Shown here: piece by piece, positions 1 to 64,000 of the stretch | Numbering within the stretch: position 1 is the stretch's first letter | Layout: each line of letters starts with the position of its first letter | Source of the DNA: an uncultured Candidatus Nemicrothrix sp. | GTDB taxonomy: Bacteria; Actinomycetota; Acidimicrobiia; Acidimicrobiales; Acidimicrobilacustridaceae | Assembly: GCA_903867185.1 (NCBI GenBank) | Contig: CAIPQK010000024.1 | Coordinates: forward strand, 1-64,000 | DNA: 64,000 bases | Direction: 5' to 3' | Notes under the pieces: model-generated | What the model saw: only the letters and a program-made list of their open reading frames with translations | Told to the model about the DNA's origin: nothing | Database searches by the model: none | Made by a program: the position numbers and the translations under genes

Positions 1-550
1 ATCCCCAAACTCTTTCGAGGAGAACCTCACGACTGAAAACGCGACCAGGAGCCGATGCGAGTTCGACGAGTAAACGGAATTCGGTTTTTGTGAGGTGTAC
101 CTCTGCGTTATCGCGAAGCACGATTCCTTCGTCGGGGATGATTTCAAGGTCGCCGAATCGGAGATGTGTCGGTGCGAGGTCGATTGTGCGCGCCCGTCGA
201 AGGAGAGCACGAATGCGGGCAGAGAGTTCCTTGGGAGCGAACGGCTTCGTAAGGTAATCGTCGGCACCAGCTTCGAGCCCTGCGACAACGTCGTGAGTGT
301 CGGCGCGCGCAGTCACCATGACGATGGGTACGTCGCTCACGCGTCGGATCGAACGACACACGTCGAAGCCGTCAATGCCGGGCAACATGATGTCGATAAG
401 TACGACGTCGCTTGGTTGGCGCGTAAACGCATGGAGCGCGTCTTCTCCCGTATCGGCCTCTTCGACCTCCCATCCTTCGTCCTCAAGGGCGAGGCGAACG
501 GCAGTGCGGATTCGTTCGTCGTCTTCGACGGTAAGGATGCGGGTTCCCAT
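1..550 (-). CDS. OmpR/PhoB-family response regulator (3' end beyond window)
   Basis: The translation begins MGTRILTVEDDERIRTAVR and carries a receiver domain. The acidic pair EDD lies near residues 9-11, the phospho-acceptor Asp sits in VVLIDIMLPGIDGFD, the conserved Thr in VMVTARAD, and the Lys in DDYLTKPF. A winged-helix output domain follows from about residue 130 (LTKTEFRLLVELA). The gene runs off the left edge after FSREVLLERVWG, so only the last part of the DNA-binding domain is missing. It should act as a cytoplasmic transcription factor phosphorylated by a sensor kinase, which is probably encoded further left. A purine-rich GAAGAG lies just before the ATG. Family assignment is firm; the target genes are unknown. 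Confidence 0.93.
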   Translation of the reverse strand, partial: MGTRILTVEDDERIRTAVRLALEDEGWEVEEADTGEDALHAFTRQPSDVVLIDIMLPGIDGFDVCRSIRRVSDVPIVMVTARADTHDVVAGLEAGADDYLTKPFAPKELSARIRALLRRARTIDLAPTHLRFGDLEIIPDEGIVLRDNAEVHLTKTEFRLLVELASAPGRVFSREVLLERVWG

Positions 551-617
551 AACTCTTCTATTGTCACCGAAAGCGGACGGCCGCGTCAGATTTCCGGTTT
601 GTGCCGGTTTTCGGAGC

Positions 618-1418
618 TCAAGCGTTGGCGGCGTCGGCGTCGATCAAGAGCGTTCTCAGCCCGTCGAAGAGCGCTGGTGGAGCGGCAAGACAGAAGTCGA
701 ATTCGGGTGCACCGCCGGAGAGATTTCCGACGATTGCTCCAGCTTCGGTCGCAATAAGTGCTCCCGCAGCATGATCCCAAGGTTGCAGGCCGCGTTCGTA
801 ATAGGCATCAACCCGACCGCATGCGACTGAACAGAGGTCGACTGAGGCTGCGCCCATCCGACGGATATCGCGCACATTGGCGATGAGGTGACCGAGGACG
901 GCGGCCTGTCGACGCCTCCGGTCGGGTTCGTAGGAAAATCCGGTCGCAACCAGCGCTCGGGAAAGTTCGGTTTCGCTTGAGGTCTGAATCTGCTGGCCAT
1001 TGCGAAAGGCTCCACCGCCGCGGAGTGCCGTGAACACGTCTTTATGGAGAGGATCGTGAACAACGCCAGCAGCAACAGCGCCGTCGACTTCCGCTGCGAT
1101 CGAGACTGCGAAGCCGGCGTGACCATAGAGATAGTTCGTTGTGCCGTCGATCGGATCGACGATCCATCGCACGCCGGTGGATCCGAGTCGGTCAGTTCCT
1201 TCTTCGCCAAGAATTGCATCGTCGGGCCGAGCTTTTGTGAGGAGTCCGAGGATCAACGCTTCTGAAGCACGATCCATTTCGGTCACCATGTCGGTGCCAG
1301 TGGTCTTGGTGTCGACAGTTGTGCGAGCGCGTGAGAGTCCTTCGACAATGAGCGAAGCAGCTTCTGCAGCAATCGACGTTGCGAGTTCAAGAAGCGTTGC
1401 TGGTTCGGGTGGTGTCAT
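618..1418 (-). CDS. Inositol monophosphatase family protein
   Basis: This 266-residue protein has the metal-binding motifs of the family in order: GEEG, DPIDGTTNY and, near the C-terminus, PWDHAAG. Members are Mg-dependent cytosolic phosphatases that act on inositol-1-phosphate, histidinol phosphate or related sugars. In Actinobacteria some IMPase-like enzymes serve as histidinol-phosphatase (HisN). A his operon lies in this window but 56 kb away, so the substrate cannot be fixed from context. I chose the ATG at 1418 (MTPPEPATLLELA) because it overlaps the stop of the upstream membrane protein gene as ATGA. The frame stays open further upstream, but that extension is Arg/Cys-rich and unlike the family. 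Confidence 0.88.
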   Translation of the reverse strand: MTPPEPATLLELATSIAAEAASLIVEGLSRARTTVDTKTTGTDMVTEMDRASEALILGLLTKARPDDAILGEEGTDRLGSTGVRWIVDPIDGTTNYLYGHAGFAVSIAAEVDGAVAAGVVHDPLHKDVFTALRGGGAFRNGQQIQTSSETELSRALVATGFSYEPDRRRRQAAVLGHLIANVRDIRRMGAASVDLCSVACGRVDAYYERGLQPWDHAAGALIATEAGAIVGNLSGGAPEFDFCLAAPPALFDGLRTLLIDADAANA

Positions 1419-1747
1419 CGAACACGCGGGACATTGCGGGTCGCCGCGGTGGATTTTGCCGCTGCGACGGCTGCTTCTTCGCGTGCCCGAATGGTGTTCC
1501 ATTCGCCCATCGCTCGAAGCGTAAGGACCACAACGACTGCAGTTCCGAGAGCAGCAACGATCGCACCGATAAGGGCGCCTAACCCTGCCCACACCGATGA
1601 GTCGCCGGTGACCTGAAGATCAACGAACGCATAGCCAATGAAGCCACCGGCTGTGCCTCCGACGAGGATCGCAATGAACGCGAGCACTCGGGCACCGACC
1701 GATGGGAGTGCTGAAGGCGTAGAGGAGGCGGGAGTCGTGGTGGACAT
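1415..1747 (-). CDS. Small two-helix membrane protein, function unknown
   Basis: This 110-residue protein starts MSTTTPASSTPSALPS, then has two hydrophobic segments (about residues 18-40, VLAFIAILVGGTAGGFIGYAF, and about 50-75, ending VVVVLTLRA), followed by a charged, Ala-rich tail. I do not recognise a family. It is co-transcribed with the IMPase gene through an ATGA overlap. The start at 1747 is preferred over an ATG nine bases upstream, because that earlier ATG falls inside a TACGAT -10 hexamer (1755-1760) that would place the transcript start at about 1747. Function is unknown; a membrane partner of the phosphatase is only a guess. Confidence 0.6.
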   Translation of the reverse strand: MSTTTPASSTPSALPSVGARVLAFIAILVGGTAGGFIGYAFVDLQVTGDSSVWAGLGALIGAIVAALGTAVVVVLTLRAMGEWNTIRAREEAAVAAAKSTAATRNVPRVR

Positions 1748-1754
1748 CGGATCC

Positions 1755-1813
1755 ATCGTACGGGCCACCGGACTCGGACCGCGCACCCGGGCATGGTCGG
1801 TGGCTCCTACAGT
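1755..1813. promoter_or_regulatory. Divergent leaderless promoter pair (membrane protein / ppm1)
   Basis: On the minus strand TACGAT (1755-1760) ends 7 bases before the ATG at 1747. On the plus strand TACAGT (1808-1813) ends 7 bases before the GTG at 1821. Neither start has a Shine-Dalgarno sequence. The spacing fits a transcript that begins at or next to the start codon. Confidence 0.55.
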
Positions 1814-1820
1814 TGGCGGT

Positions 1821-2561
1821 GTGAAGCCTCTTGTGATCCTGCCCACCTATAACGAGGCAGAAAACATCGTTGAAGTTCTTGAGCGCATTGCGCTGGCGTT
1901 GCCGCAAGCAGAAGTTCTTGTGGTCGACGACGGAAGCCCCGATGGGACAGCGTCGCTGGCTGAAGGCTGGGGAGCCGAACATGGTGGAGGTGTGACTGTG
2001 CTTCGCCGCGGGGCGAAGGCTGGGTTGGGTTCGGCGTATCGGGCTGGTTTCGCCTATGGCCTAGCGAATGGCTACGACGCGTTGATCGAAATGGATTCTG
2101 ATCTTCAACACGATCCCGCAGCGCTCCCTTCGCTGGTGAACGCGGTTGAGTCGGGTGCCGATCTCGCAATCGGCTCGCGCTATGTGCCGGGCGGTCATAT
2201 CCCCGATTGGCCGCGGCATCGTGAATGGTTGTCTCGCGGCGGCAATCGCTATGCCGCATTTGTGCTTGGGCTTCAGGTTCGCGACGCCACCGCCGGGTTC
2301 CGCTGTTATGCCGCTCCACTGCTGTCGCGTGTTCCTCTCGACCTTGTGACGGCCGACGGCTACGGGTTTCAAATCGAAATGGCCTACAACATTGCGCGTC
2401 GAGGTGGCCGCATCGTTGAAGTTCCGATCACGTTCAATGACCGTGAACGTGGAACATCGAAGATGTCTTCACGGATTGTGTTTGAGGCGTTGATCCTCGT
2501 CACGTGGTGGGCGGTCCGTGATCGCATTCTTCGTCGTCCGCTGTCGGCCGACGCTTCGTAA
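1821..2561 (+). CDS. Polyprenol-phosphate mannosyltransferase (GT2, Ppm1/DPM1-like)
   Basis: This 246-residue soluble GT2 glycosyltransferase opens VKPLVILPTYNEAENI and has VVDDGSPDGT for nucleotide-sugar binding. The catalytic region reads DALIEMDSDLQHDP, followed by GSRYVPGG and TAGFRCY. The spacing and the absence of membrane helices match dolichol/polyprenol-phosphate mannose synthases of the DPM1/Ppm1 type. These move mannose from GDP-mannose to a polyprenyl phosphate at the inner face of the membrane, for lipoglycans or protein O-mannosylation. The GTG at 1821 is chosen because the motif begins at once and a TACAGT hexamer lies 7 bases upstream. The NUDIX gene follows after 2 bases, so the two are likely co-transcribed. 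Confidence 0.85.
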   Translation: MKPLVILPTYNEAENIVEVLERIALALPQAEVLVVDDGSPDGTASLAEGWGAEHGGGVTVLRRGAKAGLGSAYRAGFAYGLANGYDALIEMDSDLQHDPAALPSLVNAVESGADLAIGSRYVPGGHIPDWPRHREWLSRGGNRYAAFVLGLQVRDATAGFRCYAAPLLSRVPLDLVTADGYGFQIEMAYNIARRGGRIVEVPITFNDRERGTSKMSSRIVFEALILVTWWAVRDRILRRPLSADAS

Positions 2562-2563
2562 CG

Positions 2564-3049
2564 ATGCGGGACTGGCTTGTCGGCGGCGCAGTGATCGAAG
2601 GCCCGTCGGGGCTTTTGTTGGTGCGGAATCGTCGTCGTGACGGCAGCTTTGATTGGAGCCCGCCCGGGGGAGTGATTGACGCCGGTGAAACCGTCCTCGA
2701 CGGGATTGGTCGAGAAGTTGTTGAAGAGACTGGTCTTGTTGTGACCAAGTGGGCGGGAAAGCTCTACGAAATTGAAGCATCGGCACCCGATATGGGCTGG
2801 AAACTTCGTGTCGAAGCGTGGCTGGCAGAATCGTGGGAAGGCGAACTTTGTTTCGATGACCCCGACGGAATCGTCGAAACCGCAGCCTGGGTTGACTCTG
2901 ATCAATGCGAAGGGCATCTCGGCGACGGCGCTCCTTGGGTTGCCGAACCAGTACTTGAGTGGCTGCTGCATCGCTGGGTCGATCCTCGTTCGTTCGCCTA
3001 TCACATCGAAGGATCAGATCGTTCTTCACTGTCGGTTACGCGCGTGTGA
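2564..3049 (+). CDS. NUDIX hydrolase
   Basis: The 161-residue protein carries a complete Nudix box at about residues 36-58: GGVIDAGETVLDG, then IGREVVEETGLV. It matches GX5EX7REUXEEXGU, which binds the metal and hydrolyses nucleoside diphosphates linked to another moiety. Substrate cannot be told from sequence. It sits between ppm1 and dinB and overlaps dinB by 4 bases (GTGA), so it is translationally coupled to the lesion-bypass polymerase. Sanitising oxidised or unusual dNTPs would fit that link, but this is inference. Confidence 0.88.
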   Translation: MRDWLVGGAVIEGPSGLLLVRNRRRDGSFDWSPPGGVIDAGETVLDGIGREVVEETGLVVTKWAGKLYEIEASAPDMGWKLRVEAWLAESWEGELCFDDPDGIVETAAWVDSDQCEGHLGDGAPWVAEPVLEWLLHRWVDPRSFAYHIEGSDRSSLSVTRV

Positions 3050-4311
3050 GTGAAGCACCGCGGCTCGCAAGCATCGTCCATGTCGACATGGACGCGTTCT
3101 TTGTTTCCGTTGAATTGCTGGATCAACCTGAGTTGAGGGGAAAGCCTGTCGTCGTTGGTGGCGACGGAGAGCGCGGCGTTGTCGCCGCCGCTTCCTATGA
3201 GGCTCGTTCATTCGGGATTCATTCCGCGATGTCGTCGGTGCAGGCCCGCAGACTTTGTCCACACGCAATCTTTCTTCGAGGTCGATATGAGCGTTATTCC
3301 GAAGTAAGTGCAAACGTGATGGCGATCTTTCGCGATGTCACTCCACTTGTTGAACCGCTCTCATTAGATGAAGCGTTTCTGGATGTCTCGGGAGCATTGC
3401 GATTGCTCGGCGAAGCCCCAGTGATCGCGCACGCTCTGCGTCAGCGCGTGCTCGACGAACAAGGGCTCACGTGTTCGGTGGGGGTGGCGAGTACGAAGTT
3501 CGTCGCCAAGCTCGCGACTGAAGCAGCGAAACCGAAGGCATCGGAGAAGGGCCCGCAGTTTGGAAGCGGCGTCTTCGTTGTCCAACCAGAGGAGACATTG
3601 GGATTCTTGCGGCCGCTTCCGGTTGAGTCGCTCTGGGGTGTCGGACCGGCCACGCTCACAAAGTTGCATCGAATCGGTGTCTTAACAATCGCCGATCTTG
3701 CTGACCTTCCTGAAGAGAACGTCGTGGCTGTTCTTGGCCGTACGCAAGGGCGACATCTCCATTCCTTGGCGAACGGTCACGATGAGCGATCGGTAGAACC
3801 CGATCGGGCGATGAAATCAATTGGTCACGAAGAGACGTTCGCTCGTGACCACCATCTTCGTTCAACGTTGGATCATGAATTAGTGCAGTTTGCCGATGCA
3901 GTTGCGTCGCGACTTCGGGCGCAGGGTTTGGTGGCGCGAACCATTCAGTTGAAGGTTCGGTTTGGTGATTTCACGACGATCACCCGGTCAACAACATTGG
4001 CCGTATCTGTTGATGATTCTCGTTCGCTACTCGAAGCGGGTCGTCAGTTACTTGAACTCGTCGACCCCGCTCAAGGCGTGCGTCTTCTTGGGCTTTCGGT
4101 GAGTGGTCTCAGTTCTGACTCATCGAAACAACTCACCTTTGACGAGGCAACGTCTGGGCCTGGTTGGCAAGAAGCAGATCGAATGATCGATGAGATTCGT
4201 GCCCGATTTGGTGACGATGCCATTGGCCCAGCTCTCTCGGCGGGTCCCGATGGCCTGCGGCTCAAGCGAAGGGGAAGCCAGCAATGGGGCCCCGACGCGG
4301 AGTCGACCTAG
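3046..4311 (+). CDS. dinB: DNA polymerase IV (Y family)
   Basis: This is a 421-residue Y-family translesion polymerase. The N-terminal catalytic motif VHVDMDAFFVSVELL holds the first metal-binding Asp, and SLDEAFLDVSG holds the second acidic pair. Helix-hairpin-helix thumb elements (LWGVGPATLTKLHRIGV) follow, then the little-finger domain up to about residue 390. It copies past damaged template bases at low fidelity. I chose the GTG at 3046, which overlaps the NUDIX stop as GTGA. An upstream ATG at 2959 would add 29 residues unlike the family. No beta-clamp peptide is obvious at the C-terminus. Confidence 0.93.
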   Translation: MSEAPRLASIVHVDMDAFFVSVELLDQPELRGKPVVVGGDGERGVVAAASYEARSFGIHSAMSSVQARRLCPHAIFLRGRYERYSEVSANVMAIFRDVTPLVEPLSLDEAFLDVSGALRLLGEAPVIAHALRQRVLDEQGLTCSVGVASTKFVAKLATEAAKPKASEKGPQFGSGVFVVQPEETLGFLRPLPVESLWGVGPATLTKLHRIGVLTIADLADLPEENVVAVLGRTQGRHLHSLANGHDERSVEPDRAMKSIGHEETFARDHHLRSTLDHELVQFADAVASRLRAQGLVARTIQLKVRFGDFTTITRSTTLAVSVDDSRSLLEAGRQLLELVDPAQGVRLLGLSVSGLSSDSSKQLTFDEATSGPGWQEADRMIDEIRARFGDDAIGPALSAGPDGLRLKRRGSQQWGPDAEST

Positions 4312-4402
4312 GCCGAGACTGGCCTCGCAGCCGCATGCCGTTGTGAAACGGGGTCTTCCGTGGGAGACTGGAAATTCGTAGTCGCGACAAGGAGCAGGTG
4401 TA

Positions 4403-4789
4403 GTGCCGCTTTCCGAGGACGAACAACGCATCCTCAGCGAGATTGAGCAGCAGCTCTATCAGACCGATCCTGGTCTCGCTCGAGATATCGCTGACACGAC
4501 GGTCTATACCGCGGCCTCGCGCGGAATGAAGTGGTCGGCTCTTGGTTTCTTTGTCGGCTTGGTTGTTCTTGTTCTCACGTTGGGCATTGGCGAAATCCCC
4601 GTTGTCTCCTTTGGCGGATTCCTCATCATGTTGGTTTCAGCGTTGGCGTTTGAACGCAATGGCCGCCGTCTAGGCAAAGCCGGCATGCAGCAGATGACGC
4701 AATCGGTGAAAGCAACAGGCTTCCGTGACGCGCTTGGCAACACTCGTTCGCGTCTGAAAGATCGCCTTCAGCGCGAGGACGAGGACTGA
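4403..4789 (+). CDS. DUF3040 domain membrane protein
   Basis: The 128-residue protein starts MPLSEDEQRILSEIEQQL, the hallmark of the DUF3040 family common in Actinobacteria. Two hydrophobic helices (about residues 43-60 and 66-83) follow and the tail is basic and charged. The function of the family is not known. Start is GTG, with a GGAGCAGG ribosome binding site at 4391-4398. The 91-base gap after dinB holds no other clear signal. The stop codon lies 2 bases before the proposed start of the ROK kinase, so the two genes probably form an operon. Confidence 0.85.
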   Translation: MPLSEDEQRILSEIEQQLYQTDPGLARDIADTTVYTAASRGMKWSALGFFVGLVVLVLTLGIGEIPVVSFGGFLIMLVSALAFERNGRRLGKAGMQQMTQSVKATGFRDALGNTRSRLKDRLQREDED

Positions 4790-4791
4790 TC

Positions 4792-5661
4792 CTGTCTGGT
4801 CCGGTAGCACTCGCTGTCGATATCGGCGGAACCAAGATTGACGTAGGCATTGTCGATCGCGACGGGGCGATCCTTGCCCGTAAGCGTGCAGTGACTCCGG
4901 CACACGGATCCGGCGATGACATGTTCGGTGTCATCGTTGAACTCAGTCGCCAGGTAATTGGCGAATCCTCAACGGCTCCGATCGTTTGTGGCGTTGGCAC
5001 CGGTGGTCCGATGACTCGCGGGGGTGTTGAAGTTTCCCCCGTGAATATTCCGGCGTGGCGTGCGTTTCCACTTCTTGCACGACTTTCCGCTTCAACCGCG
5101 GTCCCGACGTTCGTTGACAACGACGCGAAAGCGCTCGCGTTGGCCGAGGGCTGGTTGGGATCGGCGCAAGGCGTCGACAACTACCTCGCGATGGTTGTCT
5201 CAACCGGCGTTGGCGGGGGAATTGTTCTCGATGGCCGACTTCTTGATGGCGCCGATGGCAACGCTGGACACATCGGCCACATCTGCGTCGAACCCGAAGG
5301 TCGCGTGTGTGCATGTGGGTCGCGCGGTTGTCTCGAGGCAGAAGCGTCAGGAACCGCGATAGCCGCGATCACCGGACTTCCAGCAGCGGAGGCTTCCGTT
5401 GAAGTCATCGAACGCACCGGCCGCCTTGTCGGACGCGCGGTAGCAACGGTCGCAAACTTGCTCGATCTGCGACTCGCTGTCGTAGCTGGTTCGGTCGCAC
5501 TTGGTTTTGGCGATCCGTTCTTTGCTGCGGCGAATGACGAGATAGCGATGCGCGCACAACTTGATTTTTCAAGGGGCTGTGAACTTCGTCGCGGAGGTCT
5601 TGGTGCCGATGGCCCGCTCATCGGTGCGGCAGCGGTCGGCTGGCGCGGACTCGATCAGTAG
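4792..5661 (+). CDS. ROK-family sugar kinase, glucokinase-like; probable CTG start
   Basis: This is a ROK-family ATP-dependent sugar kinase. The phosphate loop VDIGGTKIDVG lies at about residues 9-19, the catalytic Asp in FVDNDAKALA, the conserved GHIGH, and the zinc site CACGSRGCLE at about residues 173-182. The only standard start codon in the frame is the GTG at 4891, which would delete the ATP-binding loop. The frame is closed by a stop at 4726-4728, with no ATG, GTG or TTG between. A CTG at 4792 lies six bases after GAGGA (4781-4785) and gives a full-length protein of 289 residues. CTG at 4786 or ATC at 4789 are less well placed. Glucose is the likeliest substrate. Confidence 0.8.
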   Translation: MSGPVALAVDIGGTKIDVGIVDRDGAILARKRAVTPAHGSGDDMFGVIVELSRQVIGESSTAPIVCGVGTGGPMTRGGVEVSPVNIPAWRAFPLLARLSASTAVPTFVDNDAKALALAEGWLGSAQGVDNYLAMVVSTGVGGGIVLDGRLLDGADGNAGHIGHICVEPEGRVCACGSRGCLEAEASGTAIAAITGLPAAEASVEVIERTGRLVGRAVATVANLLDLRLAVVAGSVALGFGDPFFAAANDEIAMRAQLDFSRGCELRRGGLGADGPLIGAAAVGWRGLDQ

Positions 5662-5664
5662 GAT
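5659..5664 (+). promoter_or_regulatory. Leaderless -10 element TAGGAT
   Basis: TAGGAT, whose first three bases are also the stop codon of the ROK kinase gene, ends 6 bases before the GTG at 5671. No ribosome binding site is present. It supports the short downstream frame as a real, separately transcribed gene. Confidence 0.45.
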
Positions 5665-5670
5665 CATCTC

Positions 5671-5949
5671 GTGGCCAATCAACCCTCTCCGCGCTGGATG
5701 CTCGCCGGAGCAGTTGCCGTTCTTCGTCACCCATCGCTGTGGACAACAGCACTGCGACAACTACTTCGGTTAGCTCCAAGCGGTTGGTGGAAGCGTGCGC
5801 CGTTTCTTCCGCTTCCCGACGCGGCCTATCTGAAGTTCCGGTTAGTGACGGCATATGGCGGGTCCGGTGGCGATCCACGCGCTGAGGATCTCATTACGTA
5901 TCTGCATTGGTGTCGGGCCTGGCCCGAAGTCACCTCAAAATCGCAGTAA
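5671..5949 (+). CDS. Short conserved-looking actinobacterial protein, function unknown
   Basis: This 92-residue protein has a Trp/Pro-rich centre (WWKRAPFLPLPD) followed by FRLVTAYGGSGG and LITYLHWCRAWP. From memory it resembles short uncharacterised proteins of Actinobacteria with the same PFLPLPD...FRxxTAYG pattern, but I cannot name a family. There is no strong membrane helix. It ends 4 bases before the convergent SDR gene. A TAGGAT hexamer 6 bases before the GTG and codon usage like its neighbours argue that it is expressed. Function is unknown. Confidence 0.6.
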   Translation: MANQPSPRWMLAGAVAVLRHPSLWTTALRQLLRLAPSGWWKRAPFLPLPDAAYLKFRLVTAYGGSGGDPRAEDLITYLHWCRAWPEVTSKSQ

Positions 5950-5953
5950 TCAA

Positions 5954-6802
5954 TTACGACAGATATTGATCGCCCGAAGCGCGCACGGTGATGTCGCTAA
6001 TCGACACGCCCCATGGTTGATCAATCACATAGATGATCTGTTCTGCGAGTTCTTCGGGTGAGATCGCCCAGTAGCGAATGTTCTCGGGATCGGTGAGGCC
6101 CTCGGATTCACCCGGGGTCATGAACTTCGCCGCGTTCTCGCGGAACGAGTCCATGTTCTGTCCGAGTATTCCGATCATTGCGTCACCGTTGATGATTGAC
6201 GCCCCGAGATTTGTGCCGATGACGCCAGTTGGTTTGACCGTGGTCACTTTGATGCGGCCTTGCGATTCAATGCGTAGTGATTCTGAAAGAACGTTCACGG
6301 CCGCCTTTGTTGCGGTGTAGATCGCCGAACCAGCGACCGGAACATTTCCGTAGATCGACGAAATGTTCACGACCTGACCACGCCCTTGTTCGATCATCTG
6401 GTCGTGAACGGCGGAGATTCCGTTGACGACGCCTTTGAAGTTGATGTCGATGCACCGATTCCAAGCATCGGCAGCGACGACATGATCGGCCCAAAACGCG
6501 AGGGGCATGGTGCCGGCATTGTTGACAAGCACGTCGATAGTTCCGAAGTGCTGGATGCATGCGCTCGCCATCGCCATTGTTTGGGCGGGGTCAGTGACGT
6601 CGACCGTGCATGCGTGCACAGAACGACCTTGAGCCTGGAGTTCGGCGGCGAGTGAGGCCACGCCATCGGCATCGATATCGGCGGCAAGTACGTTGGCGCT
6701 GCGTTCCGACGCGATCTTGGTGACGAGTCGGCCGAAGCCGCTTGCCGCTCCCGTCACGATGATTGATCGTCCTGTGAGATATCCGTTGCCAGTAACAGTC
6801 AT
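5954..6802 (-). CDS. Short-chain dehydrogenase/reductase (SDR)
   Basis: The 282-residue classical SDR has the Rossmann motif VTGAASGFGRLV (TGxxxGxG), the Asp in AADIDADG that suggests NAD(H) preference, the structural NNAG, and catalytic Ser in NISSIYG with Tyr-Lys in YTATKAAV. It oxidises or reduces an alcohol/ketone of unknown identity. The ATG at 6802 is chosen from the motif spacing (Rossmann strand at residue 12) and a TACGGT hexamer 7 bases upstream. The open frame continues a further 134 codons upstream, but that part lies opposite the lipoate ligase gene and is unlike SDRs. Confidence 0.87.
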   Translation of the reverse strand: MTVTGNGYLTGRSIIVTGAASGFGRLVTKIASERSANVLAADIDADGVASLAAELQAQGRSVHACTVDVTDPAQTMAMASACIQHFGTIDVLVNNAGTMPLAFWADHVVAADAWNRCIDINFKGVVNGISAVHDQMIEQGRGQVVNISSIYGNVPVAGSAIYTATKAAVNVLSESLRIESQGRIKVTTVKPTGVIGTNLGASIINGDAMIGILGQNMDSFRENAAKFMTPGESEGLTDPENIRYWAISPEELAEQIIYVIDQPWGVSISDITVRASGDQYLS

Positions 6803-6809
6803 GCCGGTG

Positions 6810-6832
6810 ACCGTATCGCTGGTCGGTAACCT
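6810..6832. promoter_or_regulatory. Divergent leaderless promoter pair (SDR / lplA-like)
   Basis: Minus-strand TACGGT (6810-6815) ends 7 bases before the SDR ATG at 6802. Plus-strand TAACCT (6827-6832) ends 6 bases before the GTG at 6839. The two start codons are only 36 bases apart and neither has a Shine-Dalgarno sequence. Confidence 0.55.
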
Positions 6833-6838
6833 GCGCGT

Positions 6839-7501
6839 GTGGCTCGTTGGGATGTTGTGAGAGCAAAGGGAGATGCACGTGGCTTTCACAGTCACGGCAT
6901 TCCTGATGGCGCGCAGCGTTCGGTGCGTGTGCTTGACGTGAATGGTTCGGCGCTCGCCCTCGGTTCGGCACAATCGATCGAGGATGTTGACCTTGAGGTA
7001 GCGAAGCGGCTCGATGTCGATGTGTTCAATCGCCAGAGCGGGGGAGGAGCAGTGCTGCTCGATCCCGGCGCGCAGCTTTGGATCGATGTCGTCATTGGCC
7101 GCTCTGATCCGTTGTGGCAAGACGATGTCAGTTTGGCGTCCCAATGGCTCGGCGAGGTTTGGGTGACTGCGTTGCGTTCGGTGGGAGTCGAAGGTGCCGT
7201 GCACCGGGGAACAATGGTGACGAATGGGTTGTCGTCTGTTGTGTGTTTTGCTGGTCTTGCTGCCGGCGAAGTGACAGTCGAGGGGGCGAAGGTCGTCGGC
7301 ATTTCACAGCGGCGGACACGTGCGGGCGCTCGCTTTCAATGTTCGGTGCCATTGCGTTGGGATGCGACACGTCATGCCGACCTGCTGGCTCCGGGTATCG
7401 CAAAGAGTGGCGGGTCGATCACTGAGGTTGCCGTCGTCGCTGTGCCGCTCGGTGATCCTGCGTTTGATCTCCGCGACGCGTTTCTCGACGCTCTGCCGTA
7501 A
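6839..7501 (+). CDS. Lipoate-protein ligase A-like protein
   Basis: This 220-residue protein of the biotin/lipoate ligase fold contains NRQSGGGAVLLDPGAQLWI, the glycine-rich RRxGGG element of LplA, and KVVGISQRR, the conserved Lys-Gly-Ser-Gln segment that contacts lipoyl-AMP. LplA-type enzymes attach lipoate or octanoate to dehydrogenase E2 and GcvH proteins. It is shorter than E. coli LplA and lacks the C-terminal accessory domain, as many LplA-like ligases and LipM-type octanoyltransferases do. No other lipoylation gene lies nearby. GTG 6839 is supported by the TAACCT hexamer. Confidence 0.8.
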   Translation: MARWDVVRAKGDARGFHSHGIPDGAQRSVRVLDVNGSALALGSAQSIEDVDLEVAKRLDVDVFNRQSGGGAVLLDPGAQLWIDVVIGRSDPLWQDDVSLASQWLGEVWVTALRSVGVEGAVHRGTMVTNGLSSVVCFAGLAAGEVTVEGAKVVGISQRRTRAGARFQCSVPLRWDATRHADLLAPGIAKSGGSITEVAVVAVPLGDPAFDLRDAFLDALP

Positions 7502-7691
7502 TCGTTCTGAGGAATTTTCACCGAGCGGTTTGATGTCCCCGAGCTCATTGCCGCGCTCGGGCCCAGGCACGGCCTTGGTCCTGGCCCTGGCCATGGTCTG
7601 ACGTTGGGCCTTCCCAGAGTCCGATCTGCGGCCCAAACCCCCAGATTCAGGGCAGAAATGGGCCTTTTGGGTGATTAGGGGAGGGATGTAC
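7502..7691. other. Non-coding stretch upstream of the mraZ promoter
   Basis: About 190 bases between the lplA-like stop and the mraZ promoter. It holds a 6-bp dyad, CCGAGC/GCTCGG at 7539-7544 and 7555-7560 (no T-tract follows), and a run of repeated GGCC/CCTGG-type words at 7560-7640. I see no open frame with coding character and no recognisable RNA gene here. Confidence 0.5.
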
Positions 7692-7724
7692 TTGCGTAGT
7701 GGGGGAAAGTGGGGCAAGATAACT
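7692..7724 (+). promoter_or_regulatory. mraZ promoter with candidate MraZ operator
   Basis: Two GTGGG words at 7699-7703 and 7709-7713 are direct repeats with a 10-base period, the arrangement known for MraZ binding sites (TGGG repeats with five-base spacers in E. coli). They fall between a candidate -35 TTGCGT (7692-7697) and a weak -10 CAAGAT (7715-7720), where a bound protein would block transcription. A further GTGGG lies in the leader at 7740-7744. Autorepression by MraZ of the dcw operon is the expected reading; it is inference from position and motif. Confidence 0.55.
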
Positions 7725-7768
7725 GCTCGTAGGGGCTCCGTGGGGAGCCGGTGGAGAGGATTGCAGGC

Positions 7769-8188
7769 ATGTTCGTTGGGACGTTCGAGCATTCGCTCGA
7801 TGACAAGGGCCGAGTGGTCCTTCCCGCGACCTTCCGCGCCCAGTTGGTCGAAAAGGGCTTTATTTCTCAGCTCGATCGCTGTCTTGGCCTCTGGACCGAA
7901 GAGGGATTCGGCGAAATGGCCAATCGTCTTCAGGACAAGGTCCGCTCGGGCGAAACCAGCCAGGAATCACTCCGGGCCTTCGCCGCCAATGCCCACGAGG
8001 TCCGACCTGATTCTCAAGGCCGCATCACCATCCCTCAGAGATTGCGCGAGTTCGCCTCGCTCGACAAAGAAGCCGTCGTCATCGGCGCCTTCGGTCGTAT
8101 CGAGATCTGGAACGCCGGCCGCTGGAACGACCAAACCACACTCGCCGACGACAGCCTCACCCACGCCGTTACGTCCCTGGGGCTCTAG
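7769..8188 (+). CDS. mraZ: Transcriptional regulator MraZ
   Basis: The 139-residue protein has two SpoVT/AbrB-type DNA-binding repeats. The first opens MFVGTFEHSLDDKGRVVLPA and the second is ANAHEVRPDSQGRITIPQRL from about residue 75. MraZ forms large rings and regulates the dcw cluster that it heads. The ATG at 7769 is preferred over an upstream GTG at 7751 because it matches the family start exactly and follows the strong ribosome binding site GGAGAGGA (7753-7760) by eight bases. A 239-base structured leader separates it from rsmH. Confidence 0.95.
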   Translation: MFVGTFEHSLDDKGRVVLPATFRAQLVEKGFISQLDRCLGLWTEEGFGEMANRLQDKVRSGETSQESLRAFAANAHEVRPDSQGRITIPQRLREFASLDKEAVVIGAFGRIEIWNAGRWNDQTTLADDSLTHAVTSLGL

Positions 8189-8245
8189 TCCGTGTCATGT
8201 CCCCCCTCTCCCTGTCCCTGACCCAGAAACGAAAGGACCACCTCT

Positions 8246-8406
8246 GCGACCGAGCCGGTCGCCCGATGTTCAGCAGTCTCTCGGAATACACGATGGAAGG
8301 CCCCTACTCCGCCCGCTTCCCATCGAGCCCGACCGGGGAGAAATCCCGGCGGGCGACCGTGTTCCGAGGGACTGCTGAGGACCGGCCCCGGCTTTGCCGG
8401 CTGGCT
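8246..8406 (+). ncRNA. Structured leader RNA between mraZ and rsmH (mraW RNA motif candidate)
   Basis: The gap between mraZ and rsmH can fold into a multi-stem RNA. A small hairpin pairs 8246-8251 with 8257-8262. The main stem pairs 8271-8286 with 8362-8377 (16 bp, one G-U) and continues as 8289-8291 with 8359-8361. Inside it are a hairpin 8291-8299/8316-8325 (one bulge) and a hairpin 8333-8349 closed by a GAAA loop. The C-rich loop of the first inner hairpin (8310-8315) is complementary to 8350-8355, which would make a pseudoknot. A last hairpin pairs 8388-8392 with 8396-8400. The position matches the actinobacterial mraW RNA motif, a presumed cis-regulator upstream of mraW/rsmH. No T-tract follows, so transcription termination is unlikely. 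Confidence 0.65.
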
Positions 8407-8427
8407 CCGCAGCGAGAGGTTTCCGAT

Positions 8428-9369
8428 ATGGCCGAGAACCACGATGAGTTCGACCACCGACCGGTGATGCTCGACGAGATCGTGGCGGCCTTTGATTCGG
8501 TCCCTGCAGGTTGGGTTATCGATGCGACGCTCGGCGGTGCTGGGCATTCGGCAGCGATTCTCGATGCGTATCCACACCTTTGCGTGCTCGGTATTGACCA
8601 AGACGTCGATGCTCTTGTTGTGGCTCGTGATCGTCTGGCTCGCTTCGGTGAGCGAGCTCGCACCGTGCAGGCCCGATTCGATTCGTTCGCGGCAATTGTT
8701 CGCTCGCAACTCCCTGATCAACCAATTGTTGGTGCGCTCTTTGATCTCGGCGTGAGTTCTCCGCAGTTCGATCGGGCTGAGCGTGGCTTTAGTTATCGAT
8801 TCGATGCTGCTCTCGACATGCGAATGGACACCTCGCAGTCGTTGAGCGCGATGACAGTCGTCAATGACTACGACGAAAAGCAACTTGCTCGAGTTCTTCG
8901 CGACTTCGGCGATGAACGATTCGCCGGTCGAATTGCTCGCTCGATCATCGCTGCACGTCCCGTTGAAACCACGACGCAGCTCGCGGAGATCACTCGTGAT
9001 GCGATTCCGGCACCGGCGCGGCGAACAGGTGGGCATCCAGCAAAGCGCACATTCCAGGCCATTCGTATTGAAGTCAACAATGAACTCGCGATTCTTCCGG
9101 TCGCGGTGGAAGATGCAATCGACTCGCTGAGCGCCGGCGGCCGGCTGGTCGTGCTGTCGTATCACTCAGGTGAGGATCGCATTGTTAAGAAGGTCATGCG
9201 CGACGCCGAATCTGGTGGGTGCGCCTGTCCGCCAAACCTTCCGTGCGTTTGCGGGGCCGTCTCGAAAGTTCATCTCATTCGTCGTGGCGGAACAACGCCG
9301 AGCGCTTCCGAACGCAGCGCGAATCCTCGCGCTGAAAGCGCTCGTCTCCGGATCGCGGAACGATCATGA
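8428..9369 (+). CDS. rsmH: 16S rRNA (cytosine(1402)-N(4))-methyltransferase RsmH (MraW)
   Basis: The 313-residue enzyme opens MAENHDEFDHRPVMLDEIV and has the SAM-binding loop DATLGGAGHSAAIL, then LFDLGVSSPQFD, GFSYRFDAALDMRMD, and RTGGHPAKRTFQAIRI, all diagnostic of MraW/RsmH. It methylates the exocyclic amine of C1402 in the ribosomal decoding centre. The ATG at 8428 follows AGAGG (8415-8419). An upstream in-frame ATG at 8197 would read through the structured leader and is rejected. The stop overlaps ftsL as ATGA. Confidence 0.95.
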   Translation: MAENHDEFDHRPVMLDEIVAAFDSVPAGWVIDATLGGAGHSAAILDAYPHLCVLGIDQDVDALVVARDRLARFGERARTVQARFDSFAAIVRSQLPDQPIVGALFDLGVSSPQFDRAERGFSYRFDAALDMRMDTSQSLSAMTVVNDYDEKQLARVLRDFGDERFAGRIARSIIAARPVETTTQLAEITRDAIPAPARRTGGHPAKRTFQAIRIEVNNELAILPVAVEDAIDSLSAGGRLVVLSYHSGEDRIVKKVMRDAESGGCACPPNLPCVCGAVSKVHLIRRGGTTPSASERSANPRAESARLRIAERS

Positions 9370-9881
9370 CCAGCGCTCGAGTAGCCGCAGAAGGGCGCCG
9401 ATCGGCCGCGCTCCGTGAATCGCAGGTATCGCCTCGCGAGAGCATTCGATCGCGGCTGAGACTCGTAGATCGCACCGCACCTGAACGTCGCCGCATCGGG
9501 CTGATCGCCGCCGTCGGTGGCGTTGTGGTCGTGCTCTTTGCTATCGCTGCCGCTCAGACGCTCATCATCTCCGAACAGGCGCATATCGATCGAGTAACTA
9601 CGCGAATCGGTGAAGCAGAAACAAGAGCCGAACATCTTCGGGTTGAACTCGCGCAACTGCAGAGCCCGCAAAATGTCACAGCATTGGCCACGACCAAACT
9701 TGGAATGATTCCGGCTCCAACTCCGGTCTATCTCCAGCCCAAGGGAACTGACGACGCACGCGCTGGTGAAATGCCACCCGCTCCGACGCCGACAACTGTT
9801 CCGAAGGCGAAGACCTCACCGTCCACGGTGGCGAAAGCGACAACTCCGACCACCGCTGCATCAGCGGCTGCGAAGCGATGA
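9366..9881 (+). CDS. ftsL: FtsL-like cell division protein
   Basis: This 171-residue single-pass protein has a basic cytosolic N-terminus of about 43 residues, one transmembrane helix (IGLIAAVGGVVVVLFAIAAA, about residues 44-63) and a short periplasmic coiled coil with the family-like ending ATTKLGMIPAPTPVYL. The remaining 45 residues form a Pro/Ala/Thr/Lys-rich tail. Together with its place between rsmH and ftsI this identifies FtsL, the divisome scaffold that pairs with FtsB/DivIC and FtsQ. Sequence conservation in this family is weak, so identity rests mainly on topology and position. It overlaps both neighbours by 4 bases. Confidence 0.85.
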   Translation: MTSARVAAEGRRSAALRESQVSPRESIRSRLRLVDRTAPERRRIGLIAAVGGVVVVLFAIAAAQTLIISEQAHIDRVTTRIGEAETRAEHLRVELAQLQSPQNVTALATTKLGMIPAPTPVYLQPKGTDDARAGEMPPAPTPTTVPKAKTSPSTVAKATTPTTAASAAAKR

Positions 9882-12199
9882 ACCCACCCCCTGGTCCCGA
9901 GTCGCCTTCGGTCGATCATCCGCCGAAGAACGCACCTTGGAACTCGGCTGATTACTTGCCGCGTGGTCGTCGTCGAGTCGCGGCACCAACTCGCCCCGCT
10001 CGTCATTCAACTGGACGCGGAACAACTGCGCCACGAACCTCCCCGGCTCGGAGTGCTCAAAACCGGACAGCAATGGAGCGCACGACTCACGGGCGAGTGA
10101 CGTCTCGTCCCGTAGAGCGCGTTGAGTCCTCATATTCAGTGTCGCGTTCAGGGCAGCGTTCGATGCAACCTTCGCGATTTGGGTCGATGACGGCGTCAGA
10201 AATTGCTCAATCGTGGAGTGCTTCGATCGTTGCTTCGATCCTCTCCTCAGTTCGAGGAATCTTCGACCCAGCAAGTTCTGGAAAAGGGTCGAAGCCCGCG
10301 ATGGTGAGAACGTCGGTGGGGAATCAGCGTCGACGTTCGTTGATCGTCCTGGTGTTCATTGTTCTGCTCTTCGCAATCGTTTTGGCTCAGGTCGTCAATC
10401 TCCAAGTTTTCGATCGAGGTCGTTACGTTGTCTACGGCGCCGGCCAGCGCACAAATACGCAGGTATTGGCTGCCGACCGCGGGGCGATCCTTGATCGCAA
10501 CGGCGCTGAACTCGTCATCTCGCGACCGGGTCGCTCGATCTTTGTCGATCCGAAACTTGTGACTGATGCATCGAGCGAGGCTGCAAAACTTGCCCCGATT
10601 CTGGGCCTCGATCCACTTTTGGTCGAGTCGAGGATGAATGGCAAAGGAAGATTTGCCTACCTCGCCCGCCGCGTAACTTCTGACGTGGTCGCTCAGGTCG
10701 AGGCGCTCGGACTTGCTGGCGTTTCGTTCCTTGACGAGAGCGAACGCTTCGCCCCTGCAGGCGACTCGGCCCGTTCGTTGCTTGGAAGCGTCGACGTAGA
10801 CAACGTCGGAATCTCGGGTCTCGAATCTCAGTATGGAGCTGCCCTCACCGGCACTCCCGGGAGTCTCTCGCTCGAGCGGAGCCCATCGGGGAGAACGATC
10901 GCAGTTGGTGACCACTCTCTAACGCCGGCTCAAAAAGGTGATGATCTCAAACTTACGATTGATCAATCGATCCAATATGAAGCAGAGCGTCTCTTAGGCG
11001 ACCAGGTGAAAGCCACCGGCGCCAAGGGTGGAGTGGCCATTGTCAGTAAGCCGGGCACCGGTGAGATTCTCGCAATGGCCAATGTGGTTCTTGATCCAGA
11101 GACGGGACTGGTTCATGTCAGCTCGAACAACAGCGCGCTGACGACGCAGTACGAGCCGGGTTCGGTAATGAAAACCGTCACGATCTCTGGTGCAATTGAA
11201 GCGGGTCAGATCACTCCGGCTACTCAGTTCAATCTTCCTCCAACGTTGAAAATCTATGACGCTGAATTTGGTGAAGCTGAGGGTCGCGGGACGGTTACGT
11301 GGGACACCACGCAGATCCTGACGCACTCGTCGAATATCGGTGCCATCAAAATTGGCCAGGGCCTTGGAAAAGATGCGCTCTACGCCACTCAGAAAGCATT
11401 TGGACTCGGAGTGAAAACCTCACTTGACTTTCCGAACGAGGCACCGGGGTCGGTTCTCGCGCCGTCGAAATATTCGGGCACGTCACTCCCGTCCATCGCC
11501 ATCGGTCAGGGTATTTCGGTGACGCCGATGCAGTTGCTCTTCGCTTACAACACGATCGCTAATCAGGGCGTCTATGTCGCTCCGAAACTTGTCGACTCAA
11601 CAATCGATGCCCAAGGCGTTGAACATCTCACTGCTGCAGGTGACTCTCATCGAGCGGTGAGCGCTGCGACTGCCGACAAAGTCAACCTGATGCTGCGTAA
11701 CGTCGTGAATGAAGGAACCGGACAGCGCGCCGCGATAAATGGCTACTCCGTCGCAGGTAAGACCGGCACCGCGCGTAAGCCCCAGGCCGGCGGCGGCTAC
11801 GCCGACAAATTCGGAATCACCCGTTACCAATCGACGTTCGTGGGCTTTGTCCCCGCAGAGCAGCCAGCACTGTCTGTCTATGTGATGCTCGATGAGCCCG
11901 GCGGCGATTACACGGGTGGCGCAGCGGCAGCTCCGGTTTTCTCCAAGCTCGGATCGTTCGCACTGAATCGCCTTGGCATAGCTCCGGCTGCGACAGATCT
12001 CGCGCTTGGTGGCGCTCCAGTTTCCTCAGTACTCGGACTTCCGAGTTCCTCGATGCAAGCCACTGTCATCGACGGCGATCGTGTTCGCGCTCTGACCGCT
12101 GGCTCTCCAGCGGCGCTCGCGTCTTCGGTGCCAACAACGATTCCTCCTGCGACGACGACAACGACGTCGGCGGCACGCAAGACCGCATCGGTGAGGTGA
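9878..12199 (+). CDS. ftsI: Peptidoglycan transpeptidase FtsI (class B PBP) with long N-terminal extension
   Basis: The 773-residue protein is the septal transpeptidase. A Pro/Arg/Ser-rich cytosolic segment of about 150 residues precedes the membrane anchor (about residues 154-175), then the PBP dimerisation domain and the transpeptidase domain. The active site shows S429-V-M-K432 (in YEPGSVMKTV), S484-S-N and K628-T-G. It cross-links septal peptidoglycan with FtsW. The N-terminal arm is longer than in typical FtsI and looks disordered and positively charged. The C-terminus beyond about residue 715 is a Thr/Ala-rich tail. It overlaps ftsL by 4 bases and lies 3 bases before murE. Confidence 0.95.
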   Translation: MNPPPGPESPSVDHPPKNAPWNSADYLPRGRRRVAAPTRPARHSTGRGTTAPRTSPARSAQNRTAMERTTHGRVTSRPVERVESSYSVSRSGQRSMQPSRFGSMTASEIAQSWSASIVASILSSVRGIFDPASSGKGSKPAMVRTSVGNQRRRSLIVLVFIVLLFAIVLAQVVNLQVFDRGRYVVYGAGQRTNTQVLAADRGAILDRNGAELVISRPGRSIFVDPKLVTDASSEAAKLAPILGLDPLLVESRMNGKGRFAYLARRVTSDVVAQVEALGLAGVSFLDESERFAPAGDSARSLLGSVDVDNVGISGLESQYGAALTGTPGSLSLERSPSGRTIAVGDHSLTPAQKGDDLKLTIDQSIQYEAERLLGDQVKATGAKGGVAIVSKPGTGEILAMANVVLDPETGLVHVSSNNSALTTQYEPGSVMKTVTISGAIEAGQITPATQFNLPPTLKIYDAEFGEAEGRGTVTWDTTQILTHSSNIGAIKIGQGLGKDALYATQKAFGLGVKTSLDFPNEAPGSVLAPSKYSGTSLPSIAIGQGISVTPMQLLFAYNTIANQGVYVAPKLVDSTIDAQGVEHLTAAGDSHRAVSAATADKVNLMLRNVVNEGTGQRAAINGYSVAGKTGTARKPQAGGGYADKFGITRYQSTFVGFVPAEQPALSVYVMLDEPGGDYTGGAAAAPVFSKLGSFALNRLGIAPAATDLALGGAPVSSVLGLPSSSMQATVIDGDRVRALTAGSPAALASSVPTTIPPATTTTTSAARKTASVR

Positions 12200-12202
12200 C
12201 AC

Positions 12203-13636
12203 GTGCGCCTGGCGACGATCGTTGCCGAACTGAGTGAGGTGGACCTTGTTGGGGTCGGCGATGCTGTCGCGTTCGCAGATCTTGAAATCACCGACGTCAC
12301 GTTTGATTCACGACTCATTTCTAAGGGTTCACTCTTCTGCTGCGTTCCTGGTGCCAACGATGACGGTCATCTGCACGCTCGTGAAGCGGTAGAGGCAGGA
12401 GCGGTTGCAGTCCTCGTCGACCATCAGCTCGATATCGAAGCAACACAACTCGTGGTTCACGATGTTCGAGAAGCCATGGCCACAGTTTCGGCGGCTTGTT
12501 ATAGCCATCCGGCCGATGATCTTTTGGTGATCGGAGTGACCGGCACGAACGGGAAGACCACCACAACGTGGATGCTTCAGAACATTTTTACTGCGGCTCG
12601 TCGCCGGGTTGAAGTGCTTGGGACGTTGTCGGGGGCACGCACGACTCCCGAATCTCCGGATTTGCAGCGCCAACTCGCACAATGGCGCGACGAAGGTGTT
12701 GACGTGGTTGCGATGGAAGTTTCGTCGCATGCGATTGACCAGCATCGTGTCGATGCAATGAAGTTTCGCGTCGCTGTCTTCACGAATCTGAGTCGCGATC
12801 ATCTCGATTATCACGGTTCAATTGAGCAGTACTTTGAAACAAAGGCGCGACTCTTTGATGAGGCACGTTGCGACCGTGCCGTTGTTAACCTCGATAGTCC
12901 TTACGGGTGCCTGCTCGCCGACACCTCCACTGTCCCCACCGATGGCTATTCAATCGATGAGGTCGAGGATCTCGATCTCTCCGTTGACGGGTCAACGTTT
13001 CGCTGGGCGGGCCATACCGTTGCTCTTGCCCTAGGTGGCGTGTTCAACGTCAGTAATGCACTGGCCGCTGCGCATGCGGCACGAGCGGTTGGTGTCGACG
13101 ATGCCACAATCGCCGAGGGTTTGTCGCTCCCATTGGTCGTTGATGGTCGGTTCCAGCGTGTCGATGCCGGCCAACCCTTTGCCATCGTGGTCGATTACGC
13201 ACATACGCCCGACGGACTTGAGCAACTTCTCACTGCAGCAAGTGATCTTGTCGATGGTCGAGTCATCGTTGTCTTTGGCTGCGGCGGAGATCGCGATCGC
13301 TCGAAACGGCCGTTGATGGGCGAGACTGCAGTTTCGAATGCTGACATGGTGATCGTTACCGCCGATAACTCTCGGACAGAAACAACTGAGGAAATCATCG
13401 CTTCAATCGTTGAAGGTGCAGGGCGAGTGTTGCGGCCCCGGGCTGAGGTCGTAACTGTCGAGCCAGACCGCCGCGCTGCGATTTCGTTGGCCCTGCGCGC
13501 CGCAACAGCAAACGACATCGTGCTCATCGCTGGCAAGGGGCACGAAACAGTCCAGATCATCGGAGACGTCAGTGCAGAGTTCGACGACCGTGTCGTGGCC
13601 GCCGAACAGTGGAAGAAACTTGAGGAACATCGGTGA
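12203..13636 (+). CDS. murE: UDP-MurNAc-tripeptide synthetase MurE
   Basis: The 477-residue Mur ligase adds the third residue of the stem peptide to UDP-MurNAc-L-Ala-D-Glu. The ATP loop GVTGTNGKTTTT lies at residues 111-122, the carbamylated Lys is likely K214 (YFETKARLF), and TTPESPDLQRQL is the MurE-specific strand. The substrate motif is DNSR (388-391) rather than the usual DNPR. The retained Asn and Arg suggest meso-diaminopimelate rather than lysine, but the Pro to Ser change makes this less certain. Start is GTG. The stop overlaps mraY as GTGA, leaving no room for murF, which normally lies between them. Confidence 0.93.
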   Translation: MRLATIVAELSEVDLVGVGDAVAFADLEITDVTFDSRLISKGSLFCCVPGANDDGHLHAREAVEAGAVAVLVDHQLDIEATQLVVHDVREAMATVSAACYSHPADDLLVIGVTGTNGKTTTTWMLQNIFTAARRRVEVLGTLSGARTTPESPDLQRQLAQWRDEGVDVVAMEVSSHAIDQHRVDAMKFRVAVFTNLSRDHLDYHGSIEQYFETKARLFDEARCDRAVVNLDSPYGCLLADTSTVPTDGYSIDEVEDLDLSVDGSTFRWAGHTVALALGGVFNVSNALAAAHAARAVGVDDATIAEGLSLPLVVDGRFQRVDAGQPFAIVVDYAHTPDGLEQLLTAASDLVDGRVIVVFGCGGDRDRSKRPLMGETAVSNADMVIVTADNSRTETTEEIIASIVEGAGRVLRPRAEVVTVEPDRRAAISLALRAATANDIVLIAGKGHETVQIIGDVSAEFDDRVVAAEQWKKLEEHR

Positions 13637-14667
13637 TTCGTCTTCTTGTCGCCGCCGCAATTGCATTGGGGCTGTCGTTATTTGGCACTCGTGTTCTTAT
13701 TTCATGGCTGGAACACCGCCGTATCGGTCAACCGATTCGTGAAGATGGGCCTCAAGGTCACATCACGAAAGCTGGGACTCCAACGATGGGCGGGCTTGCA
13801 TTTGTAGCGGCCGCAGCAGTTGGTTGGTTCGTAAGCGATATCAATGGAGCAGTTTTCACTCGACGTGGGTTGTTGTGCATGGCCGCGATCGTTGGGGCGG
13901 GGGCCGTTGGTCTGCTTGATGACTCGATCAAAGTGTTTCGGGAACGGAACCTCGGATTATCAAAGCGAGCAAAGACGGTTGGGCTACTTGTCGTCGCCAC
14001 CGCCTTCGCCTTGTCGATGCTCGCTTTCACGAACGTCACCACGACGCTTTCATTTTCGCGTTTCGACTTTCCTGGAGTCGACATCGGAAAAGTCGGATGG
14101 GTGGTTTTCGCCGTCATCATCTTCTATGCGACAACGAACGCCGTAAACCTCACTGATGGACTCGATGGATTGGCAGCAGGAGCATCGATCTTTGGCTTTG
14201 CCGCCTATACGGTGATTGCGTTCTGGGGTTTTCGTCACAACTCGATCTATGGGGATCAGAGTTTCCTCGATACGGCAGTGGTGTCGGCGTCAATGATGGC
14301 TGCGGTCGCAGGATTTCTTTGGTGGAACGCTGCTCCCGCACGAATCTTTATGGGCGATACAGGCGCCCTTGCGATTGGTGCGGGGCTTGCTGCCCTCGCT
14401 CTCAGCACGAACACGATCCTGCTCCTCCCAATTGTGGGCGGATTGTTCGTCATGGAGACCGTTTCGGTGATGCTTCAGGTGGGCAGCTTTCGGATGTTTG
14501 GCCGAAGAATCTTCCGAATGGCGCCGCTCCATCACCATTTCGAATTAGTGGGCTGGCCTGAGACCACCGTCATCATTCGGCTATGGATCGTTGCGGGTCT
14601 GTTCACCGCCCTGGCGCTGGGTCTCTACTACGCAGACTTCGTGCGACTCCCGGGAGTGATCGACTGA
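13633..14667 (+). CDS. mraY: Phospho-MurNAc-pentapeptide translocase MraY
   Basis: The 344-residue polytopic enzyme transfers phospho-MurNAc-pentapeptide from UDP to undecaprenyl phosphate, giving lipid I. Diagnostic segments are EDGPQGHITKAGTPTMGGL near the N-terminus, VGLLDDSIK with the catalytic Asp pair, NAVNLTDGLDGLAAG, FMGDTGALAIG, and the histidine motif PLHHHFELVGWPET. About ten membrane helices are visible. The GTG start overlaps murE by 4 bases and the stop overlaps the murD ATG by one base (TGATG), so translation is coupled through the cluster. Confidence 0.95.
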   Translation: MIRLLVAAAIALGLSLFGTRVLISWLEHRRIGQPIREDGPQGHITKAGTPTMGGLAFVAAAAVGWFVSDINGAVFTRRGLLCMAAIVGAGAVGLLDDSIKVFRERNLGLSKRAKTVGLLVVATAFALSMLAFTNVTTTLSFSRFDFPGVDIGKVGWVVFAVIIFYATTNAVNLTDGLDGLAAGASIFGFAAYTVIAFWGFRHNSIYGDQSFLDTAVVSASMMAAVAGFLWWNAAPARIFMGDTGALAIGAGLAALALSTNTILLLPIVGGLFVMETVSVMLQVGSFRMFGRRIFRMAPLHHHFELVGWPETTVIIRLWIVAGLFTALALGLYYADFVRLPGVID

Positions 14668-16034
14668 TGGAGTCCCCGACGCGTGGCCCATTGACGTCGG
14701 CCCTCGTTCTTGGATTCGGGATTACCGGGCGCGCGGTCGCAACGGCGCTGACGGCACGTGGTGTCGCCGTCGTCGCTGTCGATGAGCATCCCACCGACGC
14801 GATTCGCGCTGAGGCAGCATCGATGGGAGTGGAAATCGTCGAATCGCCTTCCTCGCAGGACCTCACGCGCCTTGTCTCAGGGTGCGATCTTGTGATTCCC
14901 AGTCCAGGGATTCCCGAAACACACCCGATTTTTGAACTGGCGACGACACTCGCAAAAGAAGTGGAATCGGAATTTGATCTCGCCGACCGCTGGGATTCTC
15001 GCCCGATCGTTGCCATTACCGGTACCGATGGGAAAACCACTGTCACGACCCTTGTGACCGCGATGTTGCTTGCCTCTGGGATTCGTGCCGTTGCCTGCGG
15101 AAATACCGATACGCCGTTGGTCGAGGCGATCGCTGATCCAGATGTTGAAGTGTTCGTTGTTGAAGCTTCGTCATTCCGACTAGCGACTACTCGATGGTTC
15201 CAGCCTGCGGTTGCAGTGTGGTTGAACTTCGCCCCCGATCACCTCGATGCACACGCATCACTTGCTTCGTATGAAGTAGCAAAGGCGTCGATTTGGGCGC
15301 ACCTCGATCCTGACACTGGTGTCGCCGTTGCATCGGCGACTGATCCGGTGGTGCTTGCGAATCGCAACCCAGAACTTTCCACGATCACGTTTGGTGGATC
15401 AGGAACAAATGCAGATGCGACGGTTGTCGATGGGTGGCTTCGCCTGCCTGATGGCACCGAGATTCTTGCCATCGAAGATCTTCCTCGCGGATTTCCACAC
15501 GACATCACGAATGCTCTCGCCGCGTCGGTTGCAGCGATGGCGGCTGGAGCAACGATCGAGGGTGTTCGTCAGACTCTTCGTTCCTTCCGAGGCCTCCATC
15601 ACCGCGTCGAACTTGTGGGCGAACGCAATGGCATTCGCTGGTTCGACGACTCAAAGGCGACCACGCCTCACGCAGTCGTAACAGCCTTGGCGGCCTTCGA
15701 CTCCGTTGTTCTGATTGCTGGCGGACGCAATAAGGGTCTCGATCTGTCAGTTCTCGCCAATTGTGTCCCTCCGGTTCGAGCGGTGGTTGCGATCGGCGAG
15801 GCAGCAGAAGAGGTGCGAGCAAGTTTTCACGATCGATGCGAGGTTCACGTCGTTGATACAACGATTGATGATGCGGTAACAGTCGCAGCGGGGCTTGCTG
15901 TAGCCGGAGATGTTGTGTTGCTGTCGCCTGGTTGCGCATCGTTCGATTGGTTCACTTCGTATAGCGATCGTGGCGACCGGTTCGCCGATGCAGTTCGCGG
16001 GCTGTCCGATTTCGAGTCAGTGAGTGCGCCATGA
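14667..16034 (+). CDS. murD: UDP-MurNAc-L-alanine:D-glutamate ligase MurD
   Basis: The 455-residue protein begins MESPTRGPLTSALVLGFGIT with an N-terminal Rossmann-like domain (LGFGITGRAVA). The ATP loop AITGTDGKTTVTTL follows at about residues 115-128, then NFAPDHLDAHASLASYEVAK and GRNKGLDLS. It adds D-glutamate to UDP-MurNAc-L-Ala in the cytosol. The ATG at 14667 overlaps the mraY stop (TGATG) and fits the family N-terminus. An earlier in-frame ATG at 14583 lies inside mraY and is rejected. The 3' end overlaps ftsW as ATGA. Confidence 0.95.
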   Translation: MESPTRGPLTSALVLGFGITGRAVATALTARGVAVVAVDEHPTDAIRAEAASMGVEIVESPSSQDLTRLVSGCDLVIPSPGIPETHPIFELATTLAKEVESEFDLADRWDSRPIVAITGTDGKTTVTTLVTAMLLASGIRAVACGNTDTPLVEAIADPDVEVFVVEASSFRLATTRWFQPAVAVWLNFAPDHLDAHASLASYEVAKASIWAHLDPDTGVAVASATDPVVLANRNPELSTITFGGSGTNADATVVDGWLRLPDGTEILAIEDLPRGFPHDITNALAASVAAMAAGATIEGVRQTLRSFRGLHHRVELVGERNGIRWFDDSKATTPHAVVTALAAFDSVVLIAGGRNKGLDLSVLANCVPPVRAVVAIGEAAEEVRASFHDRCEVHVVDTTIDDAVTVAAGLAVAGDVVLLSPGCASFDWFTSYSDRGDRFADAVRGLSDFESVSAP

Positions 16035-17191
16035 GTGCGACAGCAATCAGCGCACCTCGTACACGAGTAGGTCGATTGCTTCAATCGGCTCGTGAGCCGA
16101 TGCCGCGTACAACTGACTTCAAGATTCTTTGGGTGCTCATCATCATCCTCAACTTGTTCGGGCTTCTGATGATCCTTTCGGCATCTTCGGTAACGGCTCT
16201 CTATCAATACGGGTCGTCTTGGTATCAATTCCGCTTGCAGGTGGGTTGGTTCGTGCTCGCATGTGGTGCGATGTTCTTCACGAGCCGATTCCCCTACGAG
16301 CAATTGTCGAAGTGGATGAAGCCGCTTCTCTTTGCCACTGCTGGTTTGATGGTCGCCGTTTTGATCCCAGGGCTTGGCGTTTCTGTGAATGGTTCCGCCC
16401 GGTGGCTCGGCTGGGGACCATTGCGGTTGCAGCCTTCGGAATTAGCCAAGCTCGCAGTGATTCTTTACGCCGCCGACACGTTGACCCGTCGCGTCGGTCA
16501 AATCCGCGATTGGAAAGTTGTCATGCGGCCGATTGCGGTTGTCTTTTGCGGCTTTGCGGCGTTGCTGATGCTTCAGCCAAATCTCGGAACCACGATCATT
16601 CTGGCGACGATCGTGTTGGTCATGCTCTATGTGGGGGGCGTCCCAGGAAAGCCGTTGGCGCTTTTCTCGGGATTGCTCGTTGGGCTCGCAACAGTGTTTG
16701 CCTTCACCGAGCCCTATCGGGTGCGTCGGCTGATGGCATTCGCCGACCCATGGGCTGACCCGTTGAATACGGGTTTTCAGACGATTCAAAGTCAAGTGGG
16801 ATTCGCGAATGGTGGCATTCTCGGAACCGGTCTCGGTCAAGGTCGAGCCAAGTGGGGCTTTCTCCCCGAAGCTCATACCGACTTCATCTATGCGATTATC
16901 GGAGAGGAAATTGGCCTCATAGGTTCGGTGCTCGTCATCGGGCTCTTTCTCGCGTTCGCACTCTTCGGCGTCCGTACCGCGCTTCGCGCAAGAGATCGTT
17001 TCGGAATGCTGCTGGCAACCGGAATTACCACATGGATCCTCATCCAAGCCTTCGTGAATGTCGGTGCGTGTGTGGGTGTGCTGCCAATCACTGGTGTTCC
17101 CTTGCCATTCGTTTCGGCAGGCGGATCATCGCTGATCTTCACGATGGCGGCGTCGGGAATCCTGCTCAACATCGCCCGTCAGGAACGCTGA
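16031..17191 (+). CDS. ftsW: Septal peptidoglycan glycosyltransferase FtsW
   Basis: The 386-residue SEDS protein has about ten membrane helices after a cytosolic lead of some 35 residues. Recognisable segments are LMILSASSVTALYQYGSSWY, GSARWLGWGPLRLQPSELAK, MLQPNLGTTII, and the extracytoplasmic loop GGILGTGLGQGRAKWGFLPE with AHTDFIYAIIGEE. The C-terminal region reads TGVPLPFVSAGGSSL. It polymerises lipid II at the septum together with FtsI. The placement within dcw favours FtsW over RodA. ATGA overlap with murD and TGATG overlap with murG. Confidence 0.94.
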   Translation: MSATAISAPRTRVGRLLQSAREPMPRTTDFKILWVLIIILNLFGLLMILSASSVTALYQYGSSWYQFRLQVGWFVLACGAMFFTSRFPYEQLSKWMKPLLFATAGLMVAVLIPGLGVSVNGSARWLGWGPLRLQPSELAKLAVILYAADTLTRRVGQIRDWKVVMRPIAVVFCGFAALLMLQPNLGTTIILATIVLVMLYVGGVPGKPLALFSGLLVGLATVFAFTEPYRVRRLMAFADPWADPLNTGFQTIQSQVGFANGGILGTGLGQGRAKWGFLPEAHTDFIYAIIGEEIGLIGSVLVIGLFLAFALFGVRTALRARDRFGMLLATGITTWILIQAFVNVGACVGVLPITGVPLPFVSAGGSSLIFTMAASGILLNIARQER

Positions 17192-18321
17192 TGGGGGATC
17201 GGCCTGACGCCGATTCCGCCACCTATGTCCTTGTGGCCGGCGGTGGTACTGCTGGACATGTCTTGCCCGGTCTTGCTGTGGCTGCAGCGCTCGTCAATCG
17301 CGGTCATTCGCCGTCAACGATTCACTTCGTTGGCAGTGAACGCGGCCTTGAACGAACACTCGTGCCTGACGCAGGGTTTGCTCTGACGTTATTGCCAGGC
17401 CGCGGTATCCAGCGTCGGCTGACTTTTGAAAATGTTGCAGCTGTCTGGGGTTTGATGCGTGCAGTCGTAAAAGGGATAGTTCTGGTTCGTCGCCGCCGTC
17501 CGAAGGTTGTACTTGTTCTTGGCGGGTACGCGAGCGTCGCGTGCACAGTCGGCGCGTTCATTTGGCGAGTGCCGATCGTCGTGATGGAACAAAATGCGCG
17601 TGCCGGTGCGGCCAACAGGCTTGCCGGTCGATTCGCGAAAGCCAGTGCCGTTCCCTTTATCGAGACTGACCTTCCCCGCAGCGTGGTTACTGGCAACCCT
17701 GTTCGAGCTGAGGTACTTGCCATAAACCGGAGTGCAGATCGCGAAACCGCGAGAGCGTCACTGGGAGTTGGCGTAGGTCGAACGTTCATTGCGGTCGTGA
17801 CGGGTTCGCTTGGGTCGCGAAACGTGAATGATGCGGTTCTTGCAGCGCTACCAAAGTGGTCGACGCGCACCGACCTCGCCATCCGTCATGTCATCGGTTC
17901 GCGAGACTGGGAATCGGTTCAGGACAGGCTTCCCCAGACCGACGGGCTTGAGTACGTAGCGGTGCGCTACGAAGACCGTATGGAAACCGTTCTGGCCGCT
18001 GCCGACCTGCTCATCGGCCGCGCTGGTGGAACGACTGTTGCCGAGCTTGCCGAGGTTGGGGTGGCCAGCGTCCTTGTGCCGCTTCCGCAGGCACCTCGCG
18101 ATCACCAGACCGCCAATGCCGCCGCGCTTGTGCGTGCTGGAGCGGCAGTACTCATTCCCGATAGTGAACTTGATGGAGATCGGCTGGTCTCCGAGGTCGA
18201 ACCGCTTCTCGGGTCCCCAGATCGTTTCGAGCGAATGGGCATTGCTGCGCACACGTTGGCCCAACCCCATGCTGCCGACAGCGTCGCCGAACTCGTGGAG
18301 CGTCATGCCCGCCGCGGTTGA
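17191..18321 (+). CDS. murG: UDP-GlcNAc transferase MurG
   Basis: The 376-residue GT28 enzyme makes lipid II by adding GlcNAc to lipid I at the inner membrane face. It has the N-terminal glycine loop VAGGGTAGHVLPGLAVA, then EQNARAGAANRL, GSLGSRNVND, and the donor-binding RAGGTTVAELAEVGVASVLVPLP. The ATG at 17191 shares its A with the ftsW stop. The gene runs 17 bases into murC, the longest same-strand overlap in the cluster. Confidence 0.95.
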   Translation: MGDRPDADSATYVLVAGGGTAGHVLPGLAVAAALVNRGHSPSTIHFVGSERGLERTLVPDAGFALTLLPGRGIQRRLTFENVAAVWGLMRAVVKGIVLVRRRRPKVVLVLGGYASVACTVGAFIWRVPIVVMEQNARAGAANRLAGRFAKASAVPFIETDLPRSVVTGNPVRAEVLAINRSADRETARASLGVGVGRTFIAVVTGSLGSRNVNDAVLAALPKWSTRTDLAIRHVIGSRDWESVQDRLPQTDGLEYVAVRYEDRMETVLAAADLLIGRAGGTTVAELAEVGVASVLVPLPQAPRDHQTANAAALVRAGAAVLIPDSELDGDRLVSEVEPLLGSPDRFERMGIAAHTLAQPHAADSVAELVERHARRG

Positions 18322-19714
18322 GAGCGATCCGGTTCCCTCGCTCGCACAGCGCCGGTCGATTCATGTACTTGGCGTGGGCGGACCAGGAATGTCCGCGATT
18401 GCATCGGCGCTCGTGGGAATGGGTCATTCCGTATCGGGGAGCGACATCGTCGAGTCAGCGGTTCTGGAGCGACTCCGTTCCGAGGGCATTGTCGTCACTG
18501 TCGGCCACAGCCCCGGCAATATCGGTGTCGATGTCGAATTCCTCGCAGTATCGACTGCGATTCCCGAAAACAATCTCGAAATCGTCGCAGCGCGAGCACG
18601 CTCACTTCCTGTGGTTCGTCGGAGCGCGCTGTTGCCAGCGATAGCAGCAGAGCGTCGAACCGTTGCTGTGACCGGCACACACGGGAAGACGACGACATCA
18701 TCGATGCTCGCCCTCATACTTCTCGCCGCCGGTCTTGATCCGTCGTTCCTCATTGGCGGCGAAATCAGTCAACTCGGCACCAATGCGAAATGGTCAGATG
18801 GCGAGTGGTTTGTTCTTGAGGCCGATGAAAGTGATGGCTCAGGTTTTTCGATCGACCATGAAGCATTGATAGTTACCAACATCGAAGCCGACCACCTTGA
18901 GTTTCACGGCTCGTTCGAAAACCTGTATCGAGCATTCGAACGCTTCATAGCGTCGACGAGCGGACCAGTCGTGTTGTGTGCAGATGACCCCAATACCGCT
19001 CGTATCGCGCGCGGCACGAACGCGATTACTTACGGACTCTCCGATGAAGCAACTGTTCGCATCGTTGGACTTGAAGGTTCGCGCTCTGGAGTCGATTTCA
19101 CGGTTGTTGTCGGCGGAGAGGAACTGGGTCGGGTTCATGTCCCGGTTCCTGGTACTCATAATGCGCTCAACGCGTGCGCGGCAATTGCACTCGCACTGCA
19201 ACTAGGCGTGTCGTTCGATGACTGTGCTGCGGCACTCGCAATGTTTGGTGGGGTTGGTCGTCGTTTCGAACCGAAAGGCGATGCGAATGGGATTGTCTTT
19301 ATTGACGATTACGCCCACCTACCTACGGAGATAGCGGCAGCTATTTCGGCTGGACGCGATGGCGATTGGGAACGGCTTGTTGTTGTCTTTCAACCGCACC
19401 GATACAGCAGAACACAAACGCTCTGGCAGGACTACGCCAATGCGTTCGAAGACGCTGATCTTCTTGTACTCACTGGCATCTATGCGGCCGGCGAGGAACC
19501 GCGTGCAGGAGTCACAGGTCAACTCATTGTCGATGCAGTGACAACTGCACATCCGGAAAAGGATGTGCAGTACGTGGCTGAACGAGAATCGCTGGCAGCG
19601 GTCCTCGCGTCCGAACTGCGCTCCGGCGACTTGTGTCTGACGCTTGGTGCGGGCGATATCACCGTGCTTGCCGATGAAATTCTTCTGCTCCTTCAACAAG
19701 GAAGCGCGTTGTGA
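18305..19714 (+). CDS. murC: UDP-MurNAc:L-alanine ligase MurC
   Basis: The 469-residue Mur ligase adds L-alanine to UDP-MurNAc. The N-terminal dinucleotide fold (IHVLGVGGPGMSAIASAL) starts at about residue 19, the ATP loop VTGTHGKTTTSSML lies at about residues 120-133, then NIEADHLEFHGS, FIDDYAHLPTEI and VFQPHRYSRTQTL. The start at 18305 lies inside murG and gives a normal N-terminus. A later start would trim only a poorly conserved lead. It overlaps murB by 4 bases. Confidence 0.94.
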   Translation: MPAAVESDPVPSLAQRRSIHVLGVGGPGMSAIASALVGMGHSVSGSDIVESAVLERLRSEGIVVTVGHSPGNIGVDVEFLAVSTAIPENNLEIVAARARSLPVVRRSALLPAIAAERRTVAVTGTHGKTTTSSMLALILLAAGLDPSFLIGGEISQLGTNAKWSDGEWFVLEADESDGSGFSIDHEALIVTNIEADHLEFHGSFENLYRAFERFIASTSGPVVLCADDPNTARIARGTNAITYGLSDEATVRIVGLEGSRSGVDFTVVVGGEELGRVHVPVPGTHNALNACAAIALALQLGVSFDDCAAALAMFGGVGRRFEPKGDANGIVFIDDYAHLPTEIAAAISAGRDGDWERLVVVFQPHRYSRTQTLWQDYANAFEDADLLVLTGIYAAGEEPRAGVTGQLIVDAVTTAHPEKDVQYVAERESLAAVLASELRSGDLCLTLGAGDITVLADEILLLLQQGSAL

Positions 19715-20667
19715 CCATCGAATCTGTTTTCGCAGCGTTACAAACCGATTTCGGCGATCGTGTTGTGCGTGACGCGGGTCTGGGTGAGCTCACGACCTAT
19801 CGGGTTGGTGGTCGGGCAGCTCTTCGCGTTCGTGCCGAATCGCCCGACGATGTCAGTTCGATTGGCAAGGTCATCGCAAAATTCGGTTCCGCGTTTGCTG
19901 TCATTGGTCGTGGCTCAAATTTGCTAGTCGCCGACGAGGGATTCCACGGGATCGTTGTCACGCTTGGCGAGGGATTAGCCGGCATCACGATTACCGGAAC
20001 CACGGTGCACGCTGGTGGAGCGGCCTTGCTGCCAGTCGTCGCTCGCAGAACTGCAGCCGCTGGACTCACCGGATTCGAATGGGCCGTTGGAGTTCCCGGT
20101 TCCATCGGCGGCGCGGTTCGGATGAATGCTGGTGGTCACGGTTCTGACATGACAGAAGGGCTCGTCGGGGTCCGCGTGGTAGATCTTGCGAGCGGCGACC
20201 ATAGAGAGATGTCTTTGGCCGACCTCGGATTGGGATTCCGCTCCTCAATGCTCGGGCGTTCACTAGTGGTCACCGATGTTGAACTTGCTCTTTCGGCGGG
20301 CGACAGAGCGACCGCCGAGACGGAAATTTCAGAAATTGTGCGCTGGCGGCGCGAAAACCAGCCAGGTGGAGCGAATGCCGGATCGGTCTTCGTCAATCCG
20401 CTTCCCGATTCGGCGGGTCGACTCGTCGATGAGGCGGGGGCGAAAGGTGTACGCCTCCGTTCTGCGGAGGTATCGACCAAGCATGCCAATTTCATTCAGG
20501 TGGACGATGGTGGTTCGGCCAATGATGTCGCCGAACTCATGGCGCTTGTTCGTTCCCAGGTGCACGAGCGGACAGGCGTTGACCTGCATGCGGAAACCCA
20601 TTTCCTTGGGTTCTCGGCTGAAGTAGCTGACGCTGCTGGTGCGCGGCGAGTTGAGGCGACCAACTAA
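19711..20667 (+). CDS. murB: UDP-N-acetylenolpyruvoylglucosamine reductase MurB
   Basis: The 318-residue flavoenzyme reduces the enolpyruvyl group to make UDP-MurNAc. FAD-binding segments are TTYRVGGRAALRV and GRGSNLLVADEGFHG. GFEWAVGVPGSIGGAVRMNAGGHG follows, and NQPGGANAGSVFVNP contains the serine that donates a proton. The ending STKHANFIQVDDGGSANDV is typical of type I MurB. Start is GTG, overlapping murC by 4 bases. The stop shares one base with the ftsQ ATG. Confidence 0.94.
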   Translation: MTIESVFAALQTDFGDRVVRDAGLGELTTYRVGGRAALRVRAESPDDVSSIGKVIAKFGSAFAVIGRGSNLLVADEGFHGIVVTLGEGLAGITITGTTVHAGGAALLPVVARRTAAAGLTGFEWAVGVPGSIGGAVRMNAGGHGSDMTEGLVGVRVVDLASGDHREMSLADLGLGFRSSMLGRSLVVTDVELALSAGDRATAETEISEIVRWRRENQPGGANAGSVFVNPLPDSAGRLVDEAGAKGVRLRSAEVSTKHANFIQVDDGGSANDVAELMALVRSQVHERTGVDLHAETHFLGFSAEVADAAGARRVEATN

Positions 20668-21458
20668 TGGCAAGTCGAGTCCTTGATCGTTCCGCCGCAG
20701 AAGTGAAGATCGATCCGCGAATCGCGGCGCGACGCGACGCGGTTCAGAACGAAAAGCGACGTCGACGCGGTCGCTGGTGGCTTGTGGCTGCGATTGTCGT
20801 GGCGGTCCTCGTCGGAGCTTGGTTCATTACCCGCACACCATTGCTTGATGTCGATCGGATAAAGGTCGATGGCGCAACGGTGACGACGGCCGAGGACATC
20901 ATCAGTTCCTCCGGAATTCGTCCTGGCGAAGCGCTTCTCGAAATCGACGCGTCTGCGTCTGCGTCTCGTATTCGTCAGCTGCCGCATATTGCATCTGCTT
21001 TGGTTGTCCGGAACTGGAACGGAACGATTGCGATCACTGTGACCGAACGAGTGCCGGTCGCTCTCGCCGTGGGAGCCGATGGTGTGGCGATGCTGATTGA
21101 CGGGTCCGGCAGAGTGATCGGGACTCATGTGGCCGGTGACGGTGTGGAGACGGTGCTGATGGGCGTCGAGGCCGGGTCTGCCGGAACGTCGGTTGAGGGT
21201 GTCTCGGGCGCCCTCGAGGCGGCGTCGTTGCTTACGCCGGGGATGCGAAACCGAATCGCCGGGATCGCTACCGCTCCTGATGGATCACTCAATCTGACGT
21301 TGACCCCCCAGGGGATCGTCATTATGGGGCCGCCGACAGACCTACCGGCCAAGGTCGACTCGTTGCGAATAGTGATGGGTCAGGTCGACCAACGGGACCT
21401 TGCCAGCATCAATGTGGTTAATCCCACGACCCCTGTGGTTGTGAGAACCCCGAAATAG
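20667..21458 (+). CDS. ftsQ: Cell division protein FtsQ
   Basis: The 263-residue bitopic protein has a basic cytosolic lead ending RRRGRWW, one membrane helix (about residues 37-54), then the POTRA domain (RTPLLDVDRIKVDGATVTTAEDIISSSGIRPGEALLEI) and the FtsQ domain with VTERVPVALAV. It recruits later divisome proteins and holds FtsL/FtsB. Its place between murB and ftsZ is standard. No ddl gene is present here. An 81-base gap with a weak GCCCC/GGGGC dyad at its start follows before ftsZ. Confidence 0.92.
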   Translation: MASRVLDRSAAEVKIDPRIAARRDAVQNEKRRRRGRWWLVAAIVVAVLVGAWFITRTPLLDVDRIKVDGATVTTAEDIISSSGIRPGEALLEIDASASASRIRQLPHIASALVVRNWNGTIAITVTERVPVALAVGADGVAMLIDGSGRVIGTHVAGDGVETVLMGVEAGSAGTSVEGVSGALEAASLLTPGMRNRIAGIATAPDGSLNLTLTPQGIVIMGPPTDLPAKVDSLRIVMGQVDQRDLASINVVNPTTPVVVRTPK

Positions 21459-21539
21459 CCCCTTGGGGCGAGTAACCTCGGTCCAGTTCTTGTACCTCGT
21501 TCCAAAGTCCGTCCTGCATTTCTCTCGAAGGAGCTCCCC

Positions 21540-22607
21540 ATGGCCGCCAGTCCGCAGAACTACCTCGCGGTGATCAAGGTCGTAGGCGTCGGTGGTGGTG
21601 GCGTAAACGCCGTCAATCGCATGATCGACGCCGGTCTCAAGGGAGTCGAGTTCATCGCAGTCAACACCGATGCGCAGGCGCTTCTCATGAGCGATGCCGA
21701 CATCAAACTCGATATTGGCCGTGACCTCACGAAGGGCCTTGGCGCAGGCTCCGATCCAGAAATTGGTCGGGCTGCGGCCGAAGGGCACATCGACGAAATC
21801 GAAGAAGCCCTCAAGGGCGCCGACATGGTTTTCATCACTGCCGGCAAGGGCGGAGGCACCGGCACTGGTGCCGCGCCGGTTATTGCTCAGGTGGCGAAGA
21901 GCCTTGGTGCACTCACCATTGGTGTTGTCACCCGTCCGTTTGGGTTCGAAGGCAAACGTCGTTCCACCCAAGCCGATACCGGAATCAAGACGCTGAAAGA
22001 AAAAGTCGACACCCTCATCGTCATTCCGAACGATCGACTCCTTTCGGTCTCGAATGACAAGACCTCAGTCCTCAATGCCTTCAAGATGGCCGACGAGGTT
22101 CTCCTGCAGGGTGTCCAGGGCATTACCGACCTCATCACGACACCAGGTCTGATCAACACCGACTTTGCTGACGTCAAGATGATCATGAGCGATGCCGGTT
22201 CGGCCCTCATGGGAATCGGTTACGGCTCAGGCGAGGGTCGAGCAGTGGCCGCAGCGAAGGCCGCGATTTCCTCACCGTTGCTTGAAGCTTCCATCGAGGG
22301 CGCTCGCGGCATTCTCCTCACAATTGCCGGTGGCAGCGATCTCGGCCTTTTCGAGGTCAATGAAGCCGCGGAGATCATTCACGGGGTTGCTCATGTCGAC
22401 GCCAACATCATTTTCGGAACGGTGATCGACGACGAAATGGGCGACGAAGTCCGTGTCACCGTCATCGCTGCTGGCTTCGACCGCTGGGACGGCGAGGTTC
22501 GCGCTGGTCGCGGCCGCGACGATCGACCGATTGCTCGTGATGTGTTCTCCACCGACGACGACCTTGATGACGATGGCAACTTCGACGTCCCATCGTTCCT
22601 TCAGTAG
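21540..22607 (+). CDS. ftsZ: Cell division GTPase FtsZ
   Basis: The 355-residue tubulin homologue forms the Z ring. It has [15 protein letters not shown] and the tubulin signature GGGTGTG at residues 104-110. The T7 loop segment is [20 protein letters not shown], with both catalytic acidic residues present. The residue before GGGTGTG is Lys103 where almost all FtsZ proteins I recall have Met (AGMGGGTGTG). The acidic linker is short (about 30 residues) and the C-terminal peptide ends FDVPSFLQ, the anchor for SepF. The ATG has a strong site, GAAGGAG (21528-21534). It is the central target of the sepF and divIVA neighbours. Confidence 0.96.
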
Positions 22608-22624
22608 TCGTCGTCTCCGCCCCG

Positions 22625-23314
22625 GTGCGGGTTTTTGATCGAGCGCTCGGTAACGGGCGCTCGATACGCGTCCGGTGGACCGATCGAACCGACGGCGACC
22701 TCGCGATCGGCGCTGCGTCATCTGAACAAGATGAACGCCGAAATGCCGTCACCGACCATCGGTGGGTGTGGCTTGAACAAGTGCATGGCGACCGTTGCAT
22801 CGATTGCGATGAGGTTGGAGTCGACGCAGCAAGAGGGGCCGAAGCCGATGCGGTTGTGACAGCGCAACCAAATCTCGCGCTCGCAATCCACACTGCAGAT
22901 TGCGTGCCGATTGCGTTGTGGTCCGAAGACGGTGTCCTCGGCGCAGTGCACGCGGGCTGGCGCGGACTTGAGGCCGGCATCATCGAGTCATGTGTTCGAC
23001 TTTTACGAACGAAAAGTTCCGAACCCATTTCTGCAGTCATCGGACCATCGATTGGTCCAGAGTGCTACGAATTCGGTGAAGTGGATCTTGAACGTTTGAG
23101 CGCAAAATTTGGTCCCAGCGTTCGAGCCCTCACGAGCGAAGGGCGACCTGCACTCGATGTTCGCTGTGGAATTCGAAATGAACTTGCCCGCTTGAATGTG
23201 GCCATTGTTTTTGAAGATGACACGTGCACGTCCTGTGATCAACGGATGTATTCGTTTCGCGGACGTGGGGAGTCAGGTCGCCAGGCACTTGTCGTATGGA
23301 GCGAGAGCGCATGA
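22625..23314 (+). CDS. pgeF: Peptidoglycan editing factor PgeF / LACC1-like (YfiH)
   Basis: The 229-residue protein of the YfiH/LACC1 family has the ordered motifs EQVHGDRC, AIHTADCVPIALW, GAVHAGWRGLEAG, IGPSIGPECYEF and C-terminal CTSCDQRMYSFRGRGESGRQ. The Cys/His residues build the metal site. Members act as purine nucleoside phosphorylases, laccase-like oxidases or peptidoglycan editing enzymes, and the gene often follows ftsZ. The GTG at 22625 has no clear ribosome binding site and overlaps a weak terminator-like CCCG/CGGG hairpin with TTTTT (22621-22636). The N-terminus is therefore the least certain part. Confidence 0.87.
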   Translation: MRVFDRALGNGRSIRVRWTDRTDGDLAIGAASSEQDERRNAVTDHRWVWLEQVHGDRCIDCDEVGVDAARGAEADAVVTAQPNLALAIHTADCVPIALWSEDGVLGAVHAGWRGLEAGIIESCVRLLRTKSSEPISAVIGPSIGPECYEFGEVDLERLSAKFGPSVRALTSEGRPALDVRCGIRNELARLNVAIVFEDDTCTSCDQRMYSFRGRGESGRQALVVWSESA

Positions 23315-23988
23315 GTACTGAAGTCGATGCACTGCTTGTCGCCGAACGAGTTTCCACACTGCAGCACCACCTTGCGGCCCTTGCTCCTGAAAACTCAGTT
23401 GGCATCGTCGCGGTCACAAAAGGATTCGGCGTCGACGCGCCACGCGCTGCATTGGCGGCGGGCCTCACGATGGTGGGGGAAAACTACGCACAGGAATTGA
23501 TCGCGAAACATGAAGAACTGACTCCGGAAGAACGAGAGCAGATCCAGTGGCATTTCTTGGGGCGGCTTCAGCGGAACAAGGTGCGTTCCCTCGCGCCCAT
23601 CGTTTCGGTATGGCAGAGCGTCGATCGAGTTGAACTCATCGACGAAATCGCGCGCCGGTCAGCGGGGGCCCGCATCATGATTCAACTGAATATCTCTGGC
23701 GAGCCTCAGAAGGGCGGTGCTGCGCTGGGCGACTGCGGGTCGCTGGTCCGAAGCGCTCAAGGAAATGGTCTGGTTGTGGTCGGTCTTATGGGAGTGGGAG
23801 CGGCCGAGGATGAGTCCACTTCTCGTGACGGGTTTCGACAGCTCGTCCAGTTAGCTGAAGAACTTGGGCTCCCAGAACGCTCGATCGGGATGTCTGCCGA
23901 TCTCGATCTTGCGGTGGCCGAGGGCTCAACCATGGTCCGGGTAGGGACTGCCCTCTTTGGCGCTCGTGGCCCCAGAATCGCTGGTTAG
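23311..23988 (+). CDS. yggS: YggS-family pyridoxal phosphate homeostasis protein
   Basis: The 225-residue single-domain PLP protein shows GIVAVTKGFGVDA with the cofactor Lys. It continues GENYAQELIAK, WHFLGRLQRNKVRSL, INISGEPQKGG, LMGVGAA and the ending SMGMSADLDLA-like segment SIGMSADLDLAVAEGSTMVRVGT. It binds PLP without known catalysis and keeps B6 and amino acid pools balanced. Next to pgeF and sepF this is the common Gram-positive order. The ATG at 23311 overlaps pgeF as ATGA. Confidence 0.9.
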   Translation: MSTEVDALLVAERVSTLQHHLAALAPENSVGIVAVTKGFGVDAPRAALAAGLTMVGENYAQELIAKHEELTPEEREQIQWHFLGRLQRNKVRSLAPIVSVWQSVDRVELIDEIARRSAGARIMIQLNISGEPQKGGAALGDCGSLVRSAQGNGLVVVGLMGVGAAEDESTSRDGFRQLVQLAEELGLPERSIGMSADLDLAVAEGSTMVRVGTALFGARGPRIAG

Positions 23989-24062
23989 CCACGGTACCTA
24001 GGGGTGCCGAATCGGTGAATGTTCGCGATCGCCGCTGAGCAACTACCCTTCCGGGTCGGACC

Positions 24063-24079
24063 GGGGGAGAGTTTCCCCC
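24063..24079 (+). promoter_or_regulatory. Hairpin just upstream of the sepF ribosome binding site
   Basis: GGGGGA (24063-24068) pairs with TCCCCC (24074-24079) around a 5-base loop, ending 4 bases before the GGAGGG site of sepF. There is no T-tract. It could modulate sepF translation or be a chance dyad. Confidence 0.3.
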
Positions 24080-24093
24080 ATACGGAGGGTCAG

Positions 24094-24684
24094 ATGTCTT
24101 CGATGTGGCGCAATGCCATGGTGTACCTCGGGCTTGGACCCGACGATGAGTACGACGACTATGCGGCGTCCCCGGACGATCGCCCGTTGCCGCCACTTCC
24201 TTCTCAGGTGGTTCGTCAAACACCTCGTCCAACAGGGACCGTTCGACCGCGCCCGCAAGCATCAGCAGGCGCAGTTCTGTCCACTCCTCCGGAGGCCGGT
24301 GAAGTTTCGGCGGTGCGCCCCGTTCCCGCCCCGTCTGCACTCTCTGCAAACCGCGGTTTTGAAGATGCCTCGAAGCCTCGGGTTCGTGCTGTTCCTCGTC
24401 GACAGTCGGTGCGGCCACATTTGGTAACGCCGACATCGTTTAACCAGGCGCAAGACATCGCCGACAACTTCAAAGCCGGTAGCGCTGTTGCGATGGATCT
24501 CTATGACGCCGACCGCGATCTTTCCCGTCGTCTGATCGATTTCTCGAGCGGCCTTTGCTATGGGCTCGGCGGCAACATGGAGAAGGTCGCCGCCACGGTG
24601 TACCTGATTCTTCCGGTCGGTGTCGAGGTTCCGGCCGAAGAACGCGCGTTGCTTGCCGATCGCTCAAACGACGACGATTATTGA
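24094..24684 (+). CDS. sepF: Cell division protein SepF
   Basis: The 196-residue protein begins MSSMWRNAMVYLGLGPDDEYDDY, the amphipathic membrane-binding helix and acidic stretch typical of SepF. A Pro/Arg-rich linker of about 80 residues follows, then the C-terminal domain (PTSFNQAQDIADNFKAGSAV, LIDFSSGLCYGLGG). SepF tethers FtsZ to the membrane in bacteria that lack FtsA, and no ftsA gene is present in this cluster. The ATG at 24094 follows ACGGAGGG (24082-24089). An earlier in-frame ATG at 24019 is rejected. Confidence 0.92.
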   Translation: MSSMWRNAMVYLGLGPDDEYDDYAASPDDRPLPPLPSQVVRQTPRPTGTVRPRPQASAGAVLSTPPEAGEVSAVRPVPAPSALSANRGFEDASKPRVRAVPRRQSVRPHLVTPTSFNQAQDIADNFKAGSAVAMDLYDADRDLSRRLIDFSSGLCYGLGGNMEKVAATVYLILPVGVEVPAEERALLADRSNDDDY

Positions 24685-24693
24685 TCCACTGTC

Positions 24694-24954
24694 GTGTTCT
24701 GGGTACTGATTCATTACGTCGCTCAATTGTTTTTGCTGTGCCTGCTCGGACGGATCGTCCTCAGCTGGTTTCCGCCTTCGGGCCCCGGACCAATAGAGAC
24801 GCTTCGACAGGTCCTCTACCGCGTCACTGAGCCAGTTCTTGGGCCGATCCGCGCCTTACTTCCCCCGGTCCGCATGGGCGGAATGGGGCTCGACCTTTCC
24901 CCGATGATTGTCTTTATCGGGCTGGAAATCCTGCTGGCATGGTTACCCAGCTGA
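24694..24954 (+). CDS. YggT family membrane protein
   Basis: The 86-residue protein has two membrane helices (about residues 2-25 and 63-84) joined by the conserved loop FPPSGPGPIETLRQVLYRVTEPVLGPIRALLPP. This is the YggT pattern, found between sepF and divIVA in many Gram-positives. Its role is unclear; links to envelope and osmotic stress have been suggested for the family. Start is GTG, 10 bases after sepF. Confidence 0.88.
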   Translation: MFWVLIHYVAQLFLLCLLGRIVLSWFPPSGPGPIETLRQVLYRVTEPVLGPIRALLPPVRMGGMGLDLSPMIVFIGLEILLAWLPS

Positions 24955-24996
24955 ACTCAATCTGGGTTCGTTGATACCCGAGCCGTGTTCGGCCGA

Positions 24997-25002
24997 TACC
25001 AT
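24997..25002 (+). promoter_or_regulatory. Leaderless -10 element TACCAT for divIVA
   Basis: TACCAT ends 7 bases before the divIVA ATG at 25010 and no ribosome binding site is visible. TTGATA at 24971-24976 could be a -35 with a long spacer. The gene may therefore be transcribed apart from the rest of the dcw cluster. Confidence 0.5.
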
Positions 25003-25009
25003 CGCCGCC

Positions 25010-25906
25010 ATGGAAACCACGCCCGGAACTCCCCACCTTCTAACTGACGTTCGGTTCTCTGTGAGCCGCAAGGGTTATGACCCCGATGAGGTCGACAACT
25101 TCCTTGAGCGTGTCAGCGCTGCGGTCGCTCAACTGCAAGACAAACTTCGTCAGGCAACGTCAACGGCCGAAGCTGCAGAAGCTCGCGCCGCCGATGCCGT
25201 GCGTAACGAGAGCCGACTGCAAGCACGAATCTCTGAACTTGAAACTGGCGTGGCTGCATCACCGGCTCCTGCTGTGGTGGCACCCATCCGTGCGGTCGAT
25301 CCGTCCATCGATGCTGAACAGGCATCGTCTGTTCTCGTCATGGCTCAGCGCACTGCTGATGCAACAATCAACGAGGCGCGTACCAACGCTGCGCAGATGC
25401 TTACTGAGTCAGAGGTCGAAGCCAGTCGCATTCTTTCTGCGGCAAAGGCGCAGGCCGATGAGGCATTGCGTGATCTCGACAATGCCCGTCGCGAACTCGC
25501 AGCCGACAATGACGCACTTGAAGCGTTCCTCTCCGAACAGCGCGCGGTTATCGCCAACGGACTGTCACGCATTCAGGCAGTTATCGATGATCCGGCAGCT
25601 CTGCGTGTCGGAACGCCTCCAGTGGAATTCGCGAGTCCTGTGGTGGCCCAAGAGCCGACTCCTGCTCCTGTGGCTCCGGTTCGAGTCTCAGAACCTGAGG
25701 TGTTCCAGCCGGTTCTGGCCGATGACTCAAGTTGGACTCCTGAATCATCTTCCGCCGGATTGTTTGCTGACAACGATGCCGACAGTGGCCCCGCCACTGC
25801 AGCAGTGCCGGCTCTCGACGACGAGTTCCTCGCCGAAGACGACGACGATGCCGATGCGGCCATGCGCCGCTTCTTCGACGCCGACTTCGACGACGATCGT
25901 CGCTGA
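25010..25906 (+). CDS. divIVA: DivIVA/Wag31-like polar growth protein
   Basis: The 298-residue protein carries the N-terminal DivIVA membrane-binding domain (DVRFSVSRKGYDPDEVDNFLERV, residues 13-35). Coiled coils follow at about residues 36-75 and 105-195 (MAQRTADATINEARTNAAQM, Ala/Glu-rich). A Pro-rich linker and a strongly acidic C-terminus end DADFDDDRR. In Actinobacteria DivIVA/Wag31 marks cell poles and directs wall growth. The ATG at 25010 is set by the domain start and the TACCAT hexamer. A strong terminator follows 15 bases after the stop. Confidence 0.9.
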   Translation: METTPGTPHLLTDVRFSVSRKGYDPDEVDNFLERVSAAVAQLQDKLRQATSTAEAAEARAADAVRNESRLQARISELETGVAASPAPAVVAPIRAVDPSIDAEQASSVLVMAQRTADATINEARTNAAQMLTESEVEASRILSAAKAQADEALRDLDNARRELAADNDALEAFLSEQRAVIANGLSRIQAVIDDPAALRVGTPPVEFASPVVAQEPTPAPVAPVRVSEPEVFQPVLADDSSWTPESSSAGLFADNDADSGPATAAVPALDDEFLAEDDDDADAAMRRFFDADFDDDRR

Positions 25907-25921
25907 ATCAAAGAAATCGAT

Positions 25922-25958
25922 CGGGACTTCTCAGCTACGGCTGAGGGGTCCCGTTTTT
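25922..25958 (+). terminator. Intrinsic terminator after divIVA
   Basis: CGGGAC (25922-25927) pairs with GTCCCG (25948-25953) and CTCAGC (25930-25935) with GCTGAG (25940-25945). The two bases between them can form G-U pairs, giving a 14-bp stem with a 4-base loop. TTTTT and a second T-run follow. It closes the dcw operon. In the other direction it may weakly serve the convergent ileS. Confidence 0.9.
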
Positions 25959-25992
25959 CTTTTTCTGACACGTTGTTCGAAAGCTGAGTGCG

Positions 25993-28900
25993 TCAGTCGA
26001 CGCGAATGATCGAGATCGGAATGCTGGTTCCGTCGATTTCAATCGCACGATCGCCTTCACCGAACTCGAGTGATCGAGCGAGAACCTCGGCCATGATCGT
26101 GTCGCGGTGAGTTTCGATGACGGAACGCAGGCTGTCATCGGCATCGATCGTGACTGCGATTCGATCAGCGATTTCCAAACCGGCGGTCTTTCGGGCGTCG
26201 TTAAGCGAACGCACGAGTTCTCGAGACGTTCCTTCGGCGCGAAGTTCATCGTTGAGTTCGAGGTCAAGAGCAACTGCCCAACCGTCATCCTCGACAAGTG
26301 CAAGGTCATCGTGTTTCTCGGCGCGAACTTCAACCTCTTCGGAACTGAGTCGCTCGCCAGCAATTTCAATCCAACCCTGCTCTGCGAGTTGCGCGTGAAG
26401 TGCTGACCCGTCGGCGTCCGCCAGGGCGGCTTTGATGTCATTGACGCGTTGTCCGAGCCGAGGTCCGAGGAGTCGGAAGTTGGGGATGACGCTCCAGCCC
26501 ATCAGGCCAGAAAGCGAATCGAGTCGTTCAAGTGTCTTCACATTGAGTTCGACTTTGATTTCGGCTTCGATCTCGGAGCTGAGGTCGGTTCCGCCGTGGA
26601 GGAGCAGTGCCCGGGACAACGGCTGGCGAACTTTCATCTTGGCGTCGGTGCGGGCCGAGCGGCCAAGGCTCACAAGTCGCCGGGCCGCGTCCATCTGCTC
26701 GGCCAAAAGAGGGTCGTGACGGCCGCTGGCCACCGGCCAGTCAGTGAGATGGACGGATTGGCCCCCTGTGAGCGTTGTGTAGATCTCATCGGACAGGAAT
26801 GGGCAGAAGGGCGCCAGCACCTGAGAAATGGTGGTGAGGCACTCGTAGAGCGTGGCGTGAGCGGCAGCGTCGCTGGATTTCCAGAAGCGAGGCCGACTTC
26901 GACGCACGTACCAATTCGACAGATCGTCGATGAATTTCGCGATTCGACCGGAACCGCTGAGGGCATCAAAGCCCTCAAGTGATGCGGTGACGGTGGCCAC
27001 GGTGTCATCGAGTTCCGAAAGGATCCAGCGATCGAGCACGTGTGTGGGCGGAGCTGCTTGCGGGTCGGGCTGCCATCCGTCGAGATCGGCATAGGTGGCA
27101 AAGAACGAAAACACATTCCACAGCGTGAGCAACGTTTGGCGTGTGGCCTCGCGAATGCCATCAGGAAACACACGACGTGGTGTCCACGGCTGGCCGGAGG
27201 AAAAGAAATACCAACGAAGAGCGTCGGCGCCGAGCGTGTCGAAAATATCGAATGGGGCGATGACGTTGCCGCGCGACTTCGACATCTTCTGCCCGTTCTC
27301 ATCGACGATGAGTGCGAGACAGACAACGTTCTTATACGGCGTTGAACCGAAGACCAGAGAGTTCACTGCGAGGAGCGAATAAAACCAACCGCGGGTTTGG
27401 TCGATGGCTTCGCAGATGAAGTCGGCGGGGAATGCGCCATTGAAAGAATCGGCATTTTCGAAAGGGTGATGGCGCTGAGCCGAAGGCATTGATCCGGAGT
27501 CGAACCACGCGTCGAGAACAGGAGCGACACGGCGCATCGTTCCTGCGCAGCCATCGGCCGTGCAGTCAAAGGTGATGTTGTCGACGTGCGGGCGATGGAG
27601 GTCGAGTTCAGTGAGGTCTCGTGCAGTGAGTTCACTGAGTTCGGCGACCGAGCCGATGCAGTGTTCATGGCCGTTGGCATCGCAACGCCAGATGGGAAGC
27701 GGAGTTCCCCAATAGCGATCGCGCGAAAGCGCCCAATCGATGTTTCCTTCGAGCCACTTGCCGAATCGTCCGTGTTTGATGAACTCGGGATGCCACGAGA
27801 TGCGCTCGTTTTCCGACATGAGCAGATCTCGATGTTCTGATGTGCGCACGAACCAAGACGTTTTGGCCCAGTAGATGAGCGGAGTGCTGCATCGCCAGCA
27901 GTGGGGGTAACTGTGCTCGTAGGCCTGTTCGCGAACGAGAAGTCCGCGGGCATCGAGATCATCGATGATGTATCGGTCGGCATCTTTCACGAATGTTCCG
28001 GTCAAGAACGGAACGGAGTCATCGAATGCAGCATCGGCGTTGACCGGATTGAGAACAGGAAGCTTCTCTGCTCGACCAACGACAGCGTCGTCTTCGCCAA
28101 ATGCGGGGGCGAGATGCACAATGCCGGAACCATCGTCGGTTGTAACAAAGTCGGCGGCCACGACACGCCAACCGTCGGCGCCGGTGGGTGCAGCGAGGGT
28201 GTCAAACGGGCGTTCATAGCGCCATCCAACAAGATCGACGCCTTTGAACTGCTCAATGATGATTGCGTCTTCGGGAGCGAGTGCCGCGGCCATGAGTAGG
28301 TCACGACTTCCGTCGGAAGACGCTGTTCTCACATAGTCGATGTCGGGGCCAACAGCAGCGGCGACGTTGGAGATGAGCGTCCAGGGAGTCGTGGTCCAGA
28401 CCAGGAGGTCGACATCACGATCGACAATTGGGAATCGAACGTAGACCGATGGATCAACGATGTCGCGGTACACATCGGGCTGGCCGAGTTCATGACTCGA
28501 CAATGCGGTGCCACATCGCCCGCAGTAGGGCGAGACCTTGTGGCCTTCGTAGAGAAGTTCTTTGTCCCACAGCTGACGGATGAGCCACCACACCGACTCG
28601 ACATAGGAGTTGTCGAGGGTCCAATACGCGTCGGCAGTGTCGATCCATACGCCGGAGCGCTCGGTGAGTGCCGTCCAATCGGTGACGTAACGCTGGACCG
28701 ATTCGCGGCAGCGTTGGTTGAACTCGGCGATGCCGAATTCTTCGATTTCTTGTTTGGTGGAGAGGCCGAGTTCCTTTTCCACCTCGAGCTCGACGGGGAG
28801 GCCGTGGCAGTCCCAGCCACCCTTTCGGGGAACATCTCGACCCCGCATGGTCTGGAAACGGGGGTAAATGTCTTTGAAGACTCGCGCCCATACGTGGTGA

Positions 28901-29070
28901 AGGCCGGGTCGGCCGTTGGCCGTTGGAGGGCCCTCATAGAAGATCCACGGCTCGCCACCGGCCCGCAAACGGCGGGTCGCAGCGATGGTGTCATCGGCCT
29001 TCCACTGGTCCAGACGACGCTGTTCGAGGGAGGGAAGATTGAGATCTGGGTCGACGGGACCGAATGGCAT
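25993..29070 (-). CDS. ileS: Isoleucyl-tRNA synthetase (IleRS2 type) with GLHH in place of HIGH
   Basis: The 1025-residue class I synthetase charges tRNA-Ile. The signature motif at residues 56-59 reads GLHH (context NGRPGLHHVWAR) where most enzymes have HxGH. KMSKS lies at about residue 594. The long editing domain and the segments GGWDCHGLPVELEVEKELGL and PYCGRCGTALSSHE match the eukaryote-like IleRS2 group. A GxHH swap in IleRS2 enzymes is known to be tied to very high mupirocin resistance. The ATG at 29070 (MPFGPVDPDLNLPSLEQRRL) is supported by TACGCT 8 bases upstream. A longer frame to 29163 is rejected. Confidence 0.95.
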   Translation of the reverse strand: MPFGPVDPDLNLPSLEQRRLDQWKADDTIAATRRLRAGGEPWIFYEGPPTANGRPGLHHVWARVFKDIYPRFQTMRGRDVPRKGGWDCHGLPVELEVEKELGLSTKQEIEEFGIAEFNQRCRESVQRYVTDWTALTERSGVWIDTADAYWTLDNSYVESVWWLIRQLWDKELLYEGHKVSPYCGRCGTALSSHELGQPDVYRDIVDPSVYVRFPIVDRDVDLLVWTTTPWTLISNVAAAVGPDIDYVRTASSDGSRDLLMAAALAPEDAIIIEQFKGVDLVGWRYERPFDTLAAPTGADGWRVVAADFVTTDDGSGIVHLAPAFGEDDAVVGRAEKLPVLNPVNADAAFDDSVPFLTGTFVKDADRYIIDDLDARGLLVREQAYEHSYPHCWRCSTPLIYWAKTSWFVRTSEHRDLLMSENERISWHPEFIKHGRFGKWLEGNIDWALSRDRYWGTPLPIWRCDANGHEHCIGSVAELSELTARDLTELDLHRPHVDNITFDCTADGCAGTMRRVAPVLDAWFDSGSMPSAQRHHPFENADSFNGAFPADFICEAIDQTRGWFYSLLAVNSLVFGSTPYKNVVCLALIVDENGQKMSKSRGNVIAPFDIFDTLGADALRWYFFSSGQPWTPRRVFPDGIREATRQTLLTLWNVFSFFATYADLDGWQPDPQAAPPTHVLDRWILSELDDTVATVTASLEGFDALSGSGRIAKFIDDLSNWYVRRSRPRFWKSSDAAAHATLYECLTTISQVLAPFCPFLSDEIYTTLTGGQSVHLTDWPVASGRHDPLLAEQMDAARRLVSLGRSARTDAKMKVRQPLSRALLLHGGTDLSSEIEAEIKVELNVKTLERLDSLSGLMGWSVIPNFRLLGPRLGQRVNDIKAALADADGSALHAQLAEQGWIEIAGERLSSEEVEVRAEKHDDLALVEDDGWAVALDLELNDELRAEGTSRELVRSLNDARKTAGLEIADRIAVTIDADDSLRSVIETHRDTIMAEVLARSLEFGEGDRAIEIDGTSIPISIIRVD

Positions 29071-29078
29071 GAGGGCCA

Positions 29079-29147
29079 AGCGTACGCCGTTGCTGAACGG
29101 CTTCCGTGCGTGCGGGTTGACGTGGGAGGGTGGCGCCCTTACCCTCC
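29079..29147. promoter_or_regulatory. Divergent ileS / dksA-like promoter region with dyad
   Basis: Minus-strand TACGCT (29079-29084) ends 8 bases before the ileS ATG. Plus-strand TACCCT (29140-29145) is a candidate -10 for the dksA-like gene, whose GTG has a ribosome binding site at 29166-29172. A 7-bp dyad, GGAGGGT (29125-29131) and ACCCTCC (29141-29147), overlaps that -10 and could be an operator. Confidence 0.4.
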
Positions 29148-29179
29148 GCCGATCCACCGCCACTCAAGGGAGATCATCC

Positions 29180-29956
29180 GTGGCAGTCAAAAAAGTAACG
29201 GCGAAGAAGTCCGCAGCGAAGAAAGCTCCGGCGAAGAAGACGGCGAAGGCGGCTCCGGCCAAGAAGGTCGTGAAGAAGGCGGCTCCGGCGAAGAAGGCTC
29301 CGGCGAAGAAGGCCCCGGCCAAGAAGGCTCCGGCCAAGAAGGTCGTAAAGAAGGCGGCCCCAGCTAAGAAGGCTCCGGCCAAGAAGGTCGTGAAGAAGGC
29401 GGCTCCGGCCAAGAAGGCTCCGGCCAAGAAGGCTCCGGCCAAGAAGGTCGTGAAGAAGGCGGCCCCGGCCAAGAAGGCCCCGGCCAAGACGACCGTCGTC
29501 AAAAAGGCTCCGGCACCTCCCGTGCAGCCCCCGCGTCCGAATCGTCTTCCACCGATTCCCAAGGAACCAAAGAAGATCAAGTATCCGTTTGACGCAAAGT
29601 TCCTCGATGCACAGCGAGCCCATTTGCTTGAAGAGCGCCGTCGTCTTGTGCACGATGCCGAAACCCTCACCGCTGAAGCGAATTCACTGGCGGAGTTGCG
29701 TGAGCCTGGCGATGTGCAGTTCGACGAAGAGTCGGGCGAGGGCGACACCCTTGCGGTGGAACGCGAACGCGATCTTGCGCTTTCCGCTCAGTTCCTTGAT
29801 CAGGTCGATGAAATTGATCGGGCCATGCTCAAGATCGGTCAAGGCACGTACGGGATCTGTGAGATCTCCGGACTCGCCATTCCGAAGGAGCGTCTCCGCG
29901 CCATTCCGTGGTGCCGTGAACGAGTTGAGTACAAGGTCGGCAATTTCCGACGCTGA
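29180..29956 (+). CDS. DksA/TraR-family protein with histone-H1-like lysine-rich N-terminal arm
   Basis: The 258-residue protein has two parts. Residues 1 to about 115 are a Lys/Ala/Pro arm built of [14 protein letters not shown]-like repeats, as in H1-like and HupB-type tails that bind DNA. From about residue 130 comes a DksA/TraR-like coiled coil ([20 protein letters not shown]) and a C-terminal [17 protein letters not shown] segment. The usual four-Cys zinc finger is reduced to two Cys (GICEISG and PWCRERVEY), so zinc may not bind. DksA relatives act in the RNA polymerase secondary channel. A role tying DNA to polymerase is inference. GTG start with AAGGGAG at 29166-29172. A longer upstream frame is rejected. 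Confidence 0.8.
29205..29510 (+). repeat. Tandem coding repeats of the lysine-rich arm
   Basis: A 15-base unit, AAGAAGGCTCCGGCC with small variants, and longer blocks containing AAGGTCGTGAAGAAGGCGGC recur about 15 times in phase with the reading frame. Codon choices inside the units are nearly identical, so the arm probably grew by slippage or recombination and may vary in length between strains. Confidence 0.9.
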
Positions 29957-29984
29957 AGCGCCACGGATCGGGCAGACCAGCCCC

Positions 29985-29990
29985 TAGGTT
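29985..29990 (+). promoter_or_regulatory. Leaderless -10 element TAGGTT for lspA
   Basis: TAGGTT ends 7 bases before the GTG at 29998. The alternative TTG start at 29989 overlaps the hexamer and would lie upstream of the expected transcript start. Confidence 0.5.
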
Positions 29991-29997
29991 GGAACCC

Positions 29998-30570
29998 GTG
30001 ACAAGCACGAACTCTCCGACCAGCGCTGAACCAACCCATCGGGTCTTGTTCGGCGCGGTCGCTGTTGGTTGGGTGATCGCTGATCAATTGTCCAAGTCCT
30101 GGGCGGTGTCCACGCTCAGCAATCGAACGATCGATGTGGTGTGGACACTGCGCTTTCAGCTCGCCGTAAATCACGGTGCATCCTTTAGCCTCGGTGCCGG
30201 ATTTGGGACCTGGATCGGGCTCCTTGCCCTCGTGTTTGTGGGAGTTCTTGTCTGGAAAGGCGGCTCTGTCCGAAGCCGTCTGGGCGCAGTTGCCCTCGGC
30301 ATGATCGTCGGAGGCGCGGTTGGCAACGTCCTCGATCGAGCATTTCGCGGCGATGCAGGGTTCTTTCATGGTGGTGTCGTCGATTTCATCGACTTTCAGT
30401 GGTGGCCAGTTTTCAATGTCGCCGATATCGGCGTGGTGTGCGGAGCGGTACTACTTGTGATCTCCACGTTGCGAGATCCTCGACAAAATGATTCGACAAG
30501 GGTGAACGGTCGTTCCGACGCCGTGATGCAGTCCGACAATGCGTCTGCGACGCAGATCGAGAGCAACTGA
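29998..30570 (+). CDS. lspA: Lipoprotein signal peptidase LspA
   Basis: The 190-residue aspartic membrane peptidase removes signal peptides from prolipoproteins after lipid attachment. Four membrane helices are visible. The catalytic and signature regions are DQLSKSWAV, LAVNHGASFSLG, GGAVGNVLDRAFRG and VVDFIDFQWWPVFNVADIGV, with the two catalytic Asp residues in NVLDR and NVADI. About 35 polar residues follow the last helix. It overlaps nothing but ends 1 base before the rluD start region, so the pair is likely co-transcribed, as is common (lspA-rluD). Confidence 0.93.
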   Translation: MTSTNSPTSAEPTHRVLFGAVAVGWVIADQLSKSWAVSTLSNRTIDVVWTLRFQLAVNHGASFSLGAGFGTWIGLLALVFVGVLVWKGGSVRSRLGAVALGMIVGGAVGNVLDRAFRGDAGFFHGGVVDFIDFQWWPVFNVADIGVVCGAVLLVISTLRDPRQNDSTRVNGRSDAVMQSDNASATQIESN

Positions 30571-30571
30571 T

Positions 30572-31513
30572 ATGGCCTATACCGAGGTCATCCCCTCAGC
30601 ATTGGCTGGCGAACGCATCGATCGAGTTGTGGCGATGATCAGTGGAGCAAGCCGCACGAAAGTCACCGATTGGCTCGATCAGGGACTCGTGATGTGCAAC
30701 GACACGGTGGTGACCACGCGGTCGCGTCGAGTGGCAGAGGGCGATGTCGTCGTTATCGATGTGGAACCAGACTTCGGTCCCGAGCCTCTCATCGCCGAGC
30801 CCGATATCACCGTGCCAATTGTGTATGTCGACGATGACGTCATCGTGATCGATAAGCCTGTCGGCCTCGTTGTTCATCCGGGAGCAGGAAATGCAACAGG
30901 CACACTCGTGCAAGCAATGCTTGCCGTCTATCCGGAGATTGCCAAGATTGGTGAACCGGAACGTCCTGGGGTCGTGCATCGCCTCGACAAGGACACATCG
31001 GGACTCATGATCATGGCTCGCTCCGCCGAGGCGTATTCCGAATTGAGCGCGATGTTGGCCGAGCACGAGGTGGAACGCACCTATCTCACTTTGGTTTGGG
31101 GGATACCCGATGCGGGAAGCGGATTAATTGACGCACCCATTGGCCGCTCAACTCGTGAACCAACAAAAATGGTGGTGAGCGCTCAAGGTCGTGATGCCCG
31201 CACGCGCTACACCGTTCTCGAAACGTTTGAAGATCCGGTTCCTTGCGCGTTAGTCGAGTGTCGACTTGAAACCGGTCGAACTCACCAGATCCGGGTGCAC
31301 ATGGCAGCTATTGAACATGCTGTCGTTGGCGATGACCGATATCGGGGCGTTCGTTCGTCGATCGAGACGCCGCGCATCTTCTTGCATTCAGCCGCGCTCG
31401 AATTTGATCATCCGGTTCGACCCGACGAACGACTGACATTCGTCTCTGAGCTACCACCGGATTTAGCGGCGGTACTTGAGCGACTCAGGAACCCGACGCC
31501 CACGGAGGCGTAA
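30572..31513 (+). CDS. rluD: 23S rRNA pseudouridine synthase, RluD family
   Basis: The 313-residue RluA/RluD-type enzyme has an N-terminal S4 domain (GERIDRVVAMISGASRTKVT) and then the catalytic domain with HRLDKDTSGLMIMARS, holding the catalytic Asp. ALVECRLETGRTHQIRVHMA is also diagnostic. It makes pseudouridines in large-subunit rRNA (helix 69 in E. coli). The last 29 bases overlap the 3' end of the convergent rrf2 gene. Confidence 0.92.
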   Translation: MAYTEVIPSALAGERIDRVVAMISGASRTKVTDWLDQGLVMCNDTVVTTRSRRVAEGDVVVIDVEPDFGPEPLIAEPDITVPIVYVDDDVIVIDKPVGLVVHPGAGNATGTLVQAMLAVYPEIAKIGEPERPGVVHRLDKDTSGLMIMARSAEAYSELSAMLAEHEVERTYLTLVWGIPDAGSGLIDAPIGRSTREPTKMVVSAQGRDARTRYTVLETFEDPVPCALVECRLETGRTHQIRVHMAAIEHAVVGDDRYRGVRSSIETPRIFLHSAALEFDHPVRPDERLTFVSELPPDLAAVLERLRNPTPTEA

Positions 31514-31970
31514 CCGTTGGGGTGGCTGCGACTTCGGTCGGCCACTTCCCTTGGCCTTTCGCGATGGACACGATGTCGGCCAAGGTTGCCGCTTCGAGAT
31601 AGCGACGCATGTGTTCGCCAACGTCGTCCCATACCGCAAGCAACACACACTGTCCCTCGTGATCGCAGGCGCCATCGGTGTGGGGCTGACCGAAGTCACC
31701 GGCCACGATGGGTCCGTCGACGGCGCTCACGATGTCGGAGAGCCGTATTGATTCGGGCTCTCGAGCGAGGACGTAGCCGCCGCCGACACCGCGCTTTGAC
31801 TGCACAAGGCCTGCTCCTTTGAGAGCGAGCAGGATCTGTTCGAGATACGGCTGCGGGAGACCAGTGCGCTCGGCGATGTCGCGCACCGAAGTTGGTCCGC
31901 CTTCGTCCGAGTGCAGCGCAAGCGACAACAGTGCTCTGCTTGCATAGTCGCCTCGGGTCGATACCTTCAC
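31485..31970 (-). CDS. Rrf2-family transcriptional regulator
   Basis: The 161-residue winged-helix protein starts VKVSTRGDYASRALLSLALH and contains the Rrf2 helix-turn-helix (SVRDIAERTGLPQPYLEQIL) and LVQSKRGVGGGYVLAREP. Its cluster-binding region, TDGACDHEGQCVLLAVW, has two Cys five residues apart. The third Cys of IscR/NsrR-type Fe-S sites is not at the expected place. It may bind a cluster with another ligand or sense something else. I choose GTG 31970 because the ATG at 31979 lies inside the TACGAT -10 hexamer. The gene overlaps rluD tail to tail by 29 bases. No Fe-S assembly genes are adjacent. Confidence 0.88.
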   Translation of the reverse strand: MKVSTRGDYASRALLSLALHSDEGGPTSVRDIAERTGLPQPYLEQILLALKGAGLVQSKRGVGGGYVLAREPESIRLSDIVSAVDGPIVAGDFGQPHTDGACDHEGQCVLLAVWDDVGEHMRRYLEAATLADIVSIAKGQGKWPTEVAATPTVTPPWASGS

Positions 31971-31977
31971 GCCCGGC

Positions 31978-31983
31978 ATCGTA
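31978..31983 (-). promoter_or_regulatory. Leaderless -10 element TACGAT for rrf2
   Basis: On the minus strand TACGAT ends 7 bases before the GTG at 31970. The in-frame ATG at 31979 shares two bases with the hexamer, so the hexamer decides the start in favour of GTG. Confidence 0.5.
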
Positions 31984-32047
31984 GGGGGAAGCGGCGGACT
32001 CGGGGGCAAGGCGGTCCTGGCACTACCGTGACCGGCGGAGGAGCACC

Positions 32048-33178
32048 GTGGATTCCCAATCGACAAAGACTGCTGCTTCGGCCGATGGGCGTGTTTTGCC
32101 TGACTATGACGGGGCCTGCATTTCCAACATCGTTCCGGCGTTGCTCGATGGGTCGATTCCATGGCCTGCGTGGTTTCCTGAGGGTGCCGCCGATGCGAAT
32201 CAGGTCGTAGTCCTCGTTCTTGACGGCATCGGTTGGAATCAACTGTGTGAGCGTCATCACCTAGTTCCAACGATGTCTGCGATGGCGGGCGGACCGATCA
32301 CGAGTGTTGCGCCTTCGACAACAGCAACAGCACTCACATCGATTAGCACCGGAGCGCCTCCTGGACTTCATGGGATTATGGGTTACCGAATGGCGATGGG
32401 TCGCGACATCCTCAATGTCTTGCGATGGTCAGCAAACGGTCGCGATGCGCGGAAATCTCTTGAACCTGAGTTCGTCCAGACACTTGACGTGTTCGAGGCA
32501 CAACGACCGCCAGTGATCACGCGTGCAGAGTTCCGCGAATCTGGATTCACTCGAGCCCATCTCGACAAGACTCGACTTGTGGGTTGGCGGGTGTCGTCAA
32601 CGATCGTGACGGAAATCGCGGCAGCGCTGAATCGCAACGAACCATTCGTCTATGCCTATTACGACGGGATCGACAAGATCGCCCATGAGTTTGGCCTCGG
32701 AGCGCATTACGACTCCGAGTTAGCGTTTGTCGATCGACTCGTCGCCGACATCTTGAGCACCCTGCCAACGGGTGCAGCGTTGGTTGTCACCTCTGACCAC
32801 GGTCAGGTTGATGTTGGCGATGCTGTTGTGTCGCCCGACCCCGCCGTTATGGCCCATGTCGATCTGCAATCAGGCGAGGGCCGATTTCGTTGGTTGCACG
32901 CTCGTCCGGGTCATGCCCGTGTGTTGTTTGATGACGCGAGTGCGCTGCATTCTGATCGTTCATGGGTTGTGAGTCGTGACCAGGTCATCGATGAAGGCTG
33001 GTTTGGTTCGAAGGTCACTGACGAGGCCCGATCGCGTTTAGGTGATGTTGCACTGGTGACTCGAGAAGCAATCGCTTTCCACGATCCTGCTGATAGTGGC
33101 GCTTTTCCGTTGCGAGCTCGACATGGGTCGGTAACTGCCGACGAAATGTATGTTCCGCTACTAGTTGGAAACTCTTGA
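32048..33178 (+). CDS. Alkaline phosphatase superfamily phosphodiesterase / nucleotide pyrophosphatase
   Basis: The 376-residue protein belongs to the type I phosphodiesterase/nucleotide pyrophosphatase group. Metal-binding VVLVLDGIGWNQL, the nucleophile Thr region TSVAPSTTATALTSISTG with PGLHGIMGYRM, DGIDKIAHEFG and VVTSDHGQVDVGD are in the usual order. It cleaves phosphodiester or pyrophosphate bonds, substrate unknown. No signal peptide is seen, so it is probably cytosolic. The GTG at 32048 has the ribosome binding site GGAGGAG (32037-32043). It is followed 25 bases later by bpa. Confidence 0.85.
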   Translation: MDSQSTKTAASADGRVLPDYDGACISNIVPALLDGSIPWPAWFPEGAADANQVVVLVLDGIGWNQLCERHHLVPTMSAMAGGPITSVAPSTTATALTSISTGAPPGLHGIMGYRMAMGRDILNVLRWSANGRDARKSLEPEFVQTLDVFEAQRPPVITRAEFRESGFTRAHLDKTRLVGWRVSSTIVTEIAAALNRNEPFVYAYYDGIDKIAHEFGLGAHYDSELAFVDRLVADILSTLPTGAALVVTSDHGQVDVGDAVVSPDPAVMAHVDLQSGEGRFRWLHARPGHARVLFDDASALHSDRSWVVSRDQVIDEGWFGSKVTDEARSRLGDVALVTREAIAFHDPADSGAFPLRARHGSVTADEMYVPLLVGNS

Positions 33179-33189
33179 GCATTCTCCGG

Positions 33190-33196
33190 TAAGACT
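33190..33196 (+). promoter_or_regulatory. Leaderless -10 element TAAGACT for bpa
   Basis: TAAGAC (33190-33195) or AAGACT (33191-33196) ends 7 or 6 bases before the ATG at 33203. The same AAGACT word stands 6 bases before the small gene at 56978. Confidence 0.35.
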
Positions 33197-33202
33197 GTTG
33201 CC

Positions 33203-33706
33203 ATGACTGACTCAATGGCCGGAGGCGCTGAACGCGCCGAACTCATGCTTCCAAGCGAAGAAGTCGGAGCCGAGGAAGAACAACGCGAGATGGTGTCAGA
33301 GCCAGCGAAGGTGATGCGCGTTGGCTCGATGATCAAGCAGCTGCTCGATGAAGTTCGTCAGACCGAACTCGACGAACCGTCACGAGTGCGTTTACGTGCG
33401 ATCTACGACAGGTCAATCGAAGAACTTGGCTCGGCGTTGTCGCCGGATCTTCGTGACGAACTCAAACGACTTGCTTTCCCATTCGCCGACGAAGGTACGC
33501 CGACAGATATCGAATTACGAGTTGCCCAAGCACAACTCGTTGGCTGGCTCGAAGGTCTCTTTCATGGAATTCAAGCCACTCTGTTTGCTCAACAGATGGC
33601 TGCTCGACAACAACTCGAGAACATGCGGGGTGAACTGCCCCCCGGGGTCGGTCACCCAGGTTCGGAATTTCCCGAACCCGAGGACCGCCCAGGGACCTAC
33701 CTCTAA
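33203..33706 (+). CDS. Bacterial proteasome activator Bpa/PafE-like
   Basis: The 167-residue protein matches the Bpa/PafE family: a disordered acidic N-terminus, a four-helix core (VGSMIKQLLDEVRQTELDEP, SRVRLRAIYDRSIEELGSAL, IELRVAQAQLVGWLEGLFHG, LFAQQMAARQQLENM) and a flexible Pro-rich tail. The tail ends GTYL, a variant of the GQYL that docks in the alpha-ring pockets of the 20S proteasome. Bpa opens the core for ATP-independent degradation of unfolded proteins such as HspR. Its presence implies that this organism has a proteasome, although prcA/prcB are not in the window. It ends 9 bases from the convergent hdeD-like gene. Confidence 0.82.
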   Translation: MTDSMAGGAERAELMLPSEEVGAEEEQREMVSEPAKVMRVGSMIKQLLDEVRQTELDEPSRVRLRAIYDRSIEELGSALSPDLRDELKRLAFPFADEGTPTDIELRVAQAQLVGWLEGLFHGIQATLFAQQMAARQQLENMRGELPPGVGHPGSEFPEPEDRPGTYL

Positions 33707-33715
33707 GTCTTCGGT

Positions 33716-34294
33716 TTAGGAACCAGAAACGAGCGTGGCCTTGACCTTGCTCAACTGGTAGCCGGAGAACAGGAACAAAAGGCCAAGCAAGACGAGGCCG
33801 ACGCCGATCACGATGCCGAGCACGTTCTTGGTAGCGGTGGGCCACACCATGACGATGACGCCGATTCCGATGGTGATGATGCCTTCAATCAAGAGTGCAC
33901 CTCGACCCTCGTTCTTGCCGAGCATGAATGAGACGACAATCGCGATGAGTCCGGTGATCACGAAATCGAGGCCGACGAGCCAAACGATGACCGTGACGGT
34001 TGCTCCAGTCCAGAAAATAAGAGCAAGACCGAAGCCGAAATTGATGAGGCCACGGATGAGCAACAGGCCCCAGTAGGAGCCCTTGCGGTGCGTGGTGACT
34101 GCCTCGGCGGCCTGGCCGAAGCCGGAGACGACGAAGAGGAAGCCCAGGATGATCGCAATGATCTGGAGTTCGCGATCGGGACGGAAGAGCAGGACAAGGC
34201 CAGCGACCAGGCTGATGAAGCCGATGGCGTAGGCGGTGATTCTGGATCCTCGTAGGAGGTCCATCGTGGAACGGTCTTCGGCTGCTGCAGTCAT
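33716..34294 (-). CDS. HdeD-like DUF308 membrane protein
   Basis: The 192-residue protein has six membrane helices in three DUF308 repeat pairs (AIGFISLVAGLVLLFRPD, GLLLIRGLINFGFGLALIFW, ALLIEGIITIGIGVIVMVWP), each with the loop pattern of the HdeD family. E. coli HdeD is linked to acid resistance; in Actinobacteria the role is not known. The ATG has a strong GGAGGTCACA site at 34297-34306, so this gene is not leaderless. It is convergent with bpa. Confidence 0.82.
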   Translation of the reverse strand: MTAAAEDRSTMDLLRGSRITAYAIGFISLVAGLVLLFRPDRELQIIAIILGFLFVVSGFGQAAEAVTTHRKGSYWGLLLIRGLINFGFGLALIFWTGATVTVIVWLVGLDFVITGLIAIVVSFMLGKNEGRGALLIEGIITIGIGVIVMVWPTATKNVLGIVIGVGLVLLGLLFLFSGYQLSKVKATLVSGS

Positions 34295-34476
34295 TGTGAC
34301 CTCCGGGTTGGAGTGGATGGTGAAAGGTTCCTGAAAGGCTACGGCCGGCCCTGGTGAGGCCTAGGGATCCCCGGAGCGAGAGCGGGGGAGTGACGCTACG
34401 ATCGCCCAGCATCACATCGGTGTAATTCGCCGAGTGGCGGACCCATCCAAACGATTACGACACGGAGCCCAAAGCG

Positions 34477-37400
34477 GTGCCCGATTCCTTCACCCATCTG
34501 CATTTACACACAGAGTTCTCGATGCTCGATGGGGCCGCGCGTGTGGGTGACGTGGTGGCTGCAGCGGCTGCCGATGGTCAACCCGCGGTCGGCATCACCG
34601 ACCACGGCAACATGTATGGCGTTCTCGATTTCTACAAGGCGGCCAAAGAGGTCGGGGTCAAGCCGATTATCGGCTCCGAGCTCTACCAGGCCTACGACCA
34701 CCGAACCGAGCGACCGACTCGGCGAGGGCGCATGGACGATTCCGGTGGCGAAGCCGAAGGCGGCCGCAAGGCCTACTACCACCTGACGGCGTTGGCCGAG
34801 AGTTCGGTTGGTTACAAGAATCTCATTCAGCTCTCGAGCCGCGCTTTTCTCGAGGGTTATTACATGAAGCCCAAAGTCGATTGGGAATTGCTCGAAGAGC
34901 ATCACGAAGGTCTCATCGTTACGAGTGGATGTCTCGGCGGCCAAGTGCTGCAAGCGCTCATGAATGGCGATGAGCGCGGAGCGCTTGAAAAAGCAGCTCG
35001 GCTTCAAGACATCTTTGGTCGGGACAATTTCTTCGTCGAAATTCAAGACCACGGAATTCCCGAACAGAAAACTACAAATCCACAATTGCTTGAGATCGCG
35101 CGCGCAATTAAGGCGCCGCTCGTTGCCACGAATGACAGTCACTACGTCCATCAGCACGATGCGGTTTCGCATGACGCGTTGTTGTGCGTACAAACCGGAT
35201 CGCTCATGAGCGACCCCGATCGTTTTAAGTTTCATGGCGATCAGCACTACCTGAAATCAGCCGCCGAAATGCGGTGGTTATTCAATGAGGTTCCCGAAGC
35301 TTGCGACAACACGCTCTGGATCGCAGAACGGTGCAATGTTGAAATCGAATTCGGAAATCCGCAACTTCCCAACTTCCCCCTTCCCGAGGGCTTTACCGAT
35401 GGAGCGGAGTACCTGCGTCATCTCACGTTCGAAGGAGCGAAAGAACGTTGGGGCGAGACCGTTCCCGATCACATCGTCGAGCGTCTGGTCTATGAACTTC
35501 AGGTCATTGCCGACATGGGGTTCTCTTCGTACTTCCTGATCGTTTGGGACCTCATCAAGCACGCTCGCGATAACAACATTCGCGTTGGGCCAGGCCGAGG
35601 TTCCGCCGCTGGGTGTGCGGTGGCCTACACGTTGCGAATCACCGACCTCGATCCAATTGAATACGACCTTCTGTTCGAGCGCTTCTTGAACCCAAGCCGT
35701 AGTTCGATGCCCGATATCGACATGGACTTCGACTCTCGTTACCGAGACGAAATGATCCGCTATGCGGCAGAGAAATATGGCCGTGACCATGTCGCGCAGA
35801 TCGTTACGTTCTCGACGATCAAAGCTCGTGCTGCGGTTCGTGATGCTGCCCGAGTGCTGGGCTATCCCTATGCGGTGGGCGACAAAGTTGCCAAGCTCAT
35901 GCCTCCGTTGGTCATGGGTCGAGACACGCCGCTTTATGCGTGTCTCGAGGAACACCCGAAGTTCACTGATGGTTTCAAGATGGCCTCAGATCTTCGCGAC
36001 GTCTACGCCAATGACAACGATGCGCGTCAGGTCATCGATGTTGCGCGTGGGCTCGAAGGGCTTCGTCGCCAGGACGGCATTCACGCTGCAGCGGTAGTGA
36101 TTACGAAGGAACCGCTTACCGAGTACCTGCCAATTCAACGCAAGCCTGAAGCAGGCTCTGATCCCGATCTCGCTCCGGTCGTCACGCAGTATGAAATGCA
36201 CGGTGTCGAGGAACTCGGCCTTCTCAAGATGGATTTCTTGGGGCTACGAAACCTCGATGTCATTACTGACACCTTGGCGATGCTCGTGATCACTCAAGGG
36301 ATCGATGTCGATATCGACACGATTCCGCTCGATGACGATCTCACCTTGGCCATGTTGCGCAACGGCGACTCCATTGGCGTGTTCCAGCTTGAAGGTGGCC
36401 CGATGCGAGCGCTTATGCGCTCTCTGGCCCCGACCTCATTCGAAGACGTTGCTGCTCTTGTAGCGCTCTACCGGCCTGGCCCCATGGCTGCGAACATGCA
36501 TAACGATTACGCCGATCGTAAGAACGGGCGTAAACCGATCGACTACCTGCACGACGATCTTGCCGAACTTCTTGGCGACACGTACGGACTCATGATCTAC
36601 CAAGAGTCGGTCATGCGAGTAGCGCAGAAGTTTGCTGGGTATTCGCTTGCCGACGCAGACAATCTGCGCAAAGCATGTGGCAAGAAGGTGCGCGAACTCA
36701 TTCAGAAAGAGCGCGAGAAGTTTGTCGAAGGTTGCGACACCGAGGGCTATGGCCGAGAAATTGGTTCAGCGCTTTTCGATGTCATCGAACCATTTGCCGA
36801 TTACGCGTTCAACAAGAGCCACAGCTACGGCTACGGCCTCATCGCCTATCAAACCGCGTACCTCAAGGCGCATTACCCGGTCGAGTATCTCGCCGCGCTC
36901 CTTACCAGCGTCAAAGCCAATCTCGACAAAGCGGCGATTTATCTCAACGAGTGCCGTCAGATGGGAATCGAAGTATTGGTTCCCGATGTCAACATTTCGG
37001 TAAGTGATTTCATAGCTTTCGATAAGCCAGATGGCACACGCGCAATTGCCTTCGGAATGTCTGCAGTCCGAAACGTTGGTGAGGGTCTCGTCGGACTCAT
37101 GCTGGCCGAACGCGATGCAAACGGGCAGTTCGAAGATTTCTTTAACTTTTGCGATCGAGTCGATGTCAGCGTTCTCAACAAGCGGACAATCGAGTCGCTC
37201 ATCAAGGCCGGTGGTTTCGATTCGATGGGCTATTCCCGGAAGGGACTTCTCGGTTACTTCGATCGAATCATCGATGACACCGTTGCCCGTCGGCGAAAGG
37301 AAGCCGAAGGCCAGTTTGATCTCTTCTCTATGGCCGATGACGACGACGATGGCGCACTGGTGGCCGGAACTCGCATTGTCATCCCAGAAGAAGATTTTGA

Positions 37401-38016
37401 TAAGCGACAACGTCTGGCCTTTGAAAAGGAAATGCTCGGTCTCTATGTCTCGGACCACCCACTGATGGGGGCAGAGATGTCGCTTCGGCGACGGACCGAA
37501 TCGACGATCGCGGAACTCGAAGGTGTCGAGGACGGCACGATGCGAACCGTTGGTGGACTCGTCACTTCGTTGCAGAAAAAGTGGACCCGGAAAGGCGACC
37601 TCATGGCCGTCTTCGTTCTCGAGGACCTTCAGGCAACCGTCGAGGTCATGGTGTTCCCGAAGACCATGCAGAACTATGGGCACCTTCTCGAAGACGATGC
37701 GGTCGTGATCCTTCGTGCCCGCGTCGATACCCGCGATGACCAGCCAAAGCTCATGGCGATGGAACTTGAACGGTTTGAGCCGGTGATCGATGGCAACCCG
37801 CCCGTGCACGTCAATCTGAAACCTGCTGCGCTCAGCGACGAACTGCTCAGTGCCCTCAAAGCCCTGCTCTCGGAGCATCCCGGAGAATCTCAGGTCTTCC
37901 TCCACATCGGCGAGCACCAGGTGTTGCTCCTCCCCGAGAATTTTGCGGTCTCGGCTACTGCCGGACTTCTCGCCGAACTTCGGGAATTGCTTGGCCCAGA
38001 TGCGGTCGCTAACTGA
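34477..38016 (+). CDS. dnaE: DNA polymerase III alpha subunit
   Basis: The 1179-residue replicative polymerase begins with a PHP domain (FTHLHLHTEFSMLDGA). The PolC/DnaE palm follows with GPGRGSAAGCAVAY and the catalytic Asp cluster MPDIDMDFDSRYRDEMI. Then come the fingers, tandem HhH region (DYAFNKSHSYGYGLIAYQTA) and an OB fold near residue 1010 (GGLVTSLQKKWTRKGD). The beta-clamp region lies before the OB fold. Length and order fit DnaE1. The GTG at 34477 has GGAG at 34464-34467. A TACGAT hexamer at 34396-34401 could start a leader of about 70 bases. Confidence 0.96.
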   Translation: MPDSFTHLHLHTEFSMLDGAARVGDVVAAAAADGQPAVGITDHGNMYGVLDFYKAAKEVGVKPIIGSELYQAYDHRTERPTRRGRMDDSGGEAEGGRKAYYHLTALAESSVGYKNLIQLSSRAFLEGYYMKPKVDWELLEEHHEGLIVTSGCLGGQVLQALMNGDERGALEKAARLQDIFGRDNFFVEIQDHGIPEQKTTNPQLLEIARAIKAPLVATNDSHYVHQHDAVSHDALLCVQTGSLMSDPDRFKFHGDQHYLKSAAEMRWLFNEVPEACDNTLWIAERCNVEIEFGNPQLPNFPLPEGFTDGAEYLRHLTFEGAKERWGETVPDHIVERLVYELQVIADMGFSSYFLIVWDLIKHARDNNIRVGPGRGSAAGCAVAYTLRITDLDPIEYDLLFERFLNPSRSSMPDIDMDFDSRYRDEMIRYAAEKYGRDHVAQIVTFSTIKARAAVRDAARVLGYPYAVGDKVAKLMPPLVMGRDTPLYACLEEHPKFTDGFKMASDLRDVYANDNDARQVIDVARGLEGLRRQDGIHAAAVVITKEPLTEYLPIQRKPEAGSDPDLAPVVTQYEMHGVEELGLLKMDFLGLRNLDVITDTLAMLVITQGIDVDIDTIPLDDDLTLAMLRNGDSIGVFQLEGGPMRALMRSLAPTSFEDVAALVALYRPGPMAANMHNDYADRKNGRKPIDYLHDDLAELLGDTYGLMIYQESVMRVAQKFAGYSLADADNLRKACGKKVRELIQKEREKFVEGCDTEGYGREIGSALFDVIEPFADYAFNKSHSYGYGLIAYQTAYLKAHYPVEYLAALLTSVKANLDKAAIYLNECRQMGIEVLVPDVNISVSDFIAFDKPDGTRAIAFGMSAVRNVGEGLVGLMLAERDANGQFEDFFNFCDRVDVSVLNKRTIESLIKAGGFDSMGYSRKGLLGYFDRIIDDTVARRRKEAEGQFDLFSMADDDDDGALVAGTRIVIPEEDFDKRQRLAFEKEMLGLYVSDHPLMGAEMSLRRRTESTIAELEGVEDGTMRTVGGLVTSLQKKWTRKGDLMAVFVLEDLQATVEVMVFPKTMQNYGHLLEDDAVVILRARVDTRDDQPKLMAMELERFEPVIDGNPPVHVNLKPAALSDELLSALKALLSEHPGESQVFLHIGEHQVLLLPENFAVSATAGLLAELRELLGPDAVAN

Positions 38017-38097
38017 CATCGGGGGCCGAATTGCGTTAGCGGGCGAGCCGGGGTGAACTAGTACTCCGGTTTTGTCTGTTTCAGGGGCTGTTGAACC

Positions 38098-38766
38098 ATG
38101 GCTATCAAGGTCGTTACCAAAGATTGCACGCAACTCAGTGATGCTGAGTTGGCAGAGATGGCGGATATCTGCGCGGATGGGCCAAGCCTCTACGAGGTTG
38201 GGCAACTTTCCAAGCAGGTTGAGGCGTGGGTCCTTGTGTCGTTGGCACGAGAAGGAAACGGCCTTAAAGGCTTCTCCTTCTGCACGCTCGAGCGCATCGG
38301 CGGCACTCCCAGTGTGCTGATTGGTCTTGCGTCGGTGAAGCGCACTTCCAAGCGCTCCTCGGTATTGCGAGCGATTCTTGCTGACCAGTTCAAGCGGGCC
38401 GTCATGGCCTTCCCTGACGAAGACGTGCTGATGGGAACTCGTTTCGCCACTGCAAGCGGTTTTGAAGCCTTCCGCACACTCGATGACATCATTCCTCGCC
38501 CGGACCACAAGGCCACCGGCGAAGAGCGTGCATGGGGACGTCGTCTCGCCAAGCGATTCAGCATCAGTTCAAGTTCCTACGATGACAAGACCTTTATCGC
38601 CACTGGCGATGGTTCTTTCCCGTTGGCACTTGATTACGAATCCCTTGAGGCCGACAGCATCGATCCAGAGATTGTCGGATTGTTCAAGAATGTTGGCGCC
38701 AAGCGAGGCGATTCGCTCATTGCCTTCGGCTGGGCGATGGCCGAGGATCTCGCCAAGATCAAGTGA
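38098..38766 (+). CDS. Uncharacterised protein
   Basis: The 222-residue protein starts MAIKVVTKDCTQLSDAELAE. It has mixed alpha/beta character, with no signal peptide or membrane helix. Segments such as GNGLKGFSFCTLERIGGTPS and ASVKRTSKRSSVLRAILADQ might suggest a GNAT-like acyltransferase fold, but I see no clear acetyl-CoA loop and do not assign a function. It is preceded by TAGTAC (38059-38064) and a weak AGGGG site, and is followed 16 bases later by the nitroreductase gene on the same strand, with which it may be co-transcribed. Confidence 0.75.
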   Translation: MAIKVVTKDCTQLSDAELAEMADICADGPSLYEVGQLSKQVEAWVLVSLAREGNGLKGFSFCTLERIGGTPSVLIGLASVKRTSKRSSVLRAILADQFKRAVMAFPDEDVLMGTRFATASGFEAFRTLDDIIPRPDHKATGEERAWGRRLAKRFSISSSSYDDKTFIATGDGSFPLALDYESLEADSIDPEIVGLFKNVGAKRGDSLIAFGWAMAEDLAKIK

Positions 38767-38782
38767 TCTTCAGGTCGGCGTA

Positions 38783-39382
38783 ATGCAATTCGCCGACGTA
38801 GTCGCAAAACGGCGCATGGTTCGTGCCTTCGAATCGCGCCCGATTCCATCTGCTGTTCTCGATCGGGTTCTCGATCTTGCGCGTCGGGTGCCAGCTGCGG
38901 GAAACACCCAAGGCCTTGACCTTGTGGTTCTCGAAGGCGAGCAGACCCAGCGGTACTGGGACGCCTCCTTGCCGGTGGAACGTCGAGCCGCGTTCCCGTG
39001 GCCAAAGCTTCTTGATGCTCCGGTGTTGATCATTCCCGTGTCGTGGCCGGCCGCCTATGTCGAGCGTTACGGAGAGGAAGACAAAGCGCGCACCGGACTT
39101 GGCGAAAGCGAAGACTCATGGTCGGTTCCGTATTGGTATGTCGACACAGCGTTCGCCGCAATGGTCGCGATGTTGGCAGCAGTTGATGAAGGTCTCGGAG
39201 CCTTGTTCTTCGGCCAGTTTGAACACGAAGCCGCTGTGAAGAATGCGCTCGGCATTCCGGCTGACCGCCGGCCAGTGGGAACGATTGCGCTTGGCTACGC
39301 CGCCGATGAGCAGCGGCCAAGCGCCTCGTCGAAGCGTCCGCGTCGACCCTATGAAGAGGTCGTGCACCGCGGCGGTTGGTAA
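38783..39382 (+). CDS. Nitroreductase family protein
   Basis: The 199-residue flavoprotein starts MQFADVVAKRRMVRAFESRP, the usual FMN-binding RRMVRxF opening. It continues VLDLARRVPAAGNTQGLDLVV, the mid-region VDTAFAAMVAMLAAVDEGLG, and GIPADRRPVGTIALGYA near the C-terminus. Members reduce nitroaromatics, quinones or unsaturated bonds using NAD(P)H, or act on F420-linked chemistry; the substrate is not known. Its TAA stop abuts the TAA stop of the convergent thioredoxin-domain gene with no spacer (taatta). Confidence 0.85.
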   Translation: MQFADVVAKRRMVRAFESRPIPSAVLDRVLDLARRVPAAGNTQGLDLVVLEGEQTQRYWDASLPVERRAAFPWPKLLDAPVLIIPVSWPAAYVERYGEEDKARTGLGESEDSWSVPYWYVDTAFAAMVAMLAAVDEGLGALFFGQFEHEAAVKNALGIPADRRPVGTIALGYAADEQRPSASSKRPRRPYEEVVHRGGW

Positions 39383-41368
39383 TTAGCCAAGAGCGTTGAG
39401 GCGCTCGTTGAGTTCTTTGGTGGTTGATGCTGGCGCTGCACACACCATTTGTCGGCAGACGTAGGCCCGTCCGTCAGCGCCAGTTTCATTGCGGACTTCC
39501 CAGAGCGGCGAGGAGCCAGGTGTTCCCCACGTGAGGACGCTGCGAGGCATCCAGCGGTGTTGGGCCTCGGCGACGAGGTCGGGGCGGTCTCCTGAGATGA
39601 CGATTTCGTCAATGCCAAGCACGCGCAGTTCGGCGGCGAGAAGAAGATGGCCAAAGCCAAGCGGCAAACGTGCTGCTGCTTCGGCGAGTCGATCGACGAT
39701 CGCCGTCGCAAACTCACGATGACGTTCATTTCCGGTGAGTGCAGCGAGGCGGAGAAGTCCGACGGCGGCGAGGCTGTTCGCACACGCAGTGGCATTGTCC
39801 ATGAGTTCTTTGGGGCGGGCAACGAGTTGATCGCCGTCGGTGCCATTCGTGAAGACGCCGATGTCGTCGGGGTCGGCGAATAACTCGATGAGTGCATCGG
39901 CGGTGGAGGTTGCTTCATCAAGCCAACGGGGATCGCCGGTTGCTTCATGGACGCGCACGAACGCATCGACGAGAGCGCCGTAGTCAGCGCTGAACGCGAG
40001 AACACGAGCTTCGCCCTGCCATGAACGCATCCAGCGGCCGTTTACCCGCAGGTTGTCGCAAAGGAAGTTTGCGTTGGTAACCACAGCATCAAGCCATGCA
40101 GTCGAACCAGTTGCTGCTGCGGCCTCTGCGATCGTGGAAAGCATGAGGGCGTTCCACTCGGTGAGGACTTTGTCATCGAGGCCGGGTCGGATTCGCTTAT
40201 TGCGAGCGGCTAGAAGCGCGACTCGGCCGCGTTCGACGGCATCGGGTCGAGCAAGGTCGCCACGAACGACACGTTCAAGGATGTTGGTGTGTTCCCAGTT
40301 GCCGTGGTCGGTGGCTCCAAACCATTCGATGACGGCATCGGCGTCTTCCCCGCAAATTCCGCGGATCTCGTCGATAGACCAGACATAGAACTTTCCTTCG
40401 ACGCCTTCGGAGTCGGCATCTTCGGCGGAAAAGAATCCGCCAAGAGGGTGTCGAAGATCGCGCAGCACGTATTCGATCGTTTCTTCAAGGGTTTGAAGAA
40501 AACGCGGTTCACCGGTGAGCTGCCACGCGTGCAGGTAGACCCGTGCAAGGAGCGCTTCGTCGTACAGCATCTTTTCGAAATGGGGAATGAGCCAACGTCG
40601 GTCAGTGGCGTATCGAGCGAATCCGCCTCCGAGATGGTCGTAAATGCCGCCTGCGGCCATGGCGTCAAGTGAAAGGAGCGCCGCGTCGAGTGCTGCTGGG
40701 TCGCCAGTGCGCGCGTGCTGGCGCAGCAGGGCATCGAGAGCGAACGTTTGCGGAAACTTGGGAGCAGCACCGAACCCGCCATCGATCGAATCGATCTGAC
40801 TAATTAGGGCTGACGTCGCCGCGCTGAAGATGAGGTCGTCGGGTTCGCGAGTGGGTTGGGGCAGTTGCACGCCTTGGTCGATTGCTTCGGTGACGGTCGT
40901 TGCTTGTTCGACGAGGTCGTCTCGGCGGGTATTCCACAATTCGTTGATGCGTTCACAAAGTTCAGCAAAACCGAGGTGACCGCCGCGCGACGTTTTTGGG
41001 AAGTAGGTGCCGGCAAAGAATGGTCGACCGTCGGGTAGGCAGAACACGGTCATCGGCCAACCGCCGTGACCGTTCATCGCTTGGACTGCGTCCATGTACA
41101 CAGCGTCAACATCTGGGCGTTCTTCGCGATCGACTTTGACGTTCACGAAGAGGCGATTCATGAGCGCGCCGGTGGCTTCGTCCTCAAATGATTCGTGGGC
41201 CATCACATGACACCAGTGGCACGCCGAGTATCCGACAGAGATGAGGATGGGAACATCACGGTTTGCAGCCTCGGCCAGAGCCTCTGGACCCCAAGGCCAC
41301 CAGTCCACGGGGTTGTCCGCATGCTGGCGCAGATACGGACTTGTTTCATTGGCGAGGCGATTGGTCAC
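39383..41368 (-). CDS. Thioredoxin-domain protein (DUF255, YyaL/spermatogenesis-associated 20-like)
   Basis: The 661-residue protein opens [20 protein letters not shown] and has a thioredoxin-like domain with [18 protein letters not shown] (CxxC). It is followed by [19 protein letters not shown]. The long C-terminal part is an alpha/alpha toroid like cellobiose 2-epimerase folds ([33 protein letters not shown]). The biochemical role of this widespread family is not established. GTG 41368 is supported by TACCCT 7 bases upstream and by the family N-terminus. Confidence 0.9.
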
Positions 41369-41375
41369 GGGCGGG

Positions 41376-41402
41376 AGGGTAGCGGTCTTGGGGTTCTACG
41401 AT
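41376..41402. promoter_or_regulatory. Divergent leaderless promoter pair (DUF255 / aldo-keto reductase)
   Basis: Minus-strand TACCCT (41376-41381) ends 7 bases before the GTG at 41368. Plus-strand TACGAT (41397-41402) ends 6 bases before the ATG at 41409. The start codons are 40 bases apart and lack Shine-Dalgarno sequences. Confidence 0.55.
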
Positions 41403-41408
41403 GCAGTC

Positions 41409-42236
41409 ATGACGACAGTTCCACGTATCGCCTTCAACGATGGCCACTCAATTCCTCAGATTGGTTTTGGAGTTTTCAAGATTCCCGCTGAAGAGGCCGA
41501 ACAGCTCGTGGGTGAAGCAATCGCAACGGGCTATCGCCACATCGATACAGCGTGGGGCTATTTCAACGAAGAGGGAGTTGGTGCCGCAGTGAATAACTGT
41601 GGCCTGGCTCGTGAAGACATCTTCGTCACGACAAAGGTCTGGAATAGCTCGCAGGGCCGGGAACTTTCCGTCGAGTCATTCGATCGTTCGCTCGAAACGC
41701 TGGGCTTCGACTACCTCGATCTTCTCCTCATCCATTGGCCGGCGCCGGCGAACGATCTCTACGTCGAAACCTGGGAAACGTTCATCGAGCTGCGTGAAAG
41801 CGGCCGGGTGCGTTCGATCGGGGTCTCGAACTTCGAGCCGGAACATCTCCACCGCATTATCGAAGCAACGGGCGTTGTGCCGGCACTGAATCAGGTTGAA
41901 CTGCACCCGTTCTTTCAGCAGAAACTTCTGCGCGACTTTCACGACCTGCATGGGATTGTGACCGAAGCATGGGGTCCCATCGCCCGTGGTGCGGTCGACG
42001 ATGATCCATTGCTCGTGATGTTGGCCAACAACTACGGCCGGACGCCTGCACAGATTGCTCTGCGGTGGGAGATCCAACACGGAATCGTCACCATTCCGAA
42101 ATCGGCAACGCTGTCGCGAATTCAGTCCAACTTCGATGTGTTCGACTTCACCATCACCGAAGACGACATGGCGATGATCGATGCAATCGATCGCGAAGAT
42201 GGCCGCTTCGGTCCGCTTCCGTCAGAGATGAACTGA
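41409..42236 (+). CDS. Aldo/keto reductase
   Basis: The 275-residue TIM-barrel oxidoreductase has the AKR tetrad: Asp and Tyr in HIDTAWGYFNEEGVG, Lys in VTTKVWNSSQ, and His in DLLLIHWPAP. SIGVSNFEPEHL and the NADPH-binding TIPKSATLSRIQSNFDVF follow. It resembles 2,5-diketo-D-gluconate reductase-like AKR5 enzymes. Physiological substrate unknown. It converges with the enoyl-CoA hydratase gene, 9 bases apart. Confidence 0.92.
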   Translation: MTTVPRIAFNDGHSIPQIGFGVFKIPAEEAEQLVGEAIATGYRHIDTAWGYFNEEGVGAAVNNCGLAREDIFVTTKVWNSSQGRELSVESFDRSLETLGFDYLDLLLIHWPAPANDLYVETWETFIELRESGRVRSIGVSNFEPEHLHRIIEATGVVPALNQVELHPFFQQKLLRDFHDLHGIVTEAWGPIARGAVDDDPLLVMLANNYGRTPAQIALRWEIQHGIVTIPKSATLSRIQSNFDVFDFTITEDDMAMIDAIDREDGRFGPLPSEMN

Positions 42237-42245
42237 CCGAGTCAG

Positions 42246-43064
42246 CTACTTCCCTACAAAGTTCGGCGTGCGCTTTTCCGAAAATGCTTTCATGCCTTCT
42301 TTGGCATCGGCAGAGCGCATCACCGGAATGACGTGACCAATTTCGATGGGTTGAGCTTCGGATTCGGGCAACCAACCGGTTTCGATGACTGAGGCTTTCG
42401 CTGCCTTGACGGCGAGCGGGCCATTGGCGCAAATGACGTCGGCGATTTCTCGGGCCTTGGTCATTCCTTCGCCGCTCGGTGCGATATGGCTCACGAGCCC
42501 CCAGCGAAGCGCTTCTTCAGCATCGAGCACTCGACCAGTGATGAGCATGTCCATCGCAACGGCGTAGGGAATCTGACGCTTCAAACGCATCGTGGAGCCG
42601 GCCCCAGCAATGAGACCGCGTTTCACTTCGGGAACGCCGAAGGTCGCGTGTGATTCGGCGATTCGGATATCGGTGGCCTGCAACATTTCGCAGCCGCCAC
42701 CCATGCACTGTCCATTGACCACAGCAATGATCGGCTTCGTGCACCAATGTGTCAGTAGAAGACCCTTGCCGGTGATGCCTGGGTCGGCTTTGAGGCGTTC
42801 CTGAATGAGTTTCGCTTCTTCGGTGATTTCTCCCGACATCCAGCCGTCATTGAGGTCGCCGCCTGCGCAATAAGCGACATCGCCGGTGCCGGTGAGAATC
42901 ACGCAACGAATTGAGTCGTCGCTGTCGGCAAGGTCCCACGCGTCGGCGAATCTCACGAGCATGTCGGGCACAAGGGCATTGCGGCGATGCGGACGATTCA
43001 TCGTGAGGATGAGTACGGGCCCTTCACGCTCAACGAGGAGGGTTGGTCCTTCAGTTTCGGTCAT
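42246..43064 (-). CDS. Enoyl-CoA hydratase/isomerase (crotonase) family protein
   Basis: The 272-residue protein has the crotonase oxyanion-hole segments AYCAGGDLNDG and NGQCMGGGCEMLQATDI, plus FGVPEVKRGL. Both Glu residues of the hydratase active site are present (GGGCEM and VPEV). It probably hydrates a 2-enoyl-CoA in fatty acid or related catabolism. It lies 24 bases after menE on the same strand, so it may be co-transcribed with it. I considered MenB, but the sequence looks like a general crotonase. GAAAGAG lies 6-12 bases before the ATG. Confidence 0.85.
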   Translation of the reverse strand: MTETEGPTLLVEREGPVLILTMNRPHRRNALVPDMLVRFADAWDLADSDDSIRCVILTGTGDVAYCAGGDLNDGWMSGEITEEAKLIQERLKADPGITGKGLLLTHWCTKPIIAVVNGQCMGGGCEMLQATDIRIAESHATFGVPEVKRGLIAGAGSTMRLKRQIPYAVAMDMLITGRVLDAEEALRWGLVSHIAPSGEGMTKAREIADVICANGPLAVKAAKASVIETGWLPESEAQPIEIGHVIPVMRSADAKEGMKAFSEKRTPNFVGK

Positions 43065-43088
43065 GGTCTGCTCTTTCGTGCAAGAGGG

Positions 43089-44189
43089 TTACAGAAGTCG
43101 TCGTTCGATTTTTCCGAGTGGTGTGCGCGGCAACGCGTCACGTAGTTCGATGCGTCGAGGCGCACAGTAGGCGGGAAGCGTCTGCTTCACGTGGTCTCGA
43201 AGTTCGTCGAGTGTGGGTGGCTGTGACGCGTTAGTGGCCACGATGATGGCGGTGACGACGTGGCCCCACTCATCGTCGGGACGGCCGACGACGGCAATCT
43301 CGGCGATGGAACTCAGACCGGAAAGTGATTCCTCGACAGGGGCGGGCCAGATGTTCTCGCCGCCCGAGATGATGAGGTCGCCGCGCCGTCCGTGAACGAT
43401 GAGGCGACCATCAGTTAGTTCGCCGGCATCGTTCGTGGGGAACCAACCGTCGGGCGTGCGGGGGTCGGTGTCATCTCGATAGCAGCGCAACAACATGTCG
43501 CCGCGAACGTGGATCTCACCGTCAACGATGCGGAGTTCGACCCCAGGGAGAAGTTCGCCATCGAAGACAACGGCGCTACCGGTTTCGGTCATGCCGTAGC
43601 TCGCTCGACAATTATCCGGGAGATATTCAGGCGCGGCCTGTCCGCCAATGATGATGCGGCGAAACAATTGCGGATCGATGCGAGCGAGTGCGGCGGGTAC
43701 AAGTGACGTGAGCGTGGCGCCATCGCGGGCTGCAGCCTCGACAACCGCAGCATCAAACCGATCATGGACGACAAGCGGAATTTCGAACGTGCGCGAGCGA
43801 ACCACGATGGCGAGACCGGCGATGTGCGTGAGTGGCAGACAACACAACCAACGATCGTTTGAGACGTCGACGCCGAGTGCGGTAGAGGTTGATCGTGCTG
43901 ATGCTTCGAGCGAAGCGTGTGTATGCACAACACCCTTGGGCATGCCCGTGCTTCCCGAGGTGGCAATCACAAGGGCATCGCCGGCTTCGACCTTTCGGCC
44001 CTTGCGTCGATGCTCGGTGCCTTCCGCATCAATCAGGACAGTCGGGGAGAGGGCGGAGAGGAGAGCTTCTCTCGCTGCGTCAGGGAGGCGAGGGTCGAGG
44101 GGCAGAACGGCGTCACCGCGCTCCCAGGCCTGCGAGAGGGTCTGGACAAAGCGCTGTCCGGTCTGGGCGATCGCCACCAATTCCTGCAT
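43089..44189 (-). CDS. menE: O-succinylbenzoate-CoA ligase-like acyl-adenylating enzyme (MenE)
   Basis: The 366-residue ANL-superfamily enzyme has the P-loop VIATSGSTGMPKGVVHTHAS, the core YGMTETGSAVVFDGELLPGV, the hinge HGRRGDLIISGGENIWPAPVEE and the C-terminal lysine in RTPLGKIERRLL. The short length (about 360 residues, with a compressed N-terminal domain) is typical of actinobacterial MenE. The divergent menA gene supports a role in activating o-succinylbenzoate for menaquinone. ATG 44189 has TAGCCT 8 bases upstream. Confidence 0.85.
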   Translation of the reverse strand: MQELVAIAQTGQRFVQTLSQAWERGDAVLPLDPRLPDAAREALLSALSPTVLIDAEGTEHRRKGRKVEAGDALVIATSGSTGMPKGVVHTHASLEASARSTSTALGVDVSNDRWLCCLPLTHIAGLAIVVRSRTFEIPLVVHDRFDAAVVEAAARDGATLTSLVPAALARIDPQLFRRIIIGGQAAPEYLPDNCRASYGMTETGSAVVFDGELLPGVELRIVDGEIHVRGDMLLRCYRDDTDPRTPDGWFPTNDAGELTDGRLIVHGRRGDLIISGGENIWPAPVEESLSGLSSIAEIAVVGRPDDEWGHVVTAIIVATNASQPPTLDELRDHVKQTLPAYCAPRRIELRDALPRTPLGKIERRLL

Positions 44190-44197
44190 CGGGGTTG

Positions 44198-44243
44198 AGG
44201 CTAGGCCTCAGATTCGGCGAGTTCGGCCTCCAACGGCCACACT
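44198..44243. promoter_or_regulatory. Divergent leaderless promoter pair (menE / menA)
   Basis: Minus-strand TAGCCT (44198-44203) ends 8 bases before the menE ATG at 44189. Plus-strand CACACT (44238-44243), a weaker match, ends 7 bases before the menA ATG at 44251. Confidence 0.45.
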
Positions 44244-44250
44244 TGCCGCC

Positions 44251-45141
44251 ATGAAGGACTGGATTGCTGGAGCCCGACCCCGAACCCTGCCTGCGGCACT
44301 GGTTCCCGTACTCGTCGGAACCGCCGCTGCGGCCGGGATGAACGGTGACACCAACGCGCTGAAGGGGCTCATTATCTGGCGTTTCGTCGCTGCCCTCTTG
44401 GTCTCGCTCGCGCTGCAAATCGGCGTGAACTACGCCAACGATTATTCCGACGGAATTCGCGGTACTGACGCCGATCGCGTCGGACCAATGCGTCTCACTG
44501 GTTCGGGTCGGAAAAAGCCAAGTGCAGTAAAGCGTGCTGCGTTTGCATCGTTTGGGGTTGCTGCTGTTGCCGGTCTTGCTCTTGCTGCGACAACAAGTTG
44601 GTGGTTGATTGCTGTGGGCGCGGTCGCAATTGCTGCTGCTTGGTTCTATACGGGAGGCCCGCGGCCATACGGCTATGCCGGTCTTGGCGAGATTTTCGTC
44701 TTTGTTTTCTTTGGTGTTGTAGCGACGACGGGATCGGCGTTCGTTCAAATCGAACGAATCACGCCGCTCACGCTATTGATTTCGGTTCCGGTCGGGCTTT
44801 TCGCGACGGCGTTGTTGGTCGTGAACAATCTCCGCGACATCCCCGGCGATACCACCGCAGGAAAGCGCACTCTCGCTGTTCGTCTTGGAGACAAGTGGAC
44901 ACGAGTGCTCTACATCGTGCTCATCGTGCTCCCGTTCATCACGGTTCCGTTCCTTTGCGGACTTTCGCAACGCCCTGCGGGAGCGTTGTCGATGTTCGCG
45001 ATCCTGCTGGCTCGCAAGCCTGTGCAACGCATCATTGAGGGTGCTCGTGGACCAGCGTTGATCCCAGTCCTTGGAGCAACCGGAAAAATTCAGTTGGCTT
45101 TTGGTGTGTTGATCTCTGCCGGGTTGTTCTACGGCGGTTGA
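44251..45141 (+). CDS. menA: 1,4-dihydroxy-2-naphthoate polyprenyltransferase MenA
   Basis: The 296-residue UbiA-superfamily enzyme starts MKDWIAGARPRTLPAALVPV. The first Asp-rich motif is NYANDYSDGIRGTDADR and the second NNLRDIPGDTTAGKRTLAVR, both binding the prenyl diphosphate via Mg. Eight to nine membrane helices are present. It joins the polyprenyl chain to dihydroxynaphthoate, giving demethylmenaquinone for MenG. The stop codon directly abuts the stop of the convergent menH gene with no bases between. Confidence 0.93.
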   Translation: MKDWIAGARPRTLPAALVPVLVGTAAAAGMNGDTNALKGLIIWRFVAALLVSLALQIGVNYANDYSDGIRGTDADRVGPMRLTGSGRKKPSAVKRAAFASFGVAAVAGLALAATTSWWLIAVGAVAIAAAWFYTGGPRPYGYAGLGEIFVFVFFGVVATTGSAFVQIERITPLTLLISVPVGLFATALLVVNNLRDIPGDTTAGKRTLAVRLGDKWTRVLYIVLIVLPFITVPFLCGLSQRPAGALSMFAILLARKPVQRIIEGARGPALIPVLGATGKIQLAFGVLISAGLFYGG

Positions 45142-45912
45142 TCAAGACGTTTTCGACAACCACTCAGTAACTGCTGCCGAAGTCGCTGATGGATCTTCCA
45201 AGTGAGTGCTGTGTCCGGAACCTGCGATCGCCTTAAACGACGCGTTGTTTCCGATTGATGCAACAAGCCGATGACCAAGTTGGGTGAACTTCTCATCGTT
45301 TGAGCCAGCGAGAACAAGAACGGGCATCGTGAGTTCGCTGAGACGATCCCACAAGGGTGCTTGAGTTCCCGTGCCACAAAGCCGAAGGCTTGATGCCAAA
45401 CCGGCAGGAGAGTTGAGGGAGCGCTGCTCGCGCATCGATTGCTCAGACGTGAGTGAGGCGAAGAGCGGTTGTGTCAGCCAGTCGTCGAGAAATACATCGA
45501 TGCCGATGTCCTCAAGTCGATCCGCAAGTGCATCATCAGAGTTTCGACGCTGTTCTCGTTCGTCCTCGTTGTCGATACCGCCGGTCGCACCAATCAGGAC
45601 GAGTCGTTCGACAAGTTCAGGAAACGCAAGGGCGAGGTGCAGGGCGATTCGGCCGCCGAGCGAGTACCCGATGACAATGCTCGGGGTGATGGCCGACGCA
45701 ACCATCGCCGCTGATTGCATCAGATCGCCGCGGAGCTCTGCCGAGCCGCCATGGCCGGGAAGGTCAATTGCCAAGATCGGATGGCTCGTAGCGAGGTGGT
45801 CTGCGAATGAACCCCAGCATTCGGCGGTTTGGGTGAAACCGTGCAGCAACGTGATTGGGGTGGTGTCAGCAGTTGTTCCCGACCGGATGCTGGAAAGAAG
45901 TTGAGAAGACAC
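45142..45912 (-). CDS. menH: MenH-like alpha/beta hydrolase (SHCHC synthase)
   Basis: The 256-residue alpha/beta-hydrolase has an N-terminal LLHGFTQTAECWGSF, the nucleophile elbow VIGYSLGGRIALHLALAFPE, an acid in the PVLVLAGSNDEKF region and a late His in GSGHSTHLEDP. The GYSxGGR elbow and HGF(T/L)Q opening are typical of MenH, which eliminates pyruvate from the MenD product. The divergent menD supports this. GTG 45912 (VSSQLLSSIRSG) is chosen because TACGCT lies 6 bases upstream. The longer frame reaching 46077 would run through menD. Confidence 0.85.
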   Translation of the reverse strand: MSSQLLSSIRSGTTADTTPITLLHGFTQTAECWGSFADHLATSHPILAIDLPGHGGSAELRGDLMQSAAMVASAITPSIVIGYSLGGRIALHLALAFPELVERLVLIGATGGIDNEDEREQRRNSDDALADRLEDIGIDVFLDDWLTQPLFASLTSEQSMREQRSLNSPAGLASSLRLCGTGTQAPLWDRLSELTMPVLVLAGSNDEKFTQLGHRLVASIGNNASFKAIAGSGHSTHLEDPSATSAAVTEWLSKTS

Positions 45913-45918
45913 CTGCCC

Positions 45919-45952
45919 AGCGTAGAGGCCGGACCGGCGCGGACCGTAGGCT
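45919..45952. promoter_or_regulatory. Divergent leaderless promoter pair (menH / menD)
   Basis: Minus-strand TACGCT (45919-45924) ends 6 bases before the menH GTG. Plus-strand TAGGCT (45947-45952) ends 6 bases before the menD ATG at 45959. TAGGCT with the same 6-base spacing recurs at menG. Confidence 0.6.
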
Positions 45953-45958
45953 GCGTCT

Positions 45959-47659
45959 ATGACTGACGAGGACAACGGCGTACTCAACGCAACGTTCTGC
46001 GCCACCCTCGTCGATGAGTGGGTTCGCAACGGTCTGACCGATGCAGTGGTGTGTCCTGGATCGCGTTCTACGTCCATGGCGGTTGCGCTCGCATCCGATG
46101 ATCGCGTGAGGGTTCATGTGCATCATGATGAGCGCTCGGGATCGTTTATGGCACTCGGTCTTTCCCGAGCATCGGGGCGCGCCGCGCTTGTGCTTTGCAC
46201 GAGTGGAACGGCTGCAGTCGAATTTCATCCGGCCGTTGTCGAGGCCGATCTCGATCGAGTGCCCTTGCTCGTCGTAACCGCCGATCGACCGCCACGACTT
46301 CGTGGTGTCGGTGCTCCTCAAACGATCAATCAGGTGGGGCTCTATGGCGGCGCAGTTCGAGCGGAATTCGATGGCCCACTTCCGTCAACTGAGAACGCTT
46401 CCTCTTGGCGCTCACTCGCGAAACATTCATGGTGGGCTACTTCTGGAGCAGACCCCGGACCAGTTCATTGCAACCTCCCATTCGATGAACCGCTTCTTGG
46501 GGTGCCGTCGCAATTGCCGCCATTGGATGATCTTCAACATGTCGTTGTTGATTCCGGAGATCCCTTTACTCATCCCGGGCCGCTGCCATTGCGCGGCGTG
46601 GTTGTTGCTGGAAGTGGAATCGATGAGCCTGAAGCAGTTTTGCGACTTGCAGAGGTATTGGGCTGGCCGATTCTCGCCGACCCACGCAGCGGATGTCGCA
46701 GTGAACATCAACATGTGATCGCACATGCCGACACCTTGATGCGTGGCGACGGAGCGCAGACTCAGGTCGAGATGATTGTTCGGTTTGGCTCACTTCCGGC
46801 GTCGAAAGTGGTGGGCGAGTGGATTAGCTCGATGGCCATACCGCACGTCCACGTCGATCCCACCGCGGTCGTGAATGATCCCTCTCGGACCGTCACTCAC
46901 CGGGTTCGTCAGTCAGCCTCGGCCTATGTCCGATCGATTCTTCCCCTCGTTGAACGCGATTCCGACGCGACATGGAATGAGACATGGCGCAGAAGCGATG
47001 ACGCCGTCGAGGTTGCATTCGAGGCAGTGCTGAAAAACTTTGATTCGATTACGGAACCAGGTGTTGCGCGGCAAACTGTCGCTGCAACACCTGTGGGCGG
47101 AACCCTTGTGGTCTCTTCTTCAATGCCAATTCGCGATGTCGAATGGTTCAGTGCTCGACGTGATGGGCTCGCTGTGGTGTCGAACCGTGGAGCAAATGGC
47201 ATCGACGGGGTGGTCTCTACCGCTGTGGGTGTTGCGCTCTCCGGTACTCCCACCACATTGCTTATCGGTGACGTTGCGTTTCTTCACGACACCAATGGGT
47301 TGCTTGGACTCGATGCACGTGGGGTCGACCTGTGCATCGTGGTGGTTGATAACGACGGCGGCGGAATCTTTTCCTTCCTCCCGCAAGCAGCGGCTCTCGA
47401 TGCGGATCGCTACGAACAGCTTTTTGGTACGCCGCACGGTGTCGATCTCGCGATGCTTGCCCATGCTCACGGGTTGCCGGTATTCGAGGCGAACGATGAC
47501 GAAGCCATCGGCCTCGCGATTGAGGCGTCACTCACAGCAGGCGGTGTGCACATCGTCATCGCTCGGTCCGACCGAGCCGAGAATGTTGCGGTGCACGAGA
47601 AACTTCAGCGAGCTGGTCGGGAAGCTGCAGCAAGCGCTGGGTGGCTTACGGCCGAATGA
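45959..47659 (+). CDS. menD: SEPHCHC synthase MenD
   Basis: The 566-residue ThDP-dependent enzyme adds 2-oxoglutarate-derived succinic semialdehyde to isochorismate. Diagnostic segments are VVCPGSRSTSMAVALA, HHDERSGSFMALGLSRASG, CTSGTAAVEFHPAVVEA, and late in the protein SNRGANGIDGVVSTAVGVAL and VVVDNDGGGIFSFLPQ (the ThDP/Mg motif). Its last 14 bases overlap the 3' end of the convergent menF. Confidence 0.94.
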   Translation: MTDEDNGVLNATFCATLVDEWVRNGLTDAVVCPGSRSTSMAVALASDDRVRVHVHHDERSGSFMALGLSRASGRAALVLCTSGTAAVEFHPAVVEADLDRVPLLVVTADRPPRLRGVGAPQTINQVGLYGGAVRAEFDGPLPSTENASSWRSLAKHSWWATSGADPGPVHCNLPFDEPLLGVPSQLPPLDDLQHVVVDSGDPFTHPGPLPLRGVVVAGSGIDEPEAVLRLAEVLGWPILADPRSGCRSEHQHVIAHADTLMRGDGAQTQVEMIVRFGSLPASKVVGEWISSMAIPHVHVDPTAVVNDPSRTVTHRVRQSASAYVRSILPLVERDSDATWNETWRRSDDAVEVAFEAVLKNFDSITEPGVARQTVAATPVGGTLVVSSSMPIRDVEWFSARRDGLAVVSNRGANGIDGVVSTAVGVALSGTPTTLLIGDVAFLHDTNGLLGLDARGVDLCIVVVDNDGGGIFSFLPQAAALDADRYEQLFGTPHGVDLAMLAHAHGLPVFEANDDEAIGLAIEASLTAGGVHIVIARSDRAENVAVHEKLQRAGREAAASAGWLTAE

Positions 47660-48932
47660 TTGCTCCGAGCATCGTCTGAAGCTTCGCTCGGGTTTCAGCA
47701 AGTTCCTGTTCCGGCTGTGAATCGGCAACTACGCCAACTCCGGCATGAATTCGTATGCGCGTTCCGTCGATCTGGGCGGAGCGAATGCCAACGGCCCAAG
47801 TTCCATTTCCATTCGCGTCAACCCATCCGACCGGACCAGCGAATCGACCGCGGTCAAGATCTTCAAGCTCAGCGATGAGGTCGAGTGCAGCGTCACGCGG
47901 CATCCCCCCGACTGCTGGTGTTGGGTGCAGCGCACCAACGAGATCAAGAACAGAAGCGACCGGATCAGAGAGTTGACCCTCGAGTCGAGTTGAGAGGTGT
48001 TGCACGTTTGCGACGGCCACGATCGAGGGTTCGGCCTCTTCGTCGAGATAGGAACACCAGGGCAACAATGTGTCATGAACCATGTCGATGGTGTGGCGGT
48101 GTTCGTCGCGAGTGTTTGTCGATGCCAGCAGCGAAGCAGCGAGGCGTGCGTCAGTTTCTGGGTCGCCACTGCGGGGTGCCGTACCAGCCATTGGGTGAGC
48201 GCGGACGCTCTGGCCGGAACGTTCGACGAGAAGTTCTGGCGAGGCGCCAACAAACCCATCGATGCAGAACAGATGACTTGCGGGGAACGATCTGCGCAAC
48301 TGAGATAACACCGCGCTTGGGCGAACCGGCCGATCGGTGACGATTTCGACGCCGCGAGCCAGTACGACTTTCCGTGCGCTTCCAGAGCGCAATCGCTTGG
48401 TGGCTTCGAGAACCGCGTCGCACCAGTCCTCGGGGCTGCGCAGCGGATGGAGGTCAAACGAGGAAGGCGAGATGCCGGATGTGTAGATGCCAGCGTCACG
48501 AGCGAAACCGGTGCCAGCTTGCTCGGCGCGTTCGAGGATCGCAGTGAGTTCCAATTCCGAGGGTTCGTCCTCGGGTAACGCAATCGTTGTGATCCACGCG
48601 GCTCCGTCGGGACCGCATCCGATGACAATGCGGGGAATGAGAAGTTCTCCATCAAGTTCAGGGTCAAAGGGGAACGCGCCGATTCCGACAGCACCGGTTC
48701 CTGGCAGTTCGACCGAATCACTGACCTCGATCGTTGCCAGTGCTGCGCTGACGGAGGCGCCAGCGTTGTGTTGGTTCCCTCGCGGAACGGGGACGCGGGC
48801 GGCGATGCCGATACCGACGAGTCCGAGTCCATTACTCACGAAGAGTGCATCGGCGTCATCGCAGAGCGACACCAAATCAGGTGCAGTGGCGAGCGGGCGG
48901 GTGCGGGCGAGGAGCCCGGCTTTCAGGCTCAC
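47646..48932 (-). CDS. menF: Isochorismate synthase MenF
   Basis: The 428-residue chorismate-utilising enzyme has the conserved C-terminal catalytic domain. Landmarks are RKVVLARGVEIVTDRPVR, GASPELLVERSGQSVRAHPM, AGTAPRSGDPETD, HRHTIDMVHDTLLPW, and LHPTPAVGGMPRDAAL with FAGPVGWVDANGNGTWAVGI. It converts chorismate to isochorismate, the first menaquinone step; the menD/menG neighbours argue against a siderophore role. The GTG start overlaps the menG stop as GTGA, and the 3' end overlaps menD by 14 bases. Confidence 0.92.
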   Translation of the reverse strand: MSLKAGLLARTRPLATAPDLVSLCDDADALFVSNGLGLVGIGIAARVPVPRGNQHNAGASVSAALATIEVSDSVELPGTGAVGIGAFPFDPELDGELLIPRIVIGCGPDGAAWITTIALPEDEPSELELTAILERAEQAGTGFARDAGIYTSGISPSSFDLHPLRSPEDWCDAVLEATKRLRSGSARKVVLARGVEIVTDRPVRPSAVLSQLRRSFPASHLFCIDGFVGASPELLVERSGQSVRAHPMAGTAPRSGDPETDARLAASLLASTNTRDEHRHTIDMVHDTLLPWCSYLDEEAEPSIVAVANVQHLSTRLEGQLSDPVASVLDLVGALHPTPAVGGMPRDAALDLIAELEDLDRGRFAGPVGWVDANGNGTWAVGIRSAQIDGTRIRIHAGVGVVADSQPEQELAETRAKLQTMLGAIIRP

Positions 48933-49639
48933 TTCGTATCGCTGCGCCGCGTTGCGGTGATGAGTTGTGAAATCCCGACGGAAAGAAGTTGGCGCTCAAC
49001 CTGCACGAACCCTGCATCGGCCAGACGTTGCAGCATCACGCCAGGTTCGGGAAGGTAGGCAACGGACTTCGGGAGGTACTGATAGGCCGACGGATCGGAG
49101 AGCAGTCCGCCCACCTTTGGCACCACGGAACCGAAATAGATGGAATGTCCCCAGCGCAGGAATCGGTTGGGTGGTTCGGCGACTTCCAGTATGGCGATGC
49201 GCCCGCCCGGACGAACGGTGCGAGCTAACTCCTCGAAGAAGCCGTCGAGTTCGACAAGATTGCGAAGGGCGAATCCGCAGGTGATGCCATCGAGCGAACC
49301 GTCGGGAACTGGTAAGGCCAACGCGTCAGCTTCTGCGAGCGGGGCAGAGGTACGTGCAGCAGCGAGCATCCCGAAGGAGAGATCGAAACCGATCGGACGA
49401 AGTCTCTGCTTTTGCAGTTCACGGCAGAAGTCGCCAGTTCCGCAGGCAAGGTCGGCCACGAGTGAACCGTCGGGAAGTCCGAGTTCACGAACCGTGCGGG
49501 TGCGCCATCGGACATCCATCCGAAATGTCATGACTCGGTTGACAAGGTCATAACGCGGAGCGATTGCGTCGAACATCGAGCGAACGGCGCGAACCTTCTC
49601 TTCGCCCTGGGGGAGATGTTGGCTATCGATCTTGTTCAC
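48929..49639 (-). CDS. menG: Demethylmenaquinone methyltransferase MenG (UbiE family)
   Basis: The 236-residue class I methyltransferase starts VNKIDSQHLPQGEEKVRAVR and has FDAIAPRYDLVNRVMTFRMD, the SAM loop VADLACGTGDFCRELQ and YFGSVVPKVGGLLSD with YQYLPKSV. These are the UbiE/MenG signatures. It methylates demethylmenaquinone in the last step of the pathway. It leads a two-gene unit with menF. The GTG at 49639 has TAGGCT 6 bases upstream and no ribosome binding site. Confidence 0.93.
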   Translation of the reverse strand: MNKIDSQHLPQGEEKVRAVRSMFDAIAPRYDLVNRVMTFRMDVRWRTRTVRELGLPDGSLVADLACGTGDFCRELQKQRLRPIGFDLSFGMLAAARTSAPLAEADALALPVPDGSLDGITCGFALRNLVELDGFFEELARTVRPGGRIAILEVAEPPNRFLRWGHSIYFGSVVPKVGGLLSDPSAYQYLPKSVAYLPEPGVMLQRLADAGFVQVERQLLSVGISQLITATRRSDTK

Positions 49640-49645
49640 ACCTAA

Positions 49646-49651
49646 AGCCTA
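49646..49651 (-). promoter_or_regulatory. Leaderless -10 element TAGGCT for menG-menF
   Basis: On the minus strand TAGGCT ends 6 bases before the menG GTG at 49639. The same hexamer and spacing precede menD, so the two menaquinone units may share promoter strength. Confidence 0.5.
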
Positions 49652-49681
49652 CGGTGCGTCGCGACTCTTAGACGAAGCGGA

Positions 49682-51439
49682 CTAAGGAATTGAAGTCGTC
49701 GTGTTGGTGGTACTGGTGGTGGTACTGGTGGTGGTTGTTGAGGTCGTGGTCGAGCTGGTGCTGGTCGTTGTCTTTTGTGGAGCCACGGTGGTTGGCGTTG
49801 TCGTTGATGATGGCTCGGGGGCTGGTGTTTCCGGTGATGTTGGGGTCGCGGCGTGCGGGGCGGACATCGGGAACTTCGACAGGTTCGAAACGCTCGGGTG
49901 AGCTGCCCCTGCTGGACCCTTGGCGAAGGCTCGCAAGATGTTTTCGGTGACCTTCTGGAGTTTGCATACCGGCGTTGAGGGCGTTCCGGCGGGACATGCG
50001 TCAAGCATGAGGGGTGACCATCCGAAGGTGGCGGCAGCGAATACCCCAGCCCCGCTCGGAGCGGAATACCACGTGCTGTCGGCATAGGAATTCGTTCCCC
50101 TGCAGGTCACAGGTGAGTGAGCAAGTATCTGAATATTCGCCGGAGTCGGAACACTGAGATTCACTCGGTCGTATTCGTTGCCGACCATATGAGCGATTTT
50201 TTCGCCGTTTTTGAAACCAGAGCCGTCAAACATCCACATCGACGTGTCGCCAACAACCCAATCGGCATCAACGGGGTTGCACTCGTAATAGGAACCAGTG
50301 AGGGAACTCTCGGGGTTGGGCGCTGGACTCTCGCGGAATGATGTTGTGACGTGTTCTGGGTCTTTGCCGCTGAGCGGATCGCGGCCGGCGTCGCGGTAAT
50401 TGATCTCGTGTCGGTTGGGACCAGATGCAGCGGGTTCAAGGCGGATGCGCCGGTAAACATTGTTGGCCCCAAAGAAACCAATGTTCACGCCCGCGTCGCG
50501 TGCCGCCTCGAGGTTCTTACGCATTTCGACGGTGTAGTACTCGTCGTGTCCGGGGATGACGACGGCCCGATGATTCTTGGCTAATTCCCCACGTTGGTGA
50601 AGATCAATATCGGTCCAATACGAAACGTCAAGGCCGAGGCGCTCAACGAAGGCAATGAATTCGCGCTCACGGCCCAAGAATTCTCCGCTGCCATTGCCGG
50701 TATACGGCCTGTCGAAACTAACGGCGTCAGCGCGACCGGTGTTGCCCGTGTACACGCTAGCCCCGCCCCAACCGTTGTAGGCCTGCCAGGTGGTTACTGC
50801 GCTTTGCATGAGTATGTCTGAGGTGCTCTTGTCGTCGCGGATGACGAGGGGAACATACGAAGCTCCGTTGTCGACGCTCTCGAGTTTGAACAGATATTGA
50901 CCCGGAGGCCATGTCTCGTCGGTTTGAATCACGAGAGATGTCGACCACGGAGCAGACCACGCTTTCGGTGCTCCGACCTGTTCGACCTTGGGTTGGTTGA
51001 CGCCTGGAAGTGGCTCGCTTTTCCAAATCAGTCGACCACCTGTTCCGCCGTACCAGCCCATGCGGTAGGCCGTTACTTGCCACGCGGGTGCTCGTGTTGA
51101 GGTTTTTAGGATCACGGAACTACCGAGGTTGATGCTGGTGGCGTTAAAAAACCCTTCGACCTTGCTCCACGCAGTTTTATCTTCGGGTACCGCCCAGTTC
51201 GTGGAGCCGGGCTTTGCGTTCTCTGCTGCAATCCATCCTGGAACTCGGTACTGCGCATAAGGGTCAAGCGGGTCGGTGGACGAGGTGACCTTTTCGGTTG
51301 CGGAGTCCGACACTGATTCTTGAGATGACGATGAGTGTCCGAGCAGGAACGCTCCGGTGCCGATAGCGAAGAGAACAACGATCACAATGGCGACAATCAG
51401 CCACTTTTGAGTTTGTTTCGCGTCGGCTCGGTGCTTCAT
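49682..51439 (-). CDS. Membrane-anchored N,N-dimethylformamidase beta subunit-like protein with Thr/Ser-rich tail
   Basis: The 585-residue protein has a short basic N-terminus and a signal-anchor helix (KWLIVAIVIVVLFAIGTGAF, residues 12-31). A large extracytoplasmic domain follows that resembles the C-terminal domain of the N,N-dimethylformamidase large subunit (YRMGWYGGTGGRLIW, TTWQAYNGWGGASVY, VIPGHDEYYTVEMRKNLEAA, GFFGANNVYRRIR). The last 60 or so residues are almost only Thr, Ser and Pro. Proteins of this kind are common and uncharacterised in Actinobacteria, and true amidase activity is doubtful. The tail may be O-glycosylated or span the wall. ATG 51439 has TACTCT 9 bases upstream. Confidence 0.72.
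   Translation of the reverse strand: MKHRADAKQTQKWLIVAIVIVVLFAIGTGAFLLGHSSSSQESVSDSATEKVTSSTDPLDPYAQYRVPGWIAAENAKPGSTNWAVPEDKTAWSKVEGFFNATSINLGSSVILKTSTRAPAWQVTAYRMGWYGGTGGRLIWKSEPLPGVNQPKVEQVGAPKAWSAPWSTSLVIQTDETWPPGQYLFKLESVDNGASYVPLVIRDDKSTSDILMQSAVTTWQAYNGWGGASVYTGNTGRADAVSFDRPYTGNGSGEFLGREREFIAFVERLGLDVSYWTDIDLHQRGELAKNHRAVVIPGHDEYYTVEMRKNLEAARDAGVNIGFFGANNVYRRIRLEPAASGPNRHEINYRDAGRDPLSGKDPEHVTTSFRESPAPNPESSLTGSYYECNPVDADWVVGDTSMWMFDGSGFKNGEKIAHMVGNEYDRVNLSVPTPANIQILAHSPVTCRGTNSYADSTWYSAPSGAGVFAAATFGWSPLMLDACPAGTPSTPVCKLQKVTENILRAFAKGPAGAAHPSVSNLSKFPMSAPHAATPTSPETPAPEPSSTTTPTTVAPQKTTTSTSSTTTSTTTTSTTTSTTNTTTSIP
49690..49795 (-). repeat. Low-complexity ACC/AGC-type coding repeat (Thr/Ser tail)
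   Basis: About 100 bases, reading on the minus strand as strings of ACC, ACT and AGC codons, encode the Thr/Ser tail of the DMFase-like protein. The repeats are imperfect and follow the reading frame. Confidence 0.8.
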
Positions 51440-51448
51440 TACGTCGAA

Positions 51449-51454
51449 AGAGTA
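51449..51454 (-). promoter_or_regulatory. Leaderless-type -10 element TACTCT
   Basis: On the minus strand TACTCT ends 9 bases before the ATG at 51439, at the long end of the spacing seen in this window. No Shine-Dalgarno sequence is visible. Confidence 0.4.
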
Positions 51455-51481
51455 GGCCCCGGCACCGTGGGGCGGGTGTCG

Positions 51482-53134
51482 CTACGCGGGGGATTCTTCG
51501 TCGGGGTTAGTAACGAGAGAACGGGCCCACCGGTAGTCGGCCTTTCCTGCGGGGGATCGTTCGATCTGTTCAACCACGATCAGTTCTTTTGGAAGTTTGT
51601 AGCGAGCGATGTGGTCGGCGCAGGTGGCGACCAAGTCTTCAAAACTGGCACTGAACCCCGGGCGGAATTGCACGATGGCAACAACTTCGCTTCCCCAGCG
51701 CTCCGATGGACGGCCCGTCACAATCACGTCGTACACCGCTGGATGATGTGCGAGAGCGGCTTCGACCTCTTCAGCAAAAATCTTTTCGCCCCCGGAATTG
51801 ATGGTGACCGAATCGCGTCCCTGGAGTTCAAGGGTGCCGTCAGCGGTGAGCCGAGCCCGATCCCCAGGCACCGAGTAGCGAACACCGTCGATCGTGGGGA
51901 ACGTGCGAGCAGTCTTTTCGCCATCACCGAGGTAACCGAGTGGGACTCGTCCAAATTGTGCGAGCCACCCGAGGTCTTCGTGGCCGGCATCGAGGCGATG
52001 GGCAAGGTCGGCCGAAACGATGGCCAAACCTGTCCCCGGCTTAAACGTTCCCGTGGTGATCGGCGCGCCGGCACCGACGACCTGGCTCGCCTGTTGTCCG
52101 GTCTCTGAAGATCCAAGGCCGTCCATGATCGCCAACGATGGAAGGCGATCGAGAAGAGCGGTCTTCACAGGAGCAGTAAGAGCGGCACCGCCACTAATGA
52201 GAAGAACAAGCGATGAGAGGTCGTGCTGTGCATGATCGAGTTCATCAAGCAATGGACGTCCGAAGGCATCTCCAACGATGAGCGCGATGTTGACTTTTTC
52301 TCGGTCGATGGTTTCGCAAAAGTCTTTGGGGTCAAACGTGGTTGGGTTGTGCGGGAGCACGATGGTGTTCCCATTCCCTAACGCGTTCATTGCCATCCAG
52401 TGGGCAGCACCGTGCATGAATGGTGCGGACGGAAGCACGCGCATTCCGCCTTCGAGTGCATTCTCAACAATTGAGTCAATGGTGTCGTACTCGACACCGG
52501 TCGAGATCTTCCGGCCACCGAGAGCAGCGGGGTAGATGTCGCCTTGGCGCCACAGCACTCCCTTGGGCATCCCCGTGGTGCCGCCGGTGTAGAGGATGTA
52601 CAGATCATCGGGCGATGGGGTGGGAAGGGGAGTCAGCGGAGCCGATGCGAGAAACTCCTCGTACCACTCCGCTCCGTCGAGAAGGGTGGTGCCACTTCCA
52701 TCATCAACCTGTAGCAGCAGTTGAAGCTCGGGAAGATCGGCGCGAATAGCGTCGAGGGTTGCGGCGAACGCCGAATGAAAAATGATGACCCTTGCTTGTG
52801 AATCTGCGAGGAGATATCTCAGTTCTTCGGCGACGTATCGGTAGTTGACGTTGAACGGTGCAAGGCGAGCAGCGTAGGAACCAACCATCCCTTCGATGTA
52901 TTCGGGGCAGTTGTGCAGATAGAGGGCCACATGGTCTTGCCCGCTTTGCCAATTCTCAAGAGAAGAGCGCTCGGTGTGGTGGCCGAGACCACGAGAAGCA
53001 AGTGCGGATGCAAGACGATCGACTCGCGACATGAAGGCGGCGTAGGTCAGCCGGTTGTCGTCGTGCACGAGCGCTTCGCGAGTCGGCACTGCCTTCGCTA
53101 CCGCTCGAATCACTTCAGCGAGATTGAAGTCCAT
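51482..53134 (-). CDS. Acyl-CoA synthetase (FadD-like, AMP-forming)
   Basis: The 550-residue ANL enzyme has the P-loop LYILYTGGTTGMPKGVLWRQ, the core MDGLGSSETGQQASQVV, GDRARLTADGTLELQGRDSV, and SGGEKIFAEEVEAAL with the C-terminal lysine in SPAGKADYRWA. It activates a fatty or aryl acid to its CoA thioester through an acyl-AMP. The full-length N-terminal domain separates it from MenE. It follows the small membrane protein gene by 6 bases on the same strand. Substrate unknown. Confidence 0.9.
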   Translation of the reverse strand: MDFNLAEVIRAVAKAVPTREALVHDDNRLTYAAFMSRVDRLASALASRGLGHHTERSSLENWQSGQDHVALYLHNCPEYIEGMVGSYAARLAPFNVNYRYVAEELRYLLADSQARVIIFHSAFAATLDAIRADLPELQLLLQVDDGSGTTLLDGAEWYEEFLASAPLTPLPTPSPDDLYILYTGGTTGMPKGVLWRQGDIYPAALGGRKISTGVEYDTIDSIVENALEGGMRVLPSAPFMHGAAHWMAMNALGNGNTIVLPHNPTTFDPKDFCETIDREKVNIALIVGDAFGRPLLDELDHAQHDLSSLVLLISGGAALTAPVKTALLDRLPSLAIMDGLGSSETGQQASQVVGAGAPITTGTFKPGTGLAIVSADLAHRLDAGHEDLGWLAQFGRVPLGYLGDGEKTARTFPTIDGVRYSVPGDRARLTADGTLELQGRDSVTINSGGEKIFAEEVEAALAHHPAVYDVIVTGRPSERWGSEVVAIVQFRPGFSASFEDLVATCADHIARYKLPKELIVVEQIERSPAGKADYRWARSLVTNPDEESPA

Positions 53135-53140
53135 GATCGT

Positions 53141-53506
53141 TCAGGAGAACCAGATTCGCTGGTACTCGCGACTTTGTTGGTGGAGCAGCAGTCCAAACAG
53201 GGCCAGCGGCATGACGAGCGACAACAAGAAACTGAAACTCAGAGCCGAACCGATGCCGTTACTGGCGATAGCGAGAATGAACGGAACAAGTCCAATTGTG
53301 GCGATTACAACTCCGAGCCAATAACCCCAGCGCTTCTCGTTCGCAATGCCAAAGCCAGCTCCTGCCTGGCCGAGGACCAGAACCAATCCGAGCGGGCTCA
53401 TGATGCCGCCGAGTAGCGCGGTGAAAACGGCATTGATGTAGAGAAGGAACACGGCGATCTGCAGTGTTTGGGGCTGAGTCGGGTTTGTCCAACGACGAGT
53501 CTTCAT
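53141..53506 (-). CDS. Small four-helix membrane protein, function unknown
   Basis: The 121-residue protein (MKTRRWTNPTQPQTLQIAVF) has about four hydrophobic helices: roughly residues 16-34, 38-52, 62-79 and 85-107. I do not recognise a family. It is the first gene of a unit with the acyl-CoA synthetase. The start at 53506 is 20 bases from the divergent nucleotidyltransferase start. The frame extends further upstream, but only over that other gene. Confidence 0.62.
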   Translation of the reverse strand: MKTRRWTNPTQPQTLQIAVFLLYINAVFTALLGGIMSPLGLVLVLGQAGAGFGIANEKRWGYWLGVVIATIGLVPFILAIASNGIGSALSFSFLLSLVMPLALFGLLLHQQSREYQRIWFS

Positions 53507-53513
53507 GGGGTGG

Positions 53514-53520
53514 GAGTCTG
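53514..53520. promoter_or_regulatory. Overlapping bidirectional -10 elements in a 20-base spacer
   Basis: GAGTCT (53514-53519) ends 7 bases before the ATG at 53527. On the other strand CAGACT (53515-53520) ends 8 bases before the ATG at 53506. Both are imperfect TANNNT matches, yet both fall at the spacing seen elsewhere, and they share five bases. Confidence 0.4.
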
Positions 53521-53526
53521 TCAGGG

Positions 53527-54375
53527 ATGGAACCTGTTGCCGCACCAGCCCCGAGCCGTTCTCGCGCTGACCTTGTCGGCGTGGTGCTAGCAGCGGGTAC
53601 CGGAACCAGACTTGACCCGCTGACGCAGTTGCTCCCCAAGGCCCTATGCCCCGTTGGCAACCGAGCCTTAGTTGACCTCGCGCTCGATCGCATTGGCCCC
53701 CTAGTTGGGTCACTCGCTGTGAATGCTCATCATCATGGCGAACGACTTCGTTCCCATCTTGATGAGCAGTGGTCTGAAGTAGTCACCGTTTCGCTTGAAC
53801 GTGATGAACCGTTGGGTACGGCAGGTGGCATCGGTCGGTTGCGATCATGGATCGATGGTCGTTCGGTCGTTGTCGTGAATGCCGATGGTTGGACACCGAC
53901 ACCGCTCGATGCACTTCTCGAAGGTTGGGGCGGGCAGACGGTTCGCGTGATGGTGAATGGCGGATCGACGTTTAGTCCTTCGTCGAAGATTGTTGCCAGC
54001 ACTCTTCCTTGGCGAATTGTCGAACGACTCGACGATTCGCCCACCGGTTTATATGAGGTTGTGTGGCGCAATGCGTTTGCAATTGGCGAACTCGAAGTCG
54101 TGAGCCATGACGGTGTGTTTATCGATTGCGGAACTCCGCTTGATTACTTGCGCGCGAACCTTGAGGCAGTTGCGTTGGCTGGTGGATCAATCGTTGCGGA
54201 AGGTGGACAAATCGATGCCAGCGCAACAGTTACCTCAAGCGTTATCGGGGCAGGTGCGCGCATATTCGGAGAGGTCGAAGCCTCAGTGGTCTGGCCTGGT
54301 CAGGTCGTGGAATCTGGAGAGCGTTTGATTCGTTCGATACGGGCGGGAACTTCGGTAACAGTCGGTCCGTTGTGA
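53527..54375 (+). CDS. Sugar-phosphate nucleotidyltransferase (NDP-sugar pyrophosphorylase)
   Basis: The 282-residue protein starts with a short lead, then VGVVLAAGTGTRLDPLTQLLPKALCPVG, the G-x-G-T-R-L...K pattern of nucleotidyltransferases. RDEPLGTAGGIGRL, VVVNADGWTP and IDCGTPLDYLRANLEA follow. A partial left-handed beta-helix region closes the protein (GGQIDASATVTSSVIGAGAR). It resembles mannose-1-phosphate guanylyltransferases; GDP-mannose would feed the Ppm1-type enzyme at 1.8 kb, but this is inference. The last 76 bases overlap the convergent rlmN. Confidence 0.82.
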   Translation: MEPVAAPAPSRSRADLVGVVLAAGTGTRLDPLTQLLPKALCPVGNRALVDLALDRIGPLVGSLAVNAHHHGERLRSHLDEQWSEVVTVSLERDEPLGTAGGIGRLRSWIDGRSVVVVNADGWTPTPLDALLEGWGGQTVRVMVNGGSTFSPSSKIVASTLPWRIVERLDDSPTGLYEVVWRNAFAIGELEVVSHDGVFIDCGTPLDYLRANLEAVALAGGSIVAEGGQIDASATVTSSVIGAGARIFGEVEASVVWPGQVVESGERLIRSIRAGTSVTVGPL

Positions 54376-55397
54376 TCTGCTCGGAGTTGACCGCACGCAG
54401 CATCGATGTCGTTGCCTCGGTTCGCCCGAACCGTCACATTCACGCCGAGTTCAAGTAGTTCATTGGCGAACTGCTGGACTTTCGCAGGAGATGAACCGGT
54501 AGTAGGCCATCCGGGTGTGTCATTGAGGGGGATGAGGTTCACGTGGGCGCGCAATCGTTTCGTTGCTGCAGCCAGTTCACGTGCATCAGATGATCGATCG
54601 TTGACGTCGGCAATCATGGCCCATTCAAACGAAAGGCGTCGATTCTTTACGTTCAAGTATTCCTCGCACGCGTCGTAAAGGTCGGCGAGCGGATAGCGAC
54701 GGTTGATGGGGACGAGTTCGTCTCGCAGTTCATCGTTTGCGGCATGAAGTGACACAGCAAGGTTGACCGGGAGCGGTTCATCAGCAAGTTTGCGAATGCC
54801 AGGAATGATTCCGACAGTAGAGATCGTGAGATGGCGAGCGGAGATGCCGATATCTCCGTGTATGCGATGCACGGCCCCGATCATTCGGTCGTAATTGGCC
54901 ATTGGTTCACCCATGCCCATGAACACGATGTTGGAAACGCGGCGGGGTGTAGGACCTTCGTTCGCTCGTCGAGCAGCGCGGACAACTTGTTCGACAATTT
55001 CACCGACGGTGAGGTTCCGCTCGAAGCCGCCCTGACCGGTGGCACAGAATCCGCAGGCCATCGCGCAACCAGCCTGTGTGCTTACGCATACCGTTGAGCG
55101 ATCGGGGTAATGCATGAGGACGGTCTCGACCGAGGCTCCGTCTGCGAGTTTCCAGAGCCACTTCACGGTCTCGCCGTCGGGGGTCGCTGATTCAGTCACC
55201 ATTTCGAGGGCCGACGGAAGCGTTTCGGCAAGCCGAGTTCGAAGTCCCGAAGGAAGCGACGTGATGTTGTTCGGTTCGGCGAAATCGACGTAGAGGCCCT
55301 TCCAGAGTTGGTCGAGTCGGTACCGCGGTTCTCCGTCAAGGATCTGAGTGAGGGCGTCTCGATCGGCATCGAAGAGTGAAAGGCGTTCCGAGGTCAT
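54300..55397 (-). CDS. rlmN: Dual-specificity 23S rRNA/tRNA methyltransferase RlmN
   Basis: The 365-residue radical SAM enzyme methylates C2 of A2503 in 23S rRNA and A37 of some tRNAs. The Fe-S motif is CAMACGFC (Cx3Cx2C). QTGCVxxC-like STQAGCAMACGFCATGQGGF, NIVFMGMGEPMANYD and the late catalytic Cys in DIDAACGQLRAD are present. The final 25 residues (from about PTVTEVPARIER) are encoded opposite the nucleotidyltransferase 3' end, a 76-base tail-to-tail overlap. The ATG overlaps the mshD stop as ATGA. Confidence 0.93.
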   Translation of the reverse strand: MTSERLSLFDADRDALTQILDGEPRYRLDQLWKGLYVDFAEPNNITSLPSGLRTRLAETLPSALEMVTESATPDGETVKWLWKLADGASVETVLMHYPDRSTVCVSTQAGCAMACGFCATGQGGFERNLTVGEIVEQVVRAARRANEGPTPRRVSNIVFMGMGEPMANYDRMIGAVHRIHGDIGISARHLTISTVGIIPGIRKLADEPLPVNLAVSLHAANDELRDELVPINRRYPLADLYDACEEYLNVKNRRLSFEWAMIADVNDRSSDARELAAATKRLRAHVNLIPLNDTPGWPTTGSSPAKVQQFANELLELGVNVTVRANRGNDIDAACGQLRADHNGPTVTEVPARIERIKRSPDSTT

Positions 55398-56014
55398 GAT
55401 TCATCGTCCTCGGGAAGAGCCCACCAACAGTGAGCGCCATGCTTGGAGAACCCAAGATTTCGATATAACGAAACTGCAGCAGTGTTGTCGTACTCGACGT
55501 GCAACATGCCGACCGTGACCGACTTCGCCGCGAGATGGGCGAGCCCAGCAACTGTCAAAGCTCGTCCGAGGCCGGATCCGTGGAAGTCGGGGTCGACAGC
55601 GATGACATAAATCTCACCGAGTTCGGGACCGGTGTCGGACGCAGGGTGGATCTTCGTCCAACAGAACCCGGCGAGTTCGCCGTTGACCTCGTGCAGCAGA
55701 AACCCTTGGGGATCAAACCACGGTTCGCTGATCCGATCAGCAAGTTGAGCCAGTGTCAGTCCTGATTGGTCAGGATGCCAAGCGAAAGCGCGGTTGTTGA
55801 CGCGTAAAAATGCGTCGTCATCCTGACCGGGCCGAAACGCCCGGGTGGCGAGAGGAGTCTCTGATGCTGGCAGGGGCAGAGCGATTCGCAACTGTTCAAT
55901 GCTCCGCGTAAGCACAAGACCGGCGGCGTTCGCCTCGGTGGCGTCGGCCTCAGTGGCGGGCTCAGACTCAAGGCGCACGAGTCGACCAGTTCTGTCTCGA
56001 AGTTCATTCCGCAC
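55394..56014 (-). CDS. mshD: Mycothiol acetyltransferase MshD-like, shortened N-terminal half
   Basis: The 206-residue protein matches the C-terminal GNAT domain of MshD: TRAFRPGQDDDAFLRVNNRA, FAWHPDQSGLT, WFDPQGFLLHEVNGELAGFC, GEIYVIAVDPDFHGSGLGRA, and LHVEYDNTAAVSLYRNLGF. MshD makes mycothiol from Cys-GlcN-Ins and acetyl-CoA. Known MshD proteins are about 300 residues with two GNAT domains. Here only about 65 residues precede the C-terminal domain, so most of the N-terminal one is missing. Catalysis is thought to lie in the C-terminal domain, so activity may remain. GTG 56014 has TAAGGT 6 bases upstream. Confidence 0.72.
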   Translation of the reverse strand: MRNELRDRTGRLVRLESEPATEADATEANAAGLVLTRSIEQLRIALPLPASETPLATRAFRPGQDDDAFLRVNNRAFAWHPDQSGLTLAQLADRISEPWFDPQGFLLHEVNGELAGFCWTKIHPASDTGPELGEIYVIAVDPDFHGSGLGRALTVAGLAHLAAKSVTVGMLHVEYDNTAAVSLYRNLGFSKHGAHCWWALPEDDES

Positions 56015-56020
56015 GGGCGG

Positions 56021-56048
56021 ACCTTACCGGCGCCGGCGGCGGTAGGGT
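56021..56048. promoter_or_regulatory. Divergent leaderless promoter pair (mshD / nth)
   Basis: Minus-strand TAAGGT (56021-56026) ends 6 bases before the mshD GTG at 56014. Plus-strand TAGGGT (56043-56048) ends 9 bases before the nth ATG at 56058. The GC-rich block CCGGCGCCGGCGGCGG lies between. Confidence 0.5.
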
Positions 56049-56057
56049 CCCGTCCCC

Positions 56058-56699
56058 ATGGCAAAGCCCCGATCTCCGAAGGGACGAGCGAAAGAAACCC
56101 TCGCCCGCCTCGACCTTGAGTATCCCGATGCGCAGTGCGAACTTGACCATCGCAATCCGTATGAACTTTTGGCGGCGACGATCCTGTCGGCACAGTGCAC
56201 CGATGTGCGCGTGAACCAGGTGACCCCGGCCCTGTTCGCACGATTTCCGAGCCCCGAGGATCTCGCGGTTGCCGATCCGATTGATGTCGAAGAGTTGGTT
56301 CGAAGCACAGGGTTCTATAAAAACAAAGCTCGTTCGTTAATCGGCATGGCCCAAGCGTTGGTTGAACGGTTTGATTGCGCGGTTCCTTCGGCTATGGAAG
56401 ATCTGGTCACGGTTCCCGGCGTGGGTCGTAAGACCGCAAACGTCGTACGCAGCGTGGCCATGGATCTCCCTGGACTTCCCGTTGATACGCACGTGGGTCG
56501 ACTGTCGCTTCGGCTTGGTTTGACCACCGAAACCGACCCCGTCAAAGTCGAATACGTGCTCGACGACATGATTCCGCCTGCCGATTGGGGACGATTCAGT
56601 TTGTTGCTGATCCTCCACGGCCGCCGAGTATGTGCGTCGCGAAAAGCGCGCTGCGTCGATTGTGTGCTCGCTGACTTCTGCCCGTCGGCGTCGATCTGA
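56058..56699 (+). CDS. nth: Endonuclease III
   Basis: The 213-residue base-excision repair glycosylase/AP lyase removes oxidised pyrimidines. It has the helix-hairpin-helix VPGVGRKTANVV with the catalytic Lys, the Asp in LPVDTHVGRLS, and the C-terminal 4Fe-4S motif C-x6-C-x2-C-x5-C in CASRKARCVDCVLADFC. The ATG at 56058 fits the family N-terminus. Nothing is co-transcribed downstream; a non-coding interval follows. Confidence 0.94.
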   Translation: MAKPRSPKGRAKETLARLDLEYPDAQCELDHRNPYELLAATILSAQCTDVRVNQVTPALFARFPSPEDLAVADPIDVEELVRSTGFYKNKARSLIGMAQALVERFDCAVPSAMEDLVTVPGVGRKTANVVRSVAMDLPGLPVDTHVGRLSLRLGLTTETDPVKVEYVLDDMIPPADWGRFSLLLILHGRRVCASRKARCVDCVLADFCPSASI

Positions 56700-56758
56700 A
56701 CGCGAAAATTGATCGAGATATCTGACGGTCAAAAGACACAGATCAAAAAGACCTTTGT

Positions 56759-56790
56759 CGCAAAAGTTGCGCGAGGAGATCACTTTTGCG
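56759..56790. promoter_or_regulatory. Perfect 9-bp palindrome upstream of the sRNA candidate
   Basis: CGCAAAAGT (56759-56767) and ACTTTTGCG (56782-56790) form a perfect dyad around 14 bases. It spans roughly -47 to -16 relative to the predicted sRNA start at 56806. No T-tract follows, so it is not a terminator of nth. It looks like an operator for a dimeric regulator; this is inference. Confidence 0.45.
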
Positions 56791-56805
56791 CGATAAGTTG
56801 AACGA

Positions 56806-56902
56806 GTCAGGCTCCCGCCGCCTGACACGGCGACAATCATCTGGGATCCGCCGCCCAGTGTCGCCTTGACGACGCCCCCTTGTGGGGCGTCGTCATCTTT
56901 TT
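56806..56902 (+). ncRNA. Small RNA gene candidate, two C-rich-loop hairpins plus terminator (6C-like)
   Basis: A TANNNT-type -10 (TAAGTT, 56794-56799) is followed 7 bases later by hairpin A, GTCAGGC/GCCTGAC (56806-56812 with 56820-56826, loop TCCCGCC). Hairpin B pairs GGCGACA (56829-56835) with TGTCGCC (56859-56865) and CTGGG (56841-56845) with CCCAG (56854-56858) around ATCCGCCG. An intrinsic terminator follows at once. The RNA would be about 97 nt and is not part of a coding frame. Two C-rich loops and the size recall the actinobacterial 6C RNA, whose loops pair with G-rich mRNA sites. The loops here are interrupted by G, so identity is not sure. Confidence 0.68.
56868..56902 (+). terminator. 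Intrinsic terminator of the sRNA candidate
   Basis: GACGACGCCCC (56868-56878) pairs perfectly with GGGGCGTCGTC (56884-56894) around a 5-base loop, followed by ATCTTTTT. It is one of only two strong intrinsic terminators I found in the window. It lies 169 bases after nth, which argues that it ends a separate short transcript. Confidence 0.92.
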
Positions 56903-56965
56903 GCGCCGATTCACGCGAGCAACAGACGGTCACAGCTGTCGCGATCGAAACTCCGCTGAGTCTGG

Positions 56966-56971
56966 AAGACT
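56966..56971 (+). promoter_or_regulatory. Candidate leaderless -10 AAGACT
   Basis: AAGACT ends 6 bases before the GTG at 56978. It is a partial match (A at position 2, T at position 6), with the same word and spacing as upstream of bpa. Confidence 0.35.
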
Positions 56972-56977
56972 GCGCCG

Positions 56978-57169
56978 GTGCATAGTGAACAAGCCCAGTT
57001 GTCGAGTGCAACCACATCGCTTGAGGAACTCCTCGAGCGGGTGACGTCCACGGCCGAAACGGTCTTAGCCGCCGGCGATGAATCGCTGGCCTCAGATTTG
57101 TTCGAGGTTGAGCGGTCGTTACGTACTGCGCACCGTCGCCTCGTGGCTGCAGCACGTCGGGCCCACTGA
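56978..57169 (+). CDS. Small helical protein, function unknown
   Basis: This 63-residue acidic protein starts with GTG and reads as one or two amphipathic helices: LSSATTSLEELLERVTSTAE, then SLASDLFEVERSLRTAHRRL. No signal peptide or membrane helix is visible and I know no family. Its helical heptad pattern, wobble-position GC like its neighbours and a -10-like AAGACT 6 bases upstream suggest a real gene. It stands alone between the sRNA terminator and hisD. Confidence 0.55.
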   Translation: MHSEQAQLSSATTSLEELLERVTSTAETVLAAGDESLASDLFEVERSLRTAHRRLVAAARRAH

Positions 57170-57207
57170 AACCGGTAAACCTCTCCGGTTCATGGCGGGC
57201 TGACCGC

Positions 57208-57213
57208 TAGCGT
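57208..57213 (+). promoter_or_regulatory. Leaderless -10 element TAGCGT of the his operon
   Basis: TAGCGT ends 8 bases before the hisD GTG at 57222. No ribosome binding site and no leader peptide or attenuator precede the operon, so attenuation by a His leader is unlikely here. Confidence 0.45.
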
Positions 57214-57221
57214 CCTATGGC

Positions 57222-58526
57222 GTGTTGAACCGACTCGATCTCCGTGGAAGGAATGGCGACGAACTCGTTGCTGAACTCCCGCGTCCCGATCCGGGCGGCG
57301 AGGGTCCAACCGAAGCTGTTCGCGCGATCATCGCTGAGGTTCGCGCTGGCGGCGATTCGGCGATTCGATCTCTTACCGAAAAATTCGATGGCGTGAACAT
57401 CGCCGATTCGCGTGTTAGTCGTGAAGCGCTGTTCGAAGCACTCGCATCGATTCCATCGGAACTCGCCGACGCCTTGACCGAAGCCGCCGATGCGGTTCGA
57501 ACATTTCATGTTGCGCAACTTCGCGAGGAACACACCGTTGTTCGCGGAGGTATCAGTGTGACCGGGCGTTCCGTTCCCGTTGATCGTGCCGGTTGCTATG
57601 TGCCGGGCGGACGCGGGGTCTACCCGTCATCGGTCCTTATGACGGTTATTCCTGCCCGCGTTGCCGGAGTTCCCGAGATCGTCTTGTGCGTTCCACCCGA
57701 TCGCGAGACCGGAAAAATCGCGCCTGCGACGCTTGCTGCGGCCGCAATCGCTGGGGCTGATGAAGTCCGGGCGATCGGTGGTGCCCAGGCGATCGCCGCA
57801 ATGGCCTACGGGACCGAAACGCTTCGTCCGGTCGATGTCATCGCTGGTCCCGGTAATGCCTTTGTGGCCATTGCGAAACGTGAAGTGGCGGGGCTCGTCG
57901 GCGTGCCCATGGCGTTCGCTGGTCCTTCCGAAATCGTTGTGGTCGCCGATGCCACGGCTCCGGCTGATTTCGTGGCGATCGACCTCATGGTTCAAGCCGA
58001 ACATGGCCCCGACGGACTTGCGTGGTTGATTACGTGGGACGAAGGCGTTGCCGATGCTGTCGATGCCGCGCTCGTTCGACTTGTGGCCGAGGCATCACGA
58101 CGCTCTGAGATCGAGTCGACATTCGCCTCGGGCGGTTTCTGCGCGCTGGTTGATTCTCCTGAAGCGGCGATCGCCGTGGTGAATCACATCGCCGCTGAAC
58201 ACGTTGAGATCATCACTGCCGATGCTGCAGTCCTTTCCGCCGGAGTTCGTCACGCCGGTGCGGTGTTCCTTGGTCCGCTCGCACCTGCATCCATTGGCGA
58301 TTACGTGGCTGGTCCGAGTCATGTGCTGCCCACATTTGGCACAGCAAGATTCGGCAGTGCCCTCACTGTTGATGACTTCACCAAGCAGGTTCATGTTGTT
58401 GAAGTGACTCGCGCCGGATTCGACGCAGCAGCGCCAGTGGTTGCGGTAATCGCCGATGCCGAAGGTTTTGCGACACATGCCGAATCGGTGCGTCTTCGTA
58501 GCCGCGCACTCGAGGCTGAATCATGA
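57222..58526 (+). CDS. hisD: Histidinol dehydrogenase HisD
   Basis: The 434-residue enzyme performs the last two oxidations of histidine synthesis. Key segments are YVPGGRGVYPSSVLMTVIPA, GGAQAIAAMAYGTETLRPVD, IAGPGNAFVAIAKREV, IDLMVQAEHGPDGLAWLI with the metal/substrate Gln-His-Glu region, and GPSHVLPTFGTARFGSALTV. It is the first gene of the his operon and overlaps hisC by 4 bases. The GTG at 57222 is supported by TAGCGT upstream. Confidence 0.95.
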   Translation: MLNRLDLRGRNGDELVAELPRPDPGGEGPTEAVRAIIAEVRAGGDSAIRSLTEKFDGVNIADSRVSREALFEALASIPSELADALTEAADAVRTFHVAQLREEHTVVRGGISVTGRSVPVDRAGCYVPGGRGVYPSSVLMTVIPARVAGVPEIVLCVPPDRETGKIAPATLAAAAIAGADEVRAIGGAQAIAAMAYGTETLRPVDVIAGPGNAFVAIAKREVAGLVGVPMAFAGPSEIVVVADATAPADFVAIDLMVQAEHGPDGLAWLITWDEGVADAVDAALVRLVAEASRRSEIESTFASGGFCALVDSPEAAIAVVNHIAAEHVEIITADAAVLSAGVRHAGAVFLGPLAPASIGDYVAGPSHVLPTFGTARFGSALTVDDFTKQVHVVEVTRAGFDAAAPVVAVIADAEGFATHAESVRLRSRALEAES

Positions 58527-59587
58527 TCACTCCTCGTGACGATGTTGCGCTGATGCAGGGCTACCACTCGCCTCAGGTCGACGTCGCTGTTCGCCTTAAC
58601 ACCAACGAAGCCCCGGATGCTCCACCCGAGGAATGGACCAGCGCGCTCTCTCGTGCGCTCCAGGACATCGACTGGAATCGCTATCCCGATCGCGCTGCGA
58701 CGGAACTGAGAACAGCGATCGGTGCGCTCCATGGCGTCGGTCCGGAACAGATTTTTGTCGCCAACGGCTCGAACGAGGTCCTGCAGACGGTAATGCTCGC
58801 CTTTGGTGGGGCGGGTCGCACCGCGGCTGTGTGGGAGCCCACTTACGCGCTGCACAGTCACATCTCTCGGATCACCGGAACAGCGGTTGTCGAAGGAGAG
58901 CGAGCAGAAGATTTCTCCACCGATCTCGCTGAAGTTCGCCGAGTCATCAATGCCGCGAAACCGGAAGTCAGCTTTTTGTGTTCACCCAACAACCCAACTG
59001 GCGTTGTCGACGATGAATCGACCGTGCGCTCGGTTCTTGAAATGGTGACCGCCGTCGATGGCCTTCTCGTCGTCGACGAGGCCTACGGGCAGTTCGCTCC
59101 GTGGTCCGCCGATGTTCTTATCGGCGACGATGTGCCTCTTGTAGTCACTCGAACGTTTTCGAAAACATGGTCGATGGCAGCATCGCGTCTTGGTTATTTG
59201 GTCGGTCCCGAGTGGATCGTGGCGGAACTCGACAAAGTGGTGTTGCCCTATCACCTCGATGCGTTCAAGCAAGCAGCGGGCACGTTGGCGTTGGCGCATG
59301 TCGATGAAATGAACGAGCGCGTGAGCCGCCTCGTCGAGGAGCGGGGGCGGTTGGTCTCAAGACTGGGCGAACTCGATGTCGATGTGTGGCCGTCCGGCGC
59401 CAACTTTGTGCTGTTCCGACCGCGCTCGGTCGATGGTGGCGATGTGTGGCAGCGCCTAGTCGATCGATCTGTGCTTGTCCGTAATTGTTCGTCGTGGCCG
59501 CGCCTTGAAGGTTGTTTGCGTGTCACGATCGGTACACCCGGTGAGGACGATCTGTTCCTTTCCGCTCTTGAGGAGGCCCTCCAGTGA
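58523..59587 (+). CDS. hisC: Histidinol-phosphate aminotransferase HisC
   Basis: The 354-residue fold-type I PLP enzyme has LNTNEAPDAPPEEW, ANGSNEVLQTVMLAFGG, SPNNPTGVV, VVDEAYGQFA and the cofactor Lys in RTFSKTWSMAASRLGYLVG. It transaminates imidazole acetol phosphate. The position between hisD and hisB, with 4-base overlaps on both sides, supports HisC rather than another aminotransferase. Confidence 0.94.
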   Translation: MITPRDDVALMQGYHSPQVDVAVRLNTNEAPDAPPEEWTSALSRALQDIDWNRYPDRAATELRTAIGALHGVGPEQIFVANGSNEVLQTVMLAFGGAGRTAAVWEPTYALHSHISRITGTAVVEGERAEDFSTDLAEVRRVINAAKPEVSFLCSPNNPTGVVDDESTVRSVLEMVTAVDGLLVVDEAYGQFAPWSADVLIGDDVPLVVTRTFSKTWSMAASRLGYLVGPEWIVAELDKVVLPYHLDAFKQAAGTLALAHVDEMNERVSRLVEERGRLVSRLGELDVDVWPSGANFVLFRPRSVDGGDVWQRLVDRSVLVRNCSSWPRLEGCLRVTIGTPGEDDLFLSALEEALQ

Positions 59588-60198
59588 GTGCAACACGAAC
59601 CGACGATGGTCGCCGAGCCGCAACAGTTGCTCGCTCTACCTCAGAAACCTCAATACTCATCGAGATCGATCTCGACGGTCAGGGTCGCCATGAGACTTCT
59701 ACTGGTTTGCCCTTCTTCGATCACATGTTGGCGCAACTCGGCCGCCACAGCGGGTTCGATCTCATCGTGCGCGCTCAAGGCGATCTTCAGATCGATGCGC
59801 ACCACACGGTCGAAGATGTCGGCATCGCTGTTGGCGAGGCATTCGCAGTTGCGCTCGGCGACAAAGCCGGTATTCGTCGATTTGCGTCGAATCGAATTCC
59901 CCTAGACGAGGCGCTCATCGACGTCGCGCTCGATCTTTCCGGTCGGCCATTTCTTGTGTACGAGGTTGCGTTTCCCGGAGAAAAAATTCTGAGCGACCCG
60001 CCGTTCGATCCACAGCTGATCGAAGAGTTTTGGCGCGCCTTTGCCACTTCGGCCGCGCTCACACTGCACATTTCTATGGTGCGTGGAGTGAACACTCACC
60101 ACATCATCGAAGCAACGTTCAAAAGTGTTGCTCGGTCACTTCGTGACGCAGTGCGCATCGAAGGTGGGGGAGTTCCCTCTACCAAGGGCGTGTTGTGA
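59584..60198 (+). CDS. hisB: Imidazoleglycerol-phosphate dehydratase HisB
   Basis: The 204-residue single-function dehydratase has GLPFFDHMLAQLGRHSGFDL, DAHHTVEDVGIAVGEAF and a late VNTHHIIEATFKSVARSLRD, the two histidine-rich motifs that bind the Mn cluster. The fused phosphatase domain of E. coli HisB is absent, so histidinol phosphate must be handled by another enzyme. GTG start overlapping hisC by 4 bases. Confidence 0.95.
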   Translation: MSATRTDDGRRAATVARSTSETSILIEIDLDGQGRHETSTGLPFFDHMLAQLGRHSGFDLIVRAQGDLQIDAHHTVEDVGIAVGEAFAVALGDKAGIRRFASNRIPLDEALIDVALDLSGRPFLVYEVAFPGEKILSDPPFDPQLIEEFWRAFATSAALTLHISMVRGVNTHHIIEATFKSVARSLRDAVRIEGGGVPSTKGVL

Positions 60199-60833
60199 CA
60201 AACGATGATCGGCCGCTTGTTGCGGTTCTTGATTACGGCATCGGAAATCTGCGTTCGGCGCAAAAGGCACTGGACCGAGTTGGCGCCAATGCTCAACTCA
60301 CATCCGATCATGGATTGATCGCCGACGCCGACGCGGTCGTTCTGCCTGGGGTGGGAGCATTCGGCGCGTGCATGGCCGCGCTTCGCGATCGCGGCCTCGA
60401 TGAGGTGTCGGTTGCCGCCGCCGCAGACGGTCGCCCATTCCTGGGCGTATGTGTCGGCATGCAGATGTTGTTTGAAGGCTCTGACGAATCTCCCGGTGCA
60501 ACTGGTCTTGGGGTGCTTCCGGGGCGGCTGCGTCTACTTCCCGACACCGTCAAGCGGCCGCAGATGCAATGGAACCTTGTCGATGTCCGCCGTCCGAGCC
60601 AACTGTTCGCCGCGATCGAAGACCCCGTTTGGATGTACTTCGTGCATTCGTACGCCGCCGATAGCGATGAACCGTCAGTCATTGCGACCTGCGACTACGG
60701 GGGTCCGGTAGCTGCAGCTGTAGAGCGCGGATCGCTATGGGCCACGCAATTCCATCCGGAGAAGTCGGGGTCAGTCGGCCTCGAGCTCTTACGTGGCTTT
60801 GTTGATTCTGCTCGCACGAGAGTTGGAGCCTGA
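60195..60833 (+). CDS. hisH: Imidazole glycerol phosphate synthase, glutaminase subunit HisH
   Basis: The 212-residue class I glutamine amidotransferase has LDYGIGNLRSAQKALDRVG, LPGVGAFGACMAAL, the nucleophile Cys in FLGVCVGMQMLFEGS, and the His-Glu pair in QFHPEKSGSVGLELL. It supplies ammonia to HisF, whose gene lies 1.4 kb downstream behind hisA and a methyltransferase. Overlaps hisB by 4 bases and hisA by one base. Confidence 0.94.
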   Translation: MTNDDRPLVAVLDYGIGNLRSAQKALDRVGANAQLTSDHGLIADADAVVLPGVGAFGACMAALRDRGLDEVSVAAAADGRPFLGVCVGMQMLFEGSDESPGATGLGVLPGRLRLLPDTVKRPQMQWNLVDVRRPSQLFAAIEDPVWMYFVHSYAADSDEPSVIATCDYGGPVAAAVERGSLWATQFHPEKSGSVGLELLRGFVDSARTRVGA

Positions 60834-61564
60834 TGGACCTCTATCCCGCAATCGACCTTCTCGATGGTCGCGCCGTACGTCTTTACCAGGGCGATTACGC
60901 GCGCGAGACCGTTTACAGCGACGACCCGGTTGCGCAGGCAATGGAATTCGCCGCCGCGGGTGCTCGATGGATTCATGTGGTCGACCTTGATGCTGCCCGA
61001 ACAGGGGCCCCACGTAATCGTGACGTCATCGCAGCGATCTGCGACGCGGTCGATGTGCCAATTCAGACTGGCGGCGGTGTTCGCAGCGAGGCTGCGGCCG
61101 ATGCGCTCTTTGAACTCGGAGTAACTCGGGTTGTTCTCGGCACGGCGGCTCTCGAAGATCCAGAACTCGTCCGACTGCTGGCTTCTCGTCATCCTGTTGC
61201 TGTTGGACTCGATGCACGCGGTCGCGAAGTTGCCGTGCGTGGTTGGGAGGAAGGCTCGGGTCAAGACCTCCTCGATGTTGCTCGCGGATTCGCCGATGCC
61301 GGAGTCGAGGCGCTTATCGTCACCGAAATTGGTCGTGACGGCACGCTTGAGGGCCCCGACCTCGACGGACTCGGCGAAGTTCTCGAGGCCACCGAGCTGC
61401 CGGTGATCGCGTCAGGCGGCGTCGGTACGTTGGCGGACGTCATCGCTCTTGATGCACTCCGATCGGCCGGTCGGCGGCTTTCTGGCGCGATCGTGGGGCG
61501 TGCGCTGTATGAGGGTGCATTCACATTGACCGACGCGCTCGCATCAGTTTCTGCAAAACCCTGA
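60833..61564 (+). CDS. hisA: ProFAR isomerase HisA
   Basis: The 243-residue TIM-barrel enzyme opens LYPAIDLLDGRAVRLYQGDY and has GGGVRSEAAADALFELGVTR, GLDARGREVAVRGW, EIGRDGTLEGPDLDGL and [14 protein letters not shown] with the two catalytic Asp residues. It could be the bifunctional PriA that also serves tryptophan synthesis in many Actinobacteria; that cannot be settled from the sequence alone. It starts on the last base of hisH. Confidence 0.9.
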   Translation: MDLYPAIDLLDGRAVRLYQGDYARETVYSDDPVAQAMEFAAAGARWIHVVDLDAARTGAPRNRDVIAAICDAVDVPIQTGGGVRSEAAADALFELGVTRVVLGTAALEDPELVRLLASRHPVAVGLDARGREVAVRGWEEGSGQDLLDVARGFADAGVEALIVTEIGRDGTLEGPDLDGLGEVLEATELPVIASGGVGTLADVIALDALRSAGRRLSGAIVGRALYEGAFTLTDALASVSAKP

Positions 61565-61586
61565 CCCTCGTTCTCTGGCGCAGTCC

Positions 61587-61592
61587 TACACT
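61587..61592 (+). promoter_or_regulatory. Leaderless -10 element TACACT inside the his cluster
   Basis: TACACT ends 6 bases before the methyltransferase ATG at 61599 in a 34-base gap after hisA. It suggests that the methyltransferase and hisF can be transcribed from an internal promoter. Confidence 0.5.
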
Positions 61593-61598
61593 CCGGTG

Positions 61599-62222
61599 AT
61601 GGATGCTTCCGATTGGAACGCGCGTTACGACACAACTGAGCTGATCTGGAAAGGCGAACCGAATCAGTTCCTTCCAATTGAAGTCACTGACCTGAAGGTC
61701 GGAAGCGCAGTTGATCTTGCGTGTGGTGAAGGTCGCAATGCGGTGTGGCTTGCGAAACAAGGCTGGACCGTCACCGGTGTCGATTTCTCTTCGGTCGGTG
61801 TCGAGAAGGGCCGCAAACTTGCGTCGGACAATGGCGTCGACGCGACATGGGTCGTCGCCGATGCGACCACATGGGAGCCACCGGAAACTGGATTCGATCT
61901 CGTTGCCGTGTTTTACCTTCAACTCCCGGCAGCAGAGCGCCGAGCATCGATGCACACTGCCGTCCGTTCACTGGCCATAGGCGGAACATTGATTCTGGTC
62001 GGCCATGACCTTCTCAACCTCACCGAAGGCTATGGCGGGCCTCAAGATCCGACATTCCTTCTCACTGCGGAAGCCATCATCGACGATGTCACTGCAGCGG
62101 AAGTTTCCCTCGATGTTGAACTCGTAATCGAAAAGTCCGGGCGCGTCGACCGTGTCGTGGCAACCGACGATGGCGATCGGACTGCAATCGACACACTTGT
62201 GCGCGTGCGGCGAGTGGCATGA
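61599..62222 (+). CDS. Class I SAM-dependent methyltransferase
   Basis: The 208-residue protein ([20 protein letters not shown]) has the SAM loop [19 protein letters not shown], then [18 protein letters not shown] with motif II acidic residue, [19 protein letters not shown] and a late [10 protein letters not shown]. It resembles small-molecule methyltransferases of the TehB/thiopurine type. The substrate is unknown. It interrupts the his operon between hisA and hisF and has its own -10 element. hisF starts 10 bases after its stop. Confidence 0.85.
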
Positions 62223-62232
62223 ACGGTGCCCA

Positions 62233-63006
62233 ATGAAAACCGCTCGAATTATTCCTTGCCTCGACGTCACCGACGGCCGAGTAGTGAAGGGCGTGAATTT
62301 CGTGGGGCTGCGCGACGCCGGAGACCCAGTCGAGCTTGCCGCCCGCTACGACGCTGATGGTGCCGATGAACTGGTATTCCTCGATATCACAGCGACCTCC
62401 GATGATCGAGAGACGATGGTCGATGTTGTTCGACGCACTGCAGAACAGGTGTTTATTCCGTTCACGATCGGCGGTGGCATCAGAACAGTCGACGACGCTC
62501 GCACAATGTTGCGGGCGGGTGCCGACAAGGTTTCGGTGAATAGTGCTGCGGTGGCTCGGCCGGAACTCATCAGCGAGATTGCCGAAGTATTTGGCAATCA
62601 GTGTGTGGTCTGTGCGATCGACGCGCGTCGTCGATCAACTGATGGCTCGGCCGATGAGGGCTGGGAGGTCTACGTCGCCGGTGGCCGCACGCCCACCGGC
62701 ATCGATGTCGTCGAATGGGCACAACGGGCAGCGTCTCTTGGTGCAGGTGAAATTCTGTTGACGTCGATGGATCGCGACGGAACTCGCGATGGGTTCGATC
62801 TCGAACTCACATCCGCAGTATCGAACGCGGTTGGCGTTCCTGTTATCGCTTCAGGTGGAGTCGGAACTCTCGATCACCTTGTCGATGGTGTTGTCATCGG
62901 CGGGGCAGACGCTGTGCTGGCTGCGTCAATTTTTCACTTCGACGACCATGCAATCGGTGACGCAAAAGCTCACATGATTGCTGCCGGAGTCAACGTTCGC
63001 CCATAG
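62233..63006 (+). CDS. hisF: Imidazole glycerol phosphate synthase, cyclase subunit HisF
   Basis: The 257-residue TIM-barrel enzyme opens [20 protein letters not shown] with the catalytic Asp at residue 11. It continues [54 protein letters not shown] and [16 protein letters not shown] with the second catalytic Asp. It cyclises PRFAR using ammonia from HisH. The ATG at 62233 is set by the family start. An in-frame ATG at 62152 lies in the methyltransferase gene and is rejected. Confidence 0.95.
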
Positions 63007-63020
63007 GTCGCAGCAAACGT

Positions 63021-63668
63021 TTAGGTCGTCGGCTGGGCTTCGATGAAGTCCACAACGAGTTTTGCAACCTTGCTTGTGCGGCCGACAAAGAAATGATCGG
63101 CGCCGGCGACCGAGACGACAGAGGTGTTGTTCCATGATGCCGTTGCTTCGATGGCCGATTCTGGATCGCGGAATTGATCGTGTTCGGGAATGATGAGCAG
63201 CTTCGGCCTCGGGTCATCTCCGGCCGCAGCGGTGAGTTCTTCGAGTGGAAGGATCCGCAATGGCGGAGCGCACGCGATCCATGCTGCGATTCGTGGATCG
63301 ATAATGCTCAACGATGTGTCAGCACCAAACGACCATCCTGAAACGAAAACGGGAAGGTCCGGACACTCGGTGGCGATCGCATCAAGTGCTGCGACAATGT
63401 CGATTGCTTCACCGACGCCGGACTCATGACTGCCTTCCGATTTACCGACTCCCCGAAAGTTGAAGCGGAGAACGGCGAGTCCCGACTCGGGCAACAAGCG
63501 AAAGAGTTCGCTGGTTACGAGTGAGGTCATGGTGCCGCCCTGCTGAGGATGGGGGTGGCAGAGCACAACGGCGGCATGAGCCTGCGCAGGAATGGTGAGC
63601 TCGGCCTCGAGTGAAAGCCCATCGGCAGTCGTGAGTGCGAGGGGGCGGGGGGTGAAGTCGTCGGTCAC
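63021..63668 (-). CDS. Alpha/beta-hydrolase, COG2945-like
   Basis: The 215-residue protein has AVVLCHPHPQQGGTM, LRFNFRGVGKSEGSHESGVG, the nucleophile elbow VSGWSFGADTSL, an acid near IPEHDQFRDPES and His in VAGADHFFVGRTSK. The HPHPxxGG motif marks a family of small cytosolic serine hydrolases of unknown substrate. I choose GTG 63668 (VTDDFTPRPLAL) because TACCGT ends 8 bases upstream and longer starts would run over the co-chaperonin gene. It converges with hisF, 14 bases apart. Confidence 0.83.
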   Translation of the reverse strand: MTDDFTPRPLALTTADGLSLEAELTIPAQAHAAVVLCHPHPQQGGTMTSLVTSELFRLLPESGLAVLRFNFRGVGKSEGSHESGVGEAIDIVAALDAIATECPDLPVFVSGWSFGADTSLSIIDPRIAAWIACAPPLRILPLEELTAAAGDDPRPKLLIIPEHDQFRDPESAIEATASWNNTSVVSVAGADHFFVGRTSKVAKLVVDFIEAQPTT

Positions 63669-63676
63669 GACTGGAA

Positions 63677-63686
63677 ACGGTACCGT
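63677..63686. promoter_or_regulatory. Palindromic overlapping -10 elements (hydrolase / groES-like)
   Basis: The 10-base palindrome ACGGTACCGT contains TACCGT on both strands. Plus-strand 63681-63686 ends 6 bases before the GTG at 63693. Minus-strand 63677-63682 ends 8 bases before the GTG at 63668. The start codons are only 24 bases apart, so any -35 contacts would fall inside the opposite coding sequence. Confidence 0.55.
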
Positions 63687-63692
63687 CGTGTC

Positions 63693-64000
63693 GTGACCCA
63701 TTCGCAGACCACTGATCGACTCACCGACGGCGTCGGCGCCGATGGAGAGAAACTTCCCATTCAGATGCTGAACGATCGCGTTCTCGTGCATCTCGGCGGG
63801 CCTGAAGGCGAGCGACGCTCGACAGGCGGCATTCTCATCCCAGCGACCGCTCAAATTGGCAAGCGCCTCGTGTGGGCCGAAGTTATGGCCGTTGGTCCCA
63901 ATGTCCGTTCAATGGAGACAGGCGATCAGGTGCTCTTTAGCCCGGAGGATCGCTACGAGGTTGAAGTTCGGGGCGACGACTACATCATCCTGCGCGAACG
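63693..64000 (+). CDS. GroES-like co-chaperonin (3' end beyond window)
   Basis: The translation reads VTHSQTTDRLTDGVGADGEK as a lead, then LPIQMLNDRVLVHLGG, ERRSTGGILIPATAQIGKRL, WAEVMAVGPNVRSMETGDQV and RGDDYIILRER at the edge. The core strand order, the glycine/isoleucine mobile-loop region GGILIP and the final DYIILRE match Cpn10/GroES. About 25 extra residues precede the core, and the mobile loop differs from classical GroES. It may be a second, divergent co-chaperonin rather than the partner of the main GroEL. Only the last few codons are missing. Confidence 0.8.
   Translation, partial: MTHSQTTDRLTDGVGADGEKLPIQMLNDRVLVHLGGPEGERRSTGGILIPATAQIGKRLVWAEVMAVGPNVRSMETGDQVLFSPEDRYEVEVRGDDYIILRE

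Follow-up and report, generated by a model that had tools for sequence, protein, structure and literature searches.

A strongly supported gene for a small RNA (sRNA) of about 97 nt lies between nth and hisD in the 64,000-nt stretch of Candidatus Nemicrothrix sp. DNA analysed here (the window). The gene is order-wide in the Acidimicrobiales, which include the bulking-sludge filament Microthrix as well as abundant freshwater lineages; it is absent from Rfam 15 and ready for curation as a family. On comparative grounds it is near certain to be real. The original prediction of a free-standing sRNA gene is upheld by conservation of the promoter, the stems, the terminator and the loops, and by the fact that the unit remains intact after inversion or relocation. 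Comparison between genomes delimits the gene boundaries and the structure, and documents the invariant twin seeds, the conserved promoter and the autonomy of the gene from its neighbours.

The features of the locus are given in Table 1. The minimum free energy of the segment 56806-56902 is -56.5 kcal/mol, compared with a mean of -33.1 for shuffled sequences (z -6.9), and 0 of 200 shuffles were as stable. The layout proposed from the sequence, namely two hairpins with C-rich loops and a terminator with a T-tract, is correct base for base. In the DNA letters of the window (+ strand), the loop of hairpin 2 reads ATCCGCCG. From the nth stop (56699) to the small ORF that follows (56978), inspection of open reading frames found no plausible frame, as had been claimed for the sRNA interval. 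An antisense ORF (56337-57155, - strand) runs against nth and was not taken as a gene.

Table 1. Features of the sRNA locus and its neighbours (positions in the window).
Feature	Positions	Strand	Description	Basis
nth, upstream neighbour	56058..56699	+	endonuclease III-like	Pfam HhH-GPD 1.5e-24; conserved
-10 promoter box	56794..56799	+	TAAGTT, 6 nt upstream of hairpin 1	conserved in homologues
Predicted sRNA gene	56806..56902	+	~97 nt	covariance model R1 match 56805-56905, 104.6 bits
Hairpin 1	56806..56826	+	7-bp stem; loop UCCCGCC at 56813-56819	fold, covariation
Hairpin 2	56829..56865	+	outer stem, 5' bulge AUCAU, 5-bp inner stem; loop AUCCGCCG at 56846-56853	fold, covariation
Intrinsic terminator	56867..56902	+	12-pair stem 56867-56895, loop CUUGU; T5 at 56898-56902	fold, covariation
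ORF adjoining the sRNA	56978-57169	+	63 aa	conserved; no Pfam match
hisD, downstream neighbour	57222..58526	+	histidinol dehydrogenase	Pfam PF00815 3e-140; conserved

The sequence TAAGTT had been described as a -10-like box, and the homologues confirm this. In 78 of 90 members the pattern TAnnnT occurs no more than 20 nt before hairpin 1, at the same spacing as in the window, mostly ending 6-8 nt before the first base of the hairpin; in two control segments of equal length further upstream it was found in 4/90 and 3/90 members. Because the spacing of the -10 box is conserved, transcription is expected to start with the first base of hairpin 1 (~56806), and with the 3' end set by the terminator the length of the predicted RNA is ~97 nt. 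By sequence comparison, the unit has its own -10 box and its own terminator and is separable from its neighbours, and we infer that the sRNA is expressed.

The stems are well supported by covariation. The alignment contained 94 matches, of which 92 are distinct. Two of the 92, with the lowest scores (23.6 and 26.8 bits), are spurious second matches in loci L035 and L116. Among the 92 distinct aligned matches, at least one compensatory double-sided change was seen at all 29 model pairs, that is, at 7/7 pairs in hairpin 1, 11/11 modelled pairs in hairpin 2 and 11/11 in the terminator. Of the cells, 96.3% pair, versus 79.3% in shuffles, and the covariation score is 0.477 versus 0.154 in shuffles and at most 0.071 with slid partners. 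Fitting the alignment to the model makes the absolute percentages lean towards the structure; comparison with the slid partners is safer. Mean identity is 77-85% in the stems, 98% in loop 1 and 97% in loop 2. Of 90 distinct members, 84 keep CCCGCC in the first loop together with CCGCC in the second. Rather than being unbroken C runs, a point made in the original prediction, the loops are preserved as UCCCGCC and AUCCGCCG in nearly all members. Two loci (L122 and L135) have GUCCGCC in loop 1 and AUCCCGCCA in loop 2, resembling an exchange of the seed versions between the loops, and this fits with both loops reading one partner.

A BLAST search with positions 56740-56920 found a match in 45 of 99 relatives, including 19 of the 20 genomes of the same genus, with one copy in each; alignments to distant relatives centre on hairpins 1 and 2. 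An alignment and a covariance model (R1) were built from 40 of these 45 relatives, and the search with a new model from relatives, as had been proposed, found the RNA in 188 of 397 Acidimicrobiales genomes. The absence from about half of the genomes of the order is an upper bound on loss, as the filters were strict and some assemblies are incomplete. A phylum-wide sample of 396 genomes gave 14 R1 matches, all in Acidimicrobiales, and none in the sampled genomes outside this order. Among named GTDB records, 43 loci were accepted (43-106 bits), under the names Acidimicrobiales, Acidimicrobiia, Ilumatobacter, Candidatus Microthrix (placed in Acidimicrobiales by the NCBI taxonomy), or unresolved Actinobacteria/Actinomycetes MAGs. 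Exact-pattern matches in Streptomyces, Nonomuraea and other phyla were dismissed as chance, with R1 scores of at most ~21 bits against the 43-106 bits of the accepted loci. One record titled Bifidobacterium breve (CAMAYJ010000022.1, locus L235) has the sRNA at the same position as contig G002:C22 of the Acidimicrobiales, from the genus of the window, and is probably a mislabelled MAG.

The reading we favour, with moderate confidence, is that of an autonomous trans-acting sRNA with its own -10 promoter, whose twin seeds would pair with mRNA and whose family is found here only in Acidimicrobiales. Transcribed from that promoter, from the first base of hairpin 1 to the intrinsic terminator, the RNA would present two almost identical single-stranded seeds, CCCGCC and UCCGCC, each on an independent hairpin. 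Either loop would pair with G-rich sequences of the type GGCGG(G/A) in its mRNA targets, probably within or close to the ribosome-binding site (RBS), and thereby block translation. Such pairing and repression are suggested by the architecture, by analogy with 6C RNA (B11 in mycobacteria), whose name refers to its two stem-loops, each with six C (PMC4046766). In M. abscessus, a target is repressed by B11 via a six-G tract at the RBS; either C-rich loop suffices, and repression is lost only when both are mutated (PMC10470900). With the same build and different loop letters, the sRNA probably has a set of silenced messages different from that of 6C.

In a 323-kb genome sample the anti-loop motifs were not enriched at the RBS, with GGCGGG at 2 and GGCGGA at 1 of 289 gene starts, no more than in permutations. 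A reading by eye of anti-loop patterns before ATG in four genomes of the genus gave no clear common RBS target, and the pattern matches common to several genomes looked intra-coding by eye (e.g. argH-like). The gene purQ was rejected as a target, its site being present in this genome and not kept in the closest relatives, as was the hisD leader, where GGCGGG lies ~30 nt upstream of hisD in 13 of 81 loci and not at the RBS. A GGCGGG complementary to loop 1 occurs within 57165-57200 of the window, in a stretch conserved in part of the genus. The specific targets of the sRNA may be few, or its partner may be a protein.

The latter would make the RNA a decoy, with loops that bind an RNA-binding protein rather than mRNAs, as CsrB-type RNAs sequester CsrA. 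We regard this as rather unlikely. A pair of nearly identical loops that hardly vary, carried on covarying stems, would also serve a protein that recognises repeated hairpins, and the limited target search yielded no conserved mRNA target; however, that search covered a small part of the genome, the motif is present in two copies only, and the layout is that of 6C, which works by base pairing (PMC10470900). A further alternative, that the element is the nth 3' UTR, or a cis-regulatory leader for the gene that follows, and not a separate RNA, draws on its location. Across the Acidimicrobiales the conserved gene order is mshD-like (-), nth (+), sRNA, small ORF, hisD (+), and in most members the sRNA is directly 3' of nth and between nth and hisD. 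In three genomes, however, it is inverted relative to hisD (G096, loci L059/L094; G352, L070; G172, L087), and in G096 and G172 nth was confirmed to be on the opposite strand to it. Within the searched stretch around the sRNA, neither nth nor hisD is present in G042 and G167, and none of the five neighbours in G362 (L133). Because it can be inverted at the nth-hisD site and occurs elsewhere in other genomes, the sRNA is autonomous, since an nth 3' UTR or a hisD leader would not stay whole through moves of this kind. In addition, its conserved -10 box adjoins hairpin 1 and its terminator ends before the next gene. A UTR or leader is therefore very improbable, and the copies inverted relative to nth or away from it also make read-through from nth unlikely as the only RNA at the locus. 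The inverted copies in G096, G352 and G172 are at the same chromosomal place and apparently belong to separate families. The 63-aa ORF is on the + strand in the genus of the window; most of the other members have it on the opposite strand.

A divergent 6C RNA had been suggested as a possibility; in the simplest form of this idea the element would be the orthologue of the actinobacterial 6C (RF01066). In favour of this, it shares the hairpin order and the C-rich loops of 6C, being likewise a short intergenic RNA of Actinomycetota (~100 nt) with two loop-exposing hairpins and an intrinsic terminator, and R1 gives weak cross-matches on 6C loci. The search with RF01066 that had been suggested, on the other hand, reported no match at the sRNA even at E up to 10, and so did not reach the gathering threshold of 47 bits. 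Unlike 6C, the sRNA has CCGCC in both loops (UCCCGCC and AUCCGCCG) in place of a run of six C, its terminator loop lacks a C-run, and it was seen here only in Acidimicrobiales. Furthermore, it coexists with a separate 6C homologue in its own genome (G000:C112:21801-21879), and such homologues also occur in the close relatives G001, G009, G010, G016, G018 and G019. What survives of the proposal is the 6C design; orthology is improbable and largely refuted by the co-occurrence, while descent from a 6C duplication is possible. The best reading is thus that of a sister family or variant of 6C, and not the 6C of this genome.

The 6C homologue of this genome (L178) has CCCCCC loops in the first hairpin and in the terminator; its middle hairpin, unlike that of its relatives, carries CAGAACTTTGGTTCTG, with no C-run. 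The separate 6C loci of several genomes of the same genus have the hairpins TGGG-AATCCCCCC-TCCCA and CAGG-ATCCCCCCT-CCTG and a terminator loop CCATCCCCCCGG. They share with the sRNA the three-hairpin layout and, in hairpin 2, the outer stem, the 5' bulge and the inner stem GGG-AUCC...CCC. In five homologues (L043, L044, L046, L155 and L157) a C6 loop occurs in three places, including the terminator, and these too are below the RF01066 cut-off. The best RF01066 score on the 6C homologues of these genomes is 42.8 bits (L038), again below the cut-off, and for this reason the label 6C rests on their loops and layout. When R1 was run unfiltered on 14 C-rich RNA loci, the C-rich gene was the site of its best match in most of those with a 6C RNA, among them at least L160, L048, L043, L044, L046, L155, L157 and L047. 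These matches on 6C loci are weak (13-23 bits), with UCCCGCC aligned to UCCCCCC and GGGAUCCGCCGCCC to GGGAUCCCCCCUCCC.

The shared design with 6C is clear and common descent is likely; convergence of short C-rich hairpins could also account for the weak covariance-model similarity to 6C. Probably the sRNA family is paralogous to 6C, its two loops having changed jointly from C runs to CCGCC. More tentatively, a duplication of 6C followed by a switch of the loops in concert may have given rise to an order-specific family and to a second pairing code, used alongside that of 6C in one cell; if true, this would be a case of natural specificity switching in a twin-loop regulator. The pattern is one in which the stems drift and both seeds stay the same, while the seed differs between the sister families, and the presence of both RNAs in one genome is a comparison supplied by nature of the ways in which twin-loop sRNAs gain specificity.

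By the tests run, the family is new relative to Rfam 15, as no Rfam family reaches its gathering score anywhere in the window, and no paper on a regulatory sRNA of Acidimicrobiales was found in the open-access literature. Among known sRNAs, ar14 and other alphaproteobacterial sRNAs (RF02344) also repeat one C-rich, anti-Shine-Dalgarno-like loop on two or three hairpins, but they belong to another phylum and have CCUCC loops; RF02344 gave sub-threshold matches on the 6C homologues only, and none on the sRNA of the window. Matches to P37 and Pxr in a permissive Rfam search were rejected as sub-threshold chance. That to the Pseudomonas sRNA P37 (RF01678) covers the 3' side of hairpin 2 and the terminator at 20.2 bits, far under the gathering score of 50, and rests mainly on the terminator stem.
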